A stretch of DNA of 64,000 nt from an uncultured Chryseobacterium sp. Lineage in GTDB: Bacteria > Bacteroidota > Bacteroidia > Flavobacteriales > Weeksellaceae. Of this stretch, positions 1 through 64,000 are shown piece after piece. The translations under genes and the position numbers were made by a program. Below the pieces are notes generated by a model, which saw only the letters and a program-made list of their open reading frames with translations, searched no databases and had not been told where the DNA came from. The stretch is taken from positions 1-64,000 of the forward strand of contig CAJYLO010000023.1 in the NCBI GenBank assembly GCA_913776245.1, given 5' to 3'. The number at the start of each line of letters is the position of its first letter. The stretch's first letter is position 1.

Positions 1-94
1 CTCGTCTTTGTGGACAAGAATCAAGGGCAGCCGATTTGCTCTTCTTGGCAAGCGTGGCTCTTCCTTTTCTTACTAATTGTTGAATAGTAGGCAT
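1..94 (-). CDS. rpsL: 30S ribosomal protein S12, N-terminal fragment cut by window edge
   Basis: Reverse complement from 94 reads [31 protein letters not shown], the typical S12 N-terminus; not in ORF track because truncated. Confidence 0.93.
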
Positions 95-320
95 TTAATT
101 GCTTTTTATTTTAGGGTGCAAAAATATGAATAATTTTTTAATCCACAAGCAGTTAGAAATAAATATTCGTTTTGACTAAAATCTTTTTATCTCATTCTGG
201 CATTTTCATTGATATAAAAGATAAATTTCGTTTTAAGGAATAGTTTAAAACTATAGGAATAAAGATCAATATATAAAATCAAGTCTTTAATTTTGTAACA
301 ATCTAAATATTAAATAAATT

Positions 321-797
321 ATGAAAAACGCAGCATTAATCGGACTGAAAGAAGCCGATTGCCAAAAAATTGCAGAAAAGCTCAATGTTTTATTAGCTAA
401 TTATTCCGTGTTCTATCAAAACACAAGAGGTTCTCACTGGAATATCAAAGGAGAACAGTTTTTTACCCTTCACCCGAAATTTGAAGAGCTCTACAACAAT
501 CTCGTTCTGAAAATTGATGAAATTGCCGAAAGAATCTTAACTCTGGGTGCAACTCCGGCTCATAATTATTCAGATTATCTAGCTGTTTCTTCAATAAAAG
601 AAAGCAAAGAAGTGACTGACGGAAATAAAAGTGTAGAAATCATTCTCAATTCCTTTAAAGTGGTTATAGATTTACAAAGAGAACTTCTGGATATTACTGA
701 TAAAGCGGGTGATGAAGGAACCAACTCACAAATGAGCGACTATATCACAGAGCAGGAAAAAGAAGTCTGGATGTACAATTCTTATCTTGGAAAATAA
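321..797 (+). CDS. dps: Dps/ferritin-like DNA-binding protein
   Basis: 158 aa; NYSVFYQNTRGSHWNIKGEQFFTLHPKFEELY and DEIAERILTLGATP are Dps motifs. Confidence 0.9.
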   Translation: MKNAALIGLKEADCQKIAEKLNVLLANYSVFYQNTRGSHWNIKGEQFFTLHPKFEELYNNLVLKIDEIAERILTLGATPAHNYSDYLAVSSIKESKEVTDGNKSVEIILNSFKVVIDLQRELLDITDKAGDEGTNSQMSDYITEQEKEVWMYNSYLGK

Positions 798-808
798 AAC
801 TCCAGATT

Positions 809-842
809 CAAAAAAATCCAGCTAATATGCTGGATTTTTTTT
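809..842. terminator. Bidirectional intrinsic terminator between convergent genes
   Basis: aaaaaatccagc-taatat-gctggatttttt. Confidence 0.85.
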
Positions 843-2470
843 TATTTATAAATATAGTAATATTGCGTTACATTTTTATTAAGGTCAAATCTTTTTAGGT
901 TTTTCGATAAAGTTTCTGCTTCCTTTTTATTCATTGCATACCAAACAACAGTCTGATTTGCCACTCCCATTTTCTTTTGAATAGTCCAAGATGCAATTGG
1001 CATCCAAGATGCTGGAATACCGTTAGGAAACCATTTTGGATAAATAACAGCTACACTTGATTGTTTTTTTAATATTTGACTTGCCATATAATTATGATAG
1101 TTCTTATTAAAAATTCCTGGATCCAAATATTTATTTTTATAATAATATCCCGCAACATCTGTAGTAGCAAGACCTGCAATATCATAGATCTTAACATCAG
1201 AAAAATAAGCTATTGCACCTATGTCATTAACCACAACATTCTGATTTTTATAAAATCGCCCTAATAGTCTAGACATTTCTATTTGTTGTTCTTCAATATT
1301 CTTGGAAGCATATTTTATTACCTTATAATTAATTGATGTAATATAAAAACAATAAATAATCATTACGGAAAATGCCGATATAGTAATTTTTTTATAAGTC
1401 AGATTTCCTTTACCAACATTAAATTTAGAAAAAAAATAAGTAATCATAGGAACCGTGACCATCACAATAGCAGCCATAAGATAATTTTCATACCGGTAAC
1501 GTATTACTGCAAATAAACTATGTAAAATTACCGTTCCAACAACAGTAAGGGAAACAGTTTCATTAAGAATAATTTTATGCCATTCCGAAATTTTATATTT
1601 GGATAGAAAATAAAACACAACTATAACCAGCGGTGCTACAAATAACTTGTAAAAAGAAATATTTAATAAAATTCCCTTTTTAAAAATGCTCCAGAGACTA
1701 AAGAAAAAATTGGATTCCGGATAATTACCTTTCATCAAAAGAGAATTAGGAAAAAAATACCCTCCATGCTCTATGGAATAAATTCCAAACAATAAAATTG
1801 GAAGAAAGCCAACAAAAAATATAGCCAATGCAATTTTCCAGTTTTTTCTTAATGCTAACAGAAGAGATAAAATAAGAATAAAGAACATACTTTCAAACCT
1901 TACTGCTCCTAATAAAGCAGTAAATAACAGCAATTTAAAAATATGTTTTTTGGAGAATCCCAATCTCAAACTATCAGTCAGATAATAAATCATTGTTATC
2001 GTGAGCAAAATATGAAGTGTTTGCTCCATCCCTATTAATACCATTAAATTCATTTGACAAGAAAGGATAAAAAGGGAAACTCCCAATAGAAGCTCATTCT
2101 TTCCAAAGTAGTCATAAAAGTATCTGAAAATATAGTATATGGATAAATACCCGCAAATGATATTGATAAATAACGGATAGTAAACATTATCCCCGAAAAT
2201 TTTAATAAATACACTAAGCAGTAAAGTATAAAGGATAGAAGATGACGCACTATCAAAACTGTTGGGATTAACTCCCCAAATCCCATTTTCAGCAACATTC
2301 CTTGAAATTGCCAGATGAATATATGCATCATCCAGCGGGTAAATGAACTGATTGCCTGAAAGATTAGAATAAGAAAGATAAAAAGAGAATCCTAAAATCA
2401 AGGTAAATACACCAGCAAAAAAATATAAATATTTATACATCCTAAATAATTTTTGCACGAAAATAATCAT
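842..2470 (-). CDS. Multi-pass GT-C type glycosyltransferase (ArnT/PMT-like)
   Basis: 542 aa, many TM segments, N-terminal luminal PLDDAYIHLAISRN acidic motif. Confidence 0.6.
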   Translation of the reverse strand: MIIFVQKLFRMYKYLYFFAGVFTLILGFSFYLSYSNLSGNQFIYPLDDAYIHLAISRNVAENGIWGVNPNSFDSASSSILYTLLLSVFIKIFGDNVYYPLFINIICGYLSIYYIFRYFYDYFGKNELLLGVSLFILSCQMNLMVLIGMEQTLHILLTITMIYYLTDSLRLGFSKKHIFKLLLFTALLGAVRFESMFFILILSLLLALRKNWKIALAIFFVGFLPILLFGIYSIEHGGYFFPNSLLMKGNYPESNFFFSLWSIFKKGILLNISFYKLFVAPLVIVVFYFLSKYKISEWHKIILNETVSLTVVGTVILHSLFAVIRYRYENYLMAAIVMVTVPMITYFFSKFNVGKGNLTYKKITISAFSVMIIYCFYITSINYKVIKYASKNIEEQQIEMSRLLGRFYKNQNVVVNDIGAIAYFSDVKIYDIAGLATTDVAGYYYKNKYLDPGIFNKNYHNYMASQILKKQSSVAVIYPKWFPNGIPASWMPIASWTIQKKMGVANQTVVWYAMNKKEAETLSKNLKRFDLNKNVTQYYYIYK

Positions 2471-2538
2471 TAATTTTTTATAAAATAATCCAAGCGATTC
2501 TATTATCTATTATATTTGCGTTTTAATTTTGCACAGAT

Positions 2539-4173
2539 TTGAAAAAAATATTACTCTTTTTGTTGATTTCCAATTTCGTTTTTTCCCAATGGAGCATTTC
2601 CAATTCGGAAAGAAATGCATTGATCAGTATTTACAACTCCACCAACGGTGTAAGCTGGAACAGAACCTGGAATCTGCAAAACGATCCCCGGACTTGGTTT
2701 GGCGTAGTCGTGAAAAACGGGACAGTTACGGAGCTTAACCTTTCCGGTAACGCATTGAAAGGCAGTTTCCCTGCAAATATTGCATCCTTATCCAAACTTA
2801 CAAAGCTGGATCTCAGCAACAACCAGCTTGCCGGGGATGTTGCCGCCGGAATATCTTCCATCAGCACGCTCACTAAGTTAGATATCAGCAATAACAGGCT
2901 CACAGGGAATCCTGCCGCAGCGTTAGCCGGCCTTTTCAATGTGGAGGATCTGGCGTTGGGAGGTAATTTTTTTGCGATAGCAGATGCCAATGCGCTTTTG
3001 CAGAATTTTAATAATATCAGGATTCTCAATATTGCAGACCTTGGACTCACCAATATTCCCGCAAAGATCATAGCGTTTGCCAATTTAGAAAGCTTAAATC
3101 TGGACAATAATCTGATTCCGGCCAATGCTTTTGCCAATATTGCCAATCATCCGAATCTTAAATCACTGTCACTCTCCGGGATGCAGCTTACCGAGATTCC
3201 GTCTCAGGTTTCTCAGCTTACACAACTCACAACGCTAAACTTAAGTAATAATAAATTAACGGAGCAAAATGTATCCGGATTGTCCGCACTTACCAATTTG
3301 CAATGGTTATCTCTGGAAAGCAACCAGCTTGCTCAGATTCCTGCTCAGATCGCTCAGCTTCAGAAACTTCAGACACTTAATTTAGGAAGAAATAAAATCG
3401 CCGGAGGCCTGTCACTATTGCCCAACCTGAATAATCTTCAGCAGCTTTTTCTAAATAACAATCTTTTGTCCGGAAACTTTCCTCAGGAATTTCTTTCTAT
3501 GCCAAAATTATTGATGCTGAATCTTAATAGCAATCAACTTTCCGGTGATCTTTATGACCGTTTGCCAGAAATCACACATCTGAGTAACAATCGTTTCAAT
3601 AAAGCTCAACTTTCCAATTATATTACAGATTACAATCTCCAAACCGAGCTGGATTACTCGCCGCAGCGATACGATTCGGAAAAAGAAGTGCTTGGCGTGA
3701 TCGGGCAGTTTGCAAAGCTGGATCAGTCCCTTTCCGGAAACGAATATACATTTAGCTGGTATAAAAATCTGGATCAGAAAGTCAACAATAATTCTGCAGA
3801 TCTTACTTTCAACAGTGTTGCGGAAGAAGATTATGCAACCTACACAGCAGAAGCCTACACCTATTCCGTTTTGGACAACAATGCATTTTTTGAAGTTTCG
3901 CTTTTCCGCGAACCTATTTCGCTTGTAAAAGTTCTGGGAACAGCAGAAACCGCAAAATATTTCAACATCTATCCGAATCCAACTTCGGATGTTCTGAATA
4001 TTGTAAGCAGTAAATATGACATTCAGAAAGTTCATATTTATGATTTGAGTGGAAAACAGATGCTGTCGGAATCCAAATCCAGAATTGACGTTTCCAAACT
4101 ACCAAGCGGTGTGTATATGCTGATTATAAAAACTCAGGAAGGCAACAAAAATTTCAAATTCATCAAGCAATAA
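2539..4173 (+). CDS. Leucine-rich-repeat protein with T9SS type A C-terminal sorting domain
   Basis: Signal peptide MKKILLFLLISNFVFSQ (TTG start), repeated LxxLxLxxNxL, C-term YFNIYPNPTSDVLNI...YDLSGK...GVYMLIIKT. Confidence 0.9.
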   Translation: MKKILLFLLISNFVFSQWSISNSERNALISIYNSTNGVSWNRTWNLQNDPRTWFGVVVKNGTVTELNLSGNALKGSFPANIASLSKLTKLDLSNNQLAGDVAAGISSISTLTKLDISNNRLTGNPAAALAGLFNVEDLALGGNFFAIADANALLQNFNNIRILNIADLGLTNIPAKIIAFANLESLNLDNNLIPANAFANIANHPNLKSLSLSGMQLTEIPSQVSQLTQLTTLNLSNNKLTEQNVSGLSALTNLQWLSLESNQLAQIPAQIAQLQKLQTLNLGRNKIAGGLSLLPNLNNLQQLFLNNNLLSGNFPQEFLSMPKLLMLNLNSNQLSGDLYDRLPEITHLSNNRFNKAQLSNYITDYNLQTELDYSPQRYDSEKEVLGVIGQFAKLDQSLSGNEYTFSWYKNLDQKVNNNSADLTFNSVAEEDYATYTAEAYTYSVLDNNAFFEVSLFREPISLVKVLGTAETAKYFNIYPNPTSDVLNIVSSKYDIQKVHIYDLSGKQMLSESKSRIDVSKLPSGVYMLIIKTQEGNKNFKFIKQ

Positions 4174-4178
4174 TTTTT

Positions 4179-4313
4179 AGGAGCTTTATCCCGCTAATAG
4201 TTTATCCTGAGCTCGTCGAAGGGCTGTATCTTTTTTGTTTTTAAGAACATTTTTATCTTGAAAGAAAGGTGAAGAAGAAAAAACAAAAAAGGATGCCGCT
4301 ACTATCGGGGCTA
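4179..4313 (+). repeat. Modular 3'-end palindromic element, copy 1 (subtype A)
   Basis: aggagctttatcccgct...tatcttttttgttttt...aaaaacaaaaaaggatgccgct...atcggggcta; matches 58013-58125 nearly base for base apart from an insertion of about 20 nt. Confidence 0.85.
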
Positions 4314-4443
4314 CGGATTCGTGTTTCCAAAGTACGACAAAAAAACTAAGACTCTATCACTCTCAAACTCCTATCCCCTCAAACTCCAGAATCCTTTCCC
4401 ATTTCTTAAAAAATATTATCTTTGGGCACAATCGTTTTTACTA

Positions 4444-7400
4444 ATGGAAACCCAAAAATATACTCCAAAAAATAAAGTCAGAATCGTGACGGCTGCGTCA
4501 TTATTCGACGGTCATGATGCTGCTATTAATATTATGCGCCGTGTCATTCAGGGAACAGGATGCGAAGTCATTCACCTTGGACACGATAAATCGGCAGAAG
4601 AAGTGGTGAACACCGCCATTCAGGAAGATGCGAACGCAATTGCTTTAACTTCTTATCAAGGCGGTCATAATGAATATTTCAAATACATCTACGACCTTTT
4701 AAGAGAAAAAAACTCACCGCAAATCAAAATTTTTGGCGGCGGCGGCGGTGTGATTCTGCCGGAAGAAATTGAAGATATTATGGCTTACGGCATCGACAGA
4801 ATTTATTCTCCGGATGACGGCCGCGAACTCGGTTTGCAGGGAATGATCGACGATTTGGTTCAAAAATCAGATTTTCCGACAGGAAAAGATGCTGATGTCA
4901 AAGATCTGGATTCTATCAATTTTGAAAATCCGACAAGTATTGCCAAAATCATTTCTGCTGTTGAAAATTTTTCAGATGAAAAACCTGAACTGGTAAAAGC
5001 CATTGATGAAAAATCAAAAGATCTAAATATTCCGATTATCGGGATCACAGGAACCGGAGGAGCGGGAAAATCATCTTTAACAGATGAATTGGTAAGGCGT
5101 TTCTTACGTTCAAATCCTGATAAAAAAATTGCCATCATTTCGATTGACCCTTCAAAGAAGAAAACCGGAGGAGCGCTTCTGGGAGACCGAATCCGTATGA
5201 ACGCGATCAATGATCCTAGAGTCTATATGCGTTCAATGGCAACAAGAGAAAACAACGTTTCTGTTTCCCCGTTCATTCATTCCGCATTAAATGTGTTGAA
5301 ACTGGCTCATCCTGATGTGATCATCTTAGAAACTTCAGGTATCGGTCAATCAGGTTCAGAAGTTTCGGATTTTGCTGATGTTTCAATGTACGTGATGACT
5401 CCTGAATACGGAGCTTCTACACAGTTGGAAAAAATCGATATGCTGGATTATGCGGATTTGGTGGCTTTAAATAAATCTGATAAAAGAGGAGCGCTTGATG
5501 CGCTTCAGGCGGTTAGAAAACAGTTCCAGAGAAACCATTTATTGTGGGAACAGCCGTTGGATGAAATGCCGGTTTATGCTACAAAAGCATCTCAGTTCAA
5601 TGATCACGGAACGACTGAATTATACAACAGACTGGTTTCTAAAGTCAATAATAAATTTGCTGATTTAGATCTAAAAGGTTTTGTTGAACAGGAAATTACA
5701 GATGAAGTAACGATTATTCCGCCAAAAAGAGTACGTTACCTTTCCGAAATCGTTGAAAACAACAAACAATATGATGCGAACATCGAAAAACAAGCTGAAC
5801 TTGCAAGAAAAATGTATCATATTGATGGTGTTAAAAAAATCATATCTAATGAAACTTTAGACGCCGAATATCAAAAAGCTGAGAAAGAACTTCAACAGGA
5901 AAACATCGACTTCCTGAAAACCTGGGACGATACGAAAAAAGCTTTCCACGAAGAGTTTTACTCCTATTTTGTAAGAGGAAAAGAAATTAAGGTTGAAACC
6001 TCAACAGAATCTTTATCTCATTTAAGAATTCCAAAAATTGCTTTACCAAAATACAATGATTGGGGCGATTTGATCAAATGGAAAGGACAGGAAAATCTTC
6101 CGGGAAGCTTCCCTTATACTGCGGGAATTTATCCTTTCAAAAGAACCGGAGAAGATCCAACGAGAATGTTTGCAGGAGAAGGAGGCCCGGAAAGAACCAA
6201 CAGAAGATTCCATTACGTTTCTGCAGAAATGCCCGCAAAACGCTTATCTACGGCTTTCGACTCGGTAACATTGTACGGACAAGACCCGGCTTTACCACCT
6301 GATATTTATGGTAAAATCGGAAATGCGGGAGTTTCTATCGCCACTTTGGATGATGCGAAAAAACTATATTCAGGATTTGATTTGGTGAATGCATTGACTT
6401 CAGTTTCAATGACGATTAACGGACCAGCGCCGATGTTGTTGGCTTTCTTTATGAATGCAGCGATTGACCAGAATGTTGAAAAATATATTGCTGAAAATAA
6501 TCTTGAGGCTAAGGTTGAGGAAGTTTTAAAAGCAAAATTCGACGATAAAGGTTTAGCAAGACCAAAATATAACGGAGAATTACCACCTTCCAATAATGGT
6601 TTAGGTTTAAAATTATTAGGAATCACTGGCGATGAAGTAATTCCAACTGATGTTTACGCCGAAATCAAAGCTAAAACCATCGCAACCGTTCGTGGAACCG
6701 TTCAGGCAGATATTTTAAAAGAAGATCAGGCTCAGAATACTTGTATTTTCTCGACTGAATTTGCATTGAGATTAATGGGTGACGTTCAGGAATATTTCAT
6801 CAAACAAAAAGTAAGAAATTTCTATTCGGTTTCTATTTCCGGATATCACATTGCGGAAGCAGGAGCAAATCCGGTTTCTCAGTTGGCATTTACGTTGGCA
6901 AACGGTTTCACGTATGTGGAATATTATTTGTCAAGAGGAATGGATATTAATGATTTTGCTCCTAACTTATCGTTCTTCTTCTCCAACGGAATCGACCCTG
7001 AATATTCAGTCATCGGACGTGTAGCAAGAAGAATCTGGGCAAAAGCAATGAAACTGAAATACGGAGCCGACGAAAGAAGTCAGATGTTGAAATACCACAT
7101 CCAGACTTCGGGACGTTCTCTTCACGCGCAGGAAATTGATTTCAACGATATCAGAACAACTTTACAGGCGTTGTATGCAATTTATGATAACTGTAATTCT
7201 TTGCATACCAATGCTTATGACGAGGCGATTACAACTCCGACTGAGCAATCGGTAAGAAGAGCGATGGCAATTCAGTTGATTATCAATAAAGAATTAGGTT
7301 TAGCGAAAAATGAAAATCCGCTTCAGGGTTCATTCATTATTGAAGAATTAACAGATTTAGTGGAAGAAGCTGTTTATGCGGAATTCGATAGAATCACTGA

Positions 7401-7791
7401 AAGAGGTGGCGTTTTGGGTGCGATGGAAACGATGTATCAACGTTCAAAAATTCAGGAAGAATCAATGCATTACGAATGGCTGAAACATACCGGAGAATAT
7501 CCGATTATTGGCGTAAATACGTTCTTAGGAAAAGACGGTTCGCCAACAGTTCGCCCGGGAGAAGTCATCCGTTCGACTGAGGAGGAAAAGCAGTTCCAGA
7601 TTGAAATGCTTCACAACTTCCAAAAATCTAATAATGATAAATCTGCAGATGCTCTGAAAACTTTACAACACGCAGCCATCAATCAGCAAAACTTATTCGA
7701 AGTGATGATGGATGCCGTGAAATACTGTTCTCTTGGACAGATCACCAATGCGCTTTTTGAAGTGGGCGGAAAGTACAGAAGAAATATGTAG
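4444..7791 (+). CDS. icmF: Fused isobutyryl-CoA mutase (B12-binding + MeaB-like G-protein + mutase)
   Basis: [12 protein letters not shown] (B12 domain), [14 protein letters not shown] (P-loop), [28 protein letters not shown] (IcmF-type substrate region). ORF track starts at 4321, but [25 protein letters not shown] at 4444 is the likely start. Confidence 0.92.
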
Positions 7792-7820
7792 GCGAAGGTC
7801 GCCAGCCAATTATTAAAACT

Positions 7821-7850
7821 AACCTCAAAGGAAATTCTTTGAGGTTTTTT
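7821..7850 (+). terminator. Intrinsic terminator after icmF
   Basis: aacctcaaaggaaattctttgaggtttttt. Confidence 0.85.
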
Positions 7851-7912
7851 CATTCTAAAAAATCACGGTTTACTTTTTGATTAGAACAAAATTCAAATCA
7901 GAAATAAACTAT

Positions 7913-9121
7913 ATGAAACTAAAATCTCCCGAACCATTTTGGTTGGTAAAAGATGGATTGAAACATTCTTATCCATCGCTACGGGAAAATATCGAAACTG
8001 AAATACTCATCATCGGAGGCGGAATTACCGGTTCGCTTCTCGCCCATCAAATGATAAAAGACGGGTATAAAACTGTTTTGGTTGACCGCCGCGAAATAGG
8101 AAACGGAAGTACAAGCGCCACAACATCGATGTTGCAATACGAGATTGATGTTGCACTGTTCAAACTGTCTGAGATGATTGGACAAGAAGGTGCGGAAAAA
8201 GCCTATTGGGCGTGCTACAATTCCATTGATGATTTACAGAAAATCTCTAAGGAAGTTAAGTCTGATTGTGGCTTTGCGAAGAAAAAATCTCTTTATTTTG
8301 CGGCATTGAAAAAAGATGTTCCGCTCCTGAAAAAAGAATTCGAAGCCAGAAAAGCGGCAAAGTTTCCTGTGAAATGGCTATCTGAAGACGAGATTAAAAA
8401 GCAATTTAAAATCGAGAATACTTTTGGCGGAATCCTATCCGAACAAGGCGGCAGCATTGATGCGTTTTGTCTGGCACACGACATTTTGCATTTCAATCAT
8501 AAAAAAGGCTTGAGGATTTTTGACAAAACTGATATTATCAAATTCGATTATAAGAAAAACGGCGTTACGGCAACAACTGACTATGGAAATACCATCAAAG
8601 CCAAAAAAGTAATTTTCTGCAACGGCTTCGAAAGCACGGAAATCATCAAGGATAAATTTGTCAATCTGCTTTCAACTTACGCCATTGTTGGTGAACAATG
8701 CGATAAGGAATACAATAAGGAACTCAACGGTTTACTCGTCTGGAACACGGCGAATCCTTACATCTATATGCGTACCACGGATGACAACCGAATCCTGATG
8801 GGCGGCGAAGATGAAGAATTCGTGGATGCAAAAAAACGGGATTATTTACTGTTTGACAAAGAGGAAAAGCTGGTTAAAAAAATCAATAAATATCTGCCGG
8901 ACAATAACTTCAGAACCGACTTTGTTTGGGCAGGCACATTTGGTGAAACCAAAGACGGTTTACCATACATTGGGCAACATCCCAACTTTCCCAGCGCTTA
9001 TTTTGTCTTAGGTTTTGGAGGAAATGGGATTACATTTTCGGTCATCGGGATGGCAATGGCTTCCGATTTTCTGAAAGGTAAAGAGCACGAATTGACGGAA
9101 TATTTCAGATTCAGGAGATAA
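7913..9121 (+). CDS. FAD-dependent oxidoreductase (DAO family)
   Basis: EILIIGGGITGSLLAHQMIKDGYKTVLVDRREIGNGSTSATTSML dinucleotide-binding fold; ORF track 7877 uses a TTG, ATG at 7913 more likely. Confidence 0.85.
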   Translation: MKLKSPEPFWLVKDGLKHSYPSLRENIETEILIIGGGITGSLLAHQMIKDGYKTVLVDRREIGNGSTSATTSMLQYEIDVALFKLSEMIGQEGAEKAYWACYNSIDDLQKISKEVKSDCGFAKKKSLYFAALKKDVPLLKKEFEARKAAKFPVKWLSEDEIKKQFKIENTFGGILSEQGGSIDAFCLAHDILHFNHKKGLRIFDKTDIIKFDYKKNGVTATTDYGNTIKAKKVIFCNGFESTEIIKDKFVNLLSTYAIVGEQCDKEYNKELNGLLVWNTANPYIYMRTTDDNRILMGGEDEEFVDAKKRDYLLFDKEEKLVKKINKYLPDNNFRTDFVWAGTFGETKDGLPYIGQHPNFPSAYFVLGFGGNGITFSVIGMAMASDFLKGKEHELTEYFRFRR

Positions 9122-9181
9122 TTGTCTTATGCCAATTTCAGATTTCATTTTTTATTCTAAATTTGAGTAAAACTTCAAAAG

Positions 9182-9637
9182 ATGAAATTACCATTTGCTT
9201 TTTTTTCCCTGATTCTATTTTCGTCATTCACCAATGCTCAAAATAAAGAATTCGATCAGAAGCTCGCCGACTCTCTTGGCGCAGACCAATACGGAATGAA
9301 AACCTATTATCTCGTGATTCTCAAGAAAGGAAAAGCTGAAATTACAGACAAAGTAAAAAAATCAGAATTGATGAAAGGTCATATGGAAAATATCGGAAAG
9401 CTGGCAAAAGCAGGAAAACTGATTGTCGCCGGACCAATGCAGGAGAAAAACGAAAGAGATTATTCCGGGATCTTTATTCTCGATGCGAAAACCAAAGAGG
9501 AAGCAGAAAGTTTGGTACTCACCGACCCTTCTGTCAAATCCGGAATTTTTGATGTAGAGATTTACAAATGGTACGGTTCAGCGGCTCTTCCACTCTATCT
9601 GAAATCTCACGATAAGGTGACAAAAACAAAATTCTGA
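9182..9637 (+). CDS. YCII-related domain protein, secreted
   Basis: Signal peptide plus GHMENIGKLAKAGKLIVAGPM...GIFILDAKTKEEAESLVLTDPSVKSGIFDVEIYKW. Confidence 0.8.
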   Translation: MKLPFAFFSLILFSSFTNAQNKEFDQKLADSLGADQYGMKTYYLVILKKGKAEITDKVKKSELMKGHMENIGKLAKAGKLIVAGPMQEKNERDYSGIFILDAKTKEEAESLVLTDPSVKSGIFDVEIYKWYGSAALPLYLKSHDKVTKTKF

Positions 9638-10008
9638 TGAAAATCTACAAAAGCTTTGAGGATTATTTTTCTGATTTTGATAAGGAAATTATTAAGAAAT
9701 TAGAATACATCAGAACTGAGATTAAAAATGAAATCCCGCAGGTTGAAGAATGCTTCAAATATGCGATGCCAACTTTTACTTATCAGAACAAGAACTTAAT
9801 TCATTTTGCAGCCTACAAAAACCATATCGGAATCTATCCCGGTTCAGAAGCGATTGTTATTTTTGAAAAAGAACTCAAAAATTACAAGACTTCAAAAAGT
9901 GCAATTCAGATTCCGTTGATATCGGAACTTCCGTTAGAATTAATCAGAAACATTGCAGTTTACAGAAAGTCCAAAATTCTACAAAGCACAAAAACCACTA
10001 AAAAATAG
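9637..10008 (+). CDS. DUF1801-type protein
   Basis: EECFKYAMPTFTYQNKNLIHFAAYKNHIGIYPG. Confidence 0.8.
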   Translation: MKIYKSFEDYFSDFDKEIIKKLEYIRTEIKNEIPQVEECFKYAMPTFTYQNKNLIHFAAYKNHIGIYPGSEAIVIFEKELKNYKTSKSAIQIPLISELPLELIRNIAVYRKSKILQSTKTTKK

Positions 10009-10013
10009 TGGTT
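9993..10013. terminator. Hairpin between convergent genes
   Basis: aaccacta-aaaaa-tagtggtt. Confidence 0.6.
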
Positions 10014-10024
10014 CAATTGAAAAT

Positions 10025-10549
10025 TTAGTTTCTATGAATTTTGATTTGATTTTTCTCTGTAGCGTTAATGATTTTTGAGATATCATCCGGCGTGAATTTG
10101 CCTTTCACATCCACGAAAACACTTTCTTCATTGTCATCATTAACTGTAATAATCATTCTTTTGATAATGTCTTTAGATTGCTGTGCATTGATGCTGATCA
10201 ATTGCCCTTGCTGTTTCACAGACATCCATTCTTCATAATTGTTCTTTGCAAGATATTTCTGAAACTCTGCTCTTACAGGTGTTTTGGATTTTTCTACAAT
10301 CAGAATTTTCACATCGCTGATTTTTTTGATAAGATCTATCACTTCCTGGCTTTCGCCGTCTTCTTTCAAGGCTTGTTTCACATAAGATTTGGCAAGGAAA
10401 GTCGGAACATTGATACTCACAAAAGTAGAGTTGTTCTTGAATCCCGGATTGTCAAAAAAGTCGGTGTGAACTTTATTTTGGGAAACCATACACGACTGAA
10501 GAAAGAAACCGACAATCGTCAAAATAATAAGGTATAAGAATCGTAGCAT
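10025..10549 (-). CDS. DUF4252-type lipoprotein
   Basis: Lipobox LQSCMVS; sequence pattern resembles N-terminal half of the next gene. Confidence 0.7.
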   Translation of the reverse strand: MLRFLYLIILTIVGFFLQSCMVSQNKVHTDFFDNPGFKNNSTFVSINVPTFLAKSYVKQALKEDGESQEVIDLIKKISDVKILIVEKSKTPVRAEFQKYLAKNNYEEWMSVKQQGQLISINAQQSKDIIKRMIITVNDDNEESVFVDVKGKFTPDDISKIINATEKNQIKIHRN

Positions 10550-10555
10550 AATAGT

Positions 10556-11803
10556 TTAGTTTACTGAGGTTACACTTGCGCCCGTTACTTCCTGGGCAGA
10601 TTTAGTTACTTTGGACGGATTGCCTCTGTATTGTACAGATGCTGCCGAACTTGCACTGGCGGTAATGCTTTGGGTCGTATTGACTTTCACACTGGCACCG
10701 GAAGATGCATCTACTACTGCAGACTTCGTCACGAAATCACTTGCCGAAACCGAACTTCCGCTGCTGGCACTTACTGCGCTGGATTCCGCCTTGCCGGAAA
10801 GTTTGATAGAGCTTCCGCTGCTGGCTTCCAAAGCAAGGGATTTGGTTTCAAGATTCATTTTGACACTCACGCCGGAAGCGACTTCCAGAGCAGTATTTGT
10901 AGAGATTCTGAAATCTCCGGAGACTTGAGAGCCGGATGTGCAGCTTGCAGCAAAAGCAGACTCACTCACAGGTGTCATTGTTTTAAATGAAGAACCTGAT
11001 TTTGTCACTAATTTAGACAGATTCGGGCCGTTTACAATTACTTTCAAGTTATTGAAATTAAGATTTCTGGCACCTCTGTTTCTGATAAATATTTTCAGAA
11101 CACCGTTTTCTACTTCCGTAATCACATATTGCTGTTTTTCCGGTTCTGTTTTTACCGTGACACTCTGGTTCGGAGTCTGGCTGAACTCTACATCAACGCC
11201 TGATGATGTTTCGATGCCTGTAAAAGCGGGCACATTTCTCACACTTCCAACATTGACATTGTCTGATTTAATAGTAGACACCGGATTTAATGAAGTGACA
11301 TTTTTTGTTTCAGACATCAGGTTATTGACATCATCCATAGAAATCTTTCCGTCCAGCATCATCAGCACTGAGCTGTCATCTGACATAATGTTAAGGATCA
11401 GGTTATCCATCACATTGGCCGTAATATCCTGAGCCATAAACTTGATCTTCGCATCTTTACTGTTTACAGTTACCAGCTCTTCATACTTCATATTTTTAAG
11501 TGATGCGGCAATATCTTTCTCGATCTTTCCTTCGTTGATAATCGGATTCTTAGATGTTCCGGATTTCTCAAGAACTAGCATTTTCAGTCCGTTTACTTTG
11601 CCTAAAAGCGGCTGGATCTTCCCTAGTTCTTCATCATCTATTTTAAGATTATTCAATAATTTGAACATAGGTTTCGCAATCTTGATAGAGGTCACACCTT
11701 CGGTGTCCTGATATTTATCAAAGAGCTTATTGAGTTCTTCTGTCTGTCCGAAAATATTAGTAGACAGGAGAAATAATACGATTAATAATGCTATTTTTTT
11801 CAT
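10556..11803 (-). CDS. DUF4252 fused to head-GIN (DUF2807) adhesin-like domain
   Basis: N-term DUF4252-like; C-term repeated SSGSSVSAS...SSGASVKV beta-helix pattern. Confidence 0.75.
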   Translation of the reverse strand: MKKIALLIVLFLLSTNIFGQTEELNKLFDKYQDTEGVTSIKIAKPMFKLLNNLKIDDEELGKIQPLLGKVNGLKMLVLEKSGTSKNPIINEGKIEKDIAASLKNMKYEELVTVNSKDAKIKFMAQDITANVMDNLILNIMSDDSSVLMMLDGKISMDDVNNLMSETKNVTSLNPVSTIKSDNVNVGSVRNVPAFTGIETSSGVDVEFSQTPNQSVTVKTEPEKQQYVITEVENGVLKIFIRNRGARNLNFNNLKVIVNGPNLSKLVTKSGSSFKTMTPVSESAFAASCTSGSQVSGDFRISTNTALEVASGVSVKMNLETKSLALEASSGSSIKLSGKAESSAVSASSGSSVSASDFVTKSAVVDASSGASVKVNTTQSITASASSAASVQYRGNPSKVTKSAQEVTGASVTSVN

Positions 11804-11918
11804 AAGTAATTTCTAATTGGTTTAAGGTCTTTCCGTTGGACGGAAATCATTTCGGATTGGCAATGCGTTTAGTACTATTTCAGATTCGTTGATTGCTTTT
11901 CCGTCTGTTTTTTATAAT

Positions 11919-12641
11919 TTAAAAATTCAGAATCTTGTATAAATCTACCTGACTCTGTGCAGATTCTGCGTGATTTATGGTTTGTGTAACGTTACTTGCA
12001 AAATAATTAAAAGTGTCCTCTGTTACCGCAATTGCTTCCTGCTCGCTGTAGACAGGCTTGCCATTGATGATCACATAATTCGGGTTATAATCCGAATCCG
12101 TGGCTACTTTTGGCTGGTTTTGATTATCTGTATCAATTTGTTTTGGCTGATGAACAAATTGCGTTTTTGATTTCTGATGTTGAGTTAATATTTTTACTTC
12201 TTTACCGGCTTTTTCCTGTCCGGAATTATTCTGAGCCAGAACCTCTGACGGATTTTCTGTTCCACTGTCCGGAGTGACTTCAATGGGCTCAGCCGGCATT
12301 GACTTGTTAGTATGTCTGGCCATCTGTGGCTCTAAAGTTTCCGGATTATTAAACATCCAGACTCCGCTGATTCCCATTAGCAAAATCAAACTCGCAGCCA
12401 TCCAATATTGTGAATATGTTTTCTTCCTTGTAACTGGCATCGGAATGATCTTCGGCTCTTCCGTTTTTTTCAGAAAATCCTCGAAATTAAGATCCATTTT
12501 TTCTTTTTTCTCTTCTTTAAGAAAAGAGAAGTACGGGTTGTTGCTTTCGTTTTTCAGGAACAAATCTTCTTCAGGCGTCAGCTCTTCGCCTTCGAAGAAT
12601 CTAGATTCCCAATCCTTGTATCTGTCGGTTTTCATACGCAT
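11919..12641 (-). CDS. Membrane protein, probable anti-sigma factor
   Basis: Single TM YWMAASLILLMGISGVWMF, starts inside upstream ECF sigma gene end. Confidence 0.6.
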   Translation of the reverse strand: MRMKTDRYKDWESRFFEGEELTPEEDLFLKNESNNPYFSFLKEEKKEKMDLNFEDFLKKTEEPKIIPMPVTRKKTYSQYWMAASLILLMGISGVWMFNNPETLEPQMARHTNKSMPAEPIEVTPDSGTENPSEVLAQNNSGQEKAGKEVKILTQHQKSKTQFVHQPKQIDTDNQNQPKVATDSDYNPNYVIINGKPVYSEQEAIAVTEDTFNYFASNVTQTINHAESAQSQVDLYKILNF

Positions 12642-13119
12642 AAAGCTTGTTTATTGACTCTTTCACTTTTTGTCTGGCTCTCATCAGATTCACGCGGACC
12701 GCATTTTCTTCCATTTCCATAATCTGTGAAATCTCCGAAATTTCATATTCTTCGACATCTTTCAAGTGAATGACCATTTTTTGTTTTTCAGGCAGCTGGT
12801 TGATAAATCCCAGAATCTGCTCTTTCATATTATTCGTTTCTATCTGATAAAGCTCTGACTGGTGCCTCGTCTGGCTTGCAAACCCGAGTTTGACCTCGTG
12901 ATGCTTCAGCCGGTTCAGGCATTCGTTTTTGACACTTCTTAATGCAAAACTTTTCAGATTTTCAATGACGAGAAGTTCTTCTTTTCTTTGCCAGAACTTC
13001 ATCATCAGGTCCATTACCACATCTTCGGCTTCATCTGCACTCATCAGAAATTTTTTCGCAAAACGGAACATCTCATCTTTGAGAATAAATACCGTTTGTT
13101 TAAAGATTTCCTGAGTCAT
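12601..13119 (-). CDS. ECF RNA polymerase sigma factor
   Basis: FRFAKKFLMSADEAEDVVMDLMMKFWQRKEEL and INQLPEKQKMVIHLKDVEEYEISEISQIMEMEENAVRVNLMRARQKVKE. Confidence 0.92.
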   Translation of the reverse strand: MTQEIFKQTVFILKDEMFRFAKKFLMSADEAEDVVMDLMMKFWQRKEELLVIENLKSFALRSVKNECLNRLKHHEVKLGFASQTRHQSELYQIETNNMKEQILGFINQLPEKQKMVIHLKDVEEYEISEISQIMEMEENAVRVNLMRARQKVKESINKLYAYENRQIQGLGI

Positions 13120-13347
13120 AGATTTTCAGTTTAATGTTTTGGTCTCAAATTTTTAGTTTTGAAAACCCTTGGATTCCTGGTCGTTTAAAGATAAGACATT
13201 TGCCTGTTATGTTTTATTACATCTAAAATAAAAAAAGAACCTTAATATTTATTAAGATTCTGATTATCAATTTATTATTTTTTATAATATTTTTAGGTTT
13301 TCGCCGTTAATTGTATTTTTATTACAATTTGTTTTTATTTTGAAACT

Positions 13348-13424
13348 GCGCCCCGACTTGAGTGGACTCTTCGGCAAGTTCAGAGTGACAAGCGGAAACG
13401 GAAGGCGGATAAAGGCGCCCCAAA
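13348..13424 (-). repeat. Modular 3'-end palindromic element, copy 2 (subtype B)
   Basis: minus strand tttggggcgcctttatccgccttccgtttccgcttgtcactctgaacttgccgaagagtccactcaagtcggggcgc. Confidence 0.75.
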
Positions 13425-13452
13425 CCTAACAAAGTGGTTCGAAGTAATAATT

Positions 13453-14712
13453 CTACAATTCTCCGTTTCCGGCAGATGCCGAATCTTTTTCACTTGTTCC
13501 TTTAGGATTCATTGTTTTATTGAGCTTTTCCATCTCAAAAGGAAAATCTTCAAACAATCCTGATAATGCCAGCGCAGAATAAACCCTTTGTGAATACTTG
13601 TTCCCGATTGCAACGATAGTAACTTTTGACTTGAGAAGGTGCGCGAAAACGGAATTAGTTCCGTGCCACCAGCCATTATGATACGTCAGCTTTTCGCCGT
13701 TATCAAATTCCTTCATCCGGAAGCCCAGGCCATAATTGTTGATTCCTCTTTTCTCATTACTGTAAGGTTCGAAAATCTTGCTTGCCAGTTCCGGTCTCAG
13801 GAAATCTTTTGAAAACAGCGCTACTGAAAAATTCATCAGATCTCTTGGCGTGGTGTAGACATTTTTATCACCATAAATAAGATCCAGCCTGTCTAACGGA
13901 TATAATCTGTATCCGCTGAAAAATGACTGAGCGGCGGTAGGAATATCTTTTTTCTGAAATATAAAAGAGTGGTTCATTTTCAGCGGCTTGAAAAGAATCT
14001 CCTGCATAGCCTGCGGAAATGGTGTTGCCGTAACTTTCTCAATTATCAGAGCCAGCATCGCAAAGTTGGTATTGCAATACATAAAGCCTGTGTTGGACAT
14101 TCTTGCCAGTTCCGGCTTATATTTGATGAGCATATCCAGCACATCCTGATTGGTGAGAAACTCTTTTTTTAATTCTTCCGGTGCCGGTTTTATACTCTGG
14201 TCAAAATGCTCGTACTTCGGAAGCCCGCTTCTCTGGGAAAGCAGGCTGAAAACGGTAATATCTTTATACGGAAACTTTGGGAAAAACTTTGTTATATTAT
14301 CTTCCATTTTCAGTTTTCCGGCCTCAATCAGCTTTAAGACAGCCATTGCGGTCATTGTCTTACTGACGGAAGCTACGTGAAGCGGTGTGTTTTCATCAAT
14401 TGGCATTTGCTTATTTTCTCTGCCAAATCCCCGGTATTTTTCGAAAACGATTTTATTGCCTTTTGCAATGAGAACACCACCACTCAGGTCGCCCTGTTCC
14501 CATACTTTCTGATAATAGTTATTGATAACCGGTAAAATAGTCGACTCATTGGCAAGCGTAGATTCGGATGTGGTAAACACTTTTGTAAGATCTACATTAC
14601 CGTAATTGGGAAGTTTGGACTGATAAGATTCAGCAGATTCTTGTTTTTCTTTTTTGCAGGAATAAGTGCAAATAACTGCTAAACCAACAGTGACTATTTT
14701 TCTAAAATTCAT
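13453..14712 (-). CDS. Serine hydrolase, beta-lactamase/class C family lipoprotein
   Basis: CTYSCKKEK lipobox; ASVSKTMTAMAVLKLIEAGKL (SxxK), YCNTNFAMLALIIEKVT (YxN), HNGWWHGT. Confidence 0.88.
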   Translation of the reverse strand: MNFRKIVTVGLAVICTYSCKKEKQESAESYQSKLPNYGNVDLTKVFTTSESTLANESTILPVINNYYQKVWEQGDLSGGVLIAKGNKIVFEKYRGFGRENKQMPIDENTPLHVASVSKTMTAMAVLKLIEAGKLKMEDNITKFFPKFPYKDITVFSLLSQRSGLPKYEHFDQSIKPAPEELKKEFLTNQDVLDMLIKYKPELARMSNTGFMYCNTNFAMLALIIEKVTATPFPQAMQEILFKPLKMNHSFIFQKKDIPTAAQSFFSGYRLYPLDRLDLIYGDKNVYTTPRDLMNFSVALFSKDFLRPELASKIFEPYSNEKRGINNYGLGFRMKEFDNGEKLTYHNGWWHGTNSVFAHLLKSKVTIVAIGNKYSQRVYSALALSGLFEDFPFEMEKLNKTMNPKGTSEKDSASAGNGEL

Positions 14713-14853
14713 TTTTTAACCAGCTTCTAAGGAAGCGCAATTTAACATAAAATGAGTTTTTAGCAGACAACTATTATCTTAAGAATTGTTAAATGTGGAG
14801 AAAAAAATCTTTCAAAAAATGGCTTAATGAAAGTAAATATTACTAATTTAAAA

Positions 14854-16221
14854 TTATTGTTTGATGAACTTCTTGGTTATTGTATTACCAGACTTTGAAA
14901 TTGCTGTTATGATATAATTTCCTTTTTCTAGATCAGAAACATTAATTTTTGAAATTGAAGTTTTGTTTCGTTTTATCAATTTTCCTGAAGAATCTATGAT
15001 GATAATATTTGAAAGTTCATCTGAAAAGTTAATAATATCCTTCGCAGGATTCGGATATATTGTTAATTCACTTTTACTAACATCCGCGACTGACAATCCG
15101 CAATTTATATTGTACGTTGCTATTGTATCTTTTTGCCAGTCGGGATAGTTTTCACTTGCTGTAGGATTATCAACTTGGATGCAAGTCAGGTTTGGATTAT
15201 TGGTTGCTCGGAAAAATGAAATCAAATTATTTGTTCCGTTCTTAATATTAAGACTATTTAGTTCATTATCACTAACTCTGATAAAAGTTAGACCAGAATT
15301 TTTGCTTAAGTCTAAAGTTGTTAACTTATTTCCCCAACAAGAAAATTGTGTCAATGAAGTATTGTTAGTGACATCCAAATTTGTTATTTGATTTCCTCCG
15401 CAAAAAAATGTTTGTAAAAGTATATTTTTGCTTACATCCAAACTAGTTATACTATTATTAACTACAGAAAGATATGTCAAAGCAGTATTTTTACTTACAT
15501 CTAATGTTGTTATCGATGGATTATCAAAAACTTGTAAAATCTGTAGATTAACATTTTTACTAACATCTAAGTTGCTCAATTGAGTTGCACCGCAATAAAA
15601 CTCATTCAAATCTACATTTTGGCTTAAATCGATATTTGATATTTGAGTTCCTCCAATGTCTAAAAATTTCAGCGATTTGTTTTGAGTCAAATCTAAAGAA
15701 GTTAAAGCTGTGCTAGAAGAATATAAAAGCTCTAGATTCGTATTATGACTAACATCAAGATTATCTAAGAATTGATTGTGAGAAGAATATAAAGTTTTTA
15801 ATGCTAAATTATTGCTTATGTCTATAAAAGTCAGTCTGTTACTACCACACAATAACTCTGTTAGTTCTAAACATTGGCTAACTTGTATATCTTGAATACC
15901 TGAACCATTACAGTTTACTTTTTTTAATTTCTCGTTATAGAATAAGTTTAAATAACTGAAATTGTTAGAATAGCAGATTAATTCTGTAATATTTTTAAAA
16001 TTTTCAATTCCCTTCAAGCTTGTAATATTCCTGCTGTTACAATCAATTGTTCCAGTAAAAGCTTCCGCTTCAGAAATTTGTATTTCACTATCTCCATTAG
16101 TATTTATGTTTGCATTTCCAACCAAATATGCTTTAAAATTAGAATCATAGAATTCTACATTCTGAGCGTTCAGCGAAACATTTAAAATAAATAAAATTGA
16201 AAGGTGTAGTAATTTTTTCAT
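14854..16221 (-). CDS. LRR protein with T9SS sorting domain
   Basis: Tandem LDVSKNTALTYLSVVNNSIT-type 21-aa repeats; C-term LTIYPNPAKDIINF...KKFIKQ; start at internal MKKLLHLSILFILNVSLNAQ. Confidence 0.9.
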   Translation of the reverse strand: MKKLLHLSILFILNVSLNAQNVEFYDSNFKAYLVGNANINTNGDSEIQISEAEAFTGTIDCNSRNITSLKGIENFKNITELICYSNNFSYLNLFYNEKLKKVNCNGSGIQDIQVSQCLELTELLCGSNRLTFIDISNNLALKTLYSSHNQFLDNLDVSHNTNLELLYSSSTALTSLDLTQNKSLKFLDIGGTQISNIDLSQNVDLNEFYCGATQLSNLDVSKNVNLQILQVFDNPSITTLDVSKNTALTYLSVVNNSITSLDVSKNILLQTFFCGGNQITNLDVTNNTSLTQFSCWGNKLTTLDLSKNSGLTFIRVSDNELNSLNIKNGTNNLISFFRATNNPNLTCIQVDNPTASENYPDWQKDTIATYNINCGLSVADVSKSELTIYPNPAKDIINFSDELSNIIIIDSSGKLIKRNKTSISKINVSDLEKGNYIITAISKSGNTITKKFIKQ

Positions 16222-16246
16222 TATTAGTTTTTTTGTAAAGATAAAA

Positions 16247-17197
16247 TTAATTTCCAAAATTTTCAAGAATCTTATCTACAATAATTTGCGCCAATTTAAT
16301 TTTACTTTGCTGTGTCCAGCCAGCAATATGCGGTGTAATAATCAATTTTTCAGAACCTAATAAATATTTTAAATCCTGATTTTCTGTTTCGATATTTTCG
16401 AATGATGACTTTTCGTATTCCAAAACATCCAGGCAAGCGCCTAAAATTTTTCCCGACTGAATCGCTTCTACTAAAGCTTTAGTTTTCACATTTTTTCCAC
16501 GAGCCGTGTTGACGAAATAAAAATTTTTCTCCATTTTAGAAATGAATTCTTCATCGATCAAATAATTCGTTTCCTCCGTCAACGGAATATGAAGACTCAG
16601 AATATCGGCTCTTTTCTGAAGTTCTTCCAATGTAACCTGCGTTGCAAATTTATCCGAAAGATTTTGCAAAATATCGTAAAAAATAACCTCAACGCCAAAA
16701 CCAGAAAGTCGCTTTGCTGTTGCTCTTCCCATATTGCCGTAACCAATGATCCCGAATGTTTTTCCCAGCAATTCATCGCCTCGGTTTTCTTCACGTTTCC
16801 AGATTCCGTTTTTGACCTCATTCGATGCAATGAATAACCTATTCATCAGAATCAACAACATCCCGACAACGTGTTCCGCTACAGAATCCCGGTTTCCTTC
16901 CGGCGAATTGATCAGTTTAATCCCAAGTTGATGAGCTGTTTCCACATCAATATTTTCCATTCCGGCGCCTACTCTTGCGATGAATTTGAGATGGGACGCT
17001 TTGGTCAGAAAATTTTTGTCCAATGGAATTCGGCTTCTGATAATAATGCCTTCATAATTATGGATTTTTTCTAAAATCTCATCGTAACCGGAAGTATAAT
17101 CGGCATCGAAAACAAAACCTTTATCAAAAAGCTGTTCTTCTATCAGCGGATGATTGGTATCTAATAATAAAATCCGCATAACTTGATTATAATTCAT
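16247..17197 (-). CDS. D-2-hydroxyacid dehydrogenase (phosphoglycerate dehydrogenase-like)
   Basis: ARVGAGMENIDVETAHQLGIKLINSPEGNRDSVAEH, GKTFGIIGYGNMGRATAKRL, NTARG. Confidence 0.88.
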   Translation of the reverse strand: MNYNQVMRILLLDTNHPLIEEQLFDKGFVFDADYTSGYDEILEKIHNYEGIIIRSRIPLDKNFLTKASHLKFIARVGAGMENIDVETAHQLGIKLINSPEGNRDSVAEHVVGMLLILMNRLFIASNEVKNGIWKREENRGDELLGKTFGIIGYGNMGRATAKRLSGFGVEVIFYDILQNLSDKFATQVTLEELQKRADILSLHIPLTEETNYLIDEEFISKMEKNFYFVNTARGKNVKTKALVEAIQSGKILGACLDVLEYEKSSFENIETENQDLKYLLGSEKLIITPHIAGWTQQSKIKLAQIIVDKILENFGN

Positions 17198-17207
17198 AAT
17201 TGATAAA

Positions 17208-17237
17208 AAAGAAACGGAAGAAAATTCTTCCGTTATT
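17208..17237 (-). terminator. Intrinsic terminator after thioesterase gene
   Basis: taacggaagaattttcttccgtttctttttt on minus strand. Confidence 0.75.
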
Positions 17238-17239
17238 AA

Positions 17240-17767
17240 TTAAATTTCGATTTCTCCCGCAAATAATTTTTTCAGTTCAATAGAATCCGCTGGTTTCATT
17301 CTTCCGGAAAGGATCAATGATAATTCTTTTCTTCTGAGTGCAGCATCAAAACGTTTTTTCTCTTCTTCGGTTTCCGGTTCCAGCGCAGGAATCGGAATCG
17401 GGCGATTGAACTCATCCACAGCGACAAAAGTATAAATTCCTTCGTTGGTATGGATCTTTGTCTGGTTGATAGGATCATCCAGCCAAACATCTACATAAAT
17501 CTCCATTGATGTTCCGAATGCTCTGGAAACTTTAGACTCCAGCACTACAATTCCACCTTCCGGAATCGGATGATTAAATGACACGTGATTTACAGAAGCG
17601 GTCACCACTCTTCTTTCACAATGCCTTGTCGCAGAAATAGACGCTGCTCTGTCCATTCTTGACAACAGCTCGCCTCCGAAAAGATTTCTTAATGAATTGG
17701 TTTCGTTAGGAAGGACGATGTTCGTCATTACCGTAAGGCTATCTGCTGGTTTTTTGGATTTTTGCAT
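17240..17767 (-). CDS. Acyl-CoA thioesterase (hotdog, YciA/BFIT-like)
   Basis: LPNETNSLRNLFGGELLSRMDRAASISATRHCERRVVTASVNHVSFNHPIPEGGIVVLESKV. Confidence 0.88.
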   Translation of the reverse strand: MQKSKKPADSLTVMTNIVLPNETNSLRNLFGGELLSRMDRAASISATRHCERRVVTASVNHVSFNHPIPEGGIVVLESKVSRAFGTSMEIYVDVWLDDPINQTKIHTNEGIYTFVAVDEFNRPIPIPALEPETEEEKKRFDAALRRKELSLILSGRMKPADSIELKKLFAGEIEI

Positions 17768-18413
17768 TCGTTGTAGGTTTTATACTGTCTGTTTTTATAG
17801 AATCTTGTTTTGGAACTACCGGTATTTTCGGTTTCTGAATCTTTTTAACAGTCTGTTTGGAAGGGATATTGGAAGATTTTCCGAAAATCAGTTCCTGGTC
17901 TCCGAAAAGATAAAACAAAGCCGAACCAATAGCAATAAGGCTAAGAAAGGCCCATATAACGCCTTTATTTAAATTGTATCCGGCATCCGGTTTCTGAATT
18001 GGTCTTTTTGCTTTTAGCTGATTCAGATTAATTTCCTCGAAGCCGAAAGCGTCAGTTTCTTCATTATCTTTTATGATCCGGTTTTCTTTATCCAGAATCA
18101 GGCGTCCGATATTACCCAGTTGTAAAAATCCGTCGGACTGCAATTTGTTTTTCCATTGATCCGACTGATTTTTCAGCTGAGATAATACTTCTGATTGTCC
18201 AAGACCTGTGTCTGCAGAGATATAATCTGCCAGATCCAGACCGGAAACAAAAAAATCCTGTTCAAATTCAATTGATTCTTTCGGAGGAAGAATGACAGAA
18301 TTTTCAGCATCTATTTTCGCCGATTCTCTTATGAGCCTAAAAACCCCAAAATCAGGAACTTCCGCTGTCTGACGCTTCAGAAGATATTGATATAATAAGT
18401 ACTCAAAATTCAT
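17739..18413 (-). CDS. HU/CCDC81-like domain membrane protein
   Basis: MNFEYLLYQYLLKRQTAEVPDFGVFRL N-terminal HU-like domain, then one TM. Confidence 0.5.
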   Translation of the reverse strand: MNFEYLLYQYLLKRQTAEVPDFGVFRLIRESAKIDAENSVILPPKESIEFEQDFFVSGLDLADYISADTGLGQSEVLSQLKNQSDQWKNKLQSDGFLQLGNIGRLILDKENRIIKDNEETDAFGFEEINLNQLKAKRPIQKPDAGYNLNKGVIWAFLSLIAIGSALFYLFGDQELIFGKSSNIPSKQTVKKIQKPKIPVVPKQDSIKTDSIKPTTNAKIQKTSR

Positions 18414-18453
18414 TGTCGCAAAACTACATAATTTTTGATAGTATAGAAAATAT

Positions 18454-18481
18454 AAAAGGTTGCTTTTGCAAGCAACCTTTT
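18454..18481 (-). terminator. Intrinsic terminator
   Basis: aaaaggttgc-ttttgc-aagcaacctttt. Confidence 0.8.
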
Positions 18482-18503
18482 GATTTGATTTGAATTATTG
18501 AAA

Positions 18504-19187
18504 TTAGTAAGCAAATTTAACAACCTCTGATCCGTTATCTGATAAAATCTTTACCAAATAAAGGCCTTTTTGATTAAGGTTAAGGTCTATTGGATTTCCG
18601 TTTGCATTTGTTTTCATTGTCTTTATAACCTTACCTCCGAAATCGTAAACAGTCAGTTCTACATTTCCTTTAGCAGAGGTGAACAATTTCCCTGCAGCCA
18701 CCTGAGATTTAGTTTTACCATTGACATCCGCTACAGCTAAGCTAGGAATAGTGGAAGACGTAAAACCATAGCTAGTTCCTAACTTATCACCTGTCTGGTG
18801 TCCGCCGTTACCCGCAGGAGCTTCTGTAAAAAGAAACCTGAGTTCATTTACTTTGGTTCCGGCAGGTAAAACCCCTCCTGTATTGTTAAAATTGTGGGTA
18901 TTAAGATTAATTGTCCCTGAGTAATTCGTCCCATCCCAGTTAAGCGTTGTTGTAATATTACCCCAGGCATCGTTAAATGTTCCGCTTGGCGTTGTATCTC
19001 CGGGATTTATAAACAGATAAACACCGATGGGCTGACTAAATGGGTCATAAAATGCCCATCCGTTGGCAGAATCATTGTAAGTCATTGTATAAACACCTTC
19101 CGCTGTTTTTACAATGTTCAAAAGAGCTTGCGCAGAAACTGTGACACTCGCCAATAGAGCCAGTGTCAGAAAATAAAATTTTCTCAT
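18504..19187 (-). CDS. Secreted protein with T9SS type A sorting domain
   Basis: Signal peptide; C-term GNVELTVYDFGGKVIKTMKTNANGNPIDLNLNQKGLYLVKI. Confidence 0.8.
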   Translation of the reverse strand: MRKFYFLTLALLASVTVSAQALLNIVKTAEGVYTMTYNDSANGWAFYDPFSQPIGVYLFINPGDTTPSGTFNDAWGNITTTLNWDGTNYSGTINLNTHNFNNTGGVLPAGTKVNELRFLFTEAPAGNGGHQTGDKLGTSYGFTSSTIPSLAVADVNGKTKSQVAAGKLFTSAKGNVELTVYDFGGKVIKTMKTNANGNPIDLNLNQKGLYLVKILSDNGSEVVKFAY

Positions 19188-19191
19188 AAAT

Positions 19192-19314
19192 GTAAATTTT
19201 TAAGGTTTATATATGATTTCAAAGGACATTATACATGAACTTGAAATTGTTGTAAATTTAATATTAATTTCAAATCAACAAATAAATTATTATATATAAA
19301 CCTTAAAATATTTA
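19192..19314. repeat. Near-perfect 25-bp inverted repeat, arms about 77 bp apart
   Basis: ttttaaggtttatatat (19198-19214) is the exact reverse complement of atatataaaccttaaaa (19292-19308); extends with one mismatch through tgtaaat. Confidence 0.85.
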
Positions 19315-19343
19315 CAACAAATTGACAATCAAAATATTAATTT

Positions 19344-21449
19344 TTATCTAAACATCATAGAAACACCAAAAATGAAGTTAATTCCGGCTTGCGAGAAGTA
19401 ATACGGACCACTAAAACCGTTATTGACATACTTCGTATTGGTAAAATTATTTAACAGGAACCTAAAAGTAATATCCTGTTTCTCCAGCGGGAGTTTATAG
19501 GACGCATTGAAATCCGGGACAAAATAAGAATCTAGCTGATTAACAGGATCTCCCGTATTATCAAGAAACTGTTTTCCTACAAATTGCCCTGTAATTCCAA
19601 AATTCAGATCTTTGATTGGAGAGTATTGTAAATTGGCATTGGCAATGATTCCCGGAGAAAAAGAAATCTGCGTGTTTCCAAAATTCTGCAAACCAGTTTC
19701 TGTTTCAGAATAGAAATTCCTGTTCTTATTTTCGCTGAAGGTTGCATTGGCAGAAATCTGAAACTGATCAGTAATTTTAGACAGAATTCCTAATTCCAAA
19801 CCCAGCCTGTAACTTTTTCCGCTGTTAGTCCGGATGAATTCGCCCACATTATTGATCTGGCCATTGAGAACCAATTGATTTTTGTAAAACATGTAATATG
19901 CATTGGCTGTCAGAGATACTTTTCCGATTCTTTGCTCCCAGCCCGCTTCGAAATCGTGCAGGGTTTCTGCTTTTGTTTCCGGGTTGGCAAACAGATCATC
20001 CCTGTTTGGCTCACGGTGCGCATTGGCATACGAAACGAAAACTTTTCCGTTTTCTACATTAAAGTTAACACCGGCTTTCGGATTGAAAAAAGTCCATTTC
20101 CTGTCAAGATCTGCGCCTTCGCCGTCACCTGATAAGATGATTTTAGTATCATAATTGATATTTCTCAACTGAAGATCTCCGAAAAACTCAAACCGGTTAA
20201 GCTTATAGATCGCTTTTGCAAAACCCGAAATTTCATTCTTCACAGAACGGTTTCTGTAATATTCATATTCATCGATCTGAGGAAGAAAAACGCCCGTCAC
20301 ATTCCCAAAGTGCCTTCCATAATACTGATTGGCTACTGCTCCGAAATTCAGGTCAAGATTTCCCAATTTTCCGTATAAAGTAGAAATGATGCCATAAAAA
20401 TCATTGTCCAGCCATTTTTTTCTGATGAAATCTGATGTTTTAATTTCCGTGCCGTTTTCTATGATATTCGGAAGATTATATTTAGAGAATTTTGCATCCT
20501 GCTTGTAGTTCTCATAATAGCCTTTTCCTTTGGTGTAATGAGCCGTTGTCTCGAGTTTCCATTGATCAGACAATTTCTGATTCCATAACAATTGATAATG
20601 GTTTTGCCTGTAATTATCAGTTTCGTTGTCATAAAATCCCACAATTTTTTCCCAGTTAGAATCATAGATTGCTCCTGAATAATTAAATTTCGGATCAGTT
20701 TCCCAGGTAGCTTTATCCACACCATTCCAGGCCTGGTAAGTTTTTTCTTTTCCTCCGAAAGCTAAAAATCTCAACTCAGTATTCTTCTCTTGAAACAATG
20801 CAGAAAAATTGTACGACTGAAGTTTGGAAAAAGCCCTGTCAATGTATCCGTCGGAATTGATATAAGTATATCTTCCAATCACGGACATCCTGTTTTTCCA
20901 AAATTTGCCGGAATTGACCTCAGCAGAATATTTATAAGTGTTGAATGAGCCATAAGAATCATCCGACCTGACTGAAAATGTTTCCGAAGGATCTCTTGAG
21001 ATCACATTCACGCTGGCTCCAAAGGCAGAAACGCCGTTTGACGAAGTCCCAACACCTCTTTGAATAACAATCTGCGATGCAGAACTTGTAAGATCAGGAA
21101 CATTCACGAAAAAAGTGCCTTGCGATTCGGAATCATTGTACGGCACACCATTCAGCATTACATTAACACTTGTTCCGGCTGTCCCGCGGATTCTGAAACC
21201 TGTGTAACCAATTCCGTTTCCGGCATCTGATGTGGAGACTACAGACATCTGATTTTTCAGAAGAATGGGCAAATCCTGTCCCAGATTTTTGTCGGCAAGC
21301 TCTTTCTCGACATTAATGATAGACTTGGCAACCGGGGTTTTTTTGGTAAATTCGACAGCAGGAATTGATGTGATGTTTGTAGAATCCTGCACTGTCTGCG
21401 AAAGATAGAAAGGAGCAACCAATACTCCTAAAAAAATAAATCCTTTCAT
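19344..21449 (-). CDS. TonB-dependent receptor, probable thiamin/thiamin-precursor uptake
   Basis: Plug domain MSVVSTSDAGNGIGYTGFRIRGTAGTSVNVMLNGVPYNDSESQGTFFVNVPDL; preceded by TPP riboswitch. Confidence 0.88.
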   Translation of the reverse strand: MKGFIFLGVLVAPFYLSQTVQDSTNITSIPAVEFTKKTPVAKSIINVEKELADKNLGQDLPILLKNQMSVVSTSDAGNGIGYTGFRIRGTAGTSVNVMLNGVPYNDSESQGTFFVNVPDLTSSASQIVIQRGVGTSSNGVSAFGASVNVISRDPSETFSVRSDDSYGSFNTYKYSAEVNSGKFWKNRMSVIGRYTYINSDGYIDRAFSKLQSYNFSALFQEKNTELRFLAFGGKEKTYQAWNGVDKATWETDPKFNYSGAIYDSNWEKIVGFYDNETDNYRQNHYQLLWNQKLSDQWKLETTAHYTKGKGYYENYKQDAKFSKYNLPNIIENGTEIKTSDFIRKKWLDNDFYGIISTLYGKLGNLDLNFGAVANQYYGRHFGNVTGVFLPQIDEYEYYRNRSVKNEISGFAKAIYKLNRFEFFGDLQLRNINYDTKIILSGDGEGADLDRKWTFFNPKAGVNFNVENGKVFVSYANAHREPNRDDLFANPETKAETLHDFEAGWEQRIGKVSLTANAYYMFYKNQLVLNGQINNVGEFIRTNSGKSYRLGLELGILSKITDQFQISANATFSENKNRNFYSETETGLQNFGNTQISFSPGIIANANLQYSPIKDLNFGITGQFVGKQFLDNTGDPVNQLDSYFVPDFNASYKLPLEKQDITFRFLLNNFTNTKYVNNGFSGPYYFSQAGINFIFGVSMMFR

Positions 21450-21500
21450 TCGTTTAAATTTTTGTTGTTAAAATTTATTGGAATAAAAGGGGCGACTATG

Positions 21501-21584
21501 TTTATAAATGATAAATTATGATTGATAAATGATTTTTTATAACGTTATTATTAATCAATTATCGTTTATCATTCATCATTTATA
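21501..21584. repeat. Long AT-rich palindromic element P1
   Basis: tttataaatgataaattatgattgataaatgatt ... aatcaattatcgtttatcattcatcatttataa, imperfect inverted arms of about 33 bp. Confidence 0.75.
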
Positions 21585-21591
21585 ATGAATG

Positions 21592-21658
21592 TTTCCCTAA
21601 ACTCGTTACAAGTTCCAGGTTCATTGGGTATAATCTCAGCTTTTTACAGCACCCCTTA
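21592..21658 (-). promoter_or_regulatory. TPP (THI-box) riboswitch aptamer
   Basis: minus strand aaggggtgctgtaaaaagctgagattatacccaatgaacctggaacttgtaacgagtttagggaaa with GGGGTGC, GCTGAGAT, TACCC, TGAACCTG and AGGGA motifs. Confidence 0.93.
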
Positions 21659-21689
21659 AATTTCTGATCGCGAAGGTACAACTTTTTAA

Positions 21690-22352
21690 TTAATAGGCCT
21701 GATTATTTTGATCGATATAAAAATAGTCTGTCCCGTTTCTGGAAACTTCAAACAGATTGGCCGTTTTCCAGCTCAGGTTGGTTTTGATATCTTCATACTC
21801 AAAAGGAATTACAACCTGATTCTTTTTATTGATAATGCCGAATTTATTCTTTCTAACAGCAATAATCATGGGATCTTCTGTATTGCCATCCAGCACATAA
21901 AGCATCTGATACTGCGGATAGATTTCAAAATCCCGGAAGTTTCTCACATCTGCATCCACTTTGCTGGTGAGGCCAAAAAAACCATCATAAACAAAGGCTT
22001 TATATTTAGGAGATTCATAAGGTTTCAGGCATTTGCCGAGATCATTTTTCCGGTATTGATAAACCCGTTTACCTGTTTTATCAATCCTGTAAGTAATTTC
22101 ATCTTGTTCAACCGTTGCAAAATCTGCAGAACCGAATTGCCGCAGGCTTTCTTTAGGCGAGTTAAGAAGGTTGCAGTCTTCCGAAAAGAACATTGCAATA
22201 TGATATTGAGGTTCTATGACTACATTTCCTTTTTGATCTATATATCCTGTATTCTTGTCGATGGTTTTCGGAATAAGCTCCGGAATATCAGCAGCCTGTC
22301 CGGAAGTCGATATAAAGAAATACACGACTGTGAAATTTAAAAATCTTTTCAT
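21690..22352 (-). CDS. WG-repeat-like secreted protein
   Basis: TGYIDQKGNVVIEPQYHIAMFF and FGIINKKNQVVIPFEYEDI. Confidence 0.8.
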   Translation of the reverse strand: MKRFLNFTVVYFFISTSGQAADIPELIPKTIDKNTGYIDQKGNVVIEPQYHIAMFFSEDCNLLNSPKESLRQFGSADFATVEQDEITYRIDKTGKRVYQYRKNDLGKCLKPYESPKYKAFVYDGFFGLTSKVDADVRNFRDFEIYPQYQMLYVLDGNTEDPMIIAVRKNKFGIINKKNQVVIPFEYEDIKTNLSWKTANLFEVSRNGTDYFYIDQNNQAY

Positions 22353-22365
22353 CAGTAATCAGCAA

Positions 22366-22791
22366 TTATAAATTGTTAATAAAAGCTTTATAACAATCTG
22401 TGTTTTTGAGCAGCGAAAATAAGAAAACTATTATTATCAAAAAAAATAACGATTTTTTGCTAAAGAAAATATTTTGTAACATTTTATTGTTTCTGAAAGA
22501 TTCAGAATACTTTAAAATAATCAATAACAGAACGTATAGAATTGAAAGTACGAATAATGCATTATATTTAAAAGCTTCTATGAAACGCAAGTGTAAAATT
22601 GAATGAAAAGACCTTTGGACGCCACATCCTGCACATTCATAGCCAGTTAGTTCTTTTAGTGGACATTGCGGAAACCATCCGTTGATGGACGGATCATAAA
22701 GATAATAGATGATAATTAATGCTAAAAAAATAGCTAAAACCGCAATCTGTCCGATATATTTTTTTAATAAATATTTGATTTGCAACGCCAT
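22366..22791 (-). CDS. DUF2752 membrane protein
   Basis: FPQCPLKELTGYECAGCGVQRSFHSILHLRFIEAFKYN. Confidence 0.85.
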   Translation of the reverse strand: MALQIKYLLKKYIGQIAVLAIFLALIIIYYLYDPSINGWFPQCPLKELTGYECAGCGVQRSFHSILHLRFIEAFKYNALFVLSILYVLLLIILKYSESFRNNKMLQNIFFSKKSLFFLIIIVFLFSLLKNTDCYKAFINNL

Positions 22792-23085
22792 AAATGAATT
22801 TGCCTGGTTTCAAAATAAAAATTATTCCGGTAAAAATAGAGAATATAGAAAAAAGATATATAATTTATTTTTAATCTAAATTATAAATTTATTATAAAAG
22901 TTTTGAAATTCGTAAATTTGAGCGCATTTTGAGAGACGGTAATTAACATTAACGTCATCAGAATTTTTATTCAGGTGACTGTAAAACGTTTGTATAAGAC
23001 GCTATTAGAAATTTTTACAATAGGATCAAAAATTTAAATCTTAAGCCACCAAAAATCGAACCATAAAAATCGAAACGATAAAAAA

Positions 23086-25866
23086 ATGAATATTTACAAA
23101 GATTATCTTAAGGAAATTGAAGAGAGAAAAGAACAGGGTTTACATCCGAAACCGATTGACAGTGCAGAACTTTTAAATGCCATCATAGCACAGATAAAGG
23201 ATAAGAACAATGTTTACAGAGCAGATTCTCTTCAGTTTTTCATTTACAATACGCTTCCGGGAACCACAAGTGCTGCAGGTGCAAAAGCCCAGTTTTTAAA
23301 AGAAATTATTGCTGGCGAATCTTTGGTAGAAGAAATCACGCCGGATTTTGCTTTCGAACTGCTTTCGCATATGAAAGGCGGCCCATCCATCAAAGTTTTA
23401 TTAGACTTAGCTTTAGGAAATAATCCTGAGATCGCAAAACAAGCCGCAGATGTTCTGAAAACACAGGTTTTCTTGTACGAAGCGGACACAGACAGGCTGA
23501 AAGAAGCGTTCAAAAATGATAATCCTATCGCAAGAGAGATTCTTGAAAGCTACGCAAAAGCAGAATTTTTCACCAAGCTCCCTGAAGTTCCGGAAGAAAT
23601 CAAAGTCGTTACTTTCATCGCAGGTGAAGGTGATATCTCCACTGATTTATTATCTCCGGGAAACCAGGCACACTCCAGATCCGACAGAGAATTGCACGGC
23701 AAGTGTATGATCACGCCGCAGGCTCAGGAAGAAATCAAAGCTTTACAAGCACAACATCCGGATAAAAGCGTCATGCTGATAGCAGAAAAAGGAACAATGG
23801 GTGTGGGTTCATCCAGAATGTCCGGCGTAAACAATGTTGCACTCTGGACGGGAAAACAGGCAAGCCCTTATATTCCCTTTGTTAACATTGCACCGATTGT
23901 AGGCGGAACCAATGGTATTTCCCCGATTTTCCTGACAACAGTCGATGTAACCGGCGGTATCGGAATCGATCTGAAAAACTGGGTGAAAAAAGTAGATGAA
24001 AATGGTAATCCTATCCGGAATGAGAATGGCGACATTATCCTGGAAGAAGCTTATTCAGTAGCTACAGGAACCGTTCTTACCATCAACACCCAAACTAAAA
24101 AATTATACAAAGACGGTCAGGAACTGATTGACATTTCAAAAGCTTTGACGCCTCAGAAAATGGAATTCATCAAAGCCGGAGGTTCTTATGCGATCGTTTT
24201 TGGTAAAAAGATACAAACCATTGCAGCACAGATTCTAGGTATTGAAATTCCTACTGTATTTGCGCCTTCAAAGGAGATCTCTGTGGAAGGACAAGGTCTT
24301 ACTGCAGTTGAAAAAATATTTAACAAAAATGCAGTTGGGCTTACGCCGGGCAAAGTTTTGCACGCAGGTTCAGATGTCCGAGTTGAAGTTAATATTGTTG
24401 GATCTCAGGACACTACTGGTTTAATGACCGCTCAGGAATTGGAATCAATGGCAGCAACTGTCATTTCTCCAATTGTAGATGGCGCTTACCAGTCCGGATG
24501 TCACACGGCTTCGGTTTGGGACAAGAAAGCTCAGGCGAACATTCCGAAACTGATGAAGTTCATGAACGATTTCGGAGTAATCACTGCTCGTGACCCAAAA
24601 GGTGAATACCACGCAATGACTGACGTAATTCACAAAGTTCTTAACGATATCACGGTGGATGAATGGGCCATTATCATTGGTGGAGATTCTCACACCAGAA
24701 TGTCTAAAGGTGTTGCTTTCGGAGCTGACTCTGGAACTGTAGCTTTAGCTTTGGCAACCGGTGAAGCTTCTATGCCGATTCCTGAATCCGTAAAAGTAAC
24801 TTTTAAAGGCCAGATGAAAGAACACATGGATTTCCGTGATGTCGTTCACGCTACACAAGCGCAAATGTTGAAGCAATTTGACGGCGAGAACGTTTTCCAA
24901 GGAAGAATTATAGAGGTTCATATCGGAACACTTCCTGCCGACCAGGCATTTACGTTCACGGACTGGACTGCCGAAATGAAAGCGAAAGCATCCATCTGTA
25001 TTTCTGAGGATGACACACTTATAGAATCATTGGAGATTGCAAAAGCAAGAATCCAGATTATGATTGATAAAGGAATGGACAATGACAGGCAGGTTCTTCA
25101 GGGACTGATTAATAAAGCAGATAAGAGAATTTCCGAGATTAAATCCGGAGAAAAACCAGCATTGACCCCTGATGCCAATGCCAGATATTACGCTGAAGTT
25201 GTAGTTGATCTTGACGCTATCAATGAGCCAATGATTGCTGATCCGGATGTTAATAATGACGATGTTTCCAAGCGATACACACACGACACCATCAGAGATC
25301 TGACTTATTACGGAGGTGAGAAAAAAGTGGATCTTGGTTTCGTAGGTTCTTGTATGGTTCACAAAGGTGACCTGAAAATTGTTTCTCAGATGCTGAGAAA
25401 CCTTGAAAAACAAACTGGCAAAGTAGAATTCCAGGCTCCACTTGTTGTTGCGGCTCCTACTTATAATATCATTGATGAATTAAAAGCGGAAGGCGACTGG
25501 GAATTACTGGAAAAATATTCCGGTTTCGAATTCAATGATGCAGCTCCGAAAGGCGAAGCTCGTACGCAGTATGAAAATATGATGTATCTTGAGCGTCCAG
25601 GTTGTAACCTTTGTATGGGTAACCAGGAAAAAGCTGAGAAAGGAGACACAGTTTTGGCTACTTCTACCCGATTGTTCCAAGGAAGAGTAGTTGAAGATTC
25701 TGAACGTAAAAAAGGTGAATCTTTACTGGCTTCAACTCCGGTTGTTGTTTTATCAGCCATTAAAGGTAGAATTCCAAGCATTGAAGAATACAAAGAAGCC
25801 GTTGAAGGAATTGATTTGACGACTTTCGTTCCATCCATCAAAGAATTGGTAACGGTTGGTCATTAA
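23086..25866 (+). CDS. acnB: Bifunctional aconitate hydratase 2/2-methylisocitrate dehydratase
   Basis: AcnB N-terminal HEAT-like domain (KDYLKEIEERKEQGLHPKPID...), KGTMGVGSSRMSGVNNVALWTG, IIGGDSHTRMSKGVAFGADSGTVA. Confidence 0.95.
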   Translation: MNIYKDYLKEIEERKEQGLHPKPIDSAELLNAIIAQIKDKNNVYRADSLQFFIYNTLPGTTSAAGAKAQFLKEIIAGESLVEEITPDFAFELLSHMKGGPSIKVLLDLALGNNPEIAKQAADVLKTQVFLYEADTDRLKEAFKNDNPIAREILESYAKAEFFTKLPEVPEEIKVVTFIAGEGDISTDLLSPGNQAHSRSDRELHGKCMITPQAQEEIKALQAQHPDKSVMLIAEKGTMGVGSSRMSGVNNVALWTGKQASPYIPFVNIAPIVGGTNGISPIFLTTVDVTGGIGIDLKNWVKKVDENGNPIRNENGDIILEEAYSVATGTVLTINTQTKKLYKDGQELIDISKALTPQKMEFIKAGGSYAIVFGKKIQTIAAQILGIEIPTVFAPSKEISVEGQGLTAVEKIFNKNAVGLTPGKVLHAGSDVRVEVNIVGSQDTTGLMTAQELESMAATVISPIVDGAYQSGCHTASVWDKKAQANIPKLMKFMNDFGVITARDPKGEYHAMTDVIHKVLNDITVDEWAIIIGGDSHTRMSKGVAFGADSGTVALALATGEASMPIPESVKVTFKGQMKEHMDFRDVVHATQAQMLKQFDGENVFQGRIIEVHIGTLPADQAFTFTDWTAEMKAKASICISEDDTLIESLEIAKARIQIMIDKGMDNDRQVLQGLINKADKRISEIKSGEKPALTPDANARYYAEVVVDLDAINEPMIADPDVNNDDVSKRYTHDTIRDLTYYGGEKKVDLGFVGSCMVHKGDLKIVSQMLRNLEKQTGKVEFQAPLVVAAPTYNIIDELKAEGDWELLEKYSGFEFNDAAPKGEARTQYENMMYLERPGCNLCMGNQEKAEKGDTVLATSTRLFQGRVVEDSERKKGESLLASTPVVVLSAIKGRIPSIEEYKEAVEGIDLTTFVPSIKELVTVGH

Positions 25867-25891
25867 TTTTTAGACTAAAATTTAAATATAA

Positions 25892-25927
25892 AATGGAAGA
25901 TTTTGCGAGAAGTCTTCCATTTTTTGT
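25892..25927 (+). terminator. Intrinsic terminator after acnB
   Basis: aaaatggaaga-ttttgcgagaag-tcttccatttttt. Confidence 0.75.
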
Positions 25928-26150
25928 TTAGAATCTTTCCATTTTAATTGCTTTAATATTATTTTAACTTAGGTCAAGATCAACGACTTTATTTTTTCCT
26001 TAACTTCATACTTTAAAAATATTAATATCATTCGTCATATTTATCCTTTATTAACAAGTATAGGAATGGAATTTGATGAATTGTATTGATTTAAAATTTC
26101 CTGCTTTATTATAAAAAAGCGGAACCAATAAGAATAAAAAATATCGAGAT

Positions 26151-28421
26151 ATGACTTTTGACTTGGATATGATCAAAAAAGTTTATTCTGATTTCGAAAA
26201 CAGGGTAAACGAAGCGAGAGCTTTTATGGGAAGACCTCTTACTTATTCAGAAAAAATCCTCTGCGCACACCTTTTTCCGTCGCAGACCAAAGAAGCTTTC
26301 AAACGAGGCGGATCTTACGTCGATTTTGCTCCGGACAGAGTGGCAATGCAGGATGCGACAGCCCAGATGGCGCTTTTACAATTTATGCAGGCCGGCAAGA
26401 AGAAAGTCGCAGTTCCGTCAACCGTTCATGCAGATCACCTGATCCAGGCAAGAGTGGGCGCAGCAAAAGATTTGATTGAAGCTGAAAATAAAAATAATGA
26501 GGTGTATCAATTCCTTCAATCGGTTTCCAATAAATATGGAATCGGATTCTGGAAAGCCGGCGCAGGTATCATCCACCAGGTTGTTTTAGAAAACTATGCA
26601 TTTCCTGGCGGAATGATGATCGGAACCGATTCTCATACGGTTAATGCAGGCGGGCTTGGAATGGTTGCCATCGGTGTTGGTGGTGCAGATGCTGTGGATG
26701 TTATGGCAGGAATGGCCTGGGAACTTAAATTCCCGAAAATGATTGGAGTAAAATTAACAGGAAGACTCAACGGTTGGACTGCTCCAAAAGATATCATCCT
26801 GAAAGTAGCCGGAATTCTTACTGTAAAAGGTGGAACAGGTGCAATTGTAGAATATTTTGGCGAAGGTGCTAATTCATTATCCTGTACCGGTAAAGGAACG
26901 ATTTGTAATATGGGTGCGGAAATCGGAGCGACAACTTCTATTTTCGAGTACGACCAGAATATGAGCAAATATCTACGTTCAACTGACCGAGCAGATCTGG
27001 CTGATGCTGCTGATGCGATCGCCCACGTTCTGAAAGCCGATCCGGAAGTTCACGCCAATCCGGAAAAATATTACGATGAGGTCATCGAGATCAACCTGGA
27101 CACATTGGAACCTTATCTTAACGGCCCTTTTACACCGGATCTGGCAACGCCTATTTCCCAAATGAAAGAAATTGCTGAGAAAAATGGATGGCCAACAAAA
27201 ATCGAAGTAGGATTGATTGGTTCCTGTACCAATTCTTCTTATGAAGATATTGCAAGAGCAGCTTCTGTGGCCAAACAAGCGAAAGAAAAAAATCTTGAAG
27301 TAAAAGCAGAATATACCATCACGCCAGGTTCCGAACAAGTGCGATTTACGGTAGAAAGAGACGGTTTCCTGAAAACTTTTGATGAGATCGGTGGGAAAGT
27401 TTTTGCCAATGCCTGTGGACCTTGTATCGGGCAATGGGCCCGAGAAGGTGCTGAGAAACAGGAAAAAAATACAATTGTTCATTCATTCAACAGAAACTTT
27501 TCCAAAAGAGCAGACGGGAATCCGAACACTTATGCTTTCGTAGGTTCACCGGAATTGGTGACGGCAATGGCGATTGCGGGAGATTTGAGATTCAATCCTC
27601 TGACTGATAAATTAAAAAATAAAGATGGTGTTGAAGTAATGCTGGACGAACCAAGCGGAGATGATCTTCCGAAATTAGGATTTGATGTTGATGATCCGGG
27701 TTACATTGCACCGGCTGAAGATGGTTCCAATGTGGAAGTCATTGTTTCCCCAACATCTGACAGATTACAAATCCTGGAAGAATTTCCGGCCTGGGACGGA
27801 CTGAATATCACAGGCGCGAGATTACTCATCAAAGCGTATGGTAAATGTACTACCGACCATATTTCTATGGCAGGACCTTGGTTGAAGTACAGAGGTCATC
27901 TTGACAACATTTCGAATAATATGCTGATTGGTGCTGTAAACGCTTTCAATATGGAAACCAACAAGGTCAAAAATGAACTGGACGGCCAATACAAACCGGT
28001 TCCGGATTCTGCAAGACAATACAAGGCTGCAGAAGTTCCGACTATTGTAGTGGGTGATGAGAATTACGGTGAAGGTTCTTCCAGAGAACACGCCGCAATG
28101 GAGCCCAGACATCTTGGTGTGAGAGCGGTTTTGGTTAAGTCTTTTGCCAGAATCCACGAAACGAACCTTAAGAAACAGGGAATGCTGGCACTGACATTTG
28201 AAAACAAGGAGGATTATGATAAAATCCAGGAAGATGATACCATTAATTTCTTAGACCTTGACCAATTTACACCGGGAAAACAGCTTACTTTAGAATTTGT
28301 TCACGCTGATGGAAGTAAGGATGTCGTAAAAACAAACCATACCTATAATGCGGGACAAATTGCCTGGTTCAAGGCCGGTTCTGCACTTAACCTGATTAAA
28401 GCAATGGAAAAAGAAAGCTAA
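26151..28421 (+). CDS. Aconitate hydratase, mitochondrial type
   Basis: [84 protein letters not shown]. Confidence 0.95.
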
Positions 28422-28442
28422 ATACATATAGCTTTTGAATAG

Positions 28443-28472
28443 AAAAGTCTCACAAATTGTGAGACTTTTTTT
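28443..28472. terminator. Bidirectional terminator
   Basis: aaaagtctcacaaattgtgagactttttt. Confidence 0.85.
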
Positions 28473-28851
28473 ATGCTTTACTTTCTTCTGTCCGAGGTTC
28501 TTCCGGTTTGCAGAATTTGGATTCAAACCGCTGCTTCCACATTTCCTTGAACTTTTCACGTTCTTCCTCGCTGCCACAAAACTGGGTTTCGAATTTTTGT
28601 TTCCAATTTTCTTTCATATTATGATTATCAAAATGATGTTGCCTTACGATTTTTTTCTTGCCGCCAAAACCGCCAAACAAAATCTTCGATAACACTAAAA
28701 TACCCAGAGACTGCCAATAGTTAATGGCTTTCACACCTAAAATATCCGGCAAGAGGATATTCCAAAGCCATTGAAAAAACCAAACAAATAAGCCTATCGC
28801 TGCAATGATGCAGGGAATTGCTAACCAAAATTTCTTTTTATTTCTTTTCAT
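28471..28851 (-). CDS. Small two-TM membrane protein
   Basis: Two hydrophobic stretches then charged tail; downstream of ECF sigma gene. Confidence 0.6.
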   Translation of the reverse strand: MKRNKKKFWLAIPCIIAAIGLFVWFFQWLWNILLPDILGVKAINYWQSLGILVLSKILFGGFGGKKKIVRQHHFDNHNMKENWKQKFETQFCGSEEEREKFKEMWKQRFESKFCKPEEPRTEESKA

Positions 28852-28863
28852 TTTATTCTAAAA

Positions 28864-29439
28864 TTAATCGTTCAAATCATCATAAAGACTTTGCAATCTT
28901 TTGCGCAGATGCTTTACGGCATAAGATTTTCTGCTAATGATTGTTTTTATCTTTTCGCCCTCTTCGTCAGCAATTTCCTGTAGTGTTTTGTCTTCCAGCT
29001 CATTTTGAATATAAACCCGTTTTTGTTTTTCCGGCAGCTCATCCAAAGCCTTCATCAGCTCATTCCAGAACATTTCTTTGAAAACACCCAGTTCGGGACT
29101 ATTACTGTCGTCAGCCAAAAGAATATCTTTTACATTCAGTTCGCCGTCTTCGTCCTGATAGACAAAATCTTCCAGAGATTCGCTCTTCTTTTTCCGGTAA
29201 CTGTCGATGATCTTGTTTCGGGTAACCGAATACAACCAGGCACCGACGTTTTCCAACTCATTGAGATTGGTCAGCCGGCTGGTCTGAAACCAGACTTCCT
29301 GCAGAATATCTTCCGCATCTTCAGTCTTTGCTACTTTAGAGTTGATAAAGCGCAAGAGCTGGGCGCCGTAATTTTTCACGACTTCCGTAATCGATGCAGA
29401 TTTTTTTTCGGCCATTTGCTGTAAAGATAGCGACTCCAT
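28864..29439 (-). CDS. ECF RNA polymerase sigma factor
   Basis: SKVAKTEDAEDILQEVWFQTSRLTNL, YSVTRNKIIDSYRKKK, LPEKQKRVYIQNELEDKTLQEIADEEG. Confidence 0.92.
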   Translation of the reverse strand: MESLSLQQMAEKKSASITEVVKNYGAQLLRFINSKVAKTEDAEDILQEVWFQTSRLTNLNELENVGAWLYSVTRNKIIDSYRKKKSESLEDFVYQDEDGELNVKDILLADDSNSPELGVFKEMFWNELMKALDELPEKQKRVYIQNELEDKTLQEIADEEGEKIKTIISRKSYAVKHLRKRLQSLYDDLND

Positions 29440-29520
29440 ATGAATAGGACGCAGAAGATTTTTTTTTACTTTAAAAGTTTATATTTTTTTCTTAAGTATT
29501 TTTAGAACATCGAATTACAC

Positions 29521-29644
29521 GCAGCCCGGCTTGAGTGGAGCTCTTTTTCTGACATTGCGATTGTACAATAGTTCTAAAGACTGCTTCATTTCGTTCGCAA
29601 TGGCAGAAAAAAGCGGGAACGGAAGACGGAAAAAGCTGCCCAAA
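29521..29644 (-). repeat. Modular 3'-end palindromic element, copy 3 (subtype B)
   Basis: minus strand tttgggcagctttttccgtcttccgttcccgcttttttctgccattgcgaacg...tcgcaatgtcagaaaaagagctccactcaagccgggctgc. Confidence 0.8.
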
Positions 29645-29649
29645 TAATT

Positions 29650-30225
29650 CTACATCAAAGGCAACCTCATCAACTCGTGCTTTCCGAAGATGATGGAATT
29701 GGCCGGAACGTTCCTGGAAATAACGCAGTTGGCACCGATGATACAATTATCACCAATTGTTACACCTTTCAGAACGGTAACATTGCTGTAAATTTTCACA
29801 TTTTTACCGATAATGATTGGCGCAGTATTGAATTTGGTTTTGTGCCAGATATATTCCGGCTTGGTGTCGAAAGCATGGTCGTGATCGTAGAATTTACAGC
29901 CTTCAGCAACGCAGGTATCATCGCCTAATTCGATCCTGTCCAGACAATTGATGGAAATGTAATGGCTGAGATCAACATTATTTCCGAAGATCAATTTACC
30001 GCCATTCCTGATTCTGATGGCATTATGATCTCTCCAGATCACTTTTTTCCCAATCTCAAACTGTGCATTATCATCCAGCTCAAATGTTGTTGACTTCCCA
30101 ATCCGAAGGTCAGCGTGTAATCTCACACCTGAATGAGAGTTCAGAACACTTAATGAGTACAGCTTCTCAATTTTAGAAATTGTTTTAGGGATGATATTCA
30201 GTGCTTTGTATATTAGATTTATCAT
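29650..30225 (-). CDS. Left-handed beta-helix acyltransferase (hexapeptide repeat)
   Basis: APIIIGKNVKIYSNVTVLKGVTIGDNCIIGANCVISRNVPANSIIFGKH. Confidence 0.88.
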   Translation of the reverse strand: MINLIYKALNIIPKTISKIEKLYSLSVLNSHSGVRLHADLRIGKSTTFELDDNAQFEIGKKVIWRDHNAIRIRNGGKLIFGNNVDLSHYISINCLDRIELGDDTCVAEGCKFYDHDHAFDTKPEYIWHKTKFNTAPIIIGKNVKIYSNVTVLKGVTIGDNCIIGANCVISRNVPANSIIFGKHELMRLPLM

Positions 30226-30230
30226 TTTTT

Positions 30231-30953
30231 TTATAATGTGCCGGAATCAACAAAGATTTCCTGGCCTGTAATAGATTTTGATTTTTCCCCGGCTAAAAAT
30301 AAAACGGTTTCTGCAACAGATTGCATATCGGTTTCCTTTTTTAAAGCAGTTCTTTTGAAGATCCTGTTCTTATGATCCTGAGTCAGTTTCGCGTTCATTG
30401 CAGTTTCCATATACCCCGGAACAACAATATTGGAACGTATGCCGCGCTCGCCCCATTCTCTGGATATATTTTTGGAAAAAGACTGTAATGCGCCTTTAGA
30501 AGCGGCATACATAGAAAGACCTTTGTAGCCTGTGTGGGCACTGATGGAAGATATATGAATGATGCTGCCGGAAATTCTATTGTAAATCATATTTCGGATA
30601 GCATATTTAGTAAGAAACATCGGCGAGTACAGATTAACATCGAACATCGTTTTCAATTCCGGGTAATTAAGATTCGTAACGATATCATCGTAAGCCATTG
30701 CCGCATTATTTATAAGGACATGAATCGGAATATGATTGGTGATAAAATCTTTGAAAATATTTTGTTTGATATTTTCCGGATCAGAGAGATCAAAATTTTT
30801 GAAAAAAAGATGATCCGGATATTGTTTTTCCAAAGCTTTCAGCTCATCAGACTCCGTTCTGCTGATGCCATAAACCGTGTGTGCGTTTTCCAGAAAAAGT
30901 TTGGCAATCTCAAAACCAACACCTCTGGAAATACCTGTAATTAATGCGTTCAT
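30231..30953 (-). CDS. SDR oxidoreductase (3-oxoacyl-ACP reductase-like)
   Basis: ITGISRGVGFEIAKLF, NNAAMAYDD, YAASKGALQSFSKNISREWGERGIRSNIVVPGYMET. Confidence 0.9.
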   Translation of the reverse strand: MNALITGISRGVGFEIAKLFLENAHTVYGISRTESDELKALEKQYPDHLFFKNFDLSDPENIKQNIFKDFITNHIPIHVLINNAAMAYDDIVTNLNYPELKTMFDVNLYSPMFLTKYAIRNMIYNRISGSIIHISSISAHTGYKGLSMYAASKGALQSFSKNISREWGERGIRSNIVVPGYMETAMNAKLTQDHKNRIFKRTALKKETDMQSVAETVLFLAGEKSKSITGQEIFVDSGTL

Positions 30954-32164
30954 ACAATTTTCTTTTTTCCGGTTCTGGTAAGTTGTATCTTTTCTACGAA
31001 ATTTATTTTTCTCGGTATCTTGAAATTCTGAATGGTTCCGTTCAGAAAAAGCCTGATATCCTTTTCCTGTAAATCAGAATCCGCATGCAATTCTACTTCG
31101 CAGCAGATAATATTTCCTAAAACTGCATTTGATTTGCCATACACTCTCACATTCCGGATTTCGGGATGTTTTGTAAGTTCTTCTTCCACTTCGTAGGGAT
31201 TAACTTTATAGCCGCCCACGTTGATCAATTCATTTTTCCGGGAAATAAAACGGAATTTTCCTTGTTCATTATCTGTCCATTCTATAAGATCTCCGGTTGC
31301 ATAAAAACCGTCTATCAGCTTGAGCTGGGTGGTTTGTCCGAAAAGATCTTTGTGAATGTATAGCTCATCATCTACCATTTTTATCCGCCCAATATGTTGT
31401 TCAGTAATAACGAATTCATCATTCTGAGAAGAGAACAATGGTCCTGTTTCGGTAGATCCGTATACATTGTTGATTCTTGCATTGGGAAATGCTTTTACCA
31501 CCTCAGAGATCAAATGGCTGTCCGATTTTTCTCCGCCAATGGTTATTTTCTTTACTGATTCAAAAGTTTCTTTCAGTGGAAATAATAGCCTGTAAAATGT
31601 TGGTGTGGAAGATAAGTTGGTAATGCCGTACTTTTTAATAGCATCTAACACAAAATCTTTAGGCGACATAAAAACATTAACCATAAGATTCTGATTGAGA
31701 ACAGCCTGAAAAAAAACCTGAACACCTGCAACGTGTGTCGGGTTAAAAGCAAATCCCCAGACATCATTTTTCCTGTCTTCTGAAATATTGATCTTGCGGA
31801 TCAGGTTTTTCAGAGGATGGGTGAATTTTCTGGTAAATCCTGTTGTCCCGGAGGTGAAAAGTGTGATCTCCGACCCCGAATCACCAATGATGCCGATCAA
31901 ATCTTCTATAGAACTTATTCTTTTCGGATTTTCTATTTCAATGACTTTATTGATGATTAAATTATTGTCTTCAATTTCTTTTTCGGAAATATCCGCATCT
32001 ACAAGTGCGATATTTTTTTCATTGACCAATGCAAAAATCCAGTTAAGAAAAAAAGATCTCAGATCAGGATAAATAAAGCAGTCTTTGTAAAAGTAGGATG
32101 TATTAATATGGTCCAGGATATCCTGATAAGACAATGAATGTTGCCTATCTGAAAGAAATAGCAT
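30950..32164 (-). CDS. AMP-dependent acyl ligase (ANL superfamily)
   Basis: ITLFTSGTTGFTRKFTHP, NNVYGSTETGPLF, YATGDLIEW, GGYKVNPYEVEEEL. Confidence 0.9.
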   Translation of the reverse strand: MLFLSDRQHSLSYQDILDHINTSYFYKDCFIYPDLRSFFLNWIFALVNEKNIALVDADISEKEIEDNNLIINKVIEIENPKRISSIEDLIGIIGDSGSEITLFTSGTTGFTRKFTHPLKNLIRKINISEDRKNDVWGFAFNPTHVAGVQVFFQAVLNQNLMVNVFMSPKDFVLDAIKKYGITNLSSTPTFYRLLFPLKETFESVKKITIGGEKSDSHLISEVVKAFPNARINNVYGSTETGPLFSSQNDEFVITEQHIGRIKMVDDELYIHKDLFGQTTQLKLIDGFYATGDLIEWTDNEQGKFRFISRKNELINVGGYKVNPYEVEEELTKHPEIRNVRVYGKSNAVLGNIICCEVELHADSDLQEKDIRLFLNGTIQNFKIPRKINFVEKIQLTRTGKKKIV

Positions 32165-32382
32165 TACAGCTTATTGTAAATTTCGTCTATTGAGCTTACA
32201 AGGCCGTCTTCAAAGATATCCACCCCAAACTCTTCTTCAATTTTCACCGTGAGTTCAGCAAGATCAAAGGAATCAAAGTTGAGATCTTCTCTTAGTTTCT
32301 GCTCCGGTAAAATTTTTGCCACCGGTTCTTCAAATTTATTATTCTTGATGGAATTTATGATAAAAAGTAATTTTTGCTGCAT
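32164..32382 (-). CDS. Acyl carrier protein
   Basis: 72 aa, LREDLNFDSFDLAELTVKIEEEFGVDI phosphopantetheine attachment motif DSFDLAEL. Confidence 0.88.
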   Translation of the reverse strand: MQQKLLFIINSIKNNKFEEPVAKILPEQKLREDLNFDSFDLAELTVKIEEEFGVDIFEDGLVSSIDEIYNKL

Positions 32383-32472
32383 AATCTGTGTTTAAGCTAT
32401 GCAAAAGTACAAAAATTTAAATATTTTCAATTAATTGATGACTATGAGTTAGAATTCGAAGATTCTGAACTA

Positions 32473-33153
32473 TTATTTTTTAAGATTCATAAAGAGTTCA
32501 GCTTTATAGGTTTCACCTATAGGAATTTCCTTACCAGACAAAAGGATTACATTCTTTGGATCAATCCTTTCAATTTTTTTTAAATTGAGAATGTAGGATT
32601 TATGTATTCTTTTAAAATTCCCAGGCAGCTGAATCTCAAGAGACTTCAATGTATCAAGAACAATATATTCCTGCTTTTCGGTTTTGATATTGACGTAATC
32701 TTTGAGACTTTCTATATAATCAATATCATCAAAATTAATGCGATGCTGCTGACCGGAAGATTTTATAAAAAAGAAAGAATCTTGAATTTTTTTTGCAAAA
32801 CGCTCCTGAGCTTTTACAGCACTTTTCTCAAAACGACTAAATGAAATCGGTTTCAGGAGGTAATCTATCACATTATGTTCGTAGCCTTCCAAAGCATATT
32901 CTGCATAGGCCGTCGTCAGAATATATTTCAGCTTATTGCCCACAATTTTCATAAAATTGATACCTGTGAGTTCCGGCATCTGAATGTCCAGGAAAATCAA
33001 ATCCGCTTCCTTCGTCTGGATAAATTCCATCGCTTCAATCGGATTTTCTGTGGAGAAAACCAGCTCGAAAAACGGAATTTTTGCCACGTAACTCGCCAGC
33101 AAAGAAACCGCCAGCGGCTCATCATCCACAATGATGCATCTAATTTTATTCAT
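32473..33153 (-). CDS. LytTR-family response regulator
   Basis: CIIVDDEPLAVSLLASYV, LIFLDIQMPELTGINFMK, C-term LytTR DNA-binding region. Confidence 0.92.
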   Translation of the reverse strand: MNKIRCIIVDDEPLAVSLLASYVAKIPFFELVFSTENPIEAMEFIQTKEADLIFLDIQMPELTGINFMKIVGNKLKYILTTAYAEYALEGYEHNVIDYLLKPISFSRFEKSAVKAQERFAKKIQDSFFFIKSSGQQHRINFDDIDYIESLKDYVNIKTEKQEYIVLDTLKSLEIQLPGNFKRIHKSYILNLKKIERIDPKNVILLSGKEIPIGETYKAELFMNLKK

Positions 33154-33224
33154 TAATTGAAAATAATTTTGCTTCTACAAACATTTCGCTCCTGCAGAGC
33201 TGTCATTCTATTGTAAATATCAGT

Positions 33225-34244
33225 TTAATTAATTGAGTTATCTCTCAAATCAATTGTCAAATCTACGCTAAAATCAGTTGCCGATTCAGTAATAGCAAGC
33301 TTATGTTTTTGTGGATAAAGGATTTCAAGGCGCTTTTTCACATTGCCGATCCCGATTCCTGAAACCGAATCTTTGGATTTCTGCTTTTTGAAATTACGAA
33401 GATAAAAATGCAGCTTTTGATGGTCATCTGAAATATCCAAAGTGAAGCCTTTGCCGGTAAAATCGCCGTGCTTAAATGCATTTTCCACAAACGGAACGAG
33501 AAGCATCGGCGAGATATTAAGATTCGGGAAATTGATTTTTTTTCCGATAATGAGCAATTCAGGATTTTTGATTCTCAGTTTTTCCAGCTCGATCAGGCTG
33601 TCCAGATAGCCGATCTCTTTATTGAGCGGGATAAAATCTTTTTCCAGATCTTTTGTGCTGTATCGCAGTAATTGGCTCAGTTCTTCAATTGCAGGCAATG
33701 CCTTATCAGAATTCTGATAAACCAAGCTGTAAATATTATTCAGCGTATTGAAGATAAAGTGCGGATTGATCTGGGTTTTTAAAGCCTGCAGTTCAGAATT
33801 TTTTTTCTCTTCAATAAGTTTTTGTTTTTCGACATCGATTTTAAAGAAAATATTAAATAATGAAAATGCTGTACTGATAAAAAGCGTAGAGGAACTGTAG
33901 AAAAAATTATCTGCAAAATAAAATCCTAAAGAAGTGCCTTCTGCATAGTTACCATGCCCTGCAAATAATGGCAATAAAACTTCTTCCACCAGATAACGAA
34001 AGAAAGCAAAACAAGCGACACTGACAAAAAAACCAACAATGGAGAAATAAAGCTTTTTAATATTAAAGAAAAAAGGAACTATAAAAAAGTAGTTAATATA
34101 AAACGTGATGACGCTAACTAAGAAAAAGGTAATATTTAATACAAAGGTTTGATTGTATTCTGATAATAATGGTATTAATATAGAGTAACTGAAATTAAAA
34201 GCCCAATAGAATAAGTGCAAAAATAGAAGCTGTTGTTTTTTCAT
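33225..34244 (-). CDS. LytS/YehU-type sensor histidine kinase
   Basis: ALKTQINPHFIFNTLNNIYSLVYQNSDKALPAIEELSQLLRYS; GIGIGNVKKRLEILYP. Confidence 0.92.
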   Translation of the reverse strand: MKKQQLLFLHLFYWAFNFSYSILIPLLSEYNQTFVLNITFFLVSVITFYINYFFIVPFFFNIKKLYFSIVGFFVSVACFAFFRYLVEEVLLPLFAGHGNYAEGTSLGFYFADNFFYSSSTLFISTAFSLFNIFFKIDVEKQKLIEEKKNSELQALKTQINPHFIFNTLNNIYSLVYQNSDKALPAIEELSQLLRYSTKDLEKDFIPLNKEIGYLDSLIELEKLRIKNPELLIIGKKINFPNLNISPMLLVPFVENAFKHGDFTGKGFTLDISDDHQKLHFYLRNFKKQKSKDSVSGIGIGNVKKRLEILYPQKHKLAITESATDFSVDLTIDLRDNSIN

Positions 34245-34407
34245 AATTCAAATCTAGGCTTCTTCATCTTCATCAACAAAGCATTTCCGACAAAACCCAT
34301 TTTTTTATCGATGAAAATAATTTGATCGGAATAAAATCCTGTCAAATCTAATTGCTGTTTCATAAAAATAATGGTGAAAATACATTTGCATCAACAAATC
34401 AAAAATT

Positions 34408-36510
34408 ATGAACCTGAAATATCTTTTCATCGCCACACTACTTTCAACAGCCACTTACGCCCAGACTAAAAATGACAGTCTCAAAGACATCGAACAAGTA
34501 AACATTTTGGTTAAGAAAAAATTACTGGAAAGAAAAGCAGACCGGTTAATTTTCAATGTTGACGCATCCATCGCTTCACAAGGAATGGATGCAGGCGAAA
34601 CGCTTTCCAATGTTCCGATGCTGAAAGTGGATGAGAATATGGGAACGGTCTCGATTATCGGGAAAAGCTCTGTCAATGTGATGATTAACGGAAAAATGCT
34701 GAATCTTTCCGGAGCATCGCTCATCAACTATCTTAAAACGATCCGCTCGGAAAACATTTCTAAAATCGAAGTGATTACCACGCCGCCAGCCAAATATGAA
34801 GCACAGGGAAACAGTGGACTCATCAATATTATTCTGAAGAAAAATCCTAATATTGGTTTCAGCGGAAATATCAGCACAGGTCTGACGCAACGAACTTATT
34901 TCAATGGAACTACCACCGGAACACTAAACTACCAAACCGAAAAACTAAGTTTAAGTTTAAAGACCAACTATGTAAAAGGTGCCAAACGATCTAACGAAAG
35001 ATATAACATCATCGGCAAATCCCAAAATTACAGCGAATCTACCCGCAAAGACTTTTGGGAAGACCTGACACCAAGCCTGAGCGCTTCTTACAAGATCAGC
35101 AAAAATTCCGAAGCTGGATTGGAATATATTTTTGACAACGGAAAAAACGGAATGGACATCCTGAATACAACCAGAAACATCAATTCGGAAAAAGATGAAA
35201 CTAACTTTATTACCAATACCTTTCACAGGGAAAAATCACCGACGCATACTTTCAGTTCTTATTATGATCTGAAGCTGGATTCGCTTGGAAAAAAATTGAG
35301 TCTCGCAGGCAATTTTTATCAGAATAATAATCCGACGGAAGTGAATTTTTCTACATTGACTTTACCGGAAAACACCATTCAGGATGTTAAAACGCTTTCA
35401 AAAATAAAGCCTCAGATTTTATCTGTTCAGGGAGATTTGGAATTACCTTTCAAATTCGGAACTGTAGAAACCGGTTTAAAATTCACACAATTCAAAAATA
35501 CTGCAGATTTGAAATATTTTGACTTGGAAAACAATCAATACAATATTGATCCGAAGAAAAGCAGCACATTTCATTACCGTGAGCAAAATTATGCTGCTTA
35601 TGCAAGCTTCTCTAAAAATTTCGGTGAACACTGGGAAGCCAAAGCCGGATTACGCTATGAAAACACGGTGGTGAAAAGTTCTGTAAAAGATTTTAATTAC
35701 AGTCAATGGTTTCCGTCTGCCTACATATCCTACAAAGAACAAAAAAATGTGTTCAGCCTGTCTTATTCCAGAAGGATCAACCGGCCGAGCATGAGCGAGC
35801 TGAATCCGTTCCGCTGGTATGAAAACCCCAACTCCTACTCTACCGGAAATCCGCTACTGACGCCATCATACATCAATAATTATGAATTATCTTACACCTA
35901 TAACAGTAAACTTTCGGCAAGCGTCTATTATCTCCGGCTGAAAAATGCTTTTGGGCAGGTTTCTGACTTAAATGAAAAATCGCAGACCGGCACTTACCTC
36001 AATTATTATAACAATAGCTTTTATGGCGCCAATCTATCTTACACGGACATTCTTCTGAAATTCTGGGAATCTGCAATTTCTATGAATGCAAGCTACCAGA
36101 CTTCTGATGTGTTCAACATCAATGCTGATACGAACAATGGCTATTCTGTGAGCTATTCTGTAAACAACACGTTTTTTCTTAATAAAAATAAAACGATCGC
36201 ATTATTTCTAAATTATGAACATATGCTGCCTTATCGCAACGTAAATACTCATTTCAAAAATTTTATGGAAATGAGTTCGGGAATCAAAATTTCATTGATG
36301 GATAAACAGCTTCAGATCAATGCTACCGTTAATAATATTTTGGCAATGCGCTACAGAGCAGATATTTATTTCAGGGACAGCACGCAAAGCTTCAACAATT
36401 ACTGGGACGGACGCGCTTTCCGGCTAAGTGTAAACTATACGTTTGGCAATAAGAAAAAACAGATTCAGAAAAAGAACATCAGCTTTGAGGAAGTGAATCG
36501 AGCCAATTAA
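34408..36510 (+). CDS. TonB-dependent receptor/outer-membrane beta-barrel protein
   Basis: Signal peptide, plug NVMINGKMLNLSG...IEVITTPPAKYEAQGNSGLINIILKKN. Confidence 0.88.
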   Translation: MNLKYLFIATLLSTATYAQTKNDSLKDIEQVNILVKKKLLERKADRLIFNVDASIASQGMDAGETLSNVPMLKVDENMGTVSIIGKSSVNVMINGKMLNLSGASLINYLKTIRSENISKIEVITTPPAKYEAQGNSGLINIILKKNPNIGFSGNISTGLTQRTYFNGTTTGTLNYQTEKLSLSLKTNYVKGAKRSNERYNIIGKSQNYSESTRKDFWEDLTPSLSASYKISKNSEAGLEYIFDNGKNGMDILNTTRNINSEKDETNFITNTFHREKSPTHTFSSYYDLKLDSLGKKLSLAGNFYQNNNPTEVNFSTLTLPENTIQDVKTLSKIKPQILSVQGDLELPFKFGTVETGLKFTQFKNTADLKYFDLENNQYNIDPKKSSTFHYREQNYAAYASFSKNFGEHWEAKAGLRYENTVVKSSVKDFNYSQWFPSAYISYKEQKNVFSLSYSRRINRPSMSELNPFRWYENPNSYSTGNPLLTPSYINNYELSYTYNSKLSASVYYLRLKNAFGQVSDLNEKSQTGTYLNYYNNSFYGANLSYTDILLKFWESAISMNASYQTSDVFNINADTNNGYSVSYSVNNTFFLNKNKTIALFLNYEHMLPYRNVNTHFKNFMEMSSGIKISLMDKQLQINATVNNILAMRYRADIYFRDSTQSFNNYWDGRAFRLSVNYTFGNKKKQIQKKNISFEEVNRAN

Positions 36511-36521
36511 AAAAATTATAA

Positions 36522-36549
36522 AAGCGGATCTGATGTAACAAATCCGCTT
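36522..36549 (+). terminator. Hairpin between paralogous receptor genes
   Basis: aagcggatctgatgtaacaaatccgctt. Confidence 0.6.
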
Positions 36550-36580
36550 CTCGGTTGTCTAATAAAGTACAAACTAAACT

Positions 36581-38797
36581 ATGAATATTAGATCTACTAT
36601 TGCGATTGGCGCATTATTCTTTGGCCAGGTTATCCTTGCACAGGAAAATAAAAAAAACGAGACCAAAGAAAAACAGATAGACGAAGTTACCATTACCAAA
36701 ACTAAAAAAGCCGTTGAACAAAAACCGGACAGAACCATTTTTGATTTCTCCGAACAGGCTCACCTGAACACAGGAAACCTGAGCGAAGGTCTTAAAAAAC
36801 TTCCCGGACTCATTATTTCTGATGTTGCCGGGATGATGTATCAGGGAAAACAGCTGGATGTGTATATGGACGGAAGACCGCTAAACATTGGCAGCAATGA
36901 CCTCAATACTTATCTGGAAGGAATGCCAGCCAATTCCGTGGAACGTGTGGAAGTCATCACCCAGCCCGGCGCCGAATTTCCGGCAACTTCCGGCGGTGCG
37001 ATTATCAATATCATTACCAATAAAAATGCAAAAAATTATCTCTCGGCAACTTATTCCGGGCGATACGCTTTTACCAATTATGATAAATGGAGAAACCGGA
37101 CCAGCAATTCGCTTCTTCTCAATGCGAAGAATAAATTTTTCGGCTGGCAGCTTAATTTTGGTCAGAACTACCGTGAGAACTACACCAACAGTATGACTGA
37201 TGTTATTGCACAGGTTTTCAGCGAGAGAATCCAGCGGGGTTATTTTCTGAAATCGGCTGTGACTTTCGATATTGGAAAAGACCGGTTGCTATTGAATTAT
37301 GACATTAATAAAAATAATAATGACAATCAGATCCAGAGTTCCGGCTATTTCCCATTCCTGGAAGAAGGCAAGGACACCCGAATCATAGATTACACGACAC
37401 GTGACCGAACTAATAATGAAAACCTTCGTCAGGAAGCGAGTGCGACTTACCAGGTAAAATTTGATGATAAGGCAAAAAAACTGGATATCAATTTCACATA
37501 TAACCGCTTCGATTCAAATTTTGACCAGAGCGGATATAGATATCAGGAGAATTCTCAGAATTTTGAACAATCGGCTAACAGCTCCAATCAGAACGTTGGC
37601 GCTTTACGTATTGATTATTCTCAGCCGATAAAATTACTGGATGAAGGAAAATTATCTTTTGGTGGAATCTATGAGAAACTGGATTTTAATGCATTCAACG
37701 GCAGTTTTACCAATCTGGATTACAGCAGGCAAACGGCTTCATCTTACCTGGAACTTCAGACCAAACTGAAAAAATTTGACTTTATTTTAGGTCTTAGAGC
37801 AGAGGATTACGACATTTCCGGTATTGTTCGGTATTTGGATAAAAATAAATCAATTGTTCAGGATGATATTGTTCCGTTCAAGCAGTTCAGATTTTTCCCA
37901 AATGCAACAGTTCAGTACAACTTCGCCAAGCAGGTCTATTTTATGTTGAACTATAATAAGAAAATCCAGCTTCCGAATATCAATTCCCTCAACCCGAACA
38001 ATACCAATTACCAGAATGGAAGTATTCAGTTCGGCGGAAATCCGAATCTTCAGCCAACAGTTTTCAATAACTTCGAGGCGAAGATTTCTGCTTTCGATTA
38101 CGCATTCATCGGTTATAACGTAAGCGTTGCGAGCAACCAAAATGCCCAAATTGCAGAGAAATTTTACCCTGATCCAAACAACAGAATCATTAATGGAAGA
38201 GATGCTTTCACCCTCAGAAATGGTTTTGTGAATCTTTCCGAGATGCGAATCCATAATTTCAATTTCGGGTTACCTATCCCTTTTATGCTTTTCACAAAAG
38301 GATTAGGAGAAACCCTGAAAATGAATGTAAATCCTGACACGATGAATTTCCTTTATGTATATGCCGCTTACCAGGTTCACGATATTCCGGATTTCAAGGC
38401 AAAAGGTTTCTGGAATTATAACCTGATGGCGCAATTGATCCTTCCTCAGAAAATCAAATTTGTAGCCACTTATAATAATATGACGAAAGGAAACTGGTTC
38501 TATTATTTCATGGAAAAACCCTGGTATCATAGTTTGGATCTCACTGCAACCAAGAAGTTCATGAAAGACAGACTCAGCGTTTCCATTTTTGCTAATGACG
38601 TTCTTAAAACACAGGAAAATGCGGTGCGTTCGGTTTATAAAGATGCCAATATTTTCTTAGGAAACCGTTTCGATGCTCAGAATTTTGGAATCTCATTTAA
38701 CTATAAAATCCCGACGAGAAATAAACTCGCCAAAGAAAACCCGAACCTACTGAAAAAGGACAGTCAGGATAACAATGGCGGAATTGGCGTGCAATAA
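36581..38797 (+). CDS. TonB-dependent receptor/outer-membrane beta-barrel protein, paralogue of preceding gene
   Basis: LDVYMDGRPLNIG...VERVEVITQPGAEFPATSGGAIINIITNKN. Confidence 0.88.
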   Translation: MNIRSTIAIGALFFGQVILAQENKKNETKEKQIDEVTITKTKKAVEQKPDRTIFDFSEQAHLNTGNLSEGLKKLPGLIISDVAGMMYQGKQLDVYMDGRPLNIGSNDLNTYLEGMPANSVERVEVITQPGAEFPATSGGAIINIITNKNAKNYLSATYSGRYAFTNYDKWRNRTSNSLLLNAKNKFFGWQLNFGQNYRENYTNSMTDVIAQVFSERIQRGYFLKSAVTFDIGKDRLLLNYDINKNNNDNQIQSSGYFPFLEEGKDTRIIDYTTRDRTNNENLRQEASATYQVKFDDKAKKLDINFTYNRFDSNFDQSGYRYQENSQNFEQSANSSNQNVGALRIDYSQPIKLLDEGKLSFGGIYEKLDFNAFNGSFTNLDYSRQTASSYLELQTKLKKFDFILGLRAEDYDISGIVRYLDKNKSIVQDDIVPFKQFRFFPNATVQYNFAKQVYFMLNYNKKIQLPNINSLNPNNTNYQNGSIQFGGNPNLQPTVFNNFEAKISAFDYAFIGYNVSVASNQNAQIAEKFYPDPNNRIINGRDAFTLRNGFVNLSEMRIHNFNFGLPIPFMLFTKGLGETLKMNVNPDTMNFLYVYAAYQVHDIPDFKAKGFWNYNLMAQLILPQKIKFVATYNNMTKGNWFYYFMEKPWYHSLDLTATKKFMKDRLSVSIFANDVLKTQENAVRSVYKDANIFLGNRFDAQNFGISFNYKIPTRNKLAKENPNLLKKDSQDNNGGIGVQ

Positions 38798-38877
38798 ACA
38801 GATAGAAGAAATCAGATAAATGAGAAAAGACTTACGATTAGTGTTTACATCTACTAAAATCTCAAATTAATCTACAG

Positions 38878-38912
38878 AAAAAGCCAAAAGAATCAGTTTC
38901 TTTTGGCTTTTT
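38878..38912. terminator. Terminator between convergent genes
   Basis: aaaaagccaaaagaatcagtttcttttggctttttt. Confidence 0.85.
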
Positions 38913-39604
38913 TATGCTTCACAAGCTTTCCAAATCGCATCATTCTGCGGCACAGGCGCAATAATTTCGATTGGTTCTTTGGTCACAGGATGAATCAATT
39001 CCAGTTTTCTGGCGTGGAGTGAAATGCCGCCGTCTGAATTAGAACGCGCTGCGCCGTATTTCAGATCACCTTTGATGGGAATCCCAATTTTTGAAAGCTG
39101 CGCTCTGATCTGGTGATGCCGCCCGGTTTCCAAATCGACTTCCAGCAATAGATAATTGTCCAAAGTTCTGATAACATTATAAGTCAATATTGCTTCTTTA
39201 GCACCTTCGGTTGCTTTCGGATAGACAATCGCTTTGTTATTTTTCTCATTTTTTTTGAGGTAATGAACCAATCGCCCTGAGTGTGGAATCATTTCTTTGC
39301 TGACAATCGCCCAGTAGGTTTTTTTGACCTCACGGTTTTTAACCATCTGGGTCAGTCGGGAAAGCGCCTTGGAAGTTTTGGCGTAAATAACCAAACCTGA
39401 GGTTGGCCTGTCAATCCTATGAACCAGACCAAGGAAAACATTGCCCGGTTTTTCATCTCTTTTTTTGATGAAATTTTTAATCAGCTCTAATAAAGATAAG
39501 TCACCAGTTTTATCTCCCTGAACCAGTTGCCCGGCTTTTTTGCTGATGACAAGCATATGATTGTCTTCGTAAACGATCTGAGAATCGTCGAAATGTTGAT
39601 TCAT
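38912..39604 (-). CDS. RluA-family RNA pseudouridine synthase
   Basis: GLVHRIDRPTSGLVIYAKTSKAL; LETGRHHQIRAQL. Confidence 0.93.
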   Translation of the reverse strand: MNQHFDDSQIVYEDNHMLVISKKAGQLVQGDKTGDLSLLELIKNFIKKRDEKPGNVFLGLVHRIDRPTSGLVIYAKTSKALSRLTQMVKNREVKKTYWAIVSKEMIPHSGRLVHYLKKNEKNNKAIVYPKATEGAKEAILTYNVIRTLDNYLLLEVDLETGRHHQIRAQLSKIGIPIKGDLKYGAARSNSDGGISLHARKLELIHPVTKEPIEIIAPVPQNDAIWKACEA

Positions 39605-39617
39605 TAATACTTATATA

Positions 39618-40049
39618 TTATAGTAAATGTTGTAAAGGCTTAAAAACAGCTTCATCATAAATACCTTGTTTTTTAAGATAAGCGATCACTTGCCGTATGT
39701 CATCCAGAAATTCGTCCGACAAAATGATCTCCTCTGATCCATTCTTAGAAATCATCTCTATCCACCTATTTATTTTTTGCTGAATTAATTCAGATTCAAT
39801 CCTTTTTTCCTCTTTTGCGGCAAGCGTGTCAATAGTAAAATCCTGAATTCTTTCTGCCAGATCATCCAATTCCTGTAAATCTCTCAATGCATCAAAATCA
39901 TCATTTTCCAGCGCAATTTTTTGCATATAGCTTTTGTATTCGGAAATGAGAGTGGGAGCTTCTGCAATTGGACATTCGGAAATCCATTCTTCAAAGTCTA
40001 AATTTTCGTCCTCTAAAAATCGTTGTATTTCTTCTTGATAATTCATCAT
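39618..40049 (-). CDS. Acidic hypothetical protein
   Basis: 143-aa ORF with coding-like composition, close to rluA-like gene. Confidence 0.55.
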   Translation of the reverse strand: MMNYQEEIQRFLEDENLDFEEWISECPIAEAPTLISEYKSYMQKIALENDDFDALRDLQELDDLAERIQDFTIDTLAAKEEKRIESELIQQKINRWIEMISKNGSEEIILSDEFLDDIRQVIAYLKKQGIYDEAVFKPLQHLL

Positions 40050-40095
40050 AATGTGTTTTAAAAATTCTTATTAAAAATAATAAAAAAATCTAAAA

Positions 40096-40941
40096 CTATT
40101 GATGTTGCTTCAGAAGCCATTTTGGGATCTCGTCCACAAGTCCCGTCGAAAGAATATTATTATGGTACTTATCTTTATATTCCCAAAGGAAAACCTTGCC
40201 TTTGGATTTCATTTCATCAAAAAATCTGAAATTACTCTGAGGAAAATTATCGGTATCAAGAGTTCCATGAACGATCCAGATTGGCATTTTGAAAAGCAAA
40301 TCCATTTTATCGAACTGGGAAATGCCTGATATATTGATTGCGGCCGCAAACAAGTCCGGTCTTTTTGAAATGGCGTTCATTGTGGTTGCGCCACCCATAG
40401 AAAATCCCATGACATAAATCCTATTGCGGTCTATATTTTCGTTACTCAACAAAGAATCGATAGATTTCAGAACCAGATCCAGGTGTTCATTGGGTTCGGA
40501 AGCTTTTACATTTCTGCTTTCATCGAGATGATAATTGGATGAGCGAACCGGAAATTGTGGTGCCAGAACATAAACCGGATATCGCTCTCTGTTTTCCGGA
40601 AGCAGCCACATTTTGGACAAAACGCCCATTTGGGAAGTGTTATTAGTTCCAATTGCACCAGAGCCGTGAAATACCAGAATCAACGGATATTTCTTATCCT
40701 GCTCTATTGTCTTTGGCGTAAGGAAACGATAATTGACCGTTAGTTTTCCATTATCAAATTTCCCAGGCGTAAAATCGGAAAAGTCAAGATTTTTAATTTG
40801 TTTAATTCGGGCTAATGATTGTAGTGAATCTGCTTTATCATATATTTCCGTTTTTGTTCCGTATTTCATTTTCTGTGATGTGCAGGAGAATATGAAAAAT
40901 AATGAGAATAAAACGGGTAAAACTTTAAGATAACTGGTCAT
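40096..40941 (-). CDS. Alpha/beta hydrolase (prolyl-oligopeptidase/PHB depolymerase-like) lipoprotein
   Basis: FSCTSQK lipobox; IYVMGFSMGGATTMNAISKRPDLF; WIVHGTLD. Confidence 0.85.
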   Translation of the reverse strand: MTSYLKVLPVLFSLFFIFSCTSQKMKYGTKTEIYDKADSLQSLARIKQIKNLDFSDFTPGKFDNGKLTVNYRFLTPKTIEQDKKYPLILVFHGSGAIGTNNTSQMGVLSKMWLLPENRERYPVYVLAPQFPVRSSNYHLDESRNVKASEPNEHLDLVLKSIDSLLSNENIDRNRIYVMGFSMGGATTMNAISKRPDLFAAAINISGISQFDKMDLLFKMPIWIVHGTLDTDNFPQSNFRFFDEMKSKGKVFLWEYKDKYHNNILSTGLVDEIPKWLLKQHQ

Positions 40942-40954
40942 TATTTTTAAATTA

Positions 40955-40994
40955 AAACCCTTTCAGAGTTTTGAATTCTGAAAGGGCTGTTTTT
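40955..40994 (-). terminator. Intrinsic terminator after panB
   Basis: ccctttcagagttttgaattctgaaaggg, A-rich on plus / T-rich on minus flank. Confidence 0.75.
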
Positions 40995-41007
40995 ATTTTA
41001 TATTAAC

Positions 41008-41823
41008 TTAATAACTCTCTTTTTCATTAGGAAAATCGGAGCTTTTCACATCTTTCACATATTGGGAGACAGCGCCTGTGATTTCTGTATAAAGGTCGAG
41101 ATATCTCCGCAAGAATTTCGGAGAGAATCCCTGATTCATTCCCACCATATCGTGATAAACCAAAACCTGGCCGTCACAATTCTGTCCTGCTCCGATTCCG
41201 ATGGTCGGGATGGAAATGCTTTCTGTCACTTTTTTGGCAAGGTCTGCCGGGATTTTTTCCAGAACCAGTGCAAAACAACCTAGCTCTTCCAAAAGCTTGG
41301 CATCAGAGATCAGCTTTTCTGCTTCTGCATCTTCCTTTGCTCTTACTTTATACGTTCCAAACTGATAGATGCTTTGAGGTGTGAGTCCAAGATGTCCGCA
41401 AACGGGAATTCCGGCATTCACGATTTTCCTGATGGATTCTTCAATTTCCTTTCCGCCTTCAATTTTGATAGCGTGCGCACCGCCTTCTTTCATCATCCTT
41501 ACTGCAGAATCCAGCGCTTTTTCAGGATTACTCTGGTAAGTTCCGAAGGGTAAATCGGCCACCACCAAAGCTCTTTCCACGCCCCGAACCACACATTGTG
41601 TGTGATAGATCATCTGATTCAGCGTAATCGGCAAAGTGGTTTCGTGACCTGCCATTACATTTGCTGCAGAATCTCCGATTAATATAGAGTCTACACCGCC
41701 TGCATCCACCATTTTAGCCGTTGTGAAATCGTAAGCCGTCAGCATTGTGATCTTTTCCTTGTCGAATTTCATTTTTCGCAAGGTTTCAGTTGTGATTTTT
41801 TTTATTTCGGAGTGTACAGACAT
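41008..41823 (-). CDS. panB: 3-methyl-2-oxobutanoate hydroxymethyltransferase
   Basis: KITMLTAYDFTTAKMVDAGGVDSILIGDSAANVMAGHETTLPITLNQMIYH. Confidence 0.95.
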   Translation of the reverse strand: MSVHSEIKKITTETLRKMKFDKEKITMLTAYDFTTAKMVDAGGVDSILIGDSAANVMAGHETTLPITLNQMIYHTQCVVRGVERALVVADLPFGTYQSNPEKALDSAVRMMKEGGAHAIKIEGGKEIEESIRKIVNAGIPVCGHLGLTPQSIYQFGTYKVRAKEDAEAEKLISDAKLLEELGCFALVLEKIPADLAKKVTESISIPTIGIGAGQNCDGQVLVYHDMVGMNQGFSPKFLRRYLDLYTEITGAVSQYVKDVKSSDFPNEKESY

Positions 41824-41914
41824 ATTTATGAATGATAAATTATAGTTGATAAATGATTAAACCGGATAAATGACTTGCGCTTAATTGAATCAGCCATCAT
41901 TCATCAATTATCAT
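41824..41914. repeat. Long AT-rich palindromic element P2
   Basis: atatttatgaatgataaattatagttgataaatgatt ... cagccatcattcatcaattatcatttatat. Confidence 0.65.
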
Positions 41915-42649
41915 TTATATTACAACGTGACCCAGCTTGATGAGCTTTTCCCTGTTGAGGATTTTAATATTCCTTCCTTCCACAATGATCAGATCATCCT
42001 GCTTGAATTCAGAAATCAGGCGAATGGCGCTTTCTGTCGCGGTTCCAATCAGGTTGGCGATTTCTTCTCTTGTGAGTGAGATTTTGATAAATCCTTCTGG
42101 ATCCGTTCCAAGCTTTTGCTCAAGCAAAACCAGGATTTCTGCCAGCCTTTCCCGCACTGTTTTCTGAGCCAGGAATGTTACCGTATTAGCAGATTCTCCC
42201 AATTCATAAGCAATTTTCTGAAGCATTGCATAGGATAATTTCGGATCTACTTCCAATAATTTCAGGAAAACATCAGATGGCAGAAACTGAACTTTCATTG
42301 GTGTCATAGCCTCGGCTTTTGCCTGAAAATTCTCACCACAAAGCAGTGAACGGTAACCGATCAGATCATTTTCCTTGCAAAATCTCAGAATCTGATCTTT
42401 TCCGTAAACACCGGATTTTGACAGCTTAGCCGTACCCTTTTCTATAAAATACACACCTTTTGGCGACTCGCCGTCTTCGAAAACAGTTTCACCTTTGGAA
42501 AACTCAAGGATCTTCAGGGCCTTTTCATAAACTTCGAAATCTTCCTGAGAAAGGTTTGCACGTAAAGAATCTTTGTGAAATGCTTTTGAGAAATTTTGTT
42601 CTATAACCAATTGTTGTTCAAGAGACATACCTATGACATTTATCAGCAA
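41915..42649 (-). CDS. Crp/Fnr-family transcriptional regulator
   Basis: cNMP-binding fold GETVFEDGESPKGVYFIEKGTAKLSKSG; HTH ISLTREEIANLIGTATESAIRLISEFKQDDLI. Confidence 0.92.
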   Translation of the reverse strand: MLINVIGMSLEQQLVIEQNFSKAFHKDSLRANLSQEDFEVYEKALKILEFSKGETVFEDGESPKGVYFIEKGTAKLSKSGVYGKDQILRFCKENDLIGYRSLLCGENFQAKAEAMTPMKVQFLPSDVFLKLLEVDPKLSYAMLQKIAYELGESANTVTFLAQKTVRERLAEILVLLEQKLGTDPEGFIKISLTREEIANLIGTATESAIRLISEFKQDDLIIVEGRNIKILNREKLIKLGHVVI

Positions 42650-42723
42650 AAATAAGATATTTTAACACGACCTACAAGGATTTTTGCCGTAATTTTGTAG
42701 TCCAAATATCTGAGAGTTTTTTA

Positions 42724-45102
42724 ATGGCAGAACAATGCTTTCACTGCGGTCAGAAAATCGACAAAGAACAAATCCTTTTCGATGATAAACTTTTTTGCTG
42801 CAACGGCTGTCAATCGGTTTACGAAATCCTGAATGTGCATAATCTGGAGAATTTTTATAACATCAATAAAAGTTCCGGTGTGCGCCCCAGCAATGAAAAC
42901 AATGCGCAATTTGACTATCTGGATACGCCTGAAGTTTTTTCCAAGGTTGTTGATTTTTCTGAAGGCGGGACTACGCTTGTCACTTTTAAAATCCCGGTAA
43001 TCCATTGTTCATCGTGCATCTGGCTTCTGGAGAGCCTTCACACCATCAATAAAAATATCAAATATTCTCAGGTCAATTTTACAAGAAAAACGCTTCAGGT
43101 TTCTTTTAAAGATGAGGAATTAAAGCTAAGTGAGCTAGCCAAATTCCTGACTAACCTCGGCTACAAACCCGTCATTAATCTGGAAACGGCTGATAAAAAG
43201 CAAGACAAGCTTGACAAAAGTTTACTTATTAAGCTGGCCGTAGCGGGATTTGCCTTCGGGAACGGAATGTTCTTCAGTTTTCCGGAGTATATTTCAGGCA
43301 ATGACGTCTGGCTTCATTCGTACAAAAACCTGTTCAGGCTGATCATGTTTTTATTAGCAACGCCTGTTGTATTTTATTCTGCTTCAGAGTATTACAAATC
43401 TGCATGGTACGGACTGAAAAACAAAATCGTTAATATTGACGTGCCGATTGTCCTTGGAATTTTCGTGCTATATGGAAGAAGCGTTTATGAAGTGGTAACA
43501 GATTATGGTCCAGGCTATTTCGACACCCTTTGCGGGTTGTTGTTTTTTATGCTGCTTGGAAAAACATTTCAGAAAAGGACCTACAATTCCTTATCCTACG
43601 ACAGAGATTACAAATCTTTCTACCCGATTGCTGTTACCAAAGTTGATTTTGATGGCAAGCAGGAAAACATCCTGCTTTCGGATCTTGCAGTCGGTGACAG
43701 AATTATGGTACGAAACCAGGAAATCATCCCTGTAGATTCGATCTTAATCAAAGGGGAAGGAAATATTGACAACAGCTTTATTACAGGAGAATCTGCGCAC
43801 ATTTCCAAAAAACCGGGCGATAAGATCTTTGCCGGCGGGAAACAATCCGGTTCTGTTCTGGAGCTCGAAGTTATAAAAAGTGTAGACCAGAGTTACCTGA
43901 CGCAGCTTTGGAATAAAGAGGCATTTAAAAAATTCGAGACCGGGCTGGATACGATGACCAATACGATAAGTAAGTATTTCACATTCATCATATTAGGAAT
44001 TACTCTTGTTGCCGGAATATACTGGTCAAGGATCGATATGGAGAAGATGTTCCAGGTGGTTTCCGCCATTCTGATTGTAGCCTGTCCTTGTGCTTTGGCT
44101 TTATCCGCACCGTTTACCTTCGGGCATATTATGAGAATTCTTGGCCGGAATAAATTTTACGTCAAGGATACACTCACGATTGAAAGGCTGGCCAAAGTTG
44201 ATACACTTGTTTTTGACAAAACAGGAACGATTACTGAAAATAAAAAAACAAATATTCACTACTCAGGAAGCGAAATCCAGGAATCTGATCTTAAGAATAT
44301 TAAGTCATTGCTAAAGAACTCAAACCATCCGCTTTCCAAGTCACTTTATGAGTTTCTGAAAGTGAATGACGATTATTTTGAAGTGGACGATTTTGAAGAG
44401 ATTTCCGGAAAAGGCTATCAGGCAAGAGTGAGAGGAATTGCTTATAAAGTAGGTTCTGCAAAATTCACAGGACAGGAATCCCAAAACCTTGAAACTGCTG
44501 TTTACATCAATAAAAACAATGAATTCATAGGAAAATTCATCTTTAAAAATGAATACCGGAATAACCTTGCTCGATTATTTCAAAACCTGAGAAACTACAG
44601 CGTTAATATCCTGAGCGGCGACAATTCTTCGGAAAAGCCAATTCTTGAAAAACTGATTCCGGCGGTTTCGGAAATGAAATTCAACCAAAACCCTGAAAAT
44701 AAGCTGGACTTTATTAAACAGCTTCAGGAAAATGGCAAAAAAGTAGCAATGCTTGGTGACGGGCTAAATGACGCAGGCGCACTTAAACAAAGCAATGTCG
44801 GGATTGCTATTGCAGATGACAGCAATTCTTTCACGCCTGCTTCCGATGTGATTATGACCGGAGATAAAATCCCGGAACTGGACAAATTCCTGAAACTTTC
44901 GAAAGATGCCATAACGATTGTAAAGATCACATTTATAATTAGTTTATGTTATAACATCATCGGCATCGGCTTTGCAGTTTCCGGAAAAATGCATCCGCTG
45001 TTCGCCGCCATTTTTATGCCTATAAGCTCTATTACTGTTGTGACATTCACAACGCTTTCTACATGGCTAAGGAGTTCAAAATATTTTAAAATAAACATTT
45101 AA
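42724..45102 (+). CDS. ccoI: Cbb3 oxidase-associated heavy-metal P-type ATPase
   Basis: CFHCGQKI...CCNGCQSVYEIL N-domain, HCSSCIWLLESL, CPCALALSAP, FDKTGTIT. Confidence 0.93.
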   Translation: MAEQCFHCGQKIDKEQILFDDKLFCCNGCQSVYEILNVHNLENFYNINKSSGVRPSNENNAQFDYLDTPEVFSKVVDFSEGGTTLVTFKIPVIHCSSCIWLLESLHTINKNIKYSQVNFTRKTLQVSFKDEELKLSELAKFLTNLGYKPVINLETADKKQDKLDKSLLIKLAVAGFAFGNGMFFSFPEYISGNDVWLHSYKNLFRLIMFLLATPVVFYSASEYYKSAWYGLKNKIVNIDVPIVLGIFVLYGRSVYEVVTDYGPGYFDTLCGLLFFMLLGKTFQKRTYNSLSYDRDYKSFYPIAVTKVDFDGKQENILLSDLAVGDRIMVRNQEIIPVDSILIKGEGNIDNSFITGESAHISKKPGDKIFAGGKQSGSVLELEVIKSVDQSYLTQLWNKEAFKKFETGLDTMTNTISKYFTFIILGITLVAGIYWSRIDMEKMFQVVSAILIVACPCALALSAPFTFGHIMRILGRNKFYVKDTLTIERLAKVDTLVFDKTGTITENKKTNIHYSGSEIQESDLKNIKSLLKNSNHPLSKSLYEFLKVNDDYFEVDDFEEISGKGYQARVRGIAYKVGSAKFTGQESQNLETAVYINKNNEFIGKFIFKNEYRNNLARLFQNLRNYSVNILSGDNSSEKPILEKLIPAVSEMKFNQNPENKLDFIKQLQENGKKVAMLGDGLNDAGALKQSNVGIAIADDSNSFTPASDVIMTGDKIPELDKFLKLSKDAITIVKITFIISLCYNIIGIGFAVSGKMHPLFAAIFMPISSITVVTFTTLSTWLRSSKYFKINI

Positions 45103-45211
45103 ACTCTTTTATTTAGAGTGATTATAAATTAATCCAATTTATGCTCTTCTGACCAAAGTCAGCAATTTTAACTAAATTTGGCAACTGTTTTATTGTAAAT
45201 TTGTAGCTGAT

Positions 45212-45403
45212 ATGGAGATTCTCTATTTGATGATCATCTGCAGCGTTTCCTTAGCTGTCATTTTCCTGATTATTTTTATAATCGGTGCAAAAAAAGGTCA
45301 GTTTGAGGACGATGAGTCACCAGCCGTCAGAATATTATTCGATGACGAAAAAAAGACAGAAGAAGAAGAGACAGAAACTCTGAAAGAAGACAAAAAAGAA
45401 TAA
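45212..45403 (+). CDS. ccoS: Cbb3 oxidase assembly protein CcoS
   Basis: 63-aa single-TM protein, KGQFEDDESPAVRILFDD. Confidence 0.9.
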   Translation: MEILYLMIICSVSLAVIFLIIFIIGAKKGQFEDDESPAVRILFDDEKKTEEEETETLKEDKKE

Positions 45404-45417
45404 TTGCTATTGTAAAT

Positions 45418-47703
45418 ATGGAAACACAAAAATTTAGTTACGACAACGGAATAGTCCGCGCCTTTCTTATAGCGACGGTTGTTTTCGGTTTAGTAGGTTT
45501 TTTATTGGGACTTACGGCCGCGTTGTTACTATTTTACCCTGAACTGCCGGAATTTTTCCTTGGAACAGATGACCCTACGATCAGAACTTTAAGAAGCGAA
45601 GGTCTGCAAGGTCTTGTCAATTCACAAGGAGCGTTCGGTTTCGGACGTATCAGGATGCTGCATACGAGTGCGGTTATTTTCGCATTTGTGGGTAACAGCT
45701 TTTTCTGCGGATTTTATTATTCAATCCAAAGGCTACTTAAAACAAGAATGTGGAGTGATACATTATCCTGGATCCATTTCTGGGGCTGGCAGCTGATGCT
45801 GGTATCTGTTGTCATCACTTTCTTTATGGGGATCAACACATCTAAAGAATATGCGGAACACGAATGGCCGATCGATATCCTGATTACTGTAGTATGGGTT
45901 ATTTTCGGTATCAATATGTTTGCTACAATCGCAGTAAGAAGAGTACGACATCTGTATGTGGCGATCTGGTTCTACATCGGAACATGGGTTGCGGTTGCAA
46001 TGCTTCATATCTTTAATAACCTGGAGGTTCCGTTATCTTTCACAGGCTGGAAATCTTATTCTGCTTATGCCGGAGTGAAAGATGCTTTGGTACAATGGTG
46101 GTACGGCCACAATGCTGTTGCATTCTTCCTGACGACTCCTGTTCTAGGAATGATGTATTATTTTGTACCAAAAGCTGCTGACAGACCCGTATTTTCCTAT
46201 AAACTTTCTATTATCCACTTCTGGTCACTGATATTCGTTTATATCTGGGCTGGGCCTCACCATTTACAGTACACTGCCTTACCGGCTTGGGCTCAGGCAT
46301 TAGGAACAGGATTCTCTATTATGCTTATTGCTCCTTCCTGGGGAGGTATGCTTAATGGCTTGCTGACATTGAGAGGTGCATGGGATAAAGTACGAGAAAA
46401 TCCGGTACTTAAGTTCTTCGTGGTAGCTGTAACGTGTTATGGTATGGCTACGTTTGAAGGACCACTTTTGGCAACCAAAACCGTCAATAAGGTCGGTCAC
46501 TTTACAGACTGGGTTATTGGTCACGTACACTTAGGTGCGCTTGGCTGGAACGGATTTATGGCATTTGGGGTTATTTACTATTTGGTGCCAATCCTTTGGA
46601 GAACAAAATTATGGTCTGTAAAATTAGCTAACTGGCATTTCTGGTTAGGAACATTAGGGATTATCTTCTATGCCGTTCCTCTATATATCTCAGGATTTAC
46701 TCAAGGATTAATGTGGAAACAATTCAATCCGGACGGAACTTTGGTTTATAAGAACTGGCTGGATACTGTGACTGCGATCTTGCCATATTTCAAGATGAGA
46801 TTTGTTGGCGGACTCCTATATTTTTCAGGTGCCTGTTTAATGGTTGTAAACCTTATTGCTACTGCCAGAAAAGGTTCTTTCCAGAAAGAAGTTCCGGTAG
46901 AAGCTCCAGCATTGGCGAATGTCAAAAAAGGAAGAAAAGAAGGCGAAACATTCCACTTATGGCTTGAGAGAACACCACTTTATCTTTCCATATTATCATT
47001 CTTAGTATTAGCAATTGGTGGTGCTCTGGAAATCCTCCCGACTATATTTGTAAAAGATAATGTTCCTACAATCTCAGCTGTAAAACCTTATTCTCCGCTG
47101 GAGCTGGAAGGTAGAGATATATACATCAGAGAAGGATGTAATGCCTGTCACTCGCAGATGGTTCGCCCTTTCCGTGATGAGGTTGTAAGATTCAACGGTA
47201 AAAATGGTCAGTATTCCAAAGCCGGCGAGTTTATCTATGACAGACCTTTCCTTTGGGGTTCAAAAAGAACAGGTCCGGATCTTCACAGAGAAGGTGGCGC
47301 AAGGCCGGATTCCTGGCATTTCAAGCATATGTATAATCCTAGATCTACTTCTGCGGGTTCAATTATGCCGAGATATCCTTGGCTGATTGAAAACACTCTG
47401 GACAGAAGCAAAACCAAAGCAAAGCTGGAGCTGATGAAAAATTCGTTTGATGTTCCATATACAAAAGCCCAGATTGATACTTTGGATTCGTGGATGAATC
47501 ATCAGGCCAATAAAATTGTTAAAAATGTATTTGCTGAAGCTAGTGATGTTAAAAAATCTTTTGATGAAACAAAAGCGAATAAAACAAAAGCTGGCGAGCA
47601 ATTTGTACCTCTTGAAAAGAGAGAGATCGTAGCATTGATATCTTACCTACAGAGACTTGGAACTGACATCAAAACCACTGAGGTAAAAACAGCTAGTAAT
47701 TAA
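45418..47703 (+). CDS. ccoN/ccoO: Cbb3 cytochrome oxidase subunits I/II fusion
   Basis: Heme-copper oxidase TM region (PHHLQYTALPAWAQ, HVHLGALGWNG) followed by CcoO EGCNACHSQMVRPFRDE. Confidence 0.95.
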   Translation: METQKFSYDNGIVRAFLIATVVFGLVGFLLGLTAALLLFYPELPEFFLGTDDPTIRTLRSEGLQGLVNSQGAFGFGRIRMLHTSAVIFAFVGNSFFCGFYYSIQRLLKTRMWSDTLSWIHFWGWQLMLVSVVITFFMGINTSKEYAEHEWPIDILITVVWVIFGINMFATIAVRRVRHLYVAIWFYIGTWVAVAMLHIFNNLEVPLSFTGWKSYSAYAGVKDALVQWWYGHNAVAFFLTTPVLGMMYYFVPKAADRPVFSYKLSIIHFWSLIFVYIWAGPHHLQYTALPAWAQALGTGFSIMLIAPSWGGMLNGLLTLRGAWDKVRENPVLKFFVVAVTCYGMATFEGPLLATKTVNKVGHFTDWVIGHVHLGALGWNGFMAFGVIYYLVPILWRTKLWSVKLANWHFWLGTLGIIFYAVPLYISGFTQGLMWKQFNPDGTLVYKNWLDTVTAILPYFKMRFVGGLLYFSGACLMVVNLIATARKGSFQKEVPVEAPALANVKKGRKEGETFHLWLERTPLYLSILSFLVLAIGGALEILPTIFVKDNVPTISAVKPYSPLELEGRDIYIREGCNACHSQMVRPFRDEVVRFNGKNGQYSKAGEFIYDRPFLWGSKRTGPDLHREGGARPDSWHFKHMYNPRSTSAGSIMPRYPWLIENTLDRSKTKAKLELMKNSFDVPYTKAQIDTLDSWMNHQANKIVKNVFAEASDVKKSFDETKANKTKAGEQFVPLEKREIVALISYLQRLGTDIKTTEVKTASN

Positions 47704-47715
47704 AATTTAAATAAA

Positions 47716-47910
47716 ATGATTCCGCAAAGTTTTAAAGACATCGTCTCCAATGTGGAAAACGCAGGTTTTTTCCAGACTTTAGCAATGATCATCTTTATCC
47801 TGTTCTTTTTAGTCGTAGTTTACATTGTAATCAACAGACCAAAAAAATATTACAGCGAAGAAGAGAATGCACCTCTGGAAAAAGATGAAGACGAGAATCA
47901 GACTTTGTAG
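47716..47910 (+). CDS. ccoQ: CcoQ-like small membrane protein
   Basis: 64 aa, one TM, between ccoNO and ccoP. Confidence 0.75.
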   Translation: MIPQSFKDIVSNVENAGFFQTLAMIIFILFFLVVVYIVINRPKKYYSEEENAPLEKDEDENQTL

Positions 47911-47928
47911 TTTATAATATAATTAATC

Positions 47929-48813
47929 ATGAAAAGAAGAACACCTGTTTACATTAATATTCTAATCGTTTTGGGATTATTACTTGTTGTGTTTTATATG
48001 TTTTCGCAGACATCAGATTTCCTGACATCTAAATATTTCCTGGGAACTGCTGTTATCAGTATCATTGTTGTATTCATCCAGGCTGCAATTGGTGATCTGA
48101 TCGAAAACGAAAAGTTTAAGAAACTGACAGATGAGGAAAAAGCTTCTTATCTTTCAGAAACTAAAATCCCTTACTTCCAGTACCTTTGGAATGGTGCATT
48201 CAAAAGCCAGTCTGAGAAGGAAGAAAAAGACATCCTCATTGACCACGGATTCGATGGAATCATGGAGCTTGACAATCAGCTTCCTAAATGGTGGTTAGGT
48301 CTTTTCTACTTTGGTGTGGCCTATTGCATTCTTTATGTTTCATCTTATTTCCTAACGGATTTTGCACATCCTTATAAAGAATATGACCAGGAATATAAAG
48401 AGCAGATTGCTGCTGTGGAAGATTATATGAAAACAGTCCCACAGGCTACCATAGAAACTGCAAAATTCTCTGAAGATAATGTAGAGGAAGGAAAAGTAAT
48501 TTTCCAGACTAACTGCGTTACCTGCCACGGAGAAGGCGGAAAAGGAGGAATTGGTCCAAACCTGACGGACGGTTTCTGGATCAACCAGCCTGAGAAAACT
48601 CTATATAAAAATGTTTTCTACATGGTAGAAAACGGTAGTAAGAATAACCCTACGATGCAGGCTTGGGGTAAAAACGGTATCCTGACCGGAAATGATATAG
48701 AAAAAGTGGCAGCTTATGTCTATCATATCAATCAGGAACAAGCTCCGATTACACCTGCCCAAGGTGGAGCCGCTCCTCAGGGAACTGAAGCGCACTGGGA
48801 AAAATCTAACTAA
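47929..48813 (+). CDS. ccoP: Cbb3 oxidase subunit III (cytochrome c)
   Basis: FDGIMELDNQLPKWWLGLFYFGVAY; CVTCHGEGGKGGIGPNLTD. Confidence 0.93.
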   Translation: MKRRTPVYINILIVLGLLLVVFYMFSQTSDFLTSKYFLGTAVISIIVVFIQAAIGDLIENEKFKKLTDEEKASYLSETKIPYFQYLWNGAFKSQSEKEEKDILIDHGFDGIMELDNQLPKWWLGLFYFGVAYCILYVSSYFLTDFAHPYKEYDQEYKEQIAAVEDYMKTVPQATIETAKFSEDNVEEGKVIFQTNCVTCHGEGGKGGIGPNLTDGFWINQPEKTLYKNVFYMVENGSKNNPTMQAWGKNGILTGNDIEKVAAYVYHINQEQAPITPAQGGAAPQGTEAHWEKSN

Positions 48814-48821
48814 AATAACAT

Positions 48822-48912
48822 AAAAAAGAGATTGTCAATGATATTGTTCCTCCGGAATAATATTTGAAAATTGAACTTATAAAGATTCAATTTTCGGGAC
48901 AATCTCTTTTTT
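48822..48912 (+). ncRNA. Candidate structured RNA/attenuator: three-way junction
   Basis: P1 aaaaaagagattgtc/gacaatctctttttt 15 bp perfect; P2 atattgttcc-tcc-ggaataatat; P3 gaaaattgaa-N10-ttcaattttc; followed by further T residues. Confidence 0.55.
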
Positions 48913-48929
48913 TTATCTAATAAATAAAA

Positions 48930-50381
48930 ATGAGTACAACAGAAAAAAAATACAACGAAGCCGAAAGCTGGGTGGTAGAAGCTGAAACATTCAGAGACTC
49001 TGTTGGGACAATGGATAATACCGGAAAAAGAAGATGGGTATATCCAAGAAAACCGAAAGGAAAATATACCAACTACAGAGTTTTAGTCAGCATTTTATTA
49101 TTAATCATATATTTCTCAATACCGTTTCTTAAGATCAACGGGAATCCTGTTTTACTAATTAACATTATAGAAAGGCAATTCTACATTCTTGGTCAGCCTT
49201 TTTATCCTCAGGATTTCTTTATTCTTGCTTTAGGTGCCATCACTTCTCTTGTTTTTATTATTCTTTTTACAGTGGCCTTCGGAAGGATTTTTTGTGGATG
49301 GATATGTCCGCAGACCATCTTTTTAGAAATGATCTTCCGTAAAATTGAATACGCCATAGAAGGTGACCGAAATAAGCAGATAAGACTTGATAACCAGGCC
49401 TGGGACACTGAAAAGATCTGGAAAAGATCTCTAAAATGGTTTATTTTTATATTGATATCACTCATCATTACCCACATTATGTTTATGTATATTGTTGGTT
49501 ATGAAGAAGTATTCCATATAATGCAGCAAGGCCCGTTTGAAAAACCAACCAATTTTTTGGTGATGGTTTTATTTACTGCAGCCTTTTATTTTGTATTTGC
49601 CTGGTTCAGAGAGCAGGTTTGTACAATGGTCTGCCCATATGGCCGTTTGCAGGGTGTATTGATAGACAAAGAAACCATTAATGTCTTCTATGATTACAAA
49701 CGTGGTGAAAATCGTTCCAAGTGGAAAAAAGGCGAAGACAGAAGAGCCGCTGGAAAAGGCGATTGTATAGACTGTAAACAATGTGTGGTAGTTTGTCCTA
49801 CAGGGATTGATATCCGCGACGGTCTGCAAATGGAATGTGTAAACTGTACAGCCTGCATAGATGCTTGTGATGAAGTAATGGTAAAAGTAGGGCTGCCAAC
49901 AGGACTGATAAGATATGCGTCAGAAAGAGAAATAGAGGACCAGGCAAGATTCAAATTTACTACCAGGATGAAAGCTTATTCGGTAGTTTTGGCAATACTT
50001 ACCGGATTCTTAGGATTTCTTTTATATAACAGAGGCGATATGGAAGCTAAATTCCTGAAACAGCCCGGGTCCACTTTCTTTATCAGAGATGGTAAAATCA
50101 CCAATACTTACAATTATACTTTCCTCAATAAATCGAATGAAACCAAAACTGTTATTATCAAGATTATTGAGCCTAAGAATGGAGAGATCACTTCCAGCGC
50201 TGCCAACAGAATTATCCTGAAAAGAGATGCTATGAGCAAAGGAACTATCAATGTAAGCTTCCCGGAAAGCCAGATCAAGCTGTCTAAGCAGAACCTCACT
50301 TTGGGCGTCTACGATATGAATGGAGAACTTTTGGATTCTTACAACACCTATTTCGAAGGTCCCTTTAAATTCCAATTTTAA
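48930..50381 (+). CDS. ccoG: Cbb3 oxidase accessory protein CcoG (RdxA/FixG)
   Basis: FCGWICPQTIFLEMIFRKIEYAIEGDR; CIDCKQCVVVCPTGIDIRDGLQMECVNCTACIDACD. Confidence 0.95.
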   Translation: MSTTEKKYNEAESWVVEAETFRDSVGTMDNTGKRRWVYPRKPKGKYTNYRVLVSILLLIIYFSIPFLKINGNPVLLINIIERQFYILGQPFYPQDFFILALGAITSLVFIILFTVAFGRIFCGWICPQTIFLEMIFRKIEYAIEGDRNKQIRLDNQAWDTEKIWKRSLKWFIFILISLIITHIMFMYIVGYEEVFHIMQQGPFEKPTNFLVMVLFTAAFYFVFAWFREQVCTMVCPYGRLQGVLIDKETINVFYDYKRGENRSKWKKGEDRRAAGKGDCIDCKQCVVVCPTGIDIRDGLQMECVNCTACIDACDEVMVKVGLPTGLIRYASEREIEDQARFKFTTRMKAYSVVLAILTGFLGFLLYNRGDMEAKFLKQPGSTFFIRDGKITNTYNYTFLNKSNETKTVIIKIIEPKNGEITSSAANRIILKRDAMSKGTINVSFPESQIKLSKQNLTLGVYDMNGELLDSYNTYFEGPFKFQF

Positions 50382-50387
50382 TTAATT

Positions 50388-50837
50388 ATGAAAAAATTAC
50401 ATTGGGGGCACGGACTGGCCATCGCTTTAGGCTGTTTCATCCTATTTATCCTGTTTTTGATCTTCATATTCCCGATGGGAAAGCAGAATTCGGAAATGAT
50501 ATCCAATAACTATTACGAAGAAGAGCTGGAATATCAGAAAGTAATAGATGCGAAAAAGAACGCGGCAAAACTGGAAAGTCAGCCAATTTATAAAGTGACA
50601 AATGAGGGAATACAAATCACCTTTCCCGAAGCTGTAAAACCTGATGGGAACAAAGCCGAATTTGTACTGTTCCGTACCGATGATTCTAATCTGGATGTTA
50701 AAAAAGAGGTTGCAATTTCCCAGAATTATTTTATAATTCCAAAGAAAGTGATCGTAAAAGGTTCCTATACGCTTAAGCTCAAATGGACAGAAAATAAAAT
50801 ACCCTATCAGATAGATTACGATATCTTATGGAAATAA
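50388..50837 (+). CDS. fixH: FixH family protein
   Basis: 149 aa with one TM, position after ccoG. Confidence 0.8.
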   Translation: MKKLHWGHGLAIALGCFILFILFLIFIFPMGKQNSEMISNNYYEEELEYQKVIDAKKNAAKLESQPIYKVTNEGIQITFPEAVKPDGNKAEFVLFRTDDSNLDVKKEVAISQNYFIIPKKVIVKGSYTLKLKWTENKIPYQIDYDILWK

Positions 50838-51565
50838 CACTCATAATATCAGCAATAGGACTCGGTTTCGCATCAGGATTTCACTGTATCGGAATGTGTG
50901 GTCCTATTGCTATATCAATGGGTCTCACGAAAAATCAGAAGGCCAATTTCTATTTACAGAATGTAACCTACCAGTTCGGCAGGATTTTCACCTACTCGGT
51001 TTTAGGAGCTGTTCTTGGCATCATCGGCCAGAGTTTTGAATTAGCAGGATTTCAGAAATACCTCAGCATATTTGTAGGTATTTTATTGATTACTATGGCG
51101 GTCTTTTCATTTGGCGGAAAAGACTTCGCTTCAAAAATTCCGTTGATCTCAAAAGCATTACTTAGAGTTAAAATCAACTTGGGAAAAATTCTCCAAAAGC
51201 CGGATTACAAGTCACGTTTTCTCACCGGAATCCTCAATGGTCTCCTTCCCTGCGGAATGGTCTATATGGCTCTTACAGCATCTCTAGCAGCAGGCGGCAT
51301 ATGGCAAAGTTCTTTTTTTATGTTCCTGTTTGGAATCGGTACTTTTCCATTTATGTTTGCAGTTGTTTTTCTTGGGAATTTTCTTACAGCAACATTACGG
51401 GTAAAAATGCTGAACATAATTCCGGTATTGATGATCTGTCTTGGAGGTTTATTTATAATAAGAGGACTGGAGCTTGGCATACCTTATGTGTCCCCGAAGC
51501 CGGAATCCCTGAAAGTCAATCACATGTCAAAAGGATTTCATACGGATCATACGAATTGTCATTAA
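50828..51565 (+). CDS. Sulfite exporter TauE/SafE-type (UreH-like) membrane protein
   Basis: GFASGFHCIGMCGPIAISM; GILNGLLPCGMVYMAL; overlaps fixH by 10 nt. Confidence 0.85.
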   Translation: MEITLIISAIGLGFASGFHCIGMCGPIAISMGLTKNQKANFYLQNVTYQFGRIFTYSVLGAVLGIIGQSFELAGFQKYLSIFVGILLITMAVFSFGGKDFASKIPLISKALLRVKINLGKILQKPDYKSRFLTGILNGLLPCGMVYMALTASLAAGGIWQSSFFMFLFGIGTFPFMFAVVFLGNFLTATLRVKMLNIIPVLMICLGGLFIIRGLELGIPYVSPKPESLKVNHMSKGFHTDHTNCH

Positions 51566-51638
51566 GCTCTGATAATTTAGCCGATAAATTTGTAATTTCA
51601 GAAAGAAATAACTGATCTGCCCAATCAAAATCTAACCT

Positions 51639-52406
51639 ATGAAAAAGAAAAAACTCCATTTCCTGAATCTTATTTCCGTTTTTTCGGCTTTATTTTCAAT
51701 GTACGCTTGTTCCGTTTCCACCATCAATCATTATTATGCTGATAAAAAAATGAGCTTTGCTACAGATATTGATATGTCACAGGGTTTGGAAATGATGGAT
51801 GGCTTCATGCCGGATTCTCTAAAGCAGAACAGCGATTTTATGAATACGGATAAGTATCCGAAAGAATGGAAATCTCTCTATGACCTCAAGAAGGAAGAAG
51901 GGAAAGTCACTACCAATCCGGATTCTATAAGACTTCTGAAAAAGATTTTCTTTAAAGGAAATTTTAATCAGGATAAATTCTCCGGATTCTCCGTTAAGAC
52001 AGAAGCGCTCACAAAAGATGAGATCGCATCTACCGGTAAACTGATGGGAAAAGATGCGGCTATGATGAACAATTCGGCTTTTGATGACTGGAACGGAAAA
52101 ACCTTGACAATCAGCACAAAAAAGCTGCAGATATCCCAACAGGAAATTCAGGATATTTTCAAAACAGGAGAACAAAACAGCGGAGAAGATAAGGAACAAA
52201 TAGAGTCAATGCTTGGAATGATGCAGATCGACTTCAAAAATAAACTTATATTTGATAACAAGATCAAATCCGTAAAAGGCCAGCACGACTGGATCAAAAA
52301 AATTGATGACAAAACCATGGAAGTCTCCATCAATCTACAGGAAATGATGGATAAAAATCATCAATTCAAAAACAAAGATGAAATCATTCTTATAGAAACA
52401 GAATAA
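51639..52406 (+). CDS. Hypothetical lipoprotein
   Basis: MYACSVSTINH lipobox; secreted acidic/lysine-rich protein. Confidence 0.65.
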   Translation: MKKKKLHFLNLISVFSALFSMYACSVSTINHYYADKKMSFATDIDMSQGLEMMDGFMPDSLKQNSDFMNTDKYPKEWKSLYDLKKEEGKVTTNPDSIRLLKKIFFKGNFNQDKFSGFSVKTEALTKDEIASTGKLMGKDAAMMNNSAFDDWNGKTLTISTKKLQISQQEIQDIFKTGEQNSGEDKEQIESMLGMMQIDFKNKLIFDNKIKSVKGQHDWIKKIDDKTMEVSINLQEMMDKNHQFKNKDEIILIETE

Positions 52407-52431
52407 AGAAACCGGCAGATTTGCCGGTTTT
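52407..52431. terminator. Terminator between convergent genes
   Basis: aaaccggcagatttgccggtttt. Confidence 0.8.
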
Positions 52432-52437
52432 ACTTTT

Positions 52438-52911
52438 TTAGAAACTGATCTCTGCCGTTTCTTTTCCTTTCTGGAAATTAACGGTTTTCAGGGTTCCTTT
52501 GTAGGTGACGTTCATAATATTAACCTGTTTCGGGAACTGCCCGATAAGAATATTATTTCTGATTCTGAGACTTGATATTTCCGGAACATTTGAAATCTCG
52601 TAATAAATCCAAACCGATTCACCATTGACCTGGCTTCCTGTGAAAGTTAAAGTTTTAGGAGCACCATTTACAGAAACATCAACATTATTATTGATATACT
52701 TTTTAAGCTCAGCTTCGAAAGCAGCCGTATTCGGATCTATTTTTATGGCCTGGGAAATATGCGTTGTATTCAGTTTAGTCGTAAACTTAAGGGTTTTACT
52801 TCCGTCTATATAATCCACTTTGGTCATAGAAGAAAAGAAATCAAAATCCCTGAAGCTGAATAAGCTCAGAAGCAGCACTCCAAGGCTTAAGATAAATATC
52901 GATTTTTTCAT
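52438..52911 (-). CDS. DUF6702-like secreted protein
   Basis: Signal peptide; ALKTFTTKLNTTHI-like TLKFTTKLNTTHISQAIKID...YKGTLKTVNFQKGK pattern. Confidence 0.6.
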   Translation of the reverse strand: MKKSIFILSLGVLLLSLFSFRDFDFFSSMTKVDYIDGSKTLKFTTKLNTTHISQAIKIDPNTAAFEAELKKYINNNVDVSVNGAPKTLTFTGSQVNGESVWIYYEISNVPEISSLRIRNNILIGQFPKQVNIMNVTYKGTLKTVNFQKGKETAEISF

Positions 52912-52968
52912 TATTGTAATATTTAATAACTTTTATTGTTCATTTTTGGTCAAAATATATGCCATCTC

Positions 52969-53679
52969 TTAGAAATTGACACTCACCGAATATTTGTCAT
53001 AAAATGCTTTGATATGGGCAACCGCATCATCTGCATTATCCACCACTCTGAAAAGGGACAGATCCTGTTCTGCAATAAGACCTTCTTTTAGCAAAGTATC
53101 TTTGAACCACTCCAGCAAGCCGCTCCAGAATTCACTTCCTACCAAAACTATCGGGAACTTCCCTATTTTATTGGTCTGAATAAGGGTCAGTGCTTCCGAC
53201 AGTTCATCCAGAGTTCCGAAACCGCCAGGCATCACCACAAATCCTTGAGAATATTTGACAAACATTACCTTTCTAACGAAAAAATAATCAAAATTGATAT
53301 TATAGCCTTTATCTACATAAGCATTAAAATGCTGCTCGAATGGCAGTTCGATATTAAGCCCGATTGATCTTCCGTTTCCGTTAGCACCTCTGTTTCCTGC
53401 TTCCATAATTCCCGGGCCGCCGCCAGTAATCACACCAAAACCAATCTCAGTGATTTTTTTGGCAATCTCCGATGCCATCTTGTAATAATAGCTGTCTTCT
53501 TTAAGTCTGGCAGATCCAAAAATGGAAACACAAGGTCCTATTTTCGCCATTTTTTCATAGCCGTCTACAAATTCGGACATAATTCTGAAAACCATCCAGC
53601 TGTCCTTGGTGATGGTCTCGTCCCAGGTTTTCTGCCGAAAACTATCGTGCAGTCTTTTTTCTTCGTCTTGTTGTGTCAT
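52969..53679 (-). CDS. LOG-family (TIGR00730-type) Rossmann protein
   Basis: VSIFGSARLKED, VITGGGPGIMEAGNRGA, VVMPGGFGTLDELSEAL. Confidence 0.92.
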   Translation of the reverse strand: MTQQDEEKRLHDSFRQKTWDETITKDSWMVFRIMSEFVDGYEKMAKIGPCVSIFGSARLKEDSYYYKMASEIAKKITEIGFGVITGGGPGIMEAGNRGANGNGRSIGLNIELPFEQHFNAYVDKGYNINFDYFFVRKVMFVKYSQGFVVMPGGFGTLDELSEALTLIQTNKIGKFPIVLVGSEFWSGLLEWFKDTLLKEGLIAEQDLSLFRVVDNADDAVAHIKAFYDKYSVSVNF

Positions 53680-54389
53680 CTGAATAATTTTTCCGCTTCA
53701 GCAACAGATTCCGGCTTCCCTACATCTATAAGATTTGCCGTGTGCTGATAACCAATAATAATATCTTCTTTCATCAGGTCCATATATTCATCCATAATGG
53801 AGAATTTTCCTGTTCTTGTGATTTTCCCGAATATCTCAGAATTAACACAATGAACTCCGCTGAATGCCAGTTCTCTTAATTTGAAAATCCCGCCAACCAC
53901 AGTTTTTTTATTAGTTGCGAGGTTTTTCCATCCTTTGAGATACATTTTGTCGTTGAACATCAGTTTCCTGGAGCTGTCTCTGTCGGAAACTGCCAATGTA
54001 ATCATTGCTCCTTTTGTCTCGTGCAATTTCACAAAGTTGGTGATGTTAAGATCTGTCAGGATATCAACATTCATAATCAAGAAAGTTTTTTCGTTTTCCA
54101 GGAATCTTCTCGCGAATAACAATCCGCCTCCGGTTTCCAGAAGTTCGTCAGATTCATTGGAGATTTCGATATTCGCCCCGAAATTATCATTCTCTGCCAG
54201 AAAAGCTAAAATCTGACCTCCGAAATGATGTATATTAATAACGAAATCATTGATCCCGTAACTCTGCAGATATTTAATATTCCTTTCCAGCAGCGGAACA
54301 CCGTTTACCTGTGCTAGCGCTTTCGGGTGATTATCCGTGAATGGTTTCAGTCTTGTTCCCATTCCGGCAGCAAAAATCATTGCTTTCAT
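53676..54389 (-). CDS. Nucleotidyltransferase (MurU/NDP-sugar pyrophosphorylase-like)
   Basis: MKAMIFAAGMGTRLKPFTDNHPKALAQVNGVPLLERNI. Confidence 0.88.
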   Translation of the reverse strand: MKAMIFAAGMGTRLKPFTDNHPKALAQVNGVPLLERNIKYLQSYGINDFVINIHHFGGQILAFLAENDNFGANIEISNESDELLETGGGLLFARRFLENEKTFLIMNVDILTDLNITNFVKLHETKGAMITLAVSDRDSSRKLMFNDKMYLKGWKNLATNKKTVVGGIFKLRELAFSGVHCVNSEIFGKITRTGKFSIMDEYMDLMKEDIIIGYQHTANLIDVGKPESVAEAEKLFR

Positions 54390-54390
54390 A

Positions 54391-54476
54391 CTTTATAAAT
54401 GATATTTTGATAATTGATTGATGATTAAATAATTAATGAAAACCAATTATTAATTATCGCTTATCGATGATAGATT
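54391..54476. repeat. Degenerate AT-rich palindromic element P3
   Basis: ctttataaatgatattttgataattgattgatgatt ... aattattaattatcgcttatcgatgatagatt; weaker match to P1/P2. Confidence 0.4.
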
Positions 54477-54881
54477 AAGATGCAGCTGTTCATCGTGATG
54501 AATTCTTACATCTGCTTCAGGAAAATTTTGTTGGATGAACGCCGCTGTTTTAATGGCAGAATATACCGAACGGTGCTGTCCGCCTGTGCATCCGAAATTG
54601 ATCTGCAGGTTTTCAAACCCTCTTTCCAGATAATTTTTAATGCTGATAGAAATAAGATTCTGAACACTCTTCAAAAATGCCGGCATTTCTGTCTTCGTCT
54701 CCAGATAATCCTGAACGCCGATATCGTTGCCCGTCTGTGATTTATATTCTTCTATTCTTCCCGGATTCAGAATCCCGCGGCAATCGAAAACGAAACCACC
54801 GCCATTTCCGGAATCATCCTTCGGAATCCCTCCTTTTTTGTAAGAAAAACTATGGATATCAATAACCAATTTATTCTGCAT
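54450..54881 (-). CDS. Stand-alone RapZ C-terminal-domain protein
   Basis: GNGGGFVFDCRGILNPGR...NLQINFGCTGGQHRSVYSAIKTAAFI. Confidence 0.88.
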   Translation of the reverse strand: MQNKLVIDIHSFSYKKGGIPKDDSGNGGGFVFDCRGILNPGRIEEYKSQTGNDIGVQDYLETKTEMPAFLKSVQNLISISIKNYLERGFENLQINFGCTGGQHRSVYSAIKTAAFIQQNFPEADVRIHHDEQLHLNLSSISDN

Positions 54882-55028
54882 TAACTCTAATTTTCCGTAA
54901 AGTTACTTTTTTTAATTTTCTTTGGAAAATCGGAAAATTATAAATTTTAAATTTAATTTTGCACATAAATTGATTTAGGACGAGCAATTCAAACTTATTT
55001 CTTATTTTTAAAAATAAATCTACTGAAA

Positions 55029-56189
55029 ATGAAGTATCTAAAATATGCCTTTTTAACAGCTTTGCTGATTCTTACCGTTAGCTGTAAAAAAACAAGCGTG
55101 GACGGCAGCAGCCGGAAAAGCTTCCAGGAAAGTATCAATGACATGGCTTCCAGCCTGCCGACGCTGAAGCAGGTCAAATTCAATGAAGCGTTGTATATCC
55201 TAAAAACGTTTGGTGTGGAAGCGGACGGCGATGTTGCCGAAATTGCAGCACTCGGGAAACTCCTGGACGGTAAAAAGACAAACGAAATCTTTGCGATGGC
55301 AGACGATGTTGCCAAGAAAAACGGAATCGCCTGGAGCAGCACAGCGCCGCCAAGTCTGGGTGAGATGAACATCTTCGGCAATGAAATCGCTTCTGAAAAA
55401 GACCCGAATGACATTGATGCAGCCAGTCTGGGCGTAGTCGTAAGAAATATTGCCGGCGACAGTCTTACCGGATCAAAAGGTTTGGTGATTATTCCTCAAT
55501 TACTGGACAGCAGAGGTAATAAAGTAGATTTTGAAGGCGCTGCACTGGAAACTATTATGGAGATTTCCAGCGGCGGAAATAAAATATCAACATCCAAAAA
55601 CCTGATGCAGGATCCTGCTTTCCGCGGTTTTACGATTATGTATTCCAAGCTTCCCAAAGAAAAAATATTCGAAGATAAAATTGACATCAAAGTAAGTGTC
55701 AAAACAACTAAGAAATTATTACAAATGATAAAAGCCGGTGTGGCAGTTAATGGAAATGCCCTTTACACACCACCACCGCCGGCAGTTTCAGATTCCACTC
55801 AGATTCAGAATCCGGAAACCAATCCAACACCTGGTACAGAAACTCCGGCCGCTCCTGCAAAAGTGACGGCTGATCCTAAGAATACTGTGACAAAATTCCT
55901 GAGCAATCTTTCTTCACAGAATTTTAAAGCGGCCTATGAAGCCGCCGAAAATCCAAACTGGGGCTCTTATGATAAGTTTGCTAATCCGAATTCAGGTTTT
56001 GGTTCTGTGAAGAATATCAATGTAAAAAATATTTCTGTTCCTTATAATAAAGATAATTCTGCCAATGTTAACGTCACTTATGACGTCACTGATAAAAACG
56101 GAAAAACCACATCGCTTAATGTTACTTACGGTTTGAAAGCTGTAAACAATATCTGGAAAATAACCACTTATAAAATCAACAATCAGTAA
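55029..56189 (+). CDS. DUF6694-like lipoprotein with C-terminal DUF4878-like region
   Basis: TVSCKKTSVDG lipobox; C-term NTVTKFLSNLSSQNFKAAYEAAE. Confidence 0.65.
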   Translation: MKYLKYAFLTALLILTVSCKKTSVDGSSRKSFQESINDMASSLPTLKQVKFNEALYILKTFGVEADGDVAEIAALGKLLDGKKTNEIFAMADDVAKKNGIAWSSTAPPSLGEMNIFGNEIASEKDPNDIDAASLGVVVRNIAGDSLTGSKGLVIIPQLLDSRGNKVDFEGAALETIMEISSGGNKISTSKNLMQDPAFRGFTIMYSKLPKEKIFEDKIDIKVSVKTTKKLLQMIKAGVAVNGNALYTPPPPAVSDSTQIQNPETNPTPGTETPAAPAKVTADPKNTVTKFLSNLSSQNFKAAYEAAENPNWGSYDKFANPNSGFGSVKNINVKNISVPYNKDNSANVNVTYDVTDKNGKTTSLNVTYGLKAVNNIWKITTYKINNQ

Positions 56190-56191
56190 GT

Positions 56192-56728
56192 ATGGCATCA
56201 GCAGCATTGATAAAAAAGCTGGAAGAAACAATAGAAAACATCCCGGATTTCCCAATCCCCGGAATTCAGTTTAAAGACATTTGCCCTATTTTTCTTCAGC
56301 CAAAACTTTACGAAGAAGTGATTGCAGATCTGACTGCTTTCAGCAGAGGAAAAGTAGATGTAGTCTGCGGAATAGAAAGCCGGGGTTATCTTTTCGGAAT
56401 TGCAATTGCTGTTGCCCTGGATGTTCCTTTTGTTCTTATCAAGAAAGCGGGAAAACTACCTCCGCCTTTCATCGGACAAAAATATGACCTCGAATATGGT
56501 TCAGCGGAAATCGAGATGAAAACCGGTCATCTGAAAGAAGGTCAGCGGGTTTTGATTCACGATGATTTATTAGCAACTGGCGGAACGACTGAAGCCGCCG
56601 CAAAGCTGATCTCAAAGCAAGGCGCAATACCTACACAATTCAGTTTCCTCATCGATCTGAAAGATCTGAACGGCAGAGAAAGACTAGAAAAATTCAATGC
56701 AGAAGTTTATTCTATTCTGGAATATTAA
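56192..56728 (+). CDS. apt: Adenine phosphoribosyltransferase
   Basis: IPDFPIPGIQFKDICPIF; VLIHDDLLATGGTTEAAAKLI. Confidence 0.95.
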   Translation: MASAALIKKLEETIENIPDFPIPGIQFKDICPIFLQPKLYEEVIADLTAFSRGKVDVVCGIESRGYLFGIAIAVALDVPFVLIKKAGKLPPPFIGQKYDLEYGSAEIEMKTGHLKEGQRVLIHDDLLATGGTTEAAAKLISKQGAIPTQFSFLIDLKDLNGRERLEKFNAEVYSILEY

Positions 56729-56756
56729 AATATTTTAACCAACAGAAAAAGAAGTT

Positions 56757-56787
56757 TTTGCATATCAAAAGGAAAACATTAAATTTG
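56757..56787 (+). promoter_or_regulatory. Bacteroidetes-type promoter, TTTG-N19-TAAATTTG
   Basis: tttg at 56757-56760, taaatttg at 56780-56787, 22 nt before the ATG at 56810. Confidence 0.65.
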
Positions 56788-56809
56788 CACTCTATTTATT
56801 AAAAAAATT

Positions 56810-57514
56810 ATGGCAGACCTGCATAACAAAAAAAACGAACAGGAAGGAAAAGAAACTGTAGAATTCTTTAAAGACCTTGACAAAGAAGCACTTAACATCG
56901 AATCATTTTTGGAAAAAAATGCAAGAGCTTTGAGCATTGGTTTCGGGGTTTTGATTTTGGCAGTTTTAGGATGGTTCGGATACCAGCAGTTCATCCTGGG
57001 ACCTAAAAATGAAGAAGCCACAAAAAGTTACCTGGCTGCTCAGAAAAACCTGACAGACGGAAAAGAAGACCTTGCATTAGGCGGGAAATCTGTTGCGAAT
57101 CCTGGTTTCGTAGGAACTTACGAAGAATATGGCAGTACTAAGGCAGGAAAACTTTCCGCATACAACGCCGGTCTTATCGAGTTCAAAAAGGGAAATTATC
57201 AGAAAGCTTACGATCTGCTGGACAAATTCAGTTCAAGTAATAAGATCTTAGTTGCGCTGAAATATGGTGCAATGGCAGATTGCCTTTCTAACCTGAATAA
57301 AGCGGATGATGCCCTTTCTATGGCAGATAAAGCTGCTTCTGCTTCAGACGATGCTTACACCACTTATTACTTTACAAAAAAAGCAGGAATGCTTGCATTG
57401 GCACTTAAGAAAAATGCTGACGCTAAAAAATACTTCGCTACAATCGACGAAAAATACCAGGACTATGACAACGGACAATCCGATGCTTTCATAGAAATGA
57501 CAAAATATTACTAA
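56810..57514 (+). CDS. Tetratricopeptide membrane protein (YfgM-like)
   Basis: One TM then TPR-like repeats; immediately 5' of ribH. Confidence 0.75.
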   Translation: MADLHNKKNEQEGKETVEFFKDLDKEALNIESFLEKNARALSIGFGVLILAVLGWFGYQQFILGPKNEEATKSYLAAQKNLTDGKEDLALGGKSVANPGFVGTYEEYGSTKAGKLSAYNAGLIEFKKGNYQKAYDLLDKFSSSNKILVALKYGAMADCLSNLNKADDALSMADKAASASDDAYTTYYFTKKAGMLALALKKNADAKKYFATIDEKYQDYDNGQSDAFIEMTKYY

Positions 57515-57517
57515 ACA

Positions 57518-58006
57518 ATGGCAACCACTAATCTATCCGATTATAAGCCGCTCAACATATCCAATGCCGATGAATATTCAATCGGCATTGTTGTTTCTGA
57601 GTGGAATGATTTTGTGACCTACAACCTGAGAAACGGAGCTGTAGAAACGCTTAAAGCAGAAGGCATAAAGGAAGAAAACATTCACATTTACTATGTTCCG
57701 GGTGCTTTTGAATTGAGCTTTGCGACTATGAAACTTTGCCGATCGAACAAATTTGCAGCAGTCATTGCAATTGGCAATGTCATCCGCGGAGAAACGCCAC
57801 ATTTCGATTACGTTTGTTCAGGCGTAACGCAAGGCATCAAGGATTGCAACATATTGACCGATACACCTGCGATTTTCTGTGTTCTGACAGACGACACCAA
57901 AGAACAATCCATCGCCAGAAGCGGCGGAAACCTTGGAAATAAAGGTGTAGAAGCAGCCGTTACAGCACTCAAAATGATTGACTTTAACAATAAGATTTCA
58001 TTCTAA
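57518..58006 (+). CDS. ribH: 6,7-dimethyl-8-ribityllumazine synthase
   Basis: VSEWNDFVTYNLRNGAVETL; VPGAFELSFATMKL; AIGNVIRGETPHFDYVCSGVTQG. Confidence 0.95.
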   Translation: MATTNLSDYKPLNISNADEYSIGIVVSEWNDFVTYNLRNGAVETLKAEGIKEENIHIYYVPGAFELSFATMKLCRSNKFAAVIAIGNVIRGETPHFDYVCSGVTQGIKDCNILTDTPAIFCVLTDDTKEQSIARSGGNLGNKGVEAAVTALKMIDFNNKISF

Positions 58007-58012
58007 TCAATT

Positions 58013-58125
58013 AGGAGCTTGATCCCGCTATCCGCTGTATCTTTTTTGTTTTTCAGAACATTTTTATCCCTGAAAGAAAAGGTGAAGAAGAAAAACAAAA
58101 AAGGATGCCGCTTCTATCGGGGCTA
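58013..58125 (+). repeat. Modular 3'-end palindromic element, copy 4 (subtype A)
   Basis: aggagcttgatcccgctatccgctgtatcttttttgtttttcagaac...aaaaacaaaaaaggatgccgcttctatcggggcta. Confidence 0.85.
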
Positions 58126-58200
58126 TTGACAAACTACGGCATAATTTTTCGTTGTTTCTATAAAAGAAATTCCTAATTTTAAAAACACAAAATATTCATT

Positions 58201-59052
58201 ATGAAATGGACAAACGACAGAAGTGATAATGTAGATGACAGACGCGGATCAGGCGGCGGCGGAATGCTGGTTGGTGGCGGATTAGGAACCATCATCATTG
58301 CAGCCATCGTATTTTTTCTCGGCGGTGATCCGTCCGCTATTCTTAACAGCGGTGCCAGTTCCGGACCGCAGACAGAACAGAGAGACCTCACCCAGGAAGA
58401 GCTCGGCATCCGAGAATTTGTTAGAATGCTTACCAAAGAAAACGAAAAAACCTGGGCAAATGTCTTTAGCCAAAACGGTATCCAATTCCATCCTGCAAAA
58501 GTGGTATTATTTGAAAGTGCTACAAGTTCGGGGTGTGGAACGGCCCAGTCAGAAATGGGACCTTTCTATTGCCCTAATGACGAAACGATCTATATGGATA
58601 TGAGCTTCTTCAACGAGTTGCAGTCAAAATTCGGGGCAAAAGTCGGACAATTTACCGTAGCCTATGTCCTCGGTCACGAATATGGTCATCACATCCAGAA
58701 TCTACTCGGAACACTAGGAAAGATAGACCAATTGAGACAAAGCGGAAGATACTCCGAGACAGATATGAACCGAGTTTCTGTCGCAAATGAGCTACAAGCC
58801 GATTTCTATGCCGGCGTCTGGGCAAAACAGACCGACAGCAGGGAAAAGATACTGGAACCAGGCGACATTCAGGAAGCCATGAGCGCAGCAGCAGCTGTCG
58901 GTGATGATAATATACAGAAAAGAGCTCAGGGTTATGTGAATCAGGAAAGCTTTACACACGGCTCTTCTGCCCAGAGGGAAGAATGGTTTATGAAAGGCTA
59001 TAACACAGGCGATATCAGACAAGGTGATACGTTCGATGCACTACTGAAATAA
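58201..59052 (+). CDS. Neutral zinc metallopeptidase family (YpfJ/KPN_02809-like)
   Basis: MKWTNDRSDNVDDRRGSGGGGMLVGGGLGTIIIA; YVLGHEYGHHIQNLLG; NELQADFYAGVWA. Confidence 0.93.
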   Translation: MKWTNDRSDNVDDRRGSGGGGMLVGGGLGTIIIAAIVFFLGGDPSAILNSGASSGPQTEQRDLTQEELGIREFVRMLTKENEKTWANVFSQNGIQFHPAKVVLFESATSSGCGTAQSEMGPFYCPNDETIYMDMSFFNELQSKFGAKVGQFTVAYVLGHEYGHHIQNLLGTLGKIDQLRQSGRYSETDMNRVSVANELQADFYAGVWAKQTDSREKILEPGDIQEAMSAAAAVGDDNIQKRAQGYVNQESFTHGSSAQREEWFMKGYNTGDIRQGDTFDALLK

Positions 59053-59073
59053 TCTTTTTCTACGATACAAAAT

Positions 59074-59105
59074 AAAAAGCCTCAGATTCTTTTTCTGAGG
59101 CTTTC
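59074..59105. terminator. Terminator between convergent genes
   Basis: aaaaagcctcagattctttttctgaggcttt. Confidence 0.85.
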
Positions 59106-59111
59106 TTTATG

Positions 59112-60482
59112 TTATTTTTTCTTTGTCTTAATCTTCTTCACCTGTTCTTTGATGAAAGGATATTTCTGCTGCATATCTTTACTCAGAGATGGATCAAGTT
59201 TCAAAGCTTTCTCCAGCATAACGACACCTTCTGTTTCGTTTTTAAGATTAAAGTAGCAATTGCTCAGCTGATAATATAATTCAGCTCTCTGATGGCTTAA
59301 AAGGGCTTTCTGTAAAACAGCAACAGCGTCAGCATATTCTCCTATCAGCATCAGCATTTCAGAAAATGCGTACCAATTGTAAAACCTGTTAGGTTCCGTC
59401 TCTACAAGCTTTTTGAGACAGGCAAGACTTTCCTCATATTCACCACAAGTAATGTAAAGAAATGCCAGCCTTTTTTGGTACTCAAGATTGCTATCATTCA
59501 GAGCCACGGCTTCGTGAGCAAAATACAACGCTTCTTTGGTATTACCCATATCTTCGTAGATATAGGATTGCTCCATCATCGCCAGATAAAACTGCGGATC
59601 CTCCTTCAGAGACTTCTGGAATGACGTAAGCGCCTGAACAGGTTTCCCTGCTTCTTTATAGCAAAGCCCGATTTTATAAAATGTAAAAGCTTTTGTATAC
59701 TCTAGCTCCAGCATTTCTTCATACACTGCAATGGCATCTTCCCATTTATTAAGCGCTTCGTAAGAAGATGCTTTAAACGCATAGACACCAACAGCTGTAG
59801 AATTGATTGCTATCAGGTAATCAAAACCTCTGATGGCCTCTTCATAATTTTTCTTGTTGAAGAAATATTGTCCATACTCATACCAGGCTGTTTCCGAAAA
59901 AGGAAATCTGTCAAGATACTGATTCAGAAAATCCAATGCTTCCTGAGGTCTGTTCAGTTTGTTATAACAAAGCATTACATTTTCCAGAGAATAATCGTCA
60001 TAAGGATCATGTTCAAGCGCAGCACTGTAATGCTTCAACGCATTAAAAGGATCATCCAGATTAATAAATTCATCGGCAATAAAATTGTGCAGGAAGTTTT
60101 CTTCCTCTTCCAATTCCAAAGCTTTCTGACAATATTCTATTGACTTTTTCGGATTTCCGAGATTTGAATAATATTTTGCACAGCAAACCAAAAAGTCTGT
60201 GTCCTCCAGAGAAGACTGGTGCAGCTCATCGATCAGATCTTTTGCTTTTGTATAGCGTTCCAACTCCAGGAACACCTCCAATTGTTTGGTTTTGATTTCC
60301 AGAGAATTAGGATGGATTTTGAGCGCATGATTTACAGCAAGTTCTGCATAGCTGAAATCTCCCAGCTCCAGGTAATAAATAATGATGTCTACATATTCTT
60401 CTGTATCGAAATAGAACTCTTCATTATTTTCTATCATTTCTTCGAACTTTTTCGCAAGTTCGTTTTCAAAAAATTCTTCCAA
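59112..60482 (-). CDS. Tetratricopeptide repeat protein
   Basis: 456 aa of consecutive TPR motifs (e.g. TAWYEYGQYFFNKKNYEEAIRGFDYLIAINS). Confidence 0.9.
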   Translation of the reverse strand: MEEFFENELAKKFEEMIENNEEFYFDTEEYVDIIIYYLELGDFSYAELAVNHALKIHPNSLEIKTKQLEVFLELERYTKAKDLIDELHQSSLEDTDFLVCCAKYYSNLGNPKKSIEYCQKALELEEEENFLHNFIADEFINLDDPFNALKHYSAALEHDPYDDYSLENVMLCYNKLNRPQEALDFLNQYLDRFPFSETAWYEYGQYFFNKKNYEEAIRGFDYLIAINSTAVGVYAFKASSYEALNKWEDAIAVYEEMLELEYTKAFTFYKIGLCYKEAGKPVQALTSFQKSLKEDPQFYLAMMEQSYIYEDMGNTKEALYFAHEAVALNDSNLEYQKRLAFLYITCGEYEESLACLKKLVETEPNRFYNWYAFSEMLMLIGEYADAVAVLQKALLSHQRAELYYQLSNCYFNLKNETEGVVMLEKALKLDPSLSKDMQQKYPFIKEQVKKIKTKKK

Positions 60483-60644
60483 TATGTGTGATTTAGATTT
60501 GAGACTTAGCTCCGCTCAGACGGCATTTTCGCTTAGTGTGAGGTTCGTAAATTCAATTACAATCAGCCGGATCTTAAATCTTTATATAAAGTTAATCAAT
60601 TTTAATCTGAAAATAAACAGTCTTAAGATGACAATTTATTAACA

Positions 60645-61325
60645 TTAATCGTTTTTCTGTTCAGAGTATATTGTAGTCAAAAACATACCAAACGATTTTT
60701 CCAGGCCGGTAATATCTCCGGATTTCAGATTAATTCCTCCGTAAATACTGTCGTTGCTACGGATCTTGAAATTGCTCAGTGAAAAATATAACGCTGGCTG
60801 CCCATCTTTACCTGACAATTTTACCGAAGAACCCAGTAATTTCCTTGTTGAGACTGTCAATACTTCATCATTTCTCAATTGAAGTTTCAGAAAACTTCTC
60901 GGATGCATTTCCAGAATCTTATTATTGACCGATATTTTCTGATTTTTATCTACAGAAGATACGAGATAAGCCACATTCTCTTCCGCCGGAATATCATCTG
61001 CTTTTGTATAATACAGATTCAGAATATAATAAGCGGGATCAAAGTTCTGAAAAGTTCCGTCTACCTTTTCAATTGGTTTTAGAGAAAAGGTATTCGCTCC
61101 TACCTGTTTCGCTTTTTTATAAACTTCTCCGAACATTTTGACATCGTCATTTGAAAATCCGTTCACCAGAACTTCTCCAAGATACTCGGATTTTGAAATA
61201 TCAGAAATCGTATAAAAAATCTTGTCTTTGTTATCATTAACTTTATCAACTTTATTTAATGTAACTTCCTGAAGATAAAATAATTGAAAACAAAAGAAAA
61301 GAATGATGAATAATAGTTTACGCAT
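60645..61325 (-). CDS. Hypothetical secreted protein
   Basis: Signal peptide, coding-like composition, overlaps next gene by 8 nt. Confidence 0.6.
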   Translation of the reverse strand: MRKLLFIILFFCFQLFYLQEVTLNKVDKVNDNKDKIFYTISDISKSEYLGEVLVNGFSNDDVKMFGEVYKKAKQVGANTFSLKPIEKVDGTFQNFDPAYYILNLYYTKADDIPAEENVAYLVSSVDKNQKISVNNKILEMHPRSFLKLQLRNDEVLTVSTRKLLGSSVKLSGKDGQPALYFSLSNFKIRSNDSIYGGINLKSGDITGLEKSFGMFLTTIYSEQKND

Positions 61326-62187
61326 TCGTTAATTTTAAAATTTCTATGCAGTCTCTCAGACTGTTTTCCCAGTGTTTTGGCTCTATTTTGTAATCCTTTT
61401 CGATTTTTTCCAGAGCCATTGTGCTTCTTTTCGGGCGTTTTGCCGGCGTCGGGAATTCTTCGGTTGTGATGGCTTTTAACTTAACGTCAGAACCGGAAAA
61501 TTCTTTTATTTTACTGGCAAATTCAAACCACGTTGTTTCCGGATAATTGGAAAAGTGATAGATCCCGAAAGTCTTTTTTGGAGTTTCAATAATATCCATA
61601 ATCGCTTCGGCAAGGTCATTGGCATTGGTAGGCTGTCCGTGCTGATCTCCTACTATTCCCAACTCATCTTTTATGTTGAACAGGTGGAGCATTGTTTTCA
61701 CAAAATTCTTGTTAAATTCTGAATAGAGCCAGGATGTTCTCAAAATAACAGTTTCGGGGTTGTTTTCTAAAGCCAATTCTTCGCCTTTTCTCTTGGATGC
61801 ACCATACACTCCGATAGGATTGGTAAAATCATCCTCAGAATAACTTAAATTGGTCTCGCCGTCAAAAACATAATCTGTGGACACGTGGATTAGCACCGCA
61901 TTATTATCGTTACAGACTTTAGCCAGATTTCCGACTGCATCACCATTCACGGCAAAAGCACGGTCTGATTCTTTTTCAGCAAGGTCTACAGCTGTGTATG
62001 CCGAAGCATTGATCACAAAATCCGGCTGATACTCAGCAAAAGCCTCATCCACCTGATCATAATTTGTAATATCTACAACAGCAGATCCTGTAAAATTAAA
62101 ATCATACTGATTATGATATTTTGGTGCTATTTTCTGAAGACAATGGCCAAGCTGACCGTTTCCTCCGATAACAAGAATTCTTTTCAT
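61318..62187 (-). CDS. rfbD: dTDP-4-dehydrorhamnose reductase
   Basis: ILVIGGNGQLGHCLQK, VINASAYTAVDLAEKESDRAFAVN, HVSTDYVFDGE, GVYGASKRKGE. Confidence 0.92.
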   Translation of the reverse strand: MKRILVIGGNGQLGHCLQKIAPKYHNQYDFNFTGSAVVDITNYDQVDEAFAEYQPDFVINASAYTAVDLAEKESDRAFAVNGDAVGNLAKVCNDNNAVLIHVSTDYVFDGETNLSYSEDDFTNPIGVYGASKRKGEELALENNPETVILRTSWLYSEFNKNFVKTMLHLFNIKDELGIVGDQHGQPTNANDLAEAIMDIIETPKKTFGIYHFSNYPETTWFEFASKIKEFSGSDVKLKAITTEEFPTPAKRPKRSTMALEKIEKDYKIEPKHWENSLRDCIEILKLTNA

Positions 62188-62189
62188 TC

Positions 62190-62672
62190 CTAATTTTTTG
62201 TTTTATTCTGGCTTCTGAAAAAAGAAACCCTTTCCTTAAAAGTTTTCTGATCTATATCCACAAGAAAATGGGCAAACTGAGTTAAGGTCTTTTCAGGCAT
62301 TTTTTCAGCTCTCCTCGCTTTCATATTAAAGTAAATAACTGTGAGCCAGAAAACAGCATGTACCACACCTTTATCATCTTTCATCAGCAATTCTACCACC
62401 GCTGTAAGGTCATCAACAAAAATGGTTTTGCTGGTAATAGTTACCGTAGAATTATATCTTACTTCTTTTAGATAAGCAATTTCATTCTGGATGGTGACCC
62501 AGGTACAGCCTGTTTCTCTTGTATATTGCTCGTAAGTAAACCCGTAGTTCTGTTCTACGTGATCTTCCCTGGCATTAAGCATATATTCGAGATATTTTAC
62601 ATTATTCAGATGACCGATAGGATCACAATCTGCGAAGCGGATCTTTACAGTAGATGAAAATTCTTTTTCCAT
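62190..62672 (-). CDS. Acyl-CoA thioesterase (4HBT-like)
   Basis: VKIRFADCDPIGHLNNVKYLEYMLNAREDHVEQ. Confidence 0.9.
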   Translation of the reverse strand: MEKEFSSTVKIRFADCDPIGHLNNVKYLEYMLNAREDHVEQNYGFTYEQYTRETGCTWVTIQNEIAYLKEVRYNSTVTITSKTIFVDDLTAVVELLMKDDKGVVHAVFWLTVIYFNMKARRAEKMPEKTLTQFAHFLVDIDQKTFKERVSFFRSQNKTKN

Positions 62673-62685
62673 AATGCAAAAATAA

Positions 62686-62714
62686 AAAAACCGCTCCGAA
62701 TAAGAGCGGTTTTA
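62686..62714 (-). terminator. Intrinsic terminator after ompH pair
   Basis: aaaaccgctccgaataagagcggtttta. Confidence 0.8.
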
Positions 62715-62732
62715 TCATTTATTAAGATAATG

Positions 62733-63236
62733 TTATTTTAATCCTAATTCTTTCTTAACTGCCGGTGTAGCATCAGTTCCTGCTTTGTAAACTAAAGCAG
62801 GGCTGGAAGCATCGAATACGAATTCATACCCTGCAGCTTTAGAAACTTTTGTGATAGCCTCATTGATTTTCTTTTCGATAGGTGCTAATCCTGCATCTCT
62901 TTTTTCTGCGATATCTTTCTGCGCTGCAGAATACATCTGCTGTAGGTTATCCTGAAGTTTCTGAACTTCCTGACTTCTCTGCTCATTGATAGCCTGAGTC
63001 TGCTTAGGAGCTTCATCCTGATATTTTTTCATAAGATCCTGAAGAGATTTTCCCTGCTTTTCCAATTCAGTTTGTTTAGCTGTCTGAAGTGTCTGCAACT
63101 GTGAATCCAAAGCTTTCATTTCCGGCATTGCAGTGAATATTGAGTTGATGTCTACAGATGCAATTTTCTGTGCGTTTGCAAAACCTGTAGCAAAAACCAT
63201 TACAACAGCTACTAATAATACATTTAATTTGTTCAT
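62733..63236 (-). CDS. OmpH/Skp-family periplasmic chaperone
   Basis: AQKIASVDINSIFTAMPEMKALDSQLQ...coiled coil...GYEFVFDASSPALVY. Confidence 0.92.
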   Translation of the reverse strand: MNKLNVLLVAVVMVFATGFANAQKIASVDINSIFTAMPEMKALDSQLQTLQTAKQTELEKQGKSLQDLMKKYQDEAPKQTQAINEQRSQEVQKLQDNLQQMYSAAQKDIAEKRDAGLAPIEKKINEAITKVSKAAGYEFVFDASSPALVYKAGTDATPAVKKELGLK

Positions 63237-63269
63237 TTTAAAAAGTTATGTTTATATATTTAAATTATT

Positions 63270-63920
63270 TTATTTCATCTCAGAAGAATCACCAGGACTC
63301 CTTCTCTGCATCGATTTGATTTTACCTTTAGGAGATGTTCTTCCGTTTTGTTCTTTTCCATTTAACGCGCCAGATGAGGCGCTTCCAGCATTCGCTTTTT
63401 CATCTTTAGCAAGGTTTTTCCCGAGTAAGCTGAGAACCGCATCTGTATAGTCATATTTCTTATCTAAAAATATCACACTGATGTTGTTGCTTTTATCAAG
63501 AACTATGCCCAAGCTATTCTTTGTAGACACCGTCTTAATAGCGTTCCAGATCTGATCCTGGAACGGTTTTGTAAGGTTTGAACGCAGCTGGTTTACTTCC
63601 CCGTTGGTCCCGAATCTTGCACCAATTGTATTTCTGATGCTGGCTTCCATATCTACCACTTCTTTCTCACGCATCTTAAGCTGCTCACCTACAAGCAGTA
63701 CTTTTTCATTTTCAAAGGCTTCCCTTTTCCTCTCATAATCTGCCTGCTGCTTCTGAAGATCAGACTGCCATTGACTGATCTGTGAATTGAGCCTGCTCTC
63801 GGCATCTTTATACTGAGGGAGTTTGCTAAGGATATAGTTGGTATCCACCACGCCTATTTTCTGTGCATAGATTTGTGTCGCTGCAAAAAGAATTGTTACA
63901 AATATTGCTAATTTTTTCAT
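63270..63920 (-). CDS. OmpH/Skp-family periplasmic chaperone (paralogue)
   Basis: AQKIGVVDTNYILSKLPQYKDAESRLN...SLGIVLDKSNNISVIF. Confidence 0.92.
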   Translation of the reverse strand: MKKLAIFVTILFAATQIYAQKIGVVDTNYILSKLPQYKDAESRLNSQISQWQSDLQKQQADYERKREAFENEKVLLVGEQLKMREKEVVDMEASIRNTIGARFGTNGEVNQLRSNLTKPFQDQIWNAIKTVSTKNSLGIVLDKSNNISVIFLDKKYDYTDAVLSLLGKNLAKDEKANAGSASSGALNGKEQNGRTSPKGKIKSMQRRSPGDSSEMK

Positions 63921-64000
63921 CCTATAAAAATAGTATTTTTTTTATAATGGCTGATTCATCAGGAAGTGTGTCTGCCAGCCTGATGGCTCACTTCCTCCTA

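Follow-up and report, generated by a model that had tools for sequence, protein, structure and literature searches.

The question raised by this locus is what a three-way junction RNA does inside an operon for cbb3 oxidase, a respiratory enzyme of low-oxygen conditions. In the window, by which we mean the whole 64,000-nucleotide stretch analyzed, this element occupies positions 48822-48912 in the spacer between ccoP and ccoG. As shown by Pfam analysis, the surrounding genes are all on the plus strand in the order fixS, fused ccoNO, a short ORF, ccoP, ccoG, fixH and a gene for a DsbD_2-family membrane protein, with matches to FixS, COX1+FixO, FixP, FixG and FixH; the short ORF at the ccoQ position gave no Pfam match. 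ccoP (FixP; 47929-48813; FixP_N and Cytochrome_CBB3) terminates with a stop codon at 48811-48813, upstream of the element. ccoG (FixG; 48930-50381; Fer4_18 and FixG_C) starts 15 nt past the T tract of the element, and fixH/ccoH (50388-50837; FixH) is the downstream gene expected to be affected along with it. The original prediction had placed the element between ccoP and ccoG, and this gene context was borne out. Upstream of ccoS, the palindrome CTGAC-CAAA-GTCAG was observed together with two TAAATTTG boxes (45149-45162 and 45173-45203), which are likely to represent a CRP/FNR-type site and the operon promoter. A gene for a CRP-family regulator was also present near this region, on the minus strand (41915-42649).

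The outer helix, P1, is a perfect 15-bp inverted repeat on the plus strand, identified by folding and by counting inverted repeats. Its 5′ arm, AAAAAAGAGATTGTC (48822-48836), kept in 24/24 genus genomes, pairs with the 3′ arm, GACAATCTCTTTTTT (48898-48912). P1 is A/U-rich, with G-C in 4 of its 15 pairs, and the 61 nt between its arms are taken up by two hairpins. P2 (48841-48863) has arms at 48841-48850 and 48854-48863 that form 10 pairs, one of them G-T, and P3 (48866-48895) has arms at 48866-48875 and 48886-48895 that form 10 perfect pairs. The original prediction had described these three helices with coordinates correct to the base, together with junction linkers of 4 nt (48837-48840) and 2 nt (48864-48865), to which a third linker of 2 nt (48896-48897, GG) can be added. 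It had also described the 3′ arm of P1 as running into a T tract; this terminator-like feature consists of eight T's (48907-48914) overlapping the P1 base. The folding check that it had proposed returned the three-way junction as both the MFE and the centroid structure (RNAfold, −36.2 kcal/mol), with a stability z of −8.0 and 0/200 shuffles as stable. When the window was scanned for perfect 15-bp inverted repeats whose arms lie no more than 80 nt apart, three places were found, as compared with none in 30 dinucleotide shuffles. The three-way junction is not a chance fold.

The same structure was found in the ccoP-ccoG spacer of 23/23 other Epilithonimonas genomes examined (24/24 with the source genome). 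A covariance model built from 22 distinct sequences and searched in the 24 genus genomes identified exactly one place per genome, always between ccoP and ccoG; the second match reported in many genomes was the opposite strand of the same place. When 200 family genomes were searched, the model recovered the genus itself and, outside it, just two genomes of a single further genus (one being Soonwooa buanensis, as judged by its identical spacer), besides weak 37-nt matches, one of which was inspected (L064) and was an ordinary hairpin. On the ccoP tree, the carriers of the three-way junction formed one clade with 99% SH-aLRT. Within the genus, the spacing to the ccoP stop and that to the ccoG start were both conserved (24 sequences), the sequence of P2 and the junction was conserved beyond what pairing requires, and P1 was 95% identical across genome pairs with 49% identity at ccoP four-fold sites. 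No Rfam 15 family reached its gathering threshold, the best being SNORD70 (28.3 bits vs 50), and none matched in five related loci either. The element is a well-supported structured RNA that is absent from Rfam.

Covariation was analyzed among the ccoP-ccoG spacers of relatives, as the original prediction had suggested, and the pairing was kept through compensatory changes. In the MAFFT alignment, 97.0% of cells were paired, as compared with 46-59% when the partners were slid, and changes on both sides were observed in 10/30 pairs, above all 500 shuffles. In the alignment fitted to the model, double-changed pairs rose to 13 once the second genus was included. P3 was the most variable helix in sequence and length, with double-sided changes in 5/7 modelled pairs, and P2 covaried in 3-6 of 11 pairs. 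Furthermore, G-U occupied 98 cells and A-C 9 cells of the model-fitted alignment, indicating that the RNA transcribed in the direction from ccoP towards ccoG is selected, rather than the DNA or the antisense strand. A DNA-level palindrome, a cruciform and an antisense terminator were ruled out by this bias. Judged from these substitutions, selection acts on the plus-strand, ccoP-to-ccoG transcript. As controls, two ordinary terminators of the window, those after ompH and after the zinc peptidase gene, were traced across the genus. The latter was not conserved, and the former was also rather conserved, with two stem versions, indicating that sequence conservation alone is no proof of a sensor. 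It is the branched shape and the compensatory changes that set the ccoP-ccoG element apart from ordinary terminators.

We compared the element with the features of intrinsic terminators and of switching RNAs. A stable stem followed directly by a U tract (6-8 T) was present in 24/24 genus sequences. However, the P1 loop is not the short loop of an intrinsic terminator but 61 nt long, filled by P2 and P3, and the element was therefore filed as terminator-like, in a branched form. From the end of the T tract to the ccoG ATG, the genus has 11-17 nt. The sigma-A −7 element of flavobacteria is TAnnTTTG (PMC9723704), and a promoter scan identified no such box in any ccoP-ccoG spacer of the genus; a ccoG promoter in the spacer was rejected by this criterion. 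Since the box is missing and only 11-17 nt remain, the ccoG mRNA should traverse the element, as far as promoters of the TAnnTTTG type are concerned. In the ccoP/ccoG context, the pair probability of P1 exceeded 0.8 in 24/24 sequences, and no fold competing with P1 was found in the 150 nt before and the 60 nt after it, so that nothing points to a classical two-state switch. Nor was an antiterminator or a switch seen in the RNA around the element; the two mutually exclusive folds of a riboswitch or switching attenuator were not found. Either the junction or the conserved P2 may still be the target of a factor. The literature on transcript ends in Weeksellaceae yielded nothing usable.

The equivalent spacers of relatives were also analyzed; the automatic terminator finder missed several obvious hairpins, and its results were checked by eye. 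At the equivalent ccoP-ccoG position, most related genera had a single hairpin followed by a T tract, unrelated in sequence to the three-way junction. In the lineages with the longest spacers (L027, L029, L111 and L126), a TAnnTTTG box was placed after the hairpin, a layout suggestive of a separate promoter for ccoG. In Chryseobacterium, Kaistella and others (L089-L147), the spacer contained a well-conserved AACATAATTYGTTAT hairpin with a T tract. A strict pattern of this hairpin matched two of 60 family genomes, with a single occurrence in each, so that it seems locus-specific too. One other family of the order (L204, L209) showed long-loop terminator-like stems, AAAAAGTCGGGCT...AGCCCGACTTTTTT, which by eye appear to be another independent form. 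No terminator was found between ccoP and ccoG in Cloacibacterium (L123) and Halpernia (L104), indicating that it is not essential, nor in several more distant families. A second, diverged ccoNOP operon (L193, L194-L198), whose ccoP is about 55-59% identical, showed, in the six genomes sampled, no ccoG match over the 5.5 kb fetched and no three-way junction after ccoP. A general ccoP 3′ element was thus rejected for these six genomes.

Among the closest known systems is the HRC-8-4 motif of Rhodobacterales (Brewer et al. 2021, PMC8632094), which is described as terminator-like, lies mainly between ccoNOQP (ccoP) and ccoGHIS (ccoG) and has no proven ligand. The present element resembles it in the ccoP-ccoG location and terminator-like nature. 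However, HRC-8-4 is described as one terminator stem whose tip carries conserved nucleotides and is reported only from Rhodobacterales, whereas the element described here is a three-way junction from Weeksellaceae (Bacteroidota). Given this difference in shape and phylum, the likeness is probably convergent. Ordinary terminators of the genus, such as that after ompH (62680-62720), share the A-rich 5′ flank, the stem, the T tract and possible genus-wide conservation, but they have a short loop in place of the two capping hairpins. In most genomes, the ompH terminator is also followed immediately by a TATTTTTG promoter box, which the ccoP-ccoG element lacks. In most of the genus, this box at ompH (62672-62732; L148-L171) stands just before the next start codon, so that terminator and promoter form a compact pair; in some genomes the stem is another one, CCGTCTCG. 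The CATAAT hairpin of Chryseobacterium, Kaistella and others shares with the present element the ccoP-ccoG position, the long stem followed by a T tract and, mostly, the lack of a promoter box thereafter, although it is a single hairpin with the unrelated stem sequence AACATAATTYGTTAT. We class the ccoP-ccoG element as an intra-operonic terminator-like RNA of unusual branched form.

Taken together, we propose that the element probably acts in cis, as an intrinsic terminator within the cbb3 operon RNA that allows partial read-through, in other words as a constitutive attenuator. The original prediction had suggested an attenuator; the conserved plus-strand RNA pairing, the lack of a promoter box and the hairpins of sibling genera speak for it, while termination itself, its partial efficiency, an order of folding and a stoichiometric purpose are inferred. 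Once RNA polymerase has passed ccoP, P2 and P3 would be the first to fold and would draw the arms of P1 together, and P1 would then zip against the U tract and halt a fraction of the polymerases. The products would be a capped ccoSNOQP mRNA and a less abundant read-through ccoG-fixH mRNA. The output of ccoG-fixH would be lower than that of ccoNOQP, the assembly factors being needed, though not one per enzyme, and the element may also shield the upstream mRNA at its 3′ end. CcoG and FixH are required for cbb3 assembly, and termination would for this reason be partial rather than full; were termination very efficient, too little ccoG would be made, which is presumed not to happen. The terminator reading is supported by a conserved plus-strand RNA structure at a single location, with a T tract and with neither a promoter box nor room for one downstream. 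It is also supported by the different, yet terminator-like, hairpins that siblings keep at the equivalent position, and by the second ccoNOP operon, where, in the six genomes sampled, the element is missing along with the ccoG match (5.5 kb). Against it are the A/U-rich P1, the large 61-nt branched loop, which is unusual for an intrinsic terminator, and the relatives without a terminator there (Cloacibacterium and Halpernia).

The conservation of the helices would equally be expected if the element were a 3′-end stabilizer or processing site, with the full-operon transcript cut or trimmed back to P1, and a stable stem beside the ccoP stop codon would be a barrier to 3′ exonucleases. However, the uninterrupted T tract in 24/24 sequences and the terminator-plus-promoter layout in sibling lineages are specific to termination, and one terminator is able to serve both roles. 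We thus consider such processing rather unlikely, and likewise its corollary, that the ccoSNOQP mRNA outlives the ccoG-fixH mRNA so that stoichiometry comes from decay, not termination. If the element were instead what remains of a small, MITE-like mobile element that became fixed in the common ancestor of Epilithonimonas and Soonwooa, P1 would represent its terminal inverted repeats, and these repeats and the single origin on the tree would fit. Nevertheless, the element is present in one copy per genome in the 24 genomes, the P1 13-mer occurs elsewhere only 0-2 times, and the compensatory changes together with the G-U bias reflect selection as RNA, making such a relic highly improbable. A repeat or MITE origin was rejected, as the element was not found in several copies and gave a single BLAST match in its own genome.

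The conservation of P2 and the junction beyond pairing needs, and the identity of P1 far above that of four-fold sites, would also suit a regulated attenuator, in which read-through into ccoG changes when the junction or P2 is bound by a protein or by a small molecule (copper, haem or a redox signal). The Rhodobacterales motif at the same gene junction has been proposed as a ligand- or protein-binding terminator (PMC8632094). However, no alternative fold rivals P1 in context, and, unlike most riboswitches, the element has no other gene context in the genus; in the 200 family genomes, other contexts appeared only as the weak 37-nt matches. Ordinary terminators of the genus, such as that of ompH, can be well conserved too. 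Regulation of this kind is therefore unlikely in our view, and we consider it quite unlikely that the element represents a new class of branched, signal-responsive terminator that senses copper, haem, oxygen or an assembly protein, for instance CcoG itself. If it did, the three-way junction would tune ccoG-fixH read-through to a cbb3 assembly cue, and unrelated terminator RNAs would have evolved for one job at ccoP-ccoG in Bacteroidota and Rhodobacterales.

Partial termination, our preferred reading, offers a simple and testable account of how the cbb3 structural genes may be expressed above the assembly genes within one operon. The unrelated terminator-like RNAs at ccoP-ccoG in Weeksellaceae and, as published, in Rhodobacterales point to a recurrent need to limit the expression of ccoG at this junction.
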